Source: Chloroflexota bacterium
GTDB taxonomy: Bacteria > Chloroflexota > UBA11872
Assembly: GCA_009839425.1 (NCBI GenBank)
Contig: VXPS01000399.1
Span: 1-36,325, forward strand
Length of the DNA: 36,325 nt
Reading direction: 5' to 3'
Positions 1 to 36,325 of this stretch are shown piece after piece. A model generated the notes under the pieces. The model ran no database searches and was not told where the DNA came from. It saw nothing but the letters and a program-made list of their open reading frames with translations. Numbering within the stretch: the first letter of the stretch is position 1; every line of letters starts with the position of its first letter. A program made the position numbers and the translations under genes.

Positions 1-570
1 GATGTCGACGATGCCGCCACGGTGGGCGAATTCGCCGGGCCGCTCGACGAGCGGCGTCGATTCGTACCCAAGCGCGGACAAACGGCGCATCACGTCCGGC
101 AAGTCGGCGGCGGCACCGGGCGTTAGGGACAGGAAGTGGGTGCGAAATTCATCAGGCGGGACTAGGCGTCGCAACAGGGCCCGAACGGAGGTGACGACGA
201 TGGGCGGGGAGGAGCCGCCGGACTCGCGGGCGCGTGCCAGTTGCCCGAGCGCCGCGACGCGCTGGGCGAGCACGTCGCCGGCGATGGCCAACATCGAGTA
301 GGCGGGTTGATCGGGGTCAGGGAAGTGCAGGACGGGACGCGCGTCTGACCACATGCCGATGTCGTGGGCAAGTTCGGCCGCGCGGCCGTCCTCGGCCGTG
401 ACGACGATTAGCGGTCGGCCGGCCTGACGACCGAGCAAGGCGAGTACCGTGGACTTGACGCCGTCGCGGACTTCAACCGTGAGCGGATGCGGGCCGTTCA
501 GCGCGCGCGACGCGGCGGCGGCCAGAGACGGCTCTTCGGCGAGCAGTTCAAGCAGGCCGGTGAATGCCAT
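1..570 (-). CDS. mfd: Transcription-repair coupling factor Mfd, N-terminal part (runs off window)
   Basis: Open minus frame from ATG at 570 to window edge (190 codons): MAFTGLLELLAEEPSLAAAASRALNGPHPLTVEVRDGVKSTVLALL...GEFAHRGGIVDI; the RGGIVDI motif is typical of the Mfd/UvrB N-terminal module. Not in ORF track because it is truncated. Confidence 0.8.
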   Translation of the reverse strand, partial: MAFTGLLELLAEEPSLAAAASRALNGPHPLTVEVRDGVKSTVLALLGRQAGRPLIVVTAEDGRAAELAHDIGMWSDARPVLHFPDPDQPAYSMLAIAGDVLAQRVAALGQLARARESGGSSPPIVVTSVRALLRRLVPPDEFRTHFLSLTPGAAADLPDVMRRLSALGYESTPLVERPGEFAHRGGIVDI

Positions 571-1174
571 TGGGTTGATTGAATTGCTGCATCGTCGAGT
601 CCAGATCGGTGGTCAGGAGCGCACGAATGGCAGCGGCCGCACGTTCCACGGCCCGGATGGCGTCGTCGCGCTCCGCCGGAGCAAAGGGTGAGAGTACGTA
701 GTCGGCGGGATCGACAGCAGGCGGCGGGCGGCCGAGCCCAATCTTGACGCGCACGAATTGGTCAGTGCCCAGCGTACGAATGATCGAGCGCATGCCGTTG
801 TGGCCGCCGCTGCCGCCAGAGGGTCGAATACGGATACGAGCGAAGGCCAGGTCGAGATCGTCGTGCACCAGGATGAGACGCGACGGGTCCAGGCCGAACG
901 TGCGGAGGGCGGCCTGGACGGCGGATCCCGACCCGTTGACGAAGGTCTGCGGCTTGAGCAGACACACGGGCAAGCCTTCGATCTGACCGGTCCAGACTTC
1001 TGCTCGGTAGCGAGCGGCGCGCCAGCGGGCCTGGCCTGGCGTGGCCAAGCGGTCGCAGACCAGGAATCCCACGTTGTGGCGGGTGCCGACATAGGCCGCG
1101 CCCGGGTTCCCTAGACCGACGATTACGCGCTCGGGATTGAACGACGGTCCTGATTGGAGACGCCAGCGGCGCAT
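548..1174 (-). CDS. pth: Peptidyl-tRNA hydrolase
   Basis: VIVGLGNPGAAYVGTRHNVGFLVCDRLA, LVHDDLDLAFARIRIRPSGGSGGHNGMRSI. ORF 548..1252 with likely start at internal Met (1174), which avoids overlap with rsmA; 3' end overlaps mfd start by 23 bp. Confidence 0.93.
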   Translation of the reverse strand: MRRWRLQSGPSFNPERVIVGLGNPGAAYVGTRHNVGFLVCDRLATPGQARWRAARYRAEVWTGQIEGLPVCLLKPQTFVNGSGSAVQAALRTFGLDPSRLILVHDDLDLAFARIRIRPSGGSGGHNGMRSIIRTLGTDQFVRVKIGLGRPPPAVDPADYVLSPFAPAERDDAIRAVERAAAAIRALLTTDLDSTMQQFNQPNGIHRPA

Positions 1175-1182
1175 CCAGCGCT

Positions 1183-2022
1183 TCACGTGGCACCGCTTCC
1201 CGAATGTTCCGCTGGCTGCCCGACACGTAGCGCGGCGACAACCTGGTCCCACTCGCCGAGTGCGAGCGTTTGCGGTCGTCGACCCGGGTCAATACCGGCG
1301 GCTTCAAGCGCTGCGCCGACCTCAGGCTCGCGACGGCCCAGGCCAGCTGCCAGGGAGTTTCGAAGCTTCTTGCGGGTCTGGGCGAAACCATGTCGGGCAA
1401 CGGCGATGCGGGCCTCCGCTGACTCGATGTCGAGGCCGGTTCGTCGAACCGGGTCAATTCGTACGAGGGTCGAGATCACCTTGGGCCGCGGGCGAAACGC
1501 TTCAGGCGGCACGTCGAAGAGACGGCGAGCGCGGGCGAAGGACTGGACGATGACGCTGAGGAGCGCCATATCGCCCGGCTGGGCCGTCAGACGGCGCGCG
1601 ACTTCCCGCTGCAGGAGCACGGTGAGACTGCGGGGCGGTTTGGGGGCTGTGACGAAGCTCACGACCAGCCGGGTGCCCACGCTGTACGGCAGGTTCGCCA
1701 CCACGTGAAACGGGCCTCCCGCCAGTTGGTGCAGGTCAAGCCGCCGGGCGTCCCCTGACACGATCTGGACATGGTCACGATTGCGAAAGCGGTCGCGCAG
1801 GCGTGCCACGAGCACGTCCTCGATCTCCACGGCGGTCACACGCAGACCGTGCGCGAGCAGCGCCTCGGTCAGGTTGCCGGTCCCCGCGCCGATCTCGACG
1901 ACGGTGGCGCCGGGCGGAAGGGCGGCGGCGGATGCAATGCGCCGTTGCACGGCCCGATCCACAAGGAAGTTCTGGCCGCGCCGGCTGGACGGGCGAAACG
2001 GCGCCCGCGGGGCGGTGCTCAC
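1183..2022 (-). CDS. rsmA: 16S rRNA (adenine1518-N6/adenine1519-N6)-dimethyltransferase
   Basis: RRGQNFLVDRAVQRRI, VVEIGAGTGNLTEALL, VANLPYSVGTRLV motifs of KsgA/RsmA. Confidence 0.93.
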   Translation of the reverse strand: MSTAPRAPFRPSSRRGQNFLVDRAVQRRIASAAALPPGATVVEIGAGTGNLTEALLAHGLRVTAVEIEDVLVARLRDRFRNRDHVQIVSGDARRLDLHQLAGGPFHVVANLPYSVGTRLVVSFVTAPKPPRSLTVLLQREVARRLTAQPGDMALLSVIVQSFARARRLFDVPPEAFRPRPKVISTLVRIDPVRRTGLDIESAEARIAVARHGFAQTRKKLRNSLAAGLGRREPEVGAALEAAGIDPGRRPQTLALGEWDQVVAALRVGQPAEHSGSGAT

Positions 2023-2097
2023 AGCCCCAGTATCCCACCGGTTACTGACTACAGGGCCAGGATTTTGCCGTTTGGATCAGCCAGCGAACCGGCAGTT

Positions 2098-2859
2098 TCA
2101 CCACTTCCGCATCTTGCCCAACGCGGCCAGATAGCCGCCGTCGGCATAAAGGGTCGTGCCGGTTACGTAGGCCGAGCGCGGGGACAGCAGGAAGGCGACG
2201 CAACTCGCAATCTCGGCGGCGGACGCATAGCGCCCGAGGGGAACGGTGGCCTTGCGCTGCTCGTATAGCTCCGGAGTCGCACGGACGTCGGCGGTCATGC
2301 GAGTAGCCGTGAGGCCGGGGCCGACGCAGTTGACTCGAATCTGGTGCGGGGCCAGTTCCTGGGCAATAGCCCGCGTCACCGTCCGCAGAGCACCCTTGGC
2401 GGAGCAGTAGTGGGCCTGGCCAGGCTCGGCCGATTCGGACCGAATGGAGCTGACCTGGACGATCGACCCTGGTTCGCCCCGGCGAATCATATCCTCGGCG
2501 ACGGCTTTGGTCAGGAAGACCGGTCCGCGCACGTGCACGGCGAGCATGTCATTCCAGATCTGGGTGTCAATCTCTTCCAGCGACAGGCGCCTGGTGTAGC
2601 CAGCCACGTTGGCTAATGCGTCCACGCGGCCGTGAACGGCAACTGTGTCTGCAACGAGGGCCTGGCCAGCGGGAACGTCGGCAACGTTTAGCTCCCGGGC
2701 TTCAACCGAATCATTTAGGCCCGATTGCTCGACCCAGTCAGACAGGGCCTCACCATCGACATCCGTCGCGACTATCTGGTAGCCATCGGCGGCCAGGCGT
2801 TCGACGCAGGCTCGCCCTATGCCGTGGGCGGCTCCGGTCACGATAGCCACCGGTTGCAT
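2098..2859 (-). CDS. SDR family oxidoreductase
   Basis: AIVTGAAHGIGRACVERL, NVAGYTRR, SxxxxYCSAKGAL (YxxxK), C-terminal VTGTTLYADGGY. Confidence 0.9.
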   Translation of the reverse strand: MQPVAIVTGAAHGIGRACVERLAADGYQIVATDVDGEALSDWVEQSGLNDSVEARELNVADVPAGQALVADTVAVHGRVDALANVAGYTRRLSLEEIDTQIWNDMLAVHVRGPVFLTKAVAEDMIRRGEPGSIVQVSSIRSESAEPGQAHYCSAKGALRTVTRAIAQELAPHQIRVNCVGPGLTATRMTADVRATPELYEQRKATVPLGRYASAAEIASCVAFLLSPRSAYVTGTTLYADGGYLAALGKMRKW

Positions 2860-3632
2860 CAGTGCGTCATCTCCCCGCCGTCCACGTAGAGCGTGGCGCC
2901 GGTGACGTAGGCGGCGTCGTCGGAGGCAAGGAATGCGGCGACCTCCGATATGTCCTCGGACTGTCCGAGCCGGCCCATGGGAACTCGGGACAGTTGATCG
3001 TCCAGCGCCTCGGGGCTGGCCAAGAGCGATTCCGTGAGCGGGGTTTCGGCCACTCCAGGTCCGATGGCACAGACACGCACGCCGTAAGGCCCAAGTTCTA
3101 CGGCGGCGGCCTTGGTGAGCATGCGAACGCCGCCCTTGGAGGCGCAGTAGGACGTATGAATGAAGCCGCCGACATTGGCGCGGATGGACGACATGTTGAT
3201 GATCACGCCGCCGCCCTGCGCCTTCATCTGCAGGCCCGCGGCGCGAACGCCGTGGTAGACGCCGGTGAGGTTGGCGGCCATGACCTTGTCGAAGGCGTCG
3301 ACCGTGAGGTCTAGAAACGCCTCGCGAATCGTGATGCCGGCGTTGTTGACCATGATGTCAAGCCGGCCCCACCGGTCGGTCACGGCTTGCACGGCGGCTT
3401 GCATGGCGGCGTAGTCAGTGACGTCGGTTTGGACAACGAGCGCTTTACCGCCGTCGGATTCGATTAGATTGCGGGTCTCTTCGGCGGCACTTGCGTAGAG
3501 TTCGGCCAGGCCCAGGTGGGCGCCATCCAGGGCGAGACGCTGGCTGATGGCACGGCCAAAGCCGGAGCCGGCGCCGGTTACCAGCGCCGTGCGGCCGGCG
3601 AGCGGCGGCGGGGCGTTCGCATCGTCCGTCAT
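2859..3632 (-). CDS. SDR family oxidoreductase (FabG-like)
   Basis: ALVTGAGSGFGRAISQRL, NNAGITIREAF, SYCASKGGVRML, VTGATLYVDGGEMTH. Stop/start overlap with downstream SDR by 1 bp (TGATG), implying translational coupling. Confidence 0.9.
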   Translation of the reverse strand: MTDDANAPPPLAGRTALVTGAGSGFGRAISQRLALDGAHLGLAELYASAAEETRNLIESDGGKALVVQTDVTDYAAMQAAVQAVTDRWGRLDIMVNNAGITIREAFLDLTVDAFDKVMAANLTGVYHGVRAAGLQMKAQGGGVIINMSSIRANVGGFIHTSYCASKGGVRMLTKAAAVELGPYGVRVCAIGPGVAETPLTESLLASPEALDDQLSRVPMGRLGQSEDISEVAAFLASDDAAYVTGATLYVDGGEMTH

Positions 3633-3730
3633 GGGGTAGCGAGACTATCAGAGGCCAGGTCAGAGCCAGCCGTCCGGCACCCGGCATCTGGCCAGCGCCG
3701 AAGGGATGAGTGTCGGCGGGAGTTCAAGGT

Positions 3731-4330
3731 TCAGGGCTCGCCGCGGACTCCTACGCGTTCCAGGAAAGCGCGCGCGGCGCGTCCGCCCTGGCCACGATCG
3801 CCGATGACGTCTTTTGCCACTCCTGGCAGTTCCGCCATTGTCGTAGTGCCGGGTCCGACGACGAATAGCGGGTCGAAGCCAAAGCCGCGCTCACCCTGCA
3901 GCGAATGGCCGATGAAGCCCTCCACCGTCGCTTCCGTCTCGTAAGCGATGGCTCCGTTCGGATTGGCTATTGCAACAGCGCAGCGGTAGCGGGCGGATCG
4001 ATCACCGTCTGTGACACCGCGAACCAGTTCGATCACCCGGCAATTCCGATCAATGTCCGTGGCATTGGGTCCGGCAAATCGGCTAGACCGGACGCCCGGT
4101 ATGCCGCCCAGCGCGTCGATCTCCAGGCCGGAGTCGTCGGCCAGAGCCCATTGTCGGCACGACCTTGCGTATGCGATGGCTTTAAGGCGGGCGTTCTCGG
4201 CAAGGGTGGCACCAGTCTCATCCACATCGATGCCGCAGCCCAAGTCCGTCGGCGAAAGCAGCCGCACACGGGAACCGGCGAATATGCGCCGAAACTCAGC
4301 GATCTTGCCCGCGTTAGCGGTGGCCAGCAC
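3731..4330 (-). CDS. RdgB/HAM1 family non-canonical purine NTP pyrophosphatase, copy A
   Basis: LATANAGKIAEFRRIF, LAENARLKAIAYA, LADDSGLEIDALGGIPGVRSSRFAG, GFGFDPLFVVGPG. C-terminal recognition motif is IGDRG instead of ISHRG. GTG start at 4330; frame stays open upstream so N-terminus could be longer. Confidence 0.88.
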   Translation of the reverse strand: MLATANAGKIAEFRRIFAGSRVRLLSPTDLGCGIDVDETGATLAENARLKAIAYARSCRQWALADDSGLEIDALGGIPGVRSSRFAGPNATDIDRNCRVIELVRGVTDGDRSARYRCAVAIANPNGAIAYETEATVEGFIGHSLQGERGFGFDPLFVVGPGTTTMAELPGVAKDVIGDRGQGGRAARAFLERVGVRGEP

Positions 4331-4544
4331 TACACGGATGCAGTCTGGAGGATTTTCGTCGTCGGTTCGCTCGCTAGTCGCTTGAGTTGCCCTGTTGTCG
4401 TGTGATGTTGGTTCGAATTGACGAGATGTTGATAGTCACCCCGCCGCCTTTCACCGGAACCCATAGGGCAGGGGTAAAGGTCAAGCACCCACGGCGCCCG
4501 CCTGATGGCGCCTGGAGAGTGTCTGAAGCCGGCAATTTCAGGAC

Positions 4545-5222
4545 TCAGGCTCCGGCGCGGAGCAGTACGCGTTCCAGGAATGCCCGGGCGGCTCGGCCGC
4601 CTTGACCGCGGTGGCTAATGACGTCCTTAGCCACTCCGGGCAACTCGGCCATCGTCGTGTTTCCCGGTCCCACGATGAACAGTGGGTCGTATCCAAAGCC
4701 ACCGTCGCCGGACGGCGCGTGGCCAATGACGCCCTCAACAGTGGCTTCCATCTCGAAAGCGATGACGCCCTGGGGATCAGCGACGGCAACCGCGCAGCGG
4801 TACCGGGCGGTTCGATCATCTTGAGCAACGTCGGTCAGTATCTCCAGCACCCGGGTGTTCCGGTCGTCGTCCGTAGCGGCCGGACCGGCGAAGCGGCTGG
4901 AGCGGATGCCCGGTGCGCCGTTGAGTGCGTCGATTTCAAGCCCGGAATCGTCGCCGAGCGACCACCAACGACAGGCCCGCGCGTAGGCGACGGCCTTGAG
5001 GCGCGCGTTTGCGGCGAAGGTCTCGCCCGACTCGTCAACGTCGCACTGGCAGCCCAACTCAACGGGCGAGAGCAGGCGCACACGCGAACCTTCGAAAACT
5101 CGCCGGAACTCGGCCAGCTTGTGGGAGCTGCCGCTGGCGAGCACGACGCAGGCACCGCGCGAGGCTATTCGGCCGTCAATGCACCGGTGAATTGCTAGAG
5201 TTATTCCGTGGTTGTCGCGCAA
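4545..5222 (-). CDS. RdgB/HAM1 family non-canonical purine NTP pyrophosphatase, copy B (tandem paralog)
   Basis: LASGSSHKLAEFRRVF, FAANARLKAVAYA, LGDDSGLEIDALNGAPGIRSSRFAG, GFGYDPLFIVGPG, DVISHRGQGGRAARAFLERV. N-terminal TxNxxK motif is altered (SGSSHK). Confidence 0.88.
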   Translation of the reverse strand: MRDNHGITLAIHRCIDGRIASRGACVVLASGSSHKLAEFRRVFEGSRVRLLSPVELGCQCDVDESGETFAANARLKAVAYARACRWWSLGDDSGLEIDALNGAPGIRSSRFAGPAATDDDRNTRVLEILTDVAQDDRTARYRCAVAVADPQGVIAFEMEATVEGVIGHAPSGDGGFGYDPLFIVGPGNTTMAELPGVAKDVISHRGQGGRAARAFLERVLLRAGA

Positions 5223-5308
5223 CGTCGCCCGCTAGTATCCCCGCCAGAGAGTCGGCGGCACACCAGAACCCGGGTTTGGCGTCCTGTCGGTTGGCCTAAG
5301 GAAGGGCG

Positions 5309-6187
5309 TTGATGTCCAGCTTCGACGTGGAGCAAGCGTTCAAGGACCTTGGCAACGCCATCATTCGAGGCGATGCCCCGACCGTGGATTCCACGGTTCG
5401 CACGGCGCTCGACGAAGGCGTGGAAGCCTCGTCGATCATCAACGACGGGATGATTCCGGGCATGGATGTGGTGGGCGAGCTTTTCCGCACCAACCAGTAC
5501 TACGTGCCCGAGGTGCTGATCTCGGCGCGGGCAATGAAGGCGGGTATGGCGATTCTTCGGCCGATCCTGGCCGCGTCGGGAATCGAACCAGTGGGCCAGG
5601 TGGTGATCGGTACCGTGCGGGGCGACCTGCACGATATCGGCAAGAACCTGGTGGCCATGATGCTCGAAGGCGCCGGATTCGGCGTTCACGACACCGGCAT
5701 CGACACCCACCCGGACGAGTACATCCAGAACGCGGTCGCACAGAACGCGAACATCATCGGCATGTCGGCCCTGTTGACGACCACCATGACGAACATGCGC
5801 AACACGATTGAGGCCGTTGAAGCGGCGGGGCTGGCGGACCAAGTGCACTGCATCATCGGCGGGGCGCCGGTCACACAGCGCTATGCCGATGAGATCGGCG
5901 CGGATGGCTATGCGGCAGACGCGGCTTCGGCGGTGATCCTGGCGAAGCGCTTGCTGGGTGTATTGGCTGACGAGGACGAAGGCGAAGACATGGGGCGGTC
6001 GTTCTACCTGCGAGCGCGCGACGCGCTGCAAGTGGCGGTGCGTGAAGAACCCGGAACCGAGACGCACGCCGACGGTCTCATGGAAGCCGAGGGCCTAACG
6101 GAGCAGGCGCGCGCGGCGGGCTACAACCCAACACACATCGAGCGGCTAATGGCCGAGATCGAGCGCGAGAAGGTACGGACGGTCTAG
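5309..6187 (+). CDS. Cobalamin (corrinoid)-binding protein, MtbC/MtaC-like, with acidic C-terminal extension
   Basis: B12-binding motif GDLHDIGKNLVAMMLEGAGFGVHDTGID (DxHxxG), preceded by a helical cap domain, GMSALLTTTMTNMRNTI; about 70 aa extra C-terminal residues. Confidence 0.88.
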   Translation: MMSSFDVEQAFKDLGNAIIRGDAPTVDSTVRTALDEGVEASSIINDGMIPGMDVVGELFRTNQYYVPEVLISARAMKAGMAILRPILAASGIEPVGQVVIGTVRGDLHDIGKNLVAMMLEGAGFGVHDTGIDTHPDEYIQNAVAQNANIIGMSALLTTTMTNMRNTIEAVEAAGLADQVHCIIGGAPVTQRYADEIGADGYAADAASAVILAKRLLGVLADEDEGEDMGRSFYLRARDALQVAVREEPGTETHADGLMEAEGLTEQARAAGYNPTHIERLMAEIEREKVRTV

Positions 6188-7125
6188 GGGGCGGTATCGC
6201 GGCAGGTCTCACCGAGTCCCAGACTCCGGGCGTTGCCGCCCAACAATGCGCCCAGGTCTTGGCCCGCCAAGCCAGCCTGGCTAGCCAGCCGAATGGCTCG
6301 CGTCTGACGAATTAGCGGGTAGTCGCTGCCGAAAAGTACGCGTCCCGGAGCAAGCTGGCTCATCACCTGGAACACCTCCGGCCGATAGAGCAAGTGGCTG
6401 GCCGAGGAGTCGTAGTAGACGTTTTGGGCCTGCTGGTGGATTTCGGGCATCAACTCGTAAAAGGCGAGACCGCCGCCCCAGTGCGCCAGGATGATGGGCA
6501 CCTCGCCTTCCGCGGCTTCGATCACGGACCAGATCGCGTCTGGAGTGGTGCTGTCCTTGCCGGGATAGGTATGGCCGACAGGCTCGCTGGTGTGGACAGT
6601 CAGGATGAGCCTCAAGCTTCGAACTGTGTCCACGAAGTATCGGACGGCGGACCGGTCGTTGAGATTCCAGCCCTGACCCTGGGGAAAGATCTCGCCGACA
6701 CCAAGCGCGCCGAGGGCGCGGCAGCGCTCCATTTCCGCGGCGGCAAAGTCCAGGTCGCCGGGCGGGACGACACAGAATGGAAGAATCTGTCCTCCGCCGC
6801 CGTTGCTCGCAGCCGCCGCATCCAGCACGTAGTCATTGTTGGCCCGGCACAGTCCCGGATCGCGCCAAGCGAACCCAAAGGCCACGCTGGCGGCAAGGTC
6901 CGCCCGTCGCATGCTGCGGCGCAGATCGTCCGTCGAGGCGAGCACGCGACGCTCGTTTCGATAAAGCCGCCCGAACCAGAGGTCGGCCTGGCTGTAGCGC
7001 CGGCGGCCGAGGACCACGTCCGGCGGCACGATGTGCGTATGCACGTCGATCCGAACGGAGGCGGGCAGGCTTGCTTCGTTAGCCCGGGGAATGAGTGAGA
7101 CTCCTGGCGTAAGGCTTCGCGGCAT
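6184..7125 (-). CDS. Amidohydrolase 2-family metal-dependent hydrolase (TIM barrel)
   Basis: RIDVHTHIVPPDV (HxH), VGEIFPQGQGWNLND, ILTVHTSEPVGHTYPGK, ILAHWGGGLAFYELMP, VLFGSDYPLI. Confidence 0.85.
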   Translation of the reverse strand: MPRSLTPGVSLIPRANEASLPASVRIDVHTHIVPPDVVLGRRRYSQADLWFGRLYRNERRVLASTDDLRRSMRRADLAASVAFGFAWRDPGLCRANNDYVLDAAAASNGGGGQILPFCVVPPGDLDFAAAEMERCRALGALGVGEIFPQGQGWNLNDRSAVRYFVDTVRSLRLILTVHTSEPVGHTYPGKDSTTPDAIWSVIEAAEGEVPIILAHWGGGLAFYELMPEIHQQAQNVYYDSSASHLLYRPEVFQVMSQLAPGRVLFGSDYPLIRQTRAIRLASQAGLAGQDLGALLGGNARSLGLGETCRDTAP

Positions 7126-7151
7126 TGTGCCGCCCGGCGCGGCCCGGATCG

Positions 7152-8423
7152 TCAGGCCGGGCTCGGCGCCTCAGGCGTGAGAAACGTCCAATGCTGGTTG
7201 GCGTCGGCCACCCGGAAGGCCTCGGACCATCCGCCATGGGTATGCGGATCGATCCAGGCGAAGCCTGCCGCGCGAAGAGCCGCCTGCACAGGACAGCGGA
7301 GCCCCAGGCGACGGGCTGCGCAAATGATCGTCACCGGGCCGTCGCGATGGCGAGGCTCGGCGGTTAGGGCCGGCAGGGCGGATTCCAAGCTGGAGTCGCC
7401 GAGAACCACGATCGGTCGGTAGCCCTGCGCGGCCAGGCTGCCAGCAAAGGACACGGCGTGTGATCCACCCAAGCCAAGGTCGAAATACCGCTCGGGAGCC
7501 TGCTCGGCCACTAGGGCGGCATCCAGCGCGCCGTGGGTGTCGGTCGCGATCAACAAGCGTCGCTCGTCACCCGCCATTGCGTCCGCGAGGGCCTGCTCGA
7601 GGTCACCCAGGTCGGCGACGGCGTCGTGTGACGTGGATCGGACCGGTGCGCGCCCTTCAAGCGTCACATGCAGGACCACCGGACGCCCGACCCGGAGCGC
7701 CAGGCGCAGCAGTTCGCTCAGAGCCTCCAGATTGTGCGCGTCAACCGGTCCCAGGTACATGAAACCCAGCAACTCTTCCCACATCTCGGTCGGGATTAGC
7801 AGCTCACGAACCGAATTCTTGAGCCGCCGCGCCACTTCCACCGCCTGTTCGCCCGCGGGCATGCGTCCAAGCGTCGTTTCAATCAGGTTCTTGGCGTCGG
7901 AGTAGCGGGCGTGACCGCGCACGCGAGTCAGATAGCGAGCCATGGCTCCGGCGTTGCGTCCACGCGGCGTCTGGGCGTCAACCAGAATCAGGACGAACGG
8001 AACTTGCAGGTGACCAACGTGGTTCACGGCTTCGAAGGCCAGACCAGTTCCCAGTCCGGCCTCGTCCAGCACGGCTACGACCGGCTGGCGTTCGCGACGC
8101 AACGTGCGGGCTACAGCCACGCCGGCCGCCTCAGAAGCCGCGCGGCCGGGTGACTCCGTGGCCTTTACTTCGGCCAAGCCCTTCAGCAGCAGATCGTGGG
8201 CGAGCGCGTGGTCGGCCCGATCCCAGAACACGTCGTTGGCGGGATCGTCCACGGTTTCCGCGACCATCACAGCCAGTTCGGCGGTGCCGCTGAGTGCCAG
8301 GACGTTTGACGGCAAGTGTTGCGAGAGCCGTTCGCGCAGCGCCTCAATTGTGGCGGCACGCTCGGCGGGAGCTGCCGGATCGGCTGGCTGGACCGCAAGG
8401 CGCTCTGGAATCGCGGCTGTCAT
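7152..8423 (-). CDS. Degenerate, shortened 1-deoxy-D-xylulose-5-phosphate synthase-like protein (predicted pseudoenzyme)
   Basis: DXS-like order of blocks: SGTAELAV...VFWDRADHALAH...VVAVLDEAGLGTGLAFEAVNHVGHL..LILVDAQTPRGRNAGAMARYLTRVR..ARRLKNSVRELLIPTEMWEELLGFMYLGPVDAHNLEAL...RYFDLGLGGSHAVSFAGSLAAQGYRPIVVL; 423 aa versus about 620-640 for DXS; catalytic and cofactor motifs replaced. Confidence 0.75.
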   Translation of the reverse strand: MTAAIPERLAVQPADPAAPAERAATIEALRERLSQHLPSNVLALSGTAELAVMVAETVDDPANDVFWDRADHALAHDLLLKGLAEVKATESPGRAASEAAGVAVARTLRRERQPVVAVLDEAGLGTGLAFEAVNHVGHLQVPFVLILVDAQTPRGRNAGAMARYLTRVRGHARYSDAKNLIETTLGRMPAGEQAVEVARRLKNSVRELLIPTEMWEELLGFMYLGPVDAHNLEALSELLRLALRVGRPVVLHVTLEGRAPVRSTSHDAVADLGDLEQALADAMAGDERRLLIATDTHGALDAALVAEQAPERYFDLGLGGSHAVSFAGSLAAQGYRPIVVLGDSSLESALPALTAEPRHRDGPVTIICAARRLGLRCPVQAALRAAGFAWIDPHTHGGWSEAFRVADANQHWTFLTPEAPSPA

Positions 8424-8513
8424 TTGGTATTCCCAAGGTCGGCCGACGCTCGCGGGTGCGCGAGCAATCCGAGGCCCATCAGTAGATGGTTAACCTCACT
8501 ATACTGGCCGCCT

Positions 8514-9131
8514 ATGCGGGCATTCGTGGCTGTCACGATCCCCAAGCCGTTTCGGGACGCGCTGGCTGCCGAAGCGGCGTCATTGGCTCGCGTATCGCGG
8601 CACATTCGAACAGTCACGCCCGAGAACCTGCACCTTACGCTGGCTTTTCTGGGAAACATTCCGGCACAGAGCACCGATAGCGTTCGGTCCGGGATGCAGG
8701 CGGCCGTGCGGGGCCGACACCCGTTCAGCATTGGGTTCAGCGGTGGAGGCACCTTCCCGGAGAATCGCGAGCCGCGGGTTGCGTGGGCCGGGATCAGCGG
8801 CGAATCCGAGGCCCTGCGCGACTTGCAGGCGGCGGTGCTGGAGGCGGTGCGCGGCCTAGGACTGCGGGTGGACCGGCGGCCGTTCAGTCCGCACGTCACC
8901 CTCGCGCGCATCGGGCGAATGGCCGCACCAACGGCGCGCCGCTCGATCAGCCGCGGGTTCGAAGCAATGGAACTCGACCGGCTAGGACTCTTCACCGTGT
9001 CGCAGATCAGCCTGATGGAGAGCGATTTGACTCCGACCGGGGCCATCCACCACGAGGCATTCTCCGTGGAATTCACTCCGGATGAGGTCAGCGTGGAGGC
9101 CCCGCCGAAACGGCGGTTCGGGTTTTTCTAG
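8514..9131 (+). CDS. thpR: RNA 2',3'-cyclic phosphodiesterase (2H phosphoesterase, LigT/ThpR family)
   Basis: MRAFVAVTIPKPFRDAL, two HxTx motifs HLTLAFLG and HVTLARIG. Start placed at ATG 8514 inside ORF 8316..9131. Confidence 0.88.
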   Translation: MRAFVAVTIPKPFRDALAAEAASLARVSRHIRTVTPENLHLTLAFLGNIPAQSTDSVRSGMQAAVRGRHPFSIGFSGGGTFPENREPRVAWAGISGESEALRDLQAAVLEAVRGLGLRVDRRPFSPHVTLARIGRMAAPTARRSISRGFEAMELDRLGLFTVSQISLMESDLTPTGAIHHEAFSVEFTPDEVSVEAPPKRRFGFF

Positions 9132-10738
9132 GCGGGTTCGTCGGGTGAACGTGACGCACCCCAGCCGCCGCCGCCGGGCGTTTCGATTCGGATCACGTCT
9201 CCCGCGGCCAATTCCAGCGAGGCCTTGCCGGGCAGTTCGCGCACGCTCCCATCGATTGTTCCGCGGTTGACGCCGGGGTTTCCCGAAGCGCCGCCGCCAG
9301 CACCCCACGGTCGACGCAAGCGTCGTTCGGTCACGATGGTGACGACGGAGGGCACCAGGGTCTCGATTTCGCGAATCACACCATCACCGCCACGATGGCG
9401 GCCGTTGCCGCCTGATCCGCGACGGACCTCGTAGCGGCGGGCGGCCAGGGGATAGGCCAGTTCCATGGCTTCGATGGGTGTGTTCAGCGTGTTCGTCATT
9501 GCCACCTGAACGGCGTCGGCACCCGAGCCCTGCGGGCCGGCGCCAGCGCCGCCGGCGATGGTCTCGTAGTAGGTAAACGCACGACGGTGTCGAGGGTCTA
9601 TGCCGCCGATGATCAGGTTGTTCATCGTGCCCTGGCTGGCGGCGGGGACTACGTCGGGCAGCGCGTCGGCCAGCGCGCCCCATAGGACGTCAACCACGCG
9701 CTGCGAGGTCTCCACGTTGCCGGCCGCCACGGCGTGCGGCCGCGGCGGATTGAGGACGGTGCCGGCCGGGACGATGACCTCAAGCGGCGCGGTTGCCCCG
9801 TCGTTGGCGGGCACGTCGTCGCCCATCAGACAGCGCGCGACGTAAATGACCGCTGAGCGCGTGACGGCTTCGGGCGCGTTCAGCGCGCCGGCCGCCGCGG
9901 GTCCAGTGCCGGTGAAGTCGAACCTGAGTTGCCCGCTTCGCGCCTGAATGGTGACCCTGATCGGTATCGGAGCCCCCCCGACGCCGTCGTCATCCAGGTA
10001 GTCGGTAAAGCTGTATGTGCCGTCGGGAACTACTCGTAGACGCGCCCTGGCCAGTTCTTCTGAATAGGCCAGCAGCGCCTCGGCTCGCTGGCGCAGGGGC
10101 TCGGCACCGTAGCGACGGGCGAATTCGGCCAGGCGTGCTTCGCCCACCCGATGCGAGGCCAGCTGCGCTTCAAGGTCGCCGCGGCGCTCCTCGGGTGTGC
10201 GGACGTTGCGGCAAATGATTTCCACGAGCTGCTCGTCCAGCGTGCCCGCGTCTACGAGCTTGAGCGGCGGGATGATCAAGCCTTCGTGATAGAGCTCGGT
10301 CGAGGGAGGCATGGAGCCTGGCGCCAGGCCGCCCACGTCGGCGTGGTGGGCACGGGTTGCCACCCATCCCCAGTGCGCGGGCCGGCGCTCCGAACCCACG
10401 AAGACGGGTGAAACGGTGGTGATGTCGGGGAGGTGGGTGCCACCGAGATAGGGGTCGTTCACGATTAGCACGTCGCCTCGGATTGGCGCCTTGCCTTCGT
10501 AAGCCTCGATCGCTGCCGATACGGAGGCGGGCATGGATCCGAGATGAACGGGTATGTGGGCCGCCTGGGCGATCATGCGGCCGTCGGCATCGAACACGGC
10601 GCACGAGTGGTCGCGCCGCTCCTTGATGTTGGGCGAATGCGCGCTGCGCTGAACCGTGACTCCCATCTCCTCGGCGACCGAGGCGAAGAGGTGACGGAAG
10701 ACTTCGATCTCGAAGGGGTCGGTTGCGGGCGTCGACAT
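9128..10738 (-). CDS. Hydantoinase B/oxoprolinase family protein (HyuB-like)
   Basis: DPFEIEVFRHLFASVAEEMGVTVQRSAHSPNIKERRDHSCAVFDADGRMIAQAAHIPVHLGSMP, DVLIVNDPYLGGTHLPDIT, GGNGRHRGGDGVIREIE, AGDVIRIETPGGGGWG. Confidence 0.92.
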   Translation of the reverse strand: MSTPATDPFEIEVFRHLFASVAEEMGVTVQRSAHSPNIKERRDHSCAVFDADGRMIAQAAHIPVHLGSMPASVSAAIEAYEGKAPIRGDVLIVNDPYLGGTHLPDITTVSPVFVGSERRPAHWGWVATRAHHADVGGLAPGSMPPSTELYHEGLIIPPLKLVDAGTLDEQLVEIICRNVRTPEERRGDLEAQLASHRVGEARLAEFARRYGAEPLRQRAEALLAYSEELARARLRVVPDGTYSFTDYLDDDGVGGAPIPIRVTIQARSGQLRFDFTGTGPAAAGALNAPEAVTRSAVIYVARCLMGDDVPANDGATAPLEVIVPAGTVLNPPRPHAVAAGNVETSQRVVDVLWGALADALPDVVPAASQGTMNNLIIGGIDPRHRRAFTYYETIAGGAGAGPQGSGADAVQVAMTNTLNTPIEAMELAYPLAARRYEVRRGSGGNGRHRGGDGVIREIETLVPSVVTIVTERRLRRPWGAGGGASGNPGVNRGTIDGSVRELPGKASLELAAGDVIRIETPGGGGWGASRSPDEPA

Positions 10739-10874
10739 GGGGGAAGCATAGCCAGCTTGTTGACGCTAGATGGACGCCGCTACTGGGGGCCACCGACATC
10801 AAGCCGGATTCGTGCTACGCCACGAACATTGGCGCGACGATATACTCGAAGCACAGCCCTCCACGAAGTTGTAT

Positions 10875-11306
10875 ATGCCCAAAAGCTGGCAGGACGAGGT
10901 CAAGGAAATCCTCGATCGAGCCGAATCCACAGCGCCACCGCCGAAGCGAAGAGTTTCGCGGGCGCCACAGCCGAATCAACCTGGTCGAAACTACATTGAG
11001 CTTCTCGGCCAATGGATCAGGAACCGCTTTTCGACGACTGGGGAAATGCTGGTCACGGCGGCCGTGCTGGTCGTTGCGGCGTTGTTTCTTTCGATCTTCC
11101 TACGGCAGTTTGCATCGATCGTGGCCGTTACGGGCGCCGTTGTGTTCGCGTCGGCCTTGGTGCGCGGGATCATGGAGCGACGATCGGCCCGTTCGCCGGG
11201 TGGCCGCGGCACCCCAGTCATGTGGCGTGGGCAGGTGATCGAGCTCCCGGACCAACGCCCGTCATTGAGGCAGCGACTTCGCGACGCACTTCGCCGACGT
11301 CGCTGA
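10875..11306 (+). CDS. Small predicted membrane protein of unknown function
   Basis: In-frame ATG 10875 (MPKSWQDEVKEILDRAE...) in ORF 10770..11306; hydrophobic segments MLVTAAVLVVAALFLSIFL and FASIVAVTGAVVFASALV; basic C-terminus. Confidence 0.55.
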   Translation: MPKSWQDEVKEILDRAESTAPPPKRRVSRAPQPNQPGRNYIELLGQWIRNRFSTTGEMLVTAAVLVVAALFLSIFLRQFASIVAVTGAVVFASALVRGIMERRSARSPGGRGTPVMWRGQVIELPDQRPSLRQRLRDALRRRR

Positions 11307-11357
11307 CCACTTCGAGGCTTGGGGCGCAACCCGCGGGGCGCCGGCCAGTAGGATGAG

Positions 11358-12335
11358 GTGTCCCCCAACGTCCACGGTAAGCCTGCGCCTTTGAACATCG
11401 CTGAAATTACTCCGGGCAGTTACGTCCATGCCGTGTTCCTGGTTGCATCCGTCGAGGTTCGCGAGGCTCGTACCGGGAATCGCTTTCTACGAATGACCCG
11501 GCGCGACCGCGCTGGCGCCACGATTGACGCCGTGCTCTTCCAGGTCTCCGAGGCCCAGATCGCAGCCGTTAGGGCGGGCCAGCCTTACGAGGTGGAGGGT
11601 CGCGCCGACGAGTTTCGAAACCGCGTCAACATCAAGATCGACAGGCTGGAACCCTCCGGTGAGACCTGGGACGCCTCTGAATACCTGCCGCGCTCGACCC
11701 GGAGTGCCGAAGCGCTCACCGGTTCAATCCGCGACGCCATTGAATCTATCGAGTCGCCCGAGTTGAAGGACGTGCTGCGCGCCGTGATTGCTGATCCGCT
11801 GGTTGCCGAAAGGCTTCCCCAATGGCCGGCCGCCAAGACCCGGCACCACGCCTGGATCGGCGGGTTGGCGGAGCACACGGTGGAGATGTTGCAGATTGCC
11901 GACCGCGTGGCCCGCGTCTATCCGCAGCTGGATCGCGACCTGCTATTGGCGGGTGTCGTGCTTCACGACCTGGGCAAGCTGGAGGAACTGGACTTGCAGG
12001 CGAGCATTGTCTACACCGACGCCGGCAACCTGGAAGGCCACATGGTGCAGGGGGTACGGATCCTAGACCGCGCCCTGGCGGCCACGGGATGTGACGGCGA
12101 AATCGCGACCCTGCTGCGGCACCTGGTGCTCAGTCACCAGGGCCTATTGGAGTTTGCCGCGGTGACCGAACCGATGCTGCCGGAGGCCATCGCGCTGCAC
12201 TACATCGACCAGCTCTCGTCGCAGGTTCGGCCGGCCATCGAGGACGTGGCGGCTGCCCGCGAACGCGGCGTGCGGGGCGCGATGATGCGTGGACCAACGG
12301 CCATGCGCGAGCTGTACGTTCGAGCGGAGGACTAG
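11358..12335 (+). CDS. YhaM-like 3'-5' exoribonuclease (OB-fold plus HD domain)
   Basis: N-terminal OB-like region (VHAVFLVASVEVREARTGNRFLRMTRRDRAG) and HD motifs HHAWIGGLAEHTVEML, VVLHDLGKLEEL, HLVLSHQG, ALHYIDQLSSQ. Confidence 0.85.
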   Translation: MSPNVHGKPAPLNIAEITPGSYVHAVFLVASVEVREARTGNRFLRMTRRDRAGATIDAVLFQVSEAQIAAVRAGQPYEVEGRADEFRNRVNIKIDRLEPSGETWDASEYLPRSTRSAEALTGSIRDAIESIESPELKDVLRAVIADPLVAERLPQWPAAKTRHHAWIGGLAEHTVEMLQIADRVARVYPQLDRDLLLAGVVLHDLGKLEELDLQASIVYTDAGNLEGHMVQGVRILDRALAATGCDGEIATLLRHLVLSHQGLLEFAAVTEPMLPEAIALHYIDQLSSQVRPAIEDVAAARERGVRGAMMRGPTAMRELYVRAED

Positions 12336-12378
12336 CCGCCCGCGACCGGATCGCCCGAGCGCTGACTGACGCGTCGAA

Positions 12379-15048
12379 CTACGGCGACTCGACCAGCGCG
12401 GCCTGACGTTCCTTGACTTGAGCGACCCGCTCGCTGGCGGCCCGTGCCCGATCGCGCTCCTTGGCCACCACGGCCTCCGGTGCGCGCTCCACGAAGCGCG
12501 GGTTGGCCAGCAATTGCTCGGCCCGGCCGAGCGTCGCTTCGGCATCGGCTAACTCGCGTGCCAGGCGCTCGCGCTCGGCGGTGAGATCGACCATCCCGGC
12601 CAGCGGCAGGAAGATTTCCACGCCGCCGGCGCGCGCCGTGACGGCGGGTTCATGGAAGGTCGTATCGGCCACGTGAAACGTGAGCGGATCCACGCGGGCG
12701 AGTCGCTGGATGAACACCGCCTGGGATTCAAGCCCGTCGTCGCCACCAATGACGCGCGCCTCCACCTGCCGGCCGGCCTCCACGCCTGACTCGTGCCGGG
12801 CGTTGCGAATGCTCTGGACAATCTCGATCAGCGCTCGAACTTGTGCGATCGCACCCTGGTCGACGTTTGGGGAAGCCGAAGGGATCGGCGTCTCAATCAG
12901 GAGCTCGGGGGAGTCGCCCGCGCCGCCCGCGGCGCGGAAATGGCGCCAGATTTCCTCTGTGACGTATGGCATGAACGGGTGCAGCAGCCGCAGGGAGCCG
13001 TCCAGGACGGTCGCTAAGGTGAGCGCCGTACGAGCGGCGGCGGCCGGGTCATCGCCGTAGAGGCGAATCTTGGCGGCCTCGACGTACCAGTCGAAGAACT
13101 CGGTCCACAGGAAGTCGTGGAGGGTGCGACCGGCTTCGCCGAATCGGAACCGTTCGACGTCCCGAATCGCGTCGGCGTGGACTTGGTTGAAGCGGCTGAG
13201 GATCCAGCGATCGATCAGGGACGGCTCGCCGGCCGCAGCGCCGGACGTTCGTTCCATCGCGCCGATGACGAACTTGGCACCATTCCAGATCTTGTTGGCG
13301 AAGTGACCGCCCCGCTCCACCTGGCGCAAGTCGAGCCGCATGTCGTTGCCGGGCGCGGCGGCGGTGACGAAGCTGAAGCGCATGGCGTCGGCGCCGTAGG
13401 CCTCGATGGTTTCGAGCGGATCGTCGCCGGGTTGGTAGTTGGTCTTGCTGACCTTGGAACCATCGAGATGCCGCACCAGGCCGTGGAAATACACGTCGTG
13501 AAACGGCACCTCGCCGACCAGCTCGAGTCCGAGCATGACCATGCGGGCGACCCAGAAGAAGATGATGTCGTAGCCCGTTTCCATCACGTCGGTCGGGTAG
13601 AACCGGCGCAGGTCCGGGGTGTCGTCCGGCCAGCCGAGGGTCGAGAAGGGCCACAGGCCTGAGCTGAACCAGGTGTCGAGCACGTCCGGGTCCTGCCGGA
13701 GATTCCGCCCGCCGCACACCGGGCAGGAGCTCGGATCCTCGCGGGCAACGATCACGGCGCCGCAGTCCTGGCAGTACCAGACGGGGATCCGGTGGCCCAG
13801 CCAGAGCTGGCGCGAAATACACCACGGTTGAATCTCGTCCAGCCAGCGCAGGAACTCGTTCTTGAATCGGGCGGGATGGAATCGGATGCGTCCATCGTTG
13901 ACGGCGGCTGCGGCGGCATCGGCCAGTGGCCTGGCGTTCACGAACCACTGCTCGGATACCAGCGGCTCAATGACCGCGCCGTCGCGCGAGCAGTGGCCGA
14001 CCGAGTGCGTGTGCGGCTCGACGCGCTCCAGCAGGCCCTCGGCTTGCAGAAACTCCAGGTAGGCCTCCCGGGCATCGAATCGGTCCCGGCCGGACCAGCG
14101 TCCGGCGTTGTCGTTCAGCGTGCCGTCACCGTTCATGATGTTGATCACCGGCAAGTCGTGACGTTCGCCCATGGCCGCGTCGTTTGGATCGTGCCCTGGC
14201 GTGACCTTGACGGCGCCGGACCCAAACTCGGGATCGACAAAGGCGTCGGCGATGATCGGTATGCGGCGGCCGATTCCGGGAACCAGAGCTTCCTGGCCGA
14301 CCAGCGACTGGTAGCGCTCGTCGTCCGGATGCACGGCAATGGCGGTATCGCCCAACATCGTCTCGGGGCGCGTAGTGGCCACAGTCAGGTGGCCGCCGTC
14401 AACGAGGGGATAGCGGATGTGCCAGAGGGAGCCTTCGACGTCCTGGTACTCGACTTCGAGGTCGCTGATGGCGGATTGGTCGTCGGGGCACCAGTTGACC
14501 ATGTAGCGGCCGCGGTAGATGAGGCCCTTTTCGTAGAGACGCACGAAGGCTTCGCGGACGGCGCGCGAGAGCTGCTCGTCGAGCGTGAAGTGCTCCCGGG
14601 TCCAGTCGACGGAGGCGCCGAGACGGCGAAGCTGGTCGTTGATGCTGTTTCCGACTTCGTCCTTCCACTGCCAGAACCGCTTTTCGAAGCCTTCGCGACC
14701 CAGGTCGTGACGTGACAGGCCTTCCTTGGCGAGTTCGCGCTCGATCACGTTCTGGGTGGCGATGGCCGCGTGGTCGGTGCCGGGCAGCCACAGGGCAGCG
14801 CGGCCGTGCATGCGCTGCCAGCGAATCATCAGGTCCTGGTAGGCAACGAAGAGGACATGGCCGTTGTGCAGCTGGCCGGTGATGTTGGGCGGGGGGATGG
14901 CGATGGTGAACGGGCGCCGCCCGGGGTCGCCCGACGGCTGGAAGGCGCCGGACTCGTCCCAGGTGTCGTAGAGCCGGGCTTCGACAGAGGCCGGATCGTA
15001 TGGGCCGGCCATGGCCTCGAGGACTGAGGAGGAACGCTGGGACGTCAT
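12379..15048 (-). CDS. valS: Valyl-tRNA synthetase
   Basis: IPPPNITGQLHNGHVLFVAYQDLMIRWQRMHGRAALWLPGTDHAAIATQ, GMSVDW-like GASVDWTREHFTLDEQLSRAV, TTRPETMLGDTAIAVHP, VLDTWFSSGLWPFSTLGWP, variant KMSKS (KVSKT), C-terminal coiled coil. Start at ATG 15048 inside ORF 12379..15630. Confidence 0.93.
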   Translation of the reverse strand: MTSQRSSSVLEAMAGPYDPASVEARLYDTWDESGAFQPSGDPGRRPFTIAIPPPNITGQLHNGHVLFVAYQDLMIRWQRMHGRAALWLPGTDHAAIATQNVIERELAKEGLSRHDLGREGFEKRFWQWKDEVGNSINDQLRRLGASVDWTREHFTLDEQLSRAVREAFVRLYEKGLIYRGRYMVNWCPDDQSAISDLEVEYQDVEGSLWHIRYPLVDGGHLTVATTRPETMLGDTAIAVHPDDERYQSLVGQEALVPGIGRRIPIIADAFVDPEFGSGAVKVTPGHDPNDAAMGERHDLPVINIMNGDGTLNDNAGRWSGRDRFDAREAYLEFLQAEGLLERVEPHTHSVGHCSRDGAVIEPLVSEQWFVNARPLADAAAAAVNDGRIRFHPARFKNEFLRWLDEIQPWCISRQLWLGHRIPVWYCQDCGAVIVAREDPSSCPVCGGRNLRQDPDVLDTWFSSGLWPFSTLGWPDDTPDLRRFYPTDVMETGYDIIFFWVARMVMLGLELVGEVPFHDVYFHGLVRHLDGSKVSKTNYQPGDDPLETIEAYGADAMRFSFVTAAAPGNDMRLDLRQVERGGHFANKIWNGAKFVIGAMERTSGAAAGEPSLIDRWILSRFNQVHADAIRDVERFRFGEAGRTLHDFLWTEFFDWYVEAAKIRLYGDDPAAAARTALTLATVLDGSLRLLHPFMPYVTEEIWRHFRAAGGAGDSPELLIETPIPSASPNVDQGAIAQVRALIEIVQSIRNARHESGVEAGRQVEARVIGGDDGLESQAVFIQRLARVDPLTFHVADTTFHEPAVTARAGGVEIFLPLAGMVDLTAERERLARELADAEATLGRAEQLLANPRFVERAPEAVVAKERDRARAASERVAQVKERQAALVESP

Positions 15049-15112
15049 CAGGTCTTCAGATATGACGGCGCCGCACGTCGGTACCGGAGTCTCATCGTAC
15101 CGTTGAGCGGGC

Positions 15113-16915
15113 CTAGGCCGGTGTGGGTCCGGATTCCGGTGGGTCGTCGAATTGGGCGGCGTGGAGGTCGCGGTAGGGGCCGGGTTGGGCGATGAGGTCG
15201 GTGTGGGCGCCGCGCTGGACGATGCGGCCTTCGTCGAGGACCACGATGAGGTCGGCGTTGCGGATGGTGGAGAGGCGGTGGGCGATGACGAAGCTGGTGC
15301 GGTTGCGCATGACCTGGACCAGGGCCTGCTGGATCTCGTATTCGGATTCGGTGTCGATGTCGGAGGTGGCTTCGTCCAACACCAGCACGGCCGGATCGGC
15401 GAGGATGGCGCGGGCCAGCGCGACGCGCTGCTGCTGGCCGCGTGAGAGGCGGAGTCCGCCGTCGCCGACGATGGTTTCGTAGCCGTCGTCCAACTGCTCG
15501 ATGAATTCGTCGGCTCGAGCCAAGGCGGCCGCCGCCGCGACCTGGGAGTCGCCGGCGTCAGGGTCGCCGTAGCGAATGTTCTCGGCGATGGTGCCGCTGA
15601 AGAGAAAGGTCTCCTGGGGCACGAAGGCAAGGCGCGAGCGGAGGCTTTCCATGCGCAGATCGCGGAGATCGGCGCCGTCGACCAGGATCTGGCCCGACGT
15701 GGGGTCGTAGAAGCGGGCGATGAGGTTGACCATGGTGGTCTTGCCGGAGCCGGTGGCGCCGACGAGGGCGACGGTCTGGCCAGGCTCGGCGGTCACGGAG
15801 ATGTCCTGGAGCACCGGCGTCGTGCCGTCGTAGCTGAAGCCGACATTGCGAAACTCGACTTGTCCGCGCGGCTGGACCAGGTCCACGGCGGAGGGCCGGT
15901 CGACGATGTGTCGCGGTACGTCCATGAACTGGAAGATCCGGTCGGCCGCGGCCAGGCCAGACTGAATGACGTAGTTGACGCGCACCAGCTCCGTCATCGG
16001 CTGGTGAAAGATCTGGACGTAGGCCAGAAAGGCGATGAGGGTGCCGGGCTGCATTTCGCCGATGGTGATTTGCCAGCCGCCGTAGGCCAGCAGGGCCGCC
16101 ACGCTGAGGGTGCTGAGACCCTCGATTACCGGCGTGGCAATTGACTCCACCATTGTGGTGTTGAGGTTGGCCTGCAGGTTGGCGCGGTTCTCGGTCTGGA
16201 AGCGGCGGGCATCGGCTTCCTCGCGGGCGAAGGCGCGGCTGACACGCACGCCGCTGACGTTTTCCTCGATCGCGGTGTTGATGTTGGCGATGGATTCCTG
16301 CACGCGGCGGTAGCGCACGCGCAGCATGCGGGCGGTGATGACGCTGGCGATGAGCATGAGGGGCACGACGGACAGAATGACCAGGGTCAGACGCCAGTCG
16401 AGCGTGAGCATGACGACCAGGTACAGCAGCATCGTGACGATGCCGGCGCTGGCCGTGAGGACCTGGCCCTGCATGGCCTGCTGGACGGCGGTGACGTCAG
16501 CGGTCAGGTGCGAGACTGTCTCGCCGGTTCGCTGGCTCTCGAAGAAGCGCATGGAGTGACGGACCAGCCGCGTAAACATGTCGCGCGAAACCTGGTAGAC
16601 GATGGTCTGGCTGCTGCGCGCGAAGAGGTAGAAGTTCAGATAGTTCAGGGCGCCGCGCGCTAGGTAGACCAGCAGCATGGCTCCGGCTATTCGCACAGCC
16701 CCGGCCGCGTCCGCCTGCGGGATGAAGTCGTCGACGGCGATCTTCAAGGCCCAGGGCGGCACCATGTTCAAGAGCGAGGCGACGGACAGCGCCGCGAAGG
16801 CGATTCCGATATGGCGCCGGTGCAGACCGACGTAGTAGAGCAAGCGCCGCAGGGTGCCGGCGACGGTGCGGCCGCTGAGGTTGGAGGTATCGACGTAGGT
16901 CTGACGCATACCCAT
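15113..16915 (-). CDS. ABC exporter half-transporter (permease-ATPase), subunit A
   Basis: N-terminal TM domain, Walker A GATGSGKTT, signature LSRGQQQR, Walker B VLVLDEATSDIDTES, H-loop IAHRLSTI. Confidence 0.93.
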   Translation of the reverse strand: MGMRQTYVDTSNLSGRTVAGTLRRLLYYVGLHRRHIGIAFAALSVASLLNMVPPWALKIAVDDFIPQADAAGAVRIAGAMLLVYLARGALNYLNFYLFARSSQTIVYQVSRDMFTRLVRHSMRFFESQRTGETVSHLTADVTAVQQAMQGQVLTASAGIVTMLLYLVVMLTLDWRLTLVILSVVPLMLIASVITARMLRVRYRRVQESIANINTAIEENVSGVRVSRAFAREEADARRFQTENRANLQANLNTTMVESIATPVIEGLSTLSVAALLAYGGWQITIGEMQPGTLIAFLAYVQIFHQPMTELVRVNYVIQSGLAAADRIFQFMDVPRHIVDRPSAVDLVQPRGQVEFRNVGFSYDGTTPVLQDISVTAEPGQTVALVGATGSGKTTMVNLIARFYDPTSGQILVDGADLRDLRMESLRSRLAFVPQETFLFSGTIAENIRYGDPDAGDSQVAAAAALARADEFIEQLDDGYETIVGDGGLRLSRGQQQRVALARAILADPAVLVLDEATSDIDTESEYEIQQALVQVMRNRTSFVIAHRLSTIRNADLIVVLDEGRIVQRGAHTDLIAQPGPYRDLHAAQFDDPPESGPTPA

Positions 16916-18618
16916 CAGACGTTGACCTCCCCGCCAGCTTCAATCGCCAGGGACTCTTCCTGCAGACGAAACTGCAGTTCGTAGATGGCGCGGTAGTCGT
17001 CGCTGGTTTCCAGCAGTTCCTCGTGGGTGCCGCGGGCGACGATCCGTCCGCCGTCAACCACGATGATCTGGTCGACCCGGCGAATGGTCGAAAGCCTGTG
17101 GGCGATCACGATGGTGGTGCGCTCCTGCATCAGCTGCTCCAGCGCGCGCTGGATGGCCCGGTCAGTGCGGGTGTCGACACTGGAGGTGGCCTCGTCCAGC
17201 ACCAGGATGGCGGGACGCACGAGGAGGGCGCGGGCGATGGCGACTCGCTGGCGCTGGCCGCCGGAGAGGCGCACGCCGCGATCGCCAATGAGCGTGTCGT
17301 AGCCCTGGGGCAATTCCGTGATGAATTCGTGGGCTGCGGCCATGCGCGTCGCCGCTTCCAGGTCCTCGTGGCTCGCGTTCTTGCGTCCGAAGCGCAAGTT
17401 GTCGGCGACGGTCATGTTGAAGAGGAAGGTCTCCTGCATGACCATGCCGATGCCCGACCGGAGGTCTTGCAGGCGGATGTCCCGCAGGTCGTGCCCATCA
17501 ACCCGGATGGCGCCCTGGGTAGGGTCGTAGAAGCGGGGCAGCAGGTTGGCCAGGGTGCTCTTGCCCGAGCCGCTGCGTCCGACAATGGCGAGCGAGCCGC
17601 CGGCCGGCACATGGACCGAGAGGTCGCGCAGGATCGGGTCGCGGTCGCCGTACTGGAAGGTGACCCGGTCGAATTCGATTTCGCCACGCACTTCGGGCAG
17701 CGGATGGGCATCGGGCTTCTCCTGCACGTCCAGCGGCGTATCAATGATCTGGAAGACCCGCTCGCCAGAGGTGACGGCCTGCTGCGTGATCTGGACGGCA
17801 AAGCCGAGGAAGCGCGTGGGCGCCAGCATCAGGAGCAGGTAGCCCTGGAAGGCCACCAGTCCACCGAGGGTGAAGTCGCCGTTGACAATCCGCCAAGCTC
17901 CCAGGCCCAGAATCAGGGCCGTCGCGGCGCCGGCGATCAGCTCGATACCCTGGGAGTAGAGGGCAAAGGTCCGCAGCACGCGGGTGCGCAGATCGCGCAG
18001 TTTCCAGTTTTCCCGGTCGAAGCGTTCTTCCTGGTAATGCTCGCGGCCGAAGGCCTGGATGACCTTGATGCCGGAGATGGCCTCGCGAATTTCGACGTTC
18101 ACCACGCCCATCTGCTGATTCGATTGTCGAAAGAGCGGCACCACGCGCTTGGCGACGGACTGCATCGCGACGAAGAAGGGGACCAGCCCCAGGATCGCCA
18201 GCGCCAATACCCAGTCCAGCGCGAACATGAATATCAAGTTCATGGCCGTGAGCGCGATCGAGGACAGGATGACGGTGCCGGCCATGTTGAAGAAAAACTG
18301 GATCATGTTGACGTCGTTGGTGACCCGCGACATGAGATCGCCGGTCTGGTGGCGGTCGAAGAAGCTCATGGACTTGGCGCTGAGGTGGGTATAGAGATCG
18401 TTGCGAATGTCGTGGATGACCTTCTGCGCGCTGTAACGGGCGGCGTAGAGACGCCCAGCCATGGCGACGTTTGACAGCACAACCGCCCCGACGAAGAGGC
18501 CGATCGTGACGAACAGCACGCCCAGGTTGTCGGCCAGTACGCCGTCGTCGATGGCGATCTTGCTCAGGGTGGGCGGCAGGGTGCGCAGCAGCGAGCCGAG
18601 CGTGAGCGTGACGAGCAT
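16915..18618 (-). CDS. ABC exporter half-transporter (permease-ATPase), subunit B
   Basis: Walker A GRSGSGKST, LSGGQRQR, ILVLDEATSSVDT, IAHRLSTI; 1-bp TGATG overlap with subunit A. Frame is open with plausible coding (LWRLILYLRTQKLLLAG) upstream of 18618 without a standard start, so the true N-terminus is uncertain. Confidence 0.92.
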   Translation of the reverse strand: MLVTLTLGSLLRTLPPTLSKIAIDDGVLADNLGVLFVTIGLFVGAVVLSNVAMAGRLYAARYSAQKVIHDIRNDLYTHLSAKSMSFFDRHQTGDLMSRVTNDVNMIQFFFNMAGTVILSSIALTAMNLIFMFALDWVLALAILGLVPFFVAMQSVAKRVVPLFRQSNQQMGVVNVEIREAISGIKVIQAFGREHYQEERFDRENWKLRDLRTRVLRTFALYSQGIELIAGAATALILGLGAWRIVNGDFTLGGLVAFQGYLLLMLAPTRFLGFAVQITQQAVTSGERVFQIIDTPLDVQEKPDAHPLPEVRGEIEFDRVTFQYGDRDPILRDLSVHVPAGGSLAIVGRSGSGKSTLANLLPRFYDPTQGAIRVDGHDLRDIRLQDLRSGIGMVMQETFLFNMTVADNLRFGRKNASHEDLEAATRMAAAHEFITELPQGYDTLIGDRGVRLSGGQRQRVAIARALLVRPAILVLDEATSSVDTRTDRAIQRALEQLMQERTTIVIAHRLSTIRRVDQIIVVDGGRIVARGTHEELLETSDDYRAIYELQFRLQEESLAIEAGGEVNV

Positions 18619-18795
18619 GCCCGCAAGCAGCAGTTTTTGCGTGCGCAGGTAAAGAATCAGCCGCCAAAGGATTCGGATAGGTCGTGGTCCGCTGGTGAGG
18701 GCCGGCCGGAGCGCGGCGCCGGGTCCGCCGCCCGGTGGTCAATTGTCCCACGCGCGGCGACACCGCCGCTTCGCCGTTAGTGGCAAGTCTGATTT

Positions 18796-18816
18796 GTGAG
18801 GGGCTTCGCCCCTCAC
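18796..18816. repeat. Perfect 9-bp inverted repeat (hairpin)
   Basis: GTGAGGGGC TTC GCCCCTCAC; lies in divergent intergenic region, no following T-run. Confidence 0.7.
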
Positions 18817-18833
18817 CTCAAGCCTGTCCCAGC

Positions 18834-19165
18834 GAGACCTTTACGTAACCCGAGGGAGGGTACCCGGAAGACCCTCATCCCAACCCTCCCCCAGAAGAGA
18901 CCCTTGCGTAATCTGAGGCTGGTTGCCCGGAAGACCCCTCACCGATTTCCGGCGAAGACGCCGGAATCTGCCTCTGCCCTCGGAGAGGGTGAAGAGCGCC
19001 ACGCCCCTTGGAGATCGGAGTCCGCCCGCAGGTGCTGGCGCATCGATCAAGACCGGAAGCTCCCGCACCTTCGAGCACGAGGGGCGTTTTGCAAAGGTCT
19101 CCACGGGGAGAGGGAGAAATAGCCGCTGCGCCTTCGAAGAGCCTGGACATTTCGCAAAGGACTGC
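18834..19165. repeat. Degenerate composite intergenic repeat: two direct copies on + and two inverted copies, both with about 63-bp spacing
   Basis: 18834 GAGACCTTTACGTAACCCGAGGGAGGGTACCCGGAAGACCC and 18897 GAGACCCTTGCGTAATCTGAGGCTGGTTGCCCGGAAGACCC; inverted: 19069 CTTCGAGCACGAGGGGCGTTTTGCAAAGGTCTCC and 19132 CTTCGAAGAGCCTGGACATTTCGCAAAGGACTGC. Also TTCCGGCG-AAGA-CGCCGGAA hairpin at 18947..18966. Confidence 0.6.
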
Positions 19166-19216
19166 CTATGCGGAAAGAGCGGGAGCAACACGACCGCTAG
19201 CTCAGCCAGAAAGGTC

Positions 19217-19245
19217 TTGACCCGCTAATGCGACTTGACAATAAT
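19217..19245 (+). promoter_or_regulatory. Candidate sigma70-type promoter for the pyrE-like operon
   Basis: TTGACC - 17 nt - AATAAT (19217-19222, 19240-19245). Would place transcription start near 19252, consistent with a translation start downstream (TTG 19289) of the annotated ORF start. Confidence 0.35.
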
Positions 19246-19288
19246 CTCCACACGCCCGGTCCGCCGCTGGGGGGCGCCGGCGGGGCTG

Positions 19289-19957
19289 TTGGGCGTTTGT
19301 TTTCACACACGCGGAGAAGCGCTCACGGACGAACTCAGCGCCCTCGACCTGGCCCGGCAGATCTACGAACTGGGCGGTATCCAGTTCGGCAGTTACACGC
19401 TGGGCCGGTCCACGGTGAACTCGCCGGTCTACGTTGACCCTAAGCGCCTGGTGGCGGTGCCCGCGGCGCTGCGGACGGCCGCGGCCCTGGTGCGTGACGC
19501 GGCGAACCTGGCTGAGACCCGCCGGCATCAGCGGGCGGAGCCCTTCGAGCTGGTGGCCGGCGTGCCGATGGGCGGACTCCATCTAGCCACGGCGTACTCG
19601 CTGACCTGCGACATGCCGCTGATTTATGTCAAGCCAGAGTCCGATCCGAGCAGGCTGGAGATCGTCGGGCGATTCCTGCCGGGCCAACATGTGTTGCTGG
19701 TGGATGACCTGATTACGTCCGGCGGCTCGGTGATTCAGACGGCGCAAGCGCTGCGCGGCGAAGGGCTGCGGGTGCGGGACGTGATCGTGCTGGTTGACCG
19801 TGACGTGGGCGCCGCGCGCCGGTTGGAGTATCACGGGCTGCGCCTGATCTCGATCGTGACGCTGCCCGCCATGTTGAATCTCTACATGAGTGAGCGTCTG
19901 ATCAGCGAGGACGAATACCGGCGCAGCCTGGAATTCCTCGAAGCGCAACGGCCATGA
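19289..19957 (+). CDS. pyrE: Orotate phosphoribosyltransferase-like protein (atypical catalytic loop)
   Basis: FGSYTLGRSTVNSPVYVDPKRL, AGVPMGGLHLATAYSL, PRPP motif VLLVDDLITSGGSVIQTA. Start uncertain (ORF track 19235; TTG 19289 proposed). Confidence 0.7.
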   Translation: MGVCFHTRGEALTDELSALDLARQIYELGGIQFGSYTLGRSTVNSPVYVDPKRLVAVPAALRTAAALVRDAANLAETRRHQRAEPFELVAGVPMGGLHLATAYSLTCDMPLIYVKPESDPSRLEIVGRFLPGQHVLLVDDLITSGGSVIQTAQALRGEGLRVRDVIVLVDRDVGAARRLEYHGLRLISIVTLPAMLNLYMSERLISEDEYRRSLEFLEAQRP

Positions 19958-21075
19958 GCCGCCGCGCTCCGCCCCGGCCCGAGCTGGACGACGACTGGTC
20001 GCAGGATGCCCTGTTCGCCCGACCGGTGCGACGCCGACCGGCCGATATTCCGCCGCCGATCTACCACACGCGGCTGCGGGACCGCTCGGCCGTGGCCAAG
20101 GCACGCCACGCCCAACGAAACCAACTGCGGCACCTGGCCAGCATCGTGTTCATGGGCCTGTTGCTGATAGCGGGGATTTTGCTGGTGGTGCGGTTGCTGT
20201 CGTCGTTTGAGCCACCGCCGCCGGACTCAGGTCGCGTTGTCAATCTCCTGTCGCCCGAGGTCTCGAAATCCGGCGTTCAGCGCGCGCCGACGAGCGCCCC
20301 ATTTATCGACAGCCCCTCTACGCGGCCAGTGGAAGCGCCACCGATTTCAGCGCGCTCAGCCCTGCTGGTGGACATGGGCGAGCGAACGGTGGTGTTCTCC
20401 AAGAACCCCGGGGAGCGTCGCCCTCCGGCCAGCCTGGCCAAGTTGGCCACGGCGATCGTGGCGCTGGAACAGGCGCCACCGGACACGCGGATTCAGGTAC
20501 CGGAGAGCGCGACGAGTGAGCCTTCAGCCCTGGCTGGTCTCTGGGCAGGCGATGTACTGACCCTGGAACAGCTGCTGTACGCGCTGCTGTTGCCGTCCGC
20601 CAACGACGCCGCCGCCAGCATTGCGGACGGCATTGGCGGCCACGATTACACGGTGGCGCAGATGAATGACCTGGCCCGCCGGCTGGACCTCAACGACACC
20701 CACTTTGCCAACCCCAGCGGCCGGGACGCGGACGACCAGTACAGCACGGCTTTCGACATGGCGGTGCTGGCGGCGGACGCGATCGATCGGTTTCCGCTGC
20801 TCGCGAGAGTTGTCGCCACGCAGGTCTATGTCATTCCCGGGGGGGGCGCAAACCGGGCATACAGCGTGCGGAACCTGAACGGGCTGCTGTGGACCTACGA
20901 GGGCGCAATTGGCGTCAAGACCGGGCAGACTGAAGAGGCCGGCGGCAACCTGATCGTGGCGGCGCAGCGCGGGTCTCGGCGGCTGATGGTGGTGTTGCTG
21001 GGAAGCGAGGACCGTCTGGCCGACGCCGAGACCTTGCTGGACTTCGGCTACCGGGCGCTGGCGGCGCGGGGCTGA
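19954..21075 (+). CDS. D-alanyl-D-alanine carboxypeptidase (peptidase S11), membrane-anchored
   Basis: SxxK in PPASLAKLATAIVALEQ, SAN in LPSANDAAASIADG, KTG in GVKTGQTEEAGGNLI; N-terminal TM segment HLASIVFMGLLLIAGILLVVRLL. 4-bp overlap with pyrE-like gene. Confidence 0.9.
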   Translation: MSRRAPPRPELDDDWSQDALFARPVRRRPADIPPPIYHTRLRDRSAVAKARHAQRNQLRHLASIVFMGLLLIAGILLVVRLLSSFEPPPPDSGRVVNLLSPEVSKSGVQRAPTSAPFIDSPSTRPVEAPPISARSALLVDMGERTVVFSKNPGERRPPASLAKLATAIVALEQAPPDTRIQVPESATSEPSALAGLWAGDVLTLEQLLYALLLPSANDAAASIADGIGGHDYTVAQMNDLARRLDLNDTHFANPSGRDADDQYSTAFDMAVLAADAIDRFPLLARVVATQVYVIPGGGANRAYSVRNLNGLLWTYEGAIGVKTGQTEEAGGNLIVAAQRGSRRLMVVLLGSEDRLADAETLLDFGYRALAARG

Positions 21076-21286
21076 GTCATGCGGAATTGCCGGTGCAAGG
21101 CCGGTTGGAATGGCACAATCGCGTATCGTTACGGTGACCGGTGCGCCGCTTCGGGAACCGGACCTTCGGGTGCAGGGGCATCCGACGGTCCCGCGACCCG
21201 AATCGTTGCGGTCCGCCAGCCTGCACCGCGCAGGCGGGACCGGCGGGTTGCCCGGCGGCTAATCGCTCACAAGAAAGAGGAGGGAC

Positions 21287-21544
21287 ATGCCCTTCAACGT
21301 TGGACCGTTCGAGCTCATCATCATTCTGCTGATCGTCATCGCCGTGTTTGGCGCTGGTCGGATCGCGGGCGTCGGCCGCGCGCTCGGCACGAGCGTGCGC
21401 GAATTCCGCGAAGAGGCGCGCAATGAGGAGGACGAAGAAGGAGAAGGAGATGGCGAGGACGAGGCGAAGTCCACGGACGGCGAGACGACTGCCACCGCCG
21501 ACGCGGAGATGCCTCCAGCGAAGAAAGAAGGACCCACCAACTAA
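21287..21544 (+). CDS. tatA: Twin-arginine translocase subunit TatA/E family
   Basis: MPFNVGPFELIIILLIVIAVFGAGRIAGVGRALGTSVREFREEARNE: single TM, FG hinge, amphipathic helix; acidic tail. Confidence 0.88.
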   Translation: MPFNVGPFELIIILLIVIAVFGAGRIAGVGRALGTSVREFREEARNEEDEEGEGDGEDEAKSTDGETTATADAEMPPAKKEGPTN

Positions 21545-21572
21545 CCGTTGGTCGAGTGGCCCGTCCGGCTGG

Positions 21573-23150
21573 ATGGCCGGGCGGGCCATTTGTGTTGTTC
21601 TGGCACTGGTGGGCGCGTTCGTTTTCGGCTCGCCGCCGTCCGCCGCCGCCCCAATCTTGCCGGAGACCATCCGGGTCCAATTGACGGTGGCGCCCGGCGC
21701 CCTGCGACTGATCCCACCGCCGACGGCGACGGTAAAGGTGGACTCGCACCCGCTGCCGGCCGAGACATCCCGAATGACTGTCGGGTGGGCCCTGCGCTAC
21801 CTGCGGCTTCCAGACGTCGACACGACGCCGATGGTCGACGCGCTGGCGACTCGGACACCGGATGGATCGCGGCCGGACGGGCAGCTCTTGATTGGGCCGT
21901 ATGGCTGGGACGGCCGTGTTTACCGCGACCGCCGGGTGGTGCGCTCGGAAGTCGGTGTCGCACCCGCGCTGTCAACACCGCGCGCGGGCCTGCATGTCGG
22001 CGCTCGAGTCCTGGCGCCTCTTCCACAGCTGATCGACATCCAGCCGAGCAATTTGGCCGACGTGACGACCATCAACGACCGGCCGTATCGCGGCCGCGTT
22101 CGGGTCGACTTCAGCGGCGGCGACCCGCAGGTCGTGAACGAATTGCGGCTGGCCGACTACCTGGCATCGGTGGTGGGGTCTGAAATACCGCCGACCTGGG
22201 AAGTCGAGGCCCTTAAGGCTCAAGCCGTGGCCGCGCGCAATTACGCCCTGCGGCAGGTGGATCCGTCGGCCGACTATGACCTCTGCGATTCGCAGTTTTG
22301 CCAGGCCTATGGCGGGGTCGCGAGCGAGCACCCGTCAACGATTAAGGCGGTGCAAGAAACCTCGGGCGTCGTGGCGATGTATGAAGGCGATCTCATTGCC
22401 GCGTACTACGCCTCGAACATGGGCGATCACACCACCAGCGCGGTCAACGTTTGGGGACGGGACGTGCCGTATCTGCGCGGCGTGCCATCGCCAAGCGACG
22501 TGGAAGCCCTGAGCACCAGTTGGGGGGCTGAGGGTTACCGCTGGACCAGGACCATTCCGCTGCAGCGGCTGGCCGATATCCAAACTGCCAGCGGCGTCCT
22601 TGGGGAACTCAACGAGGTTCGCGTGCTGCGCGCGGACCAGAGCGGGCAGCCCGCGGAGGTGGAGTTGCTCGGCAGTCAAGGCGCGGTGACCCTGTTCGGA
22701 GATGACATTCGAATCACCCTGGGTCTGCCCAGCGGATTTGCCGAGTTCCGAACCGTGCCGGGCGAGCGCCTGGTGTTGCTGAACCCAACGCCCCGGCGCG
22801 TGGCCGCGTTGCAAGCCGACGGGTTCGAATTGGAGCAGCAGCGTCGCAGCGTGGCCTTCGCCGAGGCGCCGGCCGGCGTGCAACTTGTGCGCGGGTCGCT
22901 GGACATCGCTGAGTTTCGTCTGCCGCCGCGTCTCATCGTCAACGGACGCGGCTTCGGGCACGGCGTGGGGATGAGCCAGTGGGGCGCACAGGGCATGGCC
23001 CGCGCCGGACATTCGTTCGACGAGATTCTGACGCACTATTACTCGGGCGCAGTGGTCGAGCGCGTGGGCCAGGGAGCGGGCTCGCCTACGGCCACACGGG
23101 CAGCGGCTCAGACCTCCAACCGGCGGCCCGCCGATGGAGCGCAGGGCTAG
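21573..23150 (+). CDS. SpoIID/LytB domain-containing secreted protein
   Basis: Signal-like MAGRAICVVLALVGAFVFGSPPSAAAP; LADYLASVVGSEIPPTWEVEALKAQAVAARNYAL; GRGFGHGVGMSQWGAQGMARAGHSFDEILTHYYSGAVVE. Start at ATG 21573 in ORF 21348..23150. Confidence 0.88.
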   Translation: MAGRAICVVLALVGAFVFGSPPSAAAPILPETIRVQLTVAPGALRLIPPPTATVKVDSHPLPAETSRMTVGWALRYLRLPDVDTTPMVDALATRTPDGSRPDGQLLIGPYGWDGRVYRDRRVVRSEVGVAPALSTPRAGLHVGARVLAPLPQLIDIQPSNLADVTTINDRPYRGRVRVDFSGGDPQVVNELRLADYLASVVGSEIPPTWEVEALKAQAVAARNYALRQVDPSADYDLCDSQFCQAYGGVASEHPSTIKAVQETSGVVAMYEGDLIAAYYASNMGDHTTSAVNVWGRDVPYLRGVPSPSDVEALSTSWGAEGYRWTRTIPLQRLADIQTASGVLGELNEVRVLRADQSGQPAEVELLGSQGAVTLFGDDIRITLGLPSGFAEFRTVPGERLVLLNPTPRRVAALQADGFELEQQRRSVAFAEAPAGVQLVRGSLDIAEFRLPPRLIVNGRGFGHGVGMSQWGAQGMARAGHSFDEILTHYYSGAVVERVGQGAGSPTATRAAAQTSNRRPADGAQG

Positions 23151-23208
23151 CGGCGGAGTCCAGCGCCAGGAACGACCTGGGTTCGGGCGGGTTGCCGCGC
23201 CTCGTAAT

Positions 23209-24234
23209 TTAGGTCGCCAGCGCCGCAGCCGCCTTGCGCGCGTTGTCCGACGTGGGGTCCCGGCGAACAATCCGCTCGAGATGGAGCCGCGCCGCCGGGT
23301 CGCCCTGGGCAGCACGCTCCACGGCCTCGGCGAATCCGCGCTCGCCGTAGCTGAGGTCACGGGGAACGGTCGCCTGGTCGCGGCCGGTCCAGTAGAACTT
23401 GAGCGCGTCGTCCGACCAATCGGCGTATACGTCGTCCCAGTCGTAGGCGTTGTCCTGCGACAGGTGGGGCGTGAGCATGTGTTCGGCGATCGGCTCGTGG
23501 ACGGATTGGTAGCGGTTGTCCAGCGAGATGCGCATGCGGTCTTCGGTGACGTTGGGCAGGGCCTTGTGGACCGTGAGGCTGTGGAACAGCAAGGCGTCGC
23601 CGATTTCGTAGTTGGTTGAGTGCCAGGGGCCTTCCTGGACCTGTTCGTCCACGACCAGCGAGCCGGCGCCCAGGGAGAAGTGGTGATCGACGACCTTTCC
23701 GACCTTGTGGGTCCCGGGTACCACGGCAAGTCCGCCTAACTCTTCCGGACAGTCGCCGACTGGGGCCCAACAGGTGTAGGTATCAAACGTGCCCTGGAAA
23801 TGGACGAAGTCCTGGTGGGCCGGCGTGGTGTGGTCGGTGTACTGGGGAAACCAGATGCGGGCGATCTTCATGGGATGGGAGAGCACCGGCGCGTCGATGA
23901 TCTTCTCCATGGTGTCCATGATCACGGGCCAGTGCCCGGACTCGTGGAATGCCTGCAGCTTGTAGACCTGGTGGTAGACGTCGGTGTATCCGACATCGCC
24001 TTCGGTGCACTGGGCCTCGATGACGGCAATGCCATCCATCGGGTCGGTGCCGGCCTGGAGCCAGCCGTGCTCCTGGAGGACCTCAGTCATAGCGCGTCGC
24101 AGCGACCGCATGTTCTCGGGGTTGAAAAGGCCCTTCAGGAAGACGTAGCCCTCGGTGTCCATCCGGGCGCGGAGTTCGGGCGGGTTGTCCAGGGCGTCGT
24201 TTGAAACTCGGAGTTCCTGCCACTCGTCAGCCAT
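23209..24234 (-). CDS. Phytanoyl-CoA dioxygenase (PhyH) family protein
   Basis: GYVFLKGLFNPENMRSLRRAM, TPAHQDFVHFQGTFDTYTCWAPVGDCPEELGGLAVVPGTHKVG, DALLFHSLTVHKALPN..RMRISLDNRYQ (HxD...H, R). Confidence 0.9.
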   Translation of the reverse strand: MADEWQELRVSNDALDNPPELRARMDTEGYVFLKGLFNPENMRSLRRAMTEVLQEHGWLQAGTDPMDGIAVIEAQCTEGDVGYTDVYHQVYKLQAFHESGHWPVIMDTMEKIIDAPVLSHPMKIARIWFPQYTDHTTPAHQDFVHFQGTFDTYTCWAPVGDCPEELGGLAVVPGTHKVGKVVDHHFSLGAGSLVVDEQVQEGPWHSTNYEIGDALLFHSLTVHKALPNVTEDRMRISLDNRYQSVHEPIAEHMLTPHLSQDNAYDWDDVYADWSDDALKFYWTGRDQATVPRDLSYGERGFAEAVERAAQGDPAARLHLERIVRRDPTSDNARKAAAALAT

Positions 24235-24383
24235 ATCGGGCCTACCTTCGCGTCGGCGTTCGTCTCACCTTTTCAAGTACGAAGCTTACTCGAAAGCCAA
24301 TCCGCAGGGGTGGTCGCATGCCAGCGCGGGTTATGCTCGCGGGCGCAGGACGAAGCCCCAGGCCCGGACGGGCGGAGGCGGCA

Positions 24384-25403
24384 ATGACGACTGAGCAGTT
24401 GGTTCCCAGCGCGGCGGCTCGACGCCTATTCGATTCGGCCGTGGTGGTTGACGGCCTCGATACCAGCAACTGGGGCGCGGAGCAGATCTTTCGTGAACTG
24501 CGGGATGGCGGGGTCACGGCCTGCAATGCCACGTCAGCCATCTGGCACAACTTCCAGGAGACCCTGGACAACATCACGACCTGGCTGCACTGGTTTGAGG
24601 AGTTCAGCGAGTACATCAGGCCGATTCACTCGGTGGCCGACATTCACGCTGCCAAGGCGGAGGGACGCACCGGGATCATCCTGGGGTGGCAGAACGCGAC
24701 GCCGGTGGAGAGCGACGTCCGGCGTTTCCGGCTCTTTCACGCGCTGGGCGTGCGGATTGTCCAGCTCACCTATAACGAGCGAAACCTGTTCGGGAATGGA
24801 TGCTGGGAGCGCACGGACGAAGGCGTGAGCGTCCTTGGCCTGGCCGCGATCCGCGAGATGAACAAGCTCGGGATCCTGATCGACCTCTCACACGTGGGCG
24901 ACCGCACGGTGCTGGACACCATCGAGCACTCGGAGCAGCCGGTGGCCTTTACCCACGCCAACGCGCGTTCGCAGACGGACTATCCGCGCAACAAGACTGA
25001 TGAGGCCATTCGCGCCCTCACGGCCAAAGGCGGCGTGGTGGGCGCCAACGCCTTCCCCAACCACCACCGGCACGGCTATGACTCAACGCTGGACGACTAC
25101 CTGGACGCCGTGGACTACCTGGTCGACATGGTCGGTCCGGATCAGGTCGCGATTGGAACAGACTTCTGCATGGGTCAAACCCGCGAGTGGTTCGCCTGGA
25201 TCGGCGCCTCGCATGGCCACGAGCCGTTTCTGTCGTCGGGCGAGGTCCCCCAGCCATTCCGGCTCCTGCATGGCTTTGCCGGGCCGCTGGAGTTCGTGAA
25301 CGTGGCGGAGGGGCTGCTGCGGCGGGGTTACGGGGAAGACGACGCTCGCAAGATCCTGGGCGGCAACTGGCTGCGGCTGTTCGGCGAGGTGTGGCGCGAC
25401 TGA
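24384..25403 (+). CDS. Membrane dipeptidase (M19)-family protein with altered metal site
   Basis: LGVRIVQLTYNERNLFGNGCWE, GILIDLSHVGDRTVLDTIEHSEQPVAFTHANARSQTDYPRNKTDEAIRAL, VAIGTDFCMG; N-terminal HxD replaced (VDGLDTSNW). Start at ATG 24384 in ORF 24201..25403. Confidence 0.85.
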   Translation: MTTEQLVPSAAARRLFDSAVVVDGLDTSNWGAEQIFRELRDGGVTACNATSAIWHNFQETLDNITTWLHWFEEFSEYIRPIHSVADIHAAKAEGRTGIILGWQNATPVESDVRRFRLFHALGVRIVQLTYNERNLFGNGCWERTDEGVSVLGLAAIREMNKLGILIDLSHVGDRTVLDTIEHSEQPVAFTHANARSQTDYPRNKTDEAIRALTAKGGVVGANAFPNHHRHGYDSTLDDYLDAVDYLVDMVGPDQVAIGTDFCMGQTREWFAWIGASHGHEPFLSSGEVPQPFRLLHGFAGPLEFVNVAEGLLRRGYGEDDARKILGGNWLRLFGEVWRD

Positions 25404-25421
25404 TCGCCAGCAGCTCGTCGC

Positions 25422-26564
25422 CTACCAGTGCTGGCTTACGGCCGATGTCTCGCGGCTTAGCCGGAAGCGGTCCAGGTCCCAGGACGTGGCGCCGCGGGTG
25501 GCCAGGTCGGCCATGATCTGGCCGATCAGGATGCCGAACTTGAACCCGTGGCCCGAGAACCCGGCCGCTACCAGGGCGTTGTCGAGGTTCGGTACACGGT
25601 CGATGATGAAATCCGAGTCGGGGGTCATCGAGTAGGTGCAGGTCTTGCTGTAGACGATTTCGGCGTCGCGAAGTCCCGGCAGGTGGCGGGCCAGGAAGTC
25701 CCGTAGCTTGGCCAGGGCGACGGGGTCCTCGTGCTCACGGTCGCGGTCGGGATCGAACGGCTCGCCGATCATGTCGTCGGCGACCTTGACGCAGCCGCGC
25801 CAATGCACGGGGAATCCGTAGAACTGGGTGTCCATGACGGAGAACGGCGTCAGTCGCGGGTACTCGTACGCCGCTGGATCTCCTGGTTTCAAGTAGTGCA
25901 GGCGCGCGGCGGTTGGTTGCACGCGGACGGGAAGATTCGGGAGCAGGCGAGCGGTCCAGGGGCCGGCCGTGATTACGAACGCTTCGCCTTCGAAGGCGCG
26001 TCCGCCGGCAGTCGCCACGGACGTGACGCGCCCACCGGACTCGCTGAGCTCGACGACTTCAGCGCCCGTGAATACATCCGCGCCCTGTTCGGCCGCGGCG
26101 TCGGCCAGCGCGCGCGTTGCCGGTCCCGCGGCTATGTAACCGCCAACGCCCTCCATGATGTAGCCGGAGTCCACGTTGGCGAACTGCGGAAACTCTCGCC
26201 GAACGTCGTTGGCGTCCAGCCAGCGCGGCTGATAGCCCAGGTCGCACAGACCCTGGTAGCCGTCGAGCAGCGGTTCGAAGTCCGGCCGGGTTTGCAGGGT
26301 GAGCGTTCCGGTTTCCCGGTAAAAGTCGGTGCCTGACTGGCGGTCGAACTCCTTCCACAGCTCCACGGCCCCGGCCACCATCCGGGTATAGGCGGCCTGG
26401 CCGCGGTACTGGTACCTGATGGTGCGGGACTCGTCGGCGGACGACGCCCGGACATGGGCGGGGCTGAACTGTTCGAGCAGGGCCACGCGTTTGCCGGCCC
26501 GGCTCAGCCAATAGGCGGTGGCGCTGCCCATGACGCCGGCGCCGACGACGACTACGTCATACAT
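25422..26564 (-). CDS. FAD-dependent oxidoreductase, monomeric sarcosine oxidase / N-methyltryptophan oxidase-like
   Basis: VVVVGAGVMGSATAYWLSRAGKRVALLEQF, ASSADESRTIRYQY, KTCTYSMTPDSDFIIDRVPNLDNALVAAGFSGHGFKFGILIGQIMADL (Cys position matching covalent-FAD Cys of the family). Confidence 0.9.
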   Translation of the reverse strand: MYDVVVVGAGVMGSATAYWLSRAGKRVALLEQFSPAHVRASSADESRTIRYQYRGQAAYTRMVAGAVELWKEFDRQSGTDFYRETGTLTLQTRPDFEPLLDGYQGLCDLGYQPRWLDANDVRREFPQFANVDSGYIMEGVGGYIAAGPATRALADAAAEQGADVFTGAEVVELSESGGRVTSVATAGGRAFEGEAFVITAGPWTARLLPNLPVRVQPTAARLHYLKPGDPAAYEYPRLTPFSVMDTQFYGFPVHWRGCVKVADDMIGEPFDPDRDREHEDPVALAKLRDFLARHLPGLRDAEIVYSKTCTYSMTPDSDFIIDRVPNLDNALVAAGFSGHGFKFGILIGQIMADLATRGATSWDLDRFRLSRETSAVSQHW

Positions 26565-26635
26565 GACTGCGATCTGCTTTCGGCGTGTCCGCGAGTCCCC
26601 ATGCTAAGCGGCTTTGACCGCGACGAACCACTGCG

Positions 26636-27052
26636 TCAGGGCAACTTCTCGAACTCGGCCATGAGGTCAGGCTCATAGCGCAGCGCGCCGAACGGACCCG
26701 GGCACTCGCGCTGCATAGCCTCGGACAACTCCGACTGTCGCATGCCCTCGTTTTGAGCAAACTGCAGCGCCCCGAGGAAGAAGGCCGGTTCGCCGACGAG
26801 CAGGGTGTTTTCGAGCGCGTCGCAGACGCGCAGCGCGGCGTCCCAGCGCCTGGCCTCGAGCGCGTCAAGCGGCGTGGGTTCGGGCGTGGCCTCCGGCGGT
26901 GGTTCAGCGGTGAGCGTGGGCTGAAATTCAGGAGTGGGCGTAGGTTGGGCATCGGGCTTGTCAGCTCCGCACGCGGCGAGCAGCAGCACGAGGATGGCGG
27001 CGAGCGCGACAAGAACTCGGAGGCCAGGTACCCGGTCAGCGCGACGAGGCAC
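26636..27052 (-). CDS. Small secreted lipoprotein of unknown function
   Basis: VLVALAAILVLLLAACGADKP lipobox; Pro/Thr-rich linker PTPTPEFQPTLTAEPPPEATPEPTP followed by about 75-aa domain with two Cys. Confidence 0.7.
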   Translation of the reverse strand: MPRRADRVPGLRVLVALAAILVLLLAACGADKPDAQPTPTPEFQPTLTAEPPPEATPEPTPLDALEARRWDAALRVCDALENTLLVGEPAFFLGALQFAQNEGMRQSELSEAMQRECPGPFGALRYEPDLMAEFEKLP

Positions 27053-27099
27053 GCTTCCCGGCCAGGCTGCACGTTGCGGGGCGAGTCCCTCGCGCTTGC

Positions 27100-28167
27100 T
27101 CAGGCGTCCGTGATCGGCAGCTGAACGCGAACGTTACCGCTGGCCTGTGATTGGAGCGCAGCCAGCAGGACTTCCAGCGCCTGCCTGGCCTGCCGACCGT
27201 CGCAGCTGGGCTCGCCGCCGTCGCGGATCAGGCCAACGAGCTCCGTGACCAGACCGGCGATGTGGCCCTGGGTGTAGTGCGTCGGTGTCAGTTCCCGGCC
27301 GCGCAGACCTTCCTCGGGATCGTCGTAGAGCACGGCGTAGTCATTCGTGAGATGAATGCGGCCCTCGGTGCCCCAGATATCGAAGGGACCGATGTAGCGT
27401 CCCGGCATGGTCTTGCAGGCGTTCCAAAATGCGCGGACGTCGTTGTCATACTCGATCATGATGCTTAGCGCGGGGTCGGTGTCCGGGTCGTGTCCGCCGT
27501 CGCTGGCGTAGCGCGGGCCGTAATCCTCGAAGCCCTTCTCGGCCACCGCGTAGACAGCGGTCGGATTGCCGGTCGAAAACCAGTTGATGGTGTCGCAGAC
27601 GTGCGTGCCGTTGCGGAACAACATGGCGCGGGGACCGCCCTGGTTGCACATGACTCGAACTACGTCGCCGATGGCGCCGTCGTCGATCAGCTTGCCGACA
27701 TCGGCCCAGGGGAACCACCAGCGGTAGACGTGGTCGATCAGCATGGGAATGCCCGCCTTTTCGACGGCCTCGATCATGCGGTCAGCGTCGGCCAGGGTGG
27801 TCGCGATCGGCTTTTCGCAGACGATGCCCTTGACTCCGGCCTCGGCCGCATCGATCACGATCTGGGTGTGCACGTGGTCGCTGGTGACCACGCTGATCAG
27901 GTCCAGGTTTTCCCGGTCCAGCATTTCGCGGTAGTCAATGTACGAGTTGACTTCGGAGACGTGGGAGCGCCAATTGACGTCGAACTCGTCGATTGCCTCC
28001 TGCCGAAGATCGCAGACCGCCACCAGTTCTGTGTCCTCCACGAAGTGGTACGCGGAGGCGTGCGAGTGCGGCATGGAGATGCCCCAGCCGTGCTTCGGGG
28101 CCGGAATCGGCGGACGTGCGCCAATACCCGTCAGCCCCACAACGCCGGCTCTCAGTGTGCTGCCCAT
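27100..28167 (-). CDS. Gfo/Idh/MocA family oxidoreductase (1)
   Basis: RAGVVGLTGIG N-terminus, GIVCEKPIATTLADADRMIEAVEKAG (EKP motif). Confidence 0.9.
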   Translation of the reverse strand: MGSTLRAGVVGLTGIGARPPIPAPKHGWGISMPHSHASAYHFVEDTELVAVCDLRQEAIDEFDVNWRSHVSEVNSYIDYREMLDRENLDLISVVTSDHVHTQIVIDAAEAGVKGIVCEKPIATTLADADRMIEAVEKAGIPMLIDHVYRWWFPWADVGKLIDDGAIGDVVRVMCNQGGPRAMLFRNGTHVCDTINWFSTGNPTAVYAVAEKGFEDYGPRYASDGGHDPDTDPALSIMIEYDNDVRAFWNACKTMPGRYIGPFDIWGTEGRIHLTNDYAVLYDDPEEGLRGRELTPTHYTQGHIAGLVTELVGLIRDGGEPSCDGRQARQALEVLLAALQSQASGNVRVQLPITDA

Positions 28168-28200
28168 CAGATCCTCCCTCGTTGTGCCAGTGGCCCCGGC

Positions 28201-29232
28201 TTACAACTCCACCGCGATTCGCTCGGAGCTCGAGCGGATGATGGCGTCCAGGACACCAATCGTCACTAGATTGTTGCGCCCCGAGCACGGATTGTCCTGG
28301 CCTTCCATGACGTGCGACCAGAAACCGTTCCATATTTCCTTTTCGATATCGGCCCAACGGCCGCTGCGCTCGGCCTTTCCGATGGGGAAGACTTCTGAGC
28401 GGGGATAGCGCTCCAGGGGCTGTCGCGGCGTGATCTTGAGGTCGAAGTCCGTGTTATTCATGCTCAAGCCATGCAGCTTGACTGCGGCCTCGGAGAACTC
28501 AAGCCGGAGGTACATCTCATAGGCCTGGGCGTCGGAGGTGGCCGTGTAGCTGATGATCACCGGGCCATCAAAGGTGATGATGGCGCAGACGTGCGGCTCG
28601 GCCGTCCAGTTGCTGTTCGCCGGGATGGCGTTCACGCCCCAAACGCGGCGCGGCGGCCGCTGGACCAGCGACAGCAATGAGTCGACCTGGTGCGAACCCT
28701 GGTGCCAAAGATGCATCGGCGGGTCGCCGTTCTCGAAAGGGCGCCCGCGGGCGTTGTGGTGAACCATGGTGATGGCGCCCAACTCGCCGTAGCGCCTGTC
28801 GGCGATCATCTCGCGCAGCAGCGGATAGGGGTGAAAAAGGCGGTCGTTCTGGGTGACGACCACGCGCACGTCGTTGGCCTCGGCAGCAGCGACGACGCGT
28901 TCGGCCTGTTCCAGGCTGCACGTAAAGGGCTTCTCGACGATCACGTGCTTACCGGCGGCGATGGCCTCTTCCATAACGGACGTATGGAGATGGCCGGGGG
29001 TAAAGACGCCAACGGCATCGCATGGCGTCGCCGCCATGGCCTGGGTCAGGGTCTCGAAGCAGGCCGAGTCCGGCAGGCCGGTGATTCCGAGGGCGCCTTT
29101 GAACGCCTCCGGAAGGATATCGACGAGTCCGACGGCCTTGAATTTATCCGGTAGCGCCATCTGAGCACGCAGATGCTGTTGCGCACGAATGCCCAATCCA
29201 ACCGAAATGACTCGCAGCGGGGCCGCGCTCAT
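28201..29232 (-). CDS. Gfo/Idh/MocA family oxidoreductase (2)
   Basis: RVISVGLGIRAQQHL, KHVIVEKPFTCSLEQAERVVAAAEAN, HLWHQGSHQVDSLLSL. Confidence 0.9.
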   Translation of the reverse strand: MSAAPLRVISVGLGIRAQQHLRAQMALPDKFKAVGLVDILPEAFKGALGITGLPDSACFETLTQAMAATPCDAVGVFTPGHLHTSVMEEAIAAGKHVIVEKPFTCSLEQAERVVAAAEANDVRVVVTQNDRLFHPYPLLREMIADRRYGELGAITMVHHNARGRPFENGDPPMHLWHQGSHQVDSLLSLVQRPPRRVWGVNAIPANSNWTAEPHVCAIITFDGPVIISYTATSDAQAYEMYLRLEFSEAAVKLHGLSMNNTDFDLKITPRQPLERYPRSEVFPIGKAERSGRWADIEKEIWNGFWSHVMEGQDNPCSGRNNLVTIGVLDAIIRSSSERIAVEL

Positions 29233-29301
29233 GGCTGTCGCCCCGGTTGGGTCTCCGTGGGCCGCGCCGGGACTGCGATCACGAGCGCCTGCCTGCGAGG
29301 C

Positions 29302-30408
29302 CTATACCTCCGGGATCGAGACTGCAAGCATCTGACCTGAATCGGACGACGCGTAGGCGGCGGTCGTAACTTCGTTCACCCACATGCCGGCTTCCGGCTC
29401 GATGGGCGGCGGACCTTCGTCCAGGCAGGCGCGGAAGAATTCGCCGGTCAGGACGCGGTAGGGATTGTTCAGGGCGCCGGCCTTGTCGAACGTCCAGGAC
29501 TTAAGTGGCGCGCTGGCCTGCGAGCCACTGTAGGAAGCCCACTGCATGGGTTCCTGGTTGGCTTCGCCGTTCGGGTTGAACTTCAGCCAGCCGTCGCGTC
29601 CCCAGATGATGAGCCCGTTATGCCGGGACGAGCCGTACTCGGCGCTGCTGGTGTAGTAGCCGGAGTTCAGGTTGCCGACCATGCCATTCTGGAACTCCAG
29701 GTTCACGACCGCGGCGTCCTCGACCGTGATCGCCTCCCCGCCGACGTTACGGCAGAACGCGCTGACCGACTTGAAGTCGGACCCGGCAATATGCCGAATC
29801 AGGTCAAGGTAATGGCAGCCGAGAATCGTCAGATGTCCGCCGCCGCCCAACTCCTTTGAGAAGAACCATCCGCCAGCGGCGACGTCGTATTGCGGGCGGG
29901 CCGCAGGGTTCTGAATCGTGCGCTCCTGGTCGGCAACGAACCAGGCCTGGAACGACAGCAGGTCGCCAAGAAAGCCCTCCGCGATCAGACGCCGCGCTTC
30001 CTGGACGATGGGGTAGGCGCGTGAGATATAGGCGATGGAGAGGTGGAGATTCCGGCTCTTCGCCAACCGGTAGATTGCCCGGTAGTCGTCAATATCCACG
30101 TAGCCCGGCTTTTCGTGGAACACGTGCGCGCCCGCATCCAACGCCTGGGTGATGACCGGCGGCATGCGCCAGGGCTCCATGGTCACGAGGGCGACCTGTG
30201 GCTTGAAGTCGCGGTACAGCGCGTCCAAATCGGTGTACGTGGCGGTCACCTTGCCGGCGCTACCCTCGCTGACTTCGTCGAACGTTCCGCCGGTGACATC
30301 GCCAACCGCGACCTCGCCGACCTCATCGTTGTGGAGTGCGTCGATGAGTGCGCCCAGATGCCAGGCGGTCGGTTCGGTAATCACCGCAACTCGCAGTTTG
30401 TCGCTCAT
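29302..30408 (-). CDS. Gfo/Idh/MocA family oxidoreductase (3)
   Basis: HVFHEKPGYVDIDDYRAIYRLAKSRN, GGGGHLTILGCHYLDLIRHIAG. Confidence 0.9.
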   Translation of the reverse strand: MSDKLRVAVITEPTAWHLGALIDALHNDEVGEVAVGDVTGGTFDEVSEGSAGKVTATYTDLDALYRDFKPQVALVTMEPWRMPPVITQALDAGAHVFHEKPGYVDIDDYRAIYRLAKSRNLHLSIAYISRAYPIVQEARRLIAEGFLGDLLSFQAWFVADQERTIQNPAARPQYDVAAGGWFFSKELGGGGHLTILGCHYLDLIRHIAGSDFKSVSAFCRNVGGEAITVEDAAVVNLEFQNGMVGNLNSGYYTSSAEYGSSRHNGLIIWGRDGWLKFNPNGEANQEPMQWASYSGSQASAPLKSWTFDKAGALNNPYRVLTGEFFRACLDEGPPPIEPEAGMWVNEVTTAAYASSDSGQMLAVSIPEV

Positions 30409-30746
30409 GGAGCGGGTGCCTCTGTGACTGCGGCTTGGTTGCCGCGTGGATGGCGGGATTCTGCCTTGCGCGACTCCTAAAGGCCAGTGTCGGGCTTGGC
30501 AGAGTGTTCATGGAATCCTCAAAGATGCCGCTTGTGGGTTTCCGTTGGAATCGCGCTCGGCGCTATACTTCCTGAAGCTGTGAATTCGCGACATCAGTAG
30601 CGTGGGTTCAGGCGCATGCATGCACGAATAATCGGCGCGCGACGCGCGATGCCGCCGACCCGAGTCTTCGGGCTGGCGCCGGAAGGTTGCGCCGCCCTGC
30701 TATGTCTTCGGACCGGCAGTGGCCCGGCCGTGAAAGGACCGAGACG

Positions 30747-31949
30747 ATGAACACCCCACAGCTCCCGCGACGACGACTGTTGGCTGGCATGGGCGGCCTG
30801 GGGGTGGTCCTGCTGGCCGCCGCCTGCGGCGAGGGCGGGCCGGAGGCTGCGCCCCGCGGCGACGCGGGTGAAGGCGCCGAGGTTCCAGTCGGCGACGCCG
30901 GCGAAATCCTGGTCTTTAGCAACAGCTCCCCCCACGTCACCGCCATCGACATCCTCACCGAGGAAGTCACCCGCACCGGCGACCTCGACGGGCTCGTGAC
31001 CTGGGCCTGGAACGACGACAACAACTTTTTCGATGGCCGCCACCTCTGGCTCGGCACGCTCAACGCCGGCAGCGCCGAACTGATCACCCTCGACGTCGAC
31101 ACCCTCACCGTCACCAATCGCGTCCCCCTCGGCAGCGAGGCCGAGGGCGTCTTCCTCGGCAAGGCCCGCCAGGACGGCACCCTTCTCGTCAGCAAGATGG
31201 GCGCCGGCGAGGTCCTCACCGTCAACACGTCTACCCACGAGGTCACCAACACCTTCAGCGACGTGCCGCTCCACGGCGGCGTCCTCGCCGACGCCGACCT
31301 CAGCATTGACGCGGAAGGCGTCGAGCGGTTCGTCTATCCCACCGGCGAAGGCGACCGCGTCGTCAGCCTCGACCCCTCGAGCGGCGCCGTGCTCGCCACC
31401 GCCGAATCCAAGAAGGGCGGGAATCCCACCAGACTCACCGCCTCGCCCGACGGCTCCATCTGGGTGCAGGAGTCCGGCAAGCACACCGTGGCGGTCTACG
31501 AGCCTTCCGCACTCGAACTGGTCAAGCGTTTTCAGACCGGCACGGAGCCGATCCTCGGGACGTTCACCTACGACGGCAGCTATGCCTACACCGGCCACGC
31601 CGACGACAACTTCGTGCAGGTCGTCGACACCGCCCAATTGCGCGCCCTCGCCCACATCCGGGTCGGCCTCACTCCACAGATGGTGGCCGTGCGCCCGGAC
31701 TTCAGCCGGATCTACGCGATGCTGACCGACGACCAGGCCGTGGCCGTGGTGTACCAGCAGGATTGGGAAGTCAACAGTTCCACCATCACCTCGACCAAGG
31801 AGAACACCATTGCGTTAGAGTCCCCGCCGGTGGGCATGTTTCTGCGCATGACATCCGTCGGTGGCCGACTGCGAGACTCCGCGGAACGTGCTGAAGCCTG
31901 CAGGATTTCGTATGCCTGCGGCACACAAAACCTGGGTACCAAGCGCTAG
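30747..31949 (+). CDS. Tat-exported beta-propeller lipoprotein, tandem copy 1
   Basis: MNTPQLPRRRLLAGMGGLGVVLLAAACGEGG (Tat motif plus lipobox) then propeller-like blade repeats (VTAIDI, ITLDVDTLTVTNRVPLG, VSLDPSSGAVLATAESKKGGNPTRLTASPDGSIWVQ, VVDTAQLRALAHIRVGLTPQMVAVRPDFSRIYAML). Start ATG 30747 with AAAGGA upstream. Confidence 0.82.
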   Translation: MNTPQLPRRRLLAGMGGLGVVLLAAACGEGGPEAAPRGDAGEGAEVPVGDAGEILVFSNSSPHVTAIDILTEEVTRTGDLDGLVTWAWNDDNNFFDGRHLWLGTLNAGSAELITLDVDTLTVTNRVPLGSEAEGVFLGKARQDGTLLVSKMGAGEVLTVNTSTHEVTNTFSDVPLHGGVLADADLSIDAEGVERFVYPTGEGDRVVSLDPSSGAVLATAESKKGGNPTRLTASPDGSIWVQESGKHTVAVYEPSALELVKRFQTGTEPILGTFTYDGSYAYTGHADDNFVQVVDTAQLRALAHIRVGLTPQMVAVRPDFSRIYAMLTDDQAVAVVYQQDWEVNSSTITSTKENTIALESPPVGMFLRMTSVGGRLRDSAERAEACRISYACGTQNLGTKR

Positions 31950-32014
31950 CCCCGCCCGGCCGGCCTGCGCCGCCGGCAGGCCATTGGCAGCCCGGCTGTG
32001 AAAGGACCGAGGCA

Positions 32015-33220
32015 ATGAACTCCCCACAACTCCCGCGACGACGACTGCTGGCCGGCATGGGTGGCCTTGGAGTGGCGCTGCTTGGCGCCGCGTGCGGCGA
32101 GGGCGGCCCGGAAAGCACACCGGGTGGCACGGCGGGCGACGTCGCCGAGGCTCCCGTTGGCGACGCCGGCGAAATCCTGGTCTTCAGCAACAGCTCCCCT
32201 CATGTCACGGCCATCGACATCCTCACCGAGGAAGTCACCCGCACCGGCGACATTGACGGTCTCGCCACCTGGGCCTGGAACGACGACAACAACTTCTTCG
32301 ACGGCCGGCATCTCTGGCTCGGCACGCTCAACGCCGGCAACGCCGAGCTCATCACCCTGGACGTTGACTCGCTGACCATCAGCAACCGTGTCCCCCTCGG
32401 CAGCGAGGCCGAGGGCGTCTTCCTCGGCAAGGCTCGCCAGGACGGCTCCCTGCTCGTGAGCAAGATGGCCGCCGGCGAAGTCCTCACCGTCAACACCGCG
32501 ACCCATGAGGTCAGCAATACCTTCAGCGACGTGCCGCTCCATGGCGGCGTGCTGGCCGACGCCGACCTCAGCATCGACGCGGAGGGCGTCGAGCGCTTCG
32601 TCTATCCCACCGGGGAAGGCGACCGCGTCGTCAGCCTCGATCCCAGCAGCGGCGCCGTGCTCGCCACCGCCGAGTCCAAGAAGGGCGGGCATCCGACCCG
32701 GCTCACCGCCTCGCCCGACGGCTCCATCTGGGTGCAGGAGTCCGGCAAGCACACCGTGGCCGTGTACGAGCCCTCGGCCCTGGAACTGGTCAAGCGATTC
32801 CAGACCGGCACCGAGCCCATCCTGGGCACCTTTACCTACGACGGCAGCTATGCGTACACCGGCCACGCCGACGACAACTTCGTCCAGGTCGTGGACACCG
32901 CCGACCTCCGCGCCCTGGCCCATATCCGCGTCGGCCTCAACCCGCAGATGGTGGCCGTGCGCCCCGACTTCACGCGCATCTACGCCATGCTGACGGACGA
33001 TCAGGCCGTGGCCGTGGTGTATCAGCAGGACTGGGAGGCCAATAGATTCACCATCACCTCGACCAAAGAGAACACGATCGCGTTGGACTCCCCGCCCGTC
33101 GGCATGTTCCTGCGCATGACCTCCGTCGGCGGCCGCCTGCGTGACGATCAGGAACGGCCTGAAGCCTGCAGGCATACGTCGGCGTATTGCGCCACGCAGA
33201 ACCTGGGTACCAAGCGCTAG
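32015..33220 (+). CDS. Tat-exported beta-propeller lipoprotein, tandem copy 2
   Basis: Near full-length paralog of copy 1: MNSPQLPRRRLLAGMGGLGVALLGAACGEGG...; GTGAAAGGACCGAG upstream leader shared. Confidence 0.82.
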   Translation: MNSPQLPRRRLLAGMGGLGVALLGAACGEGGPESTPGGTAGDVAEAPVGDAGEILVFSNSSPHVTAIDILTEEVTRTGDIDGLATWAWNDDNNFFDGRHLWLGTLNAGNAELITLDVDSLTISNRVPLGSEAEGVFLGKARQDGSLLVSKMAAGEVLTVNTATHEVSNTFSDVPLHGGVLADADLSIDAEGVERFVYPTGEGDRVVSLDPSSGAVLATAESKKGGHPTRLTASPDGSIWVQESGKHTVAVYEPSALELVKRFQTGTEPILGTFTYDGSYAYTGHADDNFVQVVDTADLRALAHIRVGLNPQMVAVRPDFTRIYAMLTDDQAVAVVYQQDWEANRFTITSTKENTIALDSPPVGMFLRMTSVGGRLRDDQERPEACRHTSAYCATQNLGTKR

Positions 33221-33286
33221 ACCCAAAATAGCCGGGCTGGGTTGTTAGCAGACGGAGGGTTCCCCGGCTGCGAAAGGACGAGGACG

Positions 33287-34486
33287 ATGAACACCCCACA
33301 ACTCCCGCGACGACGACTGCTGGCTGGCATGGGTGGCCTGGGGGTGGCGGTGCTTGCCGCCGCGTGCGGCGAGGGCGGCCCAGAGAGTGCACCGGGCGGC
33401 ACGGCGGGTGAAGTCGCCGAGGCTCCAGTCGGCGACGCCGGCGAAATCCTAGTCTTTAGCAACAGCTCCCCCCACGTTACCGCCATCGACATCCTCACCG
33501 AGGAAATCTCCCGCACCGGCGACCTGGACGGCCTGGGCACCTGGGCCTGGAACGACGACAACAACTTCTTCGACGGCCGCCACCTCTGGCTCGGCACGCT
33601 CAACGCCGGCAGCGCCGAACTCATTACCCTGGACGTTGACTCGCTGACCATCAGCAACCGTGTCCCCCTCGGCAGCGAGGCCGAGGGCGTCTTCCTCGGC
33701 AAGGCCCGCCAGGACGGCTCCCTGCTGGTGAGCAAGATGGCCGCCGGTGAAGTCCTGACCGTCGACACCGCCACCCATGAGGTCACCAACACCTTCAGCG
33801 ATGTGCCCCTGCACGGCGGCGTGCTGGCCGACGCCGACCTCAGCATCGACGCGGAGGGCGTGGAACGCTTCGTCTATCCGACGGGCGAAGGCGACCGTGT
33901 CGTCGCCCTCGACCCCTCCAGCGGGTCGGTGCTGGCCACCGCGGAGTCCAAGAAGGGCGGGCATCCGACGCGGCTCACGACGTCGCCCGACGGCTCCGTC
34001 TGGGTGCAGGAGTCCGGCAAGCACACCGTGGCGGTCTACGAGCCTTCCGCACTCGAACTGGTCAAGCGTTTCCAGACCGGCACGGAACCCATCCTCGGCA
34101 CGTTCACCTACGACGGCGCCTACGCCTACACCGGCCACGCCGACGACACCTTCGTGCAGGTCGTCGACACCGCCAACCTGCGCGCCCTGGCGCACATCCG
34201 CGTGGGGCTTACCCCCCAGATGGTGGCTGTCCGCCCGGACTTCAGTCGCATCTACGCCATGCTGACCGACGATCAAGCCGTCGCCGTGGTCTATCAGCAG
34301 GACTGGGAGGCCAACAGTTCCACCATCACTTCCAGCAAGGAGAACACGATCGCGCTGGAATCGGCACCGGTCGGCATGTTCCTGCGCATGACCTCGGTCG
34401 GTGGTCGCCTCCGCGACGATTCGGAACGAAAGGCCGTGTGCCAGATCCACTATTCGTGCGTGCAGCAGCGAGGAACAAAGCGCTAG
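33287..34486 (+). CDS. Tat-exported beta-propeller lipoprotein, tandem copy 3
   Basis: Near full-length paralog of copies 1 and 2: MNTPQLPRRRLLAGMGGLGVAVLAAACGEGG...; start ATG 33287 in ORF 33242..34486. Confidence 0.82.
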   Translation: MNTPQLPRRRLLAGMGGLGVAVLAAACGEGGPESAPGGTAGEVAEAPVGDAGEILVFSNSSPHVTAIDILTEEISRTGDLDGLGTWAWNDDNNFFDGRHLWLGTLNAGSAELITLDVDSLTISNRVPLGSEAEGVFLGKARQDGSLLVSKMAAGEVLTVDTATHEVTNTFSDVPLHGGVLADADLSIDAEGVERFVYPTGEGDRVVALDPSSGSVLATAESKKGGHPTRLTTSPDGSVWVQESGKHTVAVYEPSALELVKRFQTGTEPILGTFTYDGAYAYTGHADDTFVQVVDTANLRALAHIRVGLTPQMVAVRPDFSRIYAMLTDDQAVAVVYQQDWEANSSTITSSKENTIALESAPVGMFLRMTSVGGRLRDDSERKAVCQIHYSCVQQRGTKR

Positions 34487-34560
34487 CCCGAAAACTGGCC
34501 GGCCTCGCTCGGTTGCACGATTGTTGCCAGATCACCGGAGAGCGCGACGGAGCGAATATG

Positions 34561-34578
34561 GCCTGTCATTTGACAGGC
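34561..34578. repeat. Perfect inverted repeat (hairpin) between propeller copy 3 and the solute-binding protein gene
   Basis: GCCTGTCA TT TGACAGGC. Confidence 0.6.
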
Positions 34579-34721
34579 TTCAGGAGCCGGTGTTACATAG
34601 TGCGCCCTTGGGTGGCTTGTCGCGCTGAACCGCAGATGGCGAGTCGCCCAGCTTTTGGCGTGTAGAGGACTGGTGACACTTGGTTGTGAGTCGCCTGTGT
34701 CCACCGATATGGGGAGGTTTC

Positions 34722-36260
34722 ATGAGCGGACCAGTGACTCGACGTAAGGTCATCCGCGCCCTTGGGGTTGGTTCCCTTGGCGGCGCGACGGCGGCCATTC
34801 TCGCCGCCTGTGGAGAGACCCAGGTCGTCGAGGTCGAGAAGATTGTCGAGAAGGAAGTTCCGGTCGAGCGAGTCGTCGAGAAGGAAGTCCCGGTCGAACG
34901 GGTCGTAGAGAAGGTCGTTGAGAAGGAAGTCCCGGTCGAAGTCCAGAAGGTCGTAGAGGTCGAGAAGGTCGTCACCAGGGAAGTCATGGTCGAAGCCCAG
35001 CCCCAGATGGCGCCGACGCCACCGATCCAGTTCATGAATTACTGGGCGGCGGGGACGCGCTGGGAGACGATGAAGGCCGGCCTGGAGGAATTCGACAAGC
35101 AGTTCCCCAACGTCAAGTACGACCTCATTCCAATCCCGCCCGGGTTCTACCGCGACAAGGTGAACATCATGTTCGCGGCGGGCACGGTTGGTGACGTCGT
35201 TGTGCTGAACGGCGCGCGGATGCGCGAGTTCGCGCCGGGTCTCGTGCAGCTCCAGGACCACGTCGACAAGGCCGGTATCGACCTTGACGACTTCCTCATC
35301 CTGTCGCGCGAAAACCCGGACGACCCGAGCCTCCAGAACCTGGACATCGATGGCGTGCTCTACGGCATGCCCTTCATGTCAGCGGTCAATGGCTACGTCT
35401 ACAACATCGACAAGTTCGATGCCGACGGCGTGGACGCCCCAACGGCTGACTGGACCTGGGACTCGCAGCTAGAGGCGGCCCGGCAGCTCACCAACGCTGA
35501 CAAGAACGAATACGGTCTGCACCACGGCACCGGCGGCGAATTCCGCTGGCTGCCCCTGATCAGCGCCAACGGCGGCTGGCTGTTCACCGAGCGGACCCGC
35601 CCGGCGCCGGCCTCCGGTTTCGCCACCGAGGGTGGGCTCGAGGCGTTCGAGTGGTACGTAGACGCCACCTACGAGGAGGGCGTAGGCGTTCCCCTCGGCG
35701 AGTTGTCGCAGCTGCTGAGCGAGGGCATCACGGCGCCATTCGCGACCGGCAAGATCGGCATGGAACCCGGCGGCATTCACGGCCCCGGCGGCCGCAAGCT
35801 TCGAGTGGGCGGTCGGTTCGAGTGGGACAACATGCCGTCGCCACGGTCGCCGACCGGTGAGGTCGCCTACTCCACCAATGAGTTGGGGCACTTCATCACC
35901 GTCAAGGCGCTCGAGCACGGCACGGTCGAGGCCTCGGTCATTCTCACGTCGTTCATCGCGGGTGAGTACTTCCAGGGCCTGGTCGCTGACGGGCGGGGAG
36001 CGATTCCCATGCACCGCGCCGCGATCAACAGCGACCGATATCTTGGCTTCCAGCCAGGAATGCCCCGCAGCATGGAGCTCATCCGAGACCACTTCCTGAG
36101 CCCGCACGCCTACGGCCTCATGTTCTTCAGCGGTTGGGCGCAGTGGTGGAACATCCTGCACGACGAAGCAACGCCAGCGATCACCGGCGAAATTCCGGCT
36201 CGCGAAGCCCTGTTGAACGCGCAGGCCGCGTGCGACAAGCACCTGGCAACGCTGCAATAG
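34722..36260 (+). CDS. ABC transporter extracellular solute-binding lipoprotein (family 1, sugar-type), Tat signal
   Basis: MSGPVTRRKVIRALGVGSLGGATAAILAACGETQ (Tat plus lipobox), repetitive VEKEVPVERVV linker, then PPIQFMNYWAAGTRWETMKAGLEEFDKQFPNVKYDLIPIPPGFYRDKVNIMFAAGTVGDVV typical of sugar SBPs. Confidence 0.9.
   Translation: MSGPVTRRKVIRALGVGSLGGATAAILAACGETQVVEVEKIVEKEVPVERVVEKEVPVERVVEKVVEKEVPVEVQKVVEVEKVVTREVMVEAQPQMAPTPPIQFMNYWAAGTRWETMKAGLEEFDKQFPNVKYDLIPIPPGFYRDKVNIMFAAGTVGDVVVLNGARMREFAPGLVQLQDHVDKAGIDLDDFLILSRENPDDPSLQNLDIDGVLYGMPFMSAVNGYVYNIDKFDADGVDAPTADWTWDSQLEAARQLTNADKNEYGLHHGTGGEFRWLPLISANGGWLFTERTRPAPASGFATEGGLEAFEWYVDATYEEGVGVPLGELSQLLSEGITAPFATGKIGMEPGGIHGPGGRKLRVGGRFEWDNMPSPRSPTGEVAYSTNELGHFITVKALEHGTVEASVILTSFIAGEYFQGLVADGRGAIPMHRAAINSDRYLGFQPGMPRSMELIRDHFLSPHAYGLMFFSGWAQWWNILHDEATPAITGEIPAREALLNAQAACDKHLATLQ
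34824..34995 (+). repeat. Intragenic repeat encoding VEKEVPVERV units
   Basis: GTCGAGAAGGAAGTYCCGGTCGARCGRGTCGT repeated; protein VEVEKIVEKEVPVERVVEKEVPVERVVEKVVEKEVPVEVQKVVEVEKVV. Confidence 0.85.
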
Positions 36261-36273
36261 GCACGATTCGCGC

Positions 36274-36293
36274 TCATTCAAGCCATTGAATGA
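36274..36293. terminator. Hairpin just downstream of SBP gene (attenuator/terminator or mRNA-stabilising)
   Basis: TCATTCAA GCCA TTGAATGA, 13 nt after the TAG; no T-run. Confidence 0.4.
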
Positions 36294-36325
36294 CGGCGAT
36301 GTGTCGGGCGAGCGCCACACTATGG

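Follow-up and report, generated by a model that had tools for sequence, protein, structure and literature searches.

A conserved DXS-like putative pseudoenzyme of Chloroflexota whose most constrained part is the DXS linker

Overall architecture and homology of pseudo-DXS

The window analysed here, a 36,325-nucleotide stretch of Chloroflexota DNA, encodes a 423-residue protein (hereafter pseudo-DXS) that is collinear with domains I and II of 1-deoxy-D-xylulose-5-phosphate synthase (DXS), an enzyme of the isoprenoid pathway, and in which selection protects the DXS linker more strongly than any other part. The explanation that we favour, at a probability of roughly 0.55, is that pseudo-DXS is a DXS pseudoenzyme that selection maintains for binding, without catalysis, chiefly through this linker. 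Judged from sequence, the protein is almost certainly a conserved pseudoenzyme, and its function is probably centred on the linker; that it acts on DXS or the DXS pathway is a tentative proposal with the odds somewhat against it. The gene and its parts are as follows.

7152..8423 (-): pseudo-DXS gene, 423 aa, stop codon at 7152-7154; matched by PF13292 and, below its cut-off, by TIGR00204, with orthologues in 18/19 genomes of the family
7950..8303 (-): degenerate ThDP-pyrophosphate domain (domain I), residues 41-158, without GDG...N and the GHSS loop; from alignment with canonical DXS
7740..7949 (-): DXS linker, retained and under the strongest constraint, residues 159-228, GAMARYLTRVRG...WEELLGFMYLGPVD; from dN/dS, identity and conserved columns
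7164..7613 (-): residues 271-420, a fast-evolving, degenerate pyrimidine-binding domain (domain II) with Gly in place of the catalytic Glu; the stop codon comes after it; from alignment and dN/dS

The 423-codon reading frame at 7152-8423 (-) is uninterrupted. In a profile search, the DXS N-terminal family PF13292 matched residues 94-254 (4.8e-36), and TIGR00204 gave a score of 141.3 bits against a curated cut-off of 465.95, which places the protein below the threshold for functional DXS. Its matches among PDB sequences are essentially all DXS, the canonical DXS of other families are up to 40% identical to it, and Transket_pyr was detected in 8 of the 18 pseudo-DXS members (best 1.2e-7). An AlphaFold2 model was built with 12 close orthologues (mean pLDDT 59), and the best 50 structural matches of this predicted fold were all DXS; most of the linker has a pLDDT below 50, so its shape cannot be read reliably from the model. 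The profile match, the predicted fold and the motif losses shared by the orthologues agree with the first-pass annotation, which had described a DXS-fold protein with its functional motifs replaced. Two of the blocks that it had listed as DXS-like, MARYLTRVRGHARYSDAK and ARRLKNSVRELLIPTEMWEELLGFMYLGPVDAHNLEAL, are indeed so, and can be assigned more exactly to the DXS linker, the most strongly conserved part of pseudo-DXS.

Distribution and selection

Pseudo-DXS is found in 18 of the 19 genomes of the family (12/13 in genus g1 and 6/6 in genus g2), the lone exception being a 76% complete genome, and the identity between the two genera is ~45%. The contigs that match it belong to Chloroflexota MAGs, including one single-contig chromosome of 3.0 Mb, and the bin names of the MAGs suggest that the family is sponge-associated. 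The gene is absent from the five examined genomes of the sister family f2, none was seen in 17 other genomes from the rest of the class, and nothing similar appeared among the matches listed for a 400-genome sample of the phylum. Beyond Chloroflexota, a single-sequence scan of genome contigs gave one weak mycobacterial match only.

The dN/dS of pseudo-DXS is ~0.17 (0.175 for close pairs and 0.168 for wider pairs, the wider set having a dN of 0.132 and a dS of 0.787), and that of canonical dxs in the same genomes is 0.06. Pseudo-DXS is thus a retained gene that is less constrained than the canonical enzyme. Orthologues with the same defects and a dN/dS indicative of purifying selection, both of which had been suggested as checks at first pass, were found (18 genomes, two genera).

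Loss of catalytic residues

Catalytic columns were tabulated for 14 pseudo-DXS orthologues aligned with canonical DXS, with the residue roles taken from PMC12633525 and PMC9068908. The Mg-ThDP motif, noted earlier as missing from the protein of the window, is lost in 14/14 copies, with GDG replaced by DEA, DDA or DGQ and LNDN by LVDA or LVDT, so neither Asn of LNDN survives in any of them. Also deleted in the orthologues examined are the GHSS loop, the fork/spoon His and the THQG loop. The active-site network of DXS comprises H49, R99, H299, D427 and H431 in E. coli numbering (PMC12633525); the columns of R99, the fork His, D427 and H431 are deleted in all 14 copies, and the H49 column is substituted in 13 of them. 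The catalytic Glu (FDVxIAEQH), which had been reported as lost, is Gly in the pseudo-DXS of the window and in all genus g1 copies, but remains Glu in genus g2 (VELGE[SA]H). Since genus g2 keeps this residue, the defect that all copies share is the missing Mg-ThDP motif, and only genus g1 has also lost the Glu.

Domain III, the transketolase C-terminal domain, is wholly absent, and the protein ends after domain II. The earlier description of missing C-terminal parts therefore holds for domain III but not for the pyrimidine domain, in which the alpha/beta core runs to the final strand (residues 413-415) and only internal loops are lost. No gene for the C-terminal subunit of a split transketolase-type enzyme is adjacent, the neighbours being an amidohydrolase gene and thpR. 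With this set of losses, pseudo-DXS would no longer be able to hold Mg-ThDP or make DXP.

Canonical DXS and dxr in the same genomes

The first-pass annotation had asked whether a canonical dxs lies elsewhere in the genome. The genome of the window has one, with a 633-residue product, on another contig, and dxr is present too. A canonical DXS of ~630-670 residues that scores above the TIGR00204 cut-off occurs in all 19 family genomes, as one copy per genome except in G006, which has two, and dxr was found in every family genome except G003 (76% complete and also without pseudo-DXS). In several genomes dxr lies ~17-20 kb from pseudo-DXS on the same contig; canonical dxs and pseudo-DXS are unlinked. 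Of the earlier proposal of a retained structural or regulatory paralogue, the retention and, as far as sequence tells, the non-catalytic nature are upheld by the shared defects, the purifying selection and the presence of canonical dxs and dxr in the genome; the physical link to true DXS that it offered as one example is plausible.

Several side observations concern the distribution of DXS. The second canonical dxs of G006 (G006:C33, L129) is near-identical to the genus g2 copy and lies on a 5.2 kb contig of a g1 bin, and is probably MAG contamination. In two genomes of family f2 (G021 and G022), dxr is present but no DXS reached the TIGR00204 cut-off, which reflects either assembly gaps or a different source of DXP. 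Among 17 genomes of families f3, f4 and f5 of the same class, none has a canonical DXS over the cut-off and only partial transketolase-like matches were obtained; these lineages may obtain isoprenoid precursors in a different way.

Constraint on the linker

The linker between NVGAL and GPVDGH, a feature of functional DXS, is present in pseudo-DXS. When the gene is divided into regions, dN/dS is 0.107 for domain I, 0.018 for the linker (residues 159-228) and 0.243 for domain II, and the corresponding identities between the two genera are 52%, 79% and 29%. Ordinary Chloroflexota DXS shows the opposite order, with the linker as its least conserved part (44% identity) and the core reaching 64-67%. 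The dS of the linker is 0.763, compared with 0.73-0.93 elsewhere in pseudo-DXS; because it is not depressed, the constraint acts on the protein. Conservation at the nucleotide level, through an overlapping antisense frame or an RNA element, was considered and is ruled out because linker dS does not stand out from dS elsewhere in the gene.

We also scored columns with a conservation of 70% or more across 17 linker-type Chloroflexota DXS, which gave 29 linker and 200 core columns, with 17 of the columns falling in the linker core (residues 165-215). Columns kept in all pseudo-DXS copies amount to 25/29 in the linker and 40/200 in the core (Fisher p=4e-12). The canonical DXS of the family shows the mirror image of this pattern, with 135/200 core columns, 10/29 linker columns and only 1/17 linker-core columns kept in all copies. 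In these enzymes the linker consists of 49-50 unrelated residues, compared with 62-81 residues in all other measurable Chloroflexota DXS.

In the tree, the family's canonical DXS is closest to that of sister family f2 (99/99 support). The f2 enzyme keeps a 62-residue linker, and pseudo-DXS is absent from f2, so the linker replacement and the gain of pseudo-DXS map to the same stem branch. Since the mirror-image pattern rests on this one branch, it represents a single coincidence in time and not a repeated association. Such a reciprocal pattern, seen here as one event only, would be expected if two functions had been divided between two genes. Pseudo-DXS forms a long branch in the tree, and its grouping with the family's own DXS has a p-AU of 0.295 (0.5 when f2 is added), so the tree neither supports nor rejects it as a sister paralogue of the family's own dxs. 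The linker of pseudo-DXS resembles that of other Chloroflexota DXS more than that of f2 DXS.

Genomic setting

Pseudo-DXS is flanked by three genes that are part of a conserved neighbourhood.

6184..7125 (-): PF04909 amidohydrolase, 26 bp downstream of pseudo-DXS and in the same direction; profile match 2.1e-25, adjacency in 18 genomes
8514..9131 (+): thpR (RNA 2',3'-cyclic phosphodiesterase), divergent neighbour and conserved upstream boundary; TIGR02258 above cut-off, synteny
5309..6187 (+): MtgC-like corrinoid protein, convergent with the amidohydrolase gene and conserved downstream boundary; profile matches, synteny

Pseudo-DXS and the amidohydrolase gene probably form a two-gene unit. In both genera the gene order is largely conserved: HD-domain gene, small unknown gene, hydantoinase B, thpR, pseudo-DXS, amidohydrolase, corrinoid protein, HAM1 and SDR. 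Most of the same order is found in f2, but there the neighbour of the amidohydrolase gene on the thpR side is a HemW/HemN-related radical SAM gene, encoded on the other strand (L168, positions 7700-8978; same slot in L169, L171 and L173), and a similar radical SAM gene also lies beside the amidohydrolase gene in another family of the class. TIGR00539, which covers such hemW-like genes, matched in 5/5 f2 genomes and in 0/19 genomes of the family. The presence of the hemW-like gene in the f2 slot and its absence from the family indicate that pseudo-DXS replaced, at this position, a gene that the family has lost. The amidohydrolase occurs without pseudo-DXS in f2 and across the class, where each genome gave a single match, in most cases with 35-48% identity; it predates pseudo-DXS.

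Other features of the neighbourhood were noted in passing. It is unusual in itself for a whole family to have lost a hemW-like gene. Two tandem genes that, by reading of the sequence and with no profile match, look HAM1/RdgB-like (XTP/dITP pyrophosphatase-type) lie at positions 3731-4330 and 4545-5222 (-) of the window; most relatives have one clear copy and L042 has two. NCBIfam corrinoid families match residues 9-217 of the MtgC-like corrinoid protein, which has a C-terminal extension of ~75 residues and is under very strong constraint (dN/dS ~0.04).

Possible function and alternative explanations

A binding role centred on the linker could have arisen by subfunctionalisation, in which an ancestral DXS with two separable functions gave rise to the present state, with the functions on two proteins. 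The degenerate ThDP domains of pseudo-DXS would then serve only to carry the linker. In the most likely mechanism, the linker helices would dock on a protein, and our guess for this partner is either DXS itself or the usual reader of the DXS linker; such docking would tune flux into the MEP/thiamin/PLP branch. Domain III makes extensive contacts in the DXS dimer (PMC9068908), and pseudo-DXS does not have this domain, which makes an ordinary heterodimer with DXS unlikely. A more general proposal is that in many bacteria DXS combines catalysis with a conserved non-catalytic function of its supposedly dispensable linker, and that reciprocal degeneration in this family left a working DXS that lacks the linker and a dead one that has kept only the linker; we regard it as rather doubtful.

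The main rival is that pseudo-DXS is a partner or scaffold of the amidohydrolase, encoded in a two-gene operon, with the linker docking on the amidohydrolase and stabilising or allosterically tuning it. The two genes are adjacent and co-directional in 18/18 genomes, and both evolve faster than most of their neighbours (dN/dS of 0.144-0.198 for the amidohydrolase and 0.168-0.175 for pseudo-DXS). However, the amidohydrolase occurs alone in f2 and across the class, and pseudo-DXS came later, into the hemW slot, so their adjacency may reflect insertion only; retention of a DXS-specific linker would also be left unexplained. The amidohydrolase scaffold suggested at first pass is weakened by these observations, despite the conserved arrangement, and we consider it improbable, at about one chance in five. 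Somewhat less probable still is a new ligand-binding or enzymatic role apart from DXS, in which the cofactor cleft would have been rebuilt, without ThDP, for another small molecule. The invariance of H72, D120, N134, H135, H138, D149 and H322 in 18/18 orthologues would fit such a role, but several of these are ordinary residues of the DXS fold that are found in canonical DXS too, and the ThDP domains are the less constrained parts of the protein, both in dN/dS (0.107 and 0.243) and in identity between genera (only 52% and 29%).

Catalysis could have persisted if pseudo-DXS were a divergent but active ThDP enzyme whose missing residues came from elsewhere or from a partner. This would be in line with the Glu kept at the catalytic position in genus g2, together with a shifted DG (IDGQG), and with the recognition of Transket_pyr in some members. 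It is very unlikely, since none of the copies examined has either Asn of LNDN, the GHSS loop, the fork His, the His/Asp loop of domain II or domain III, and no transketolase C-terminal partner gene lies next door. Missing catalytic motifs and a missing domain would also be expected of a decaying pseudogene or an assembly artefact, but the frame is open in 18 genomes of two genera, dN/dS is 0.17 (0.018 in the linker), synteny is fixed and one copy lies on a single-contig chromosome. An explanation of this kind has a negligible probability, and decay in particular is ruled out by dN/dS, orthologues and synteny, as the first-pass annotation had argued from the intact frame.

Comparison with known systems

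Among known proteins, pseudo-DXS is closest to the linker-type DXS of other Chloroflexota (TIGR00204, PF13292), with which it is collinear over domains I and II and of which it keeps on average 88% of the strongly conserved linker columns; it differs from them in having no Mg-ThDP motif, GHSS loop, fork/spoon His or domain III. The HemW/HemN-related radical SAM protein (TIGR00539) occupies the identical chromosomal slot in f2, but is unrelated to pseudo-DXS, is encoded on the opposite strand and is a positional predecessor only.

Structural papers describe the linker loop of DXS as non-conserved and often disordered, with its removal affecting catalysis little, and DXS without it stays active in vitro (PMC9068908, PMC10504544). 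Loop-truncated constructs that are active include the M. tuberculosis enzyme with residues 190-234 replaced by glycines and those of P. aeruginosa, K. pneumoniae and D. radiodurans (PMC9068908, PMC10504544). The linker has been deleted for DXS crystals because it looks non-conserved and is unneeded for catalysis, and we found no function reported for it in the literature consulted. The natural linker-replaced DXS of the family is presumably active like these constructs, but they are engineered, whereas in the family the linker was replaced naturally while a second protein keeps it. In the family, selection protects the linker in a dead paralogue, while the working DXS in these cells no longer has it; this suggests that the linker has a function not yet described, and the family would offer a natural separation of the catalytic and linker functions.

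We found no bacterial DXS pseudoenzyme in the literature searched. A non-catalytic DXS-like paralogue already has a known precedent in plant class 3 DXS (e.g. tomato SlDXS3), which, in the parts of PMC10675008 consulted, reportedly has no TPP site or DXS activity and exists beside true isoforms. No linker-focused conservation is reported in those parts of PMC10675008. As far as that description goes, the plant protein resembles pseudo-DXS in being a DXS-like paralogue beside a true DXS and differs in belonging to the plant lineage, pseudo-DXS being bacterial, truncated and far more degenerate.
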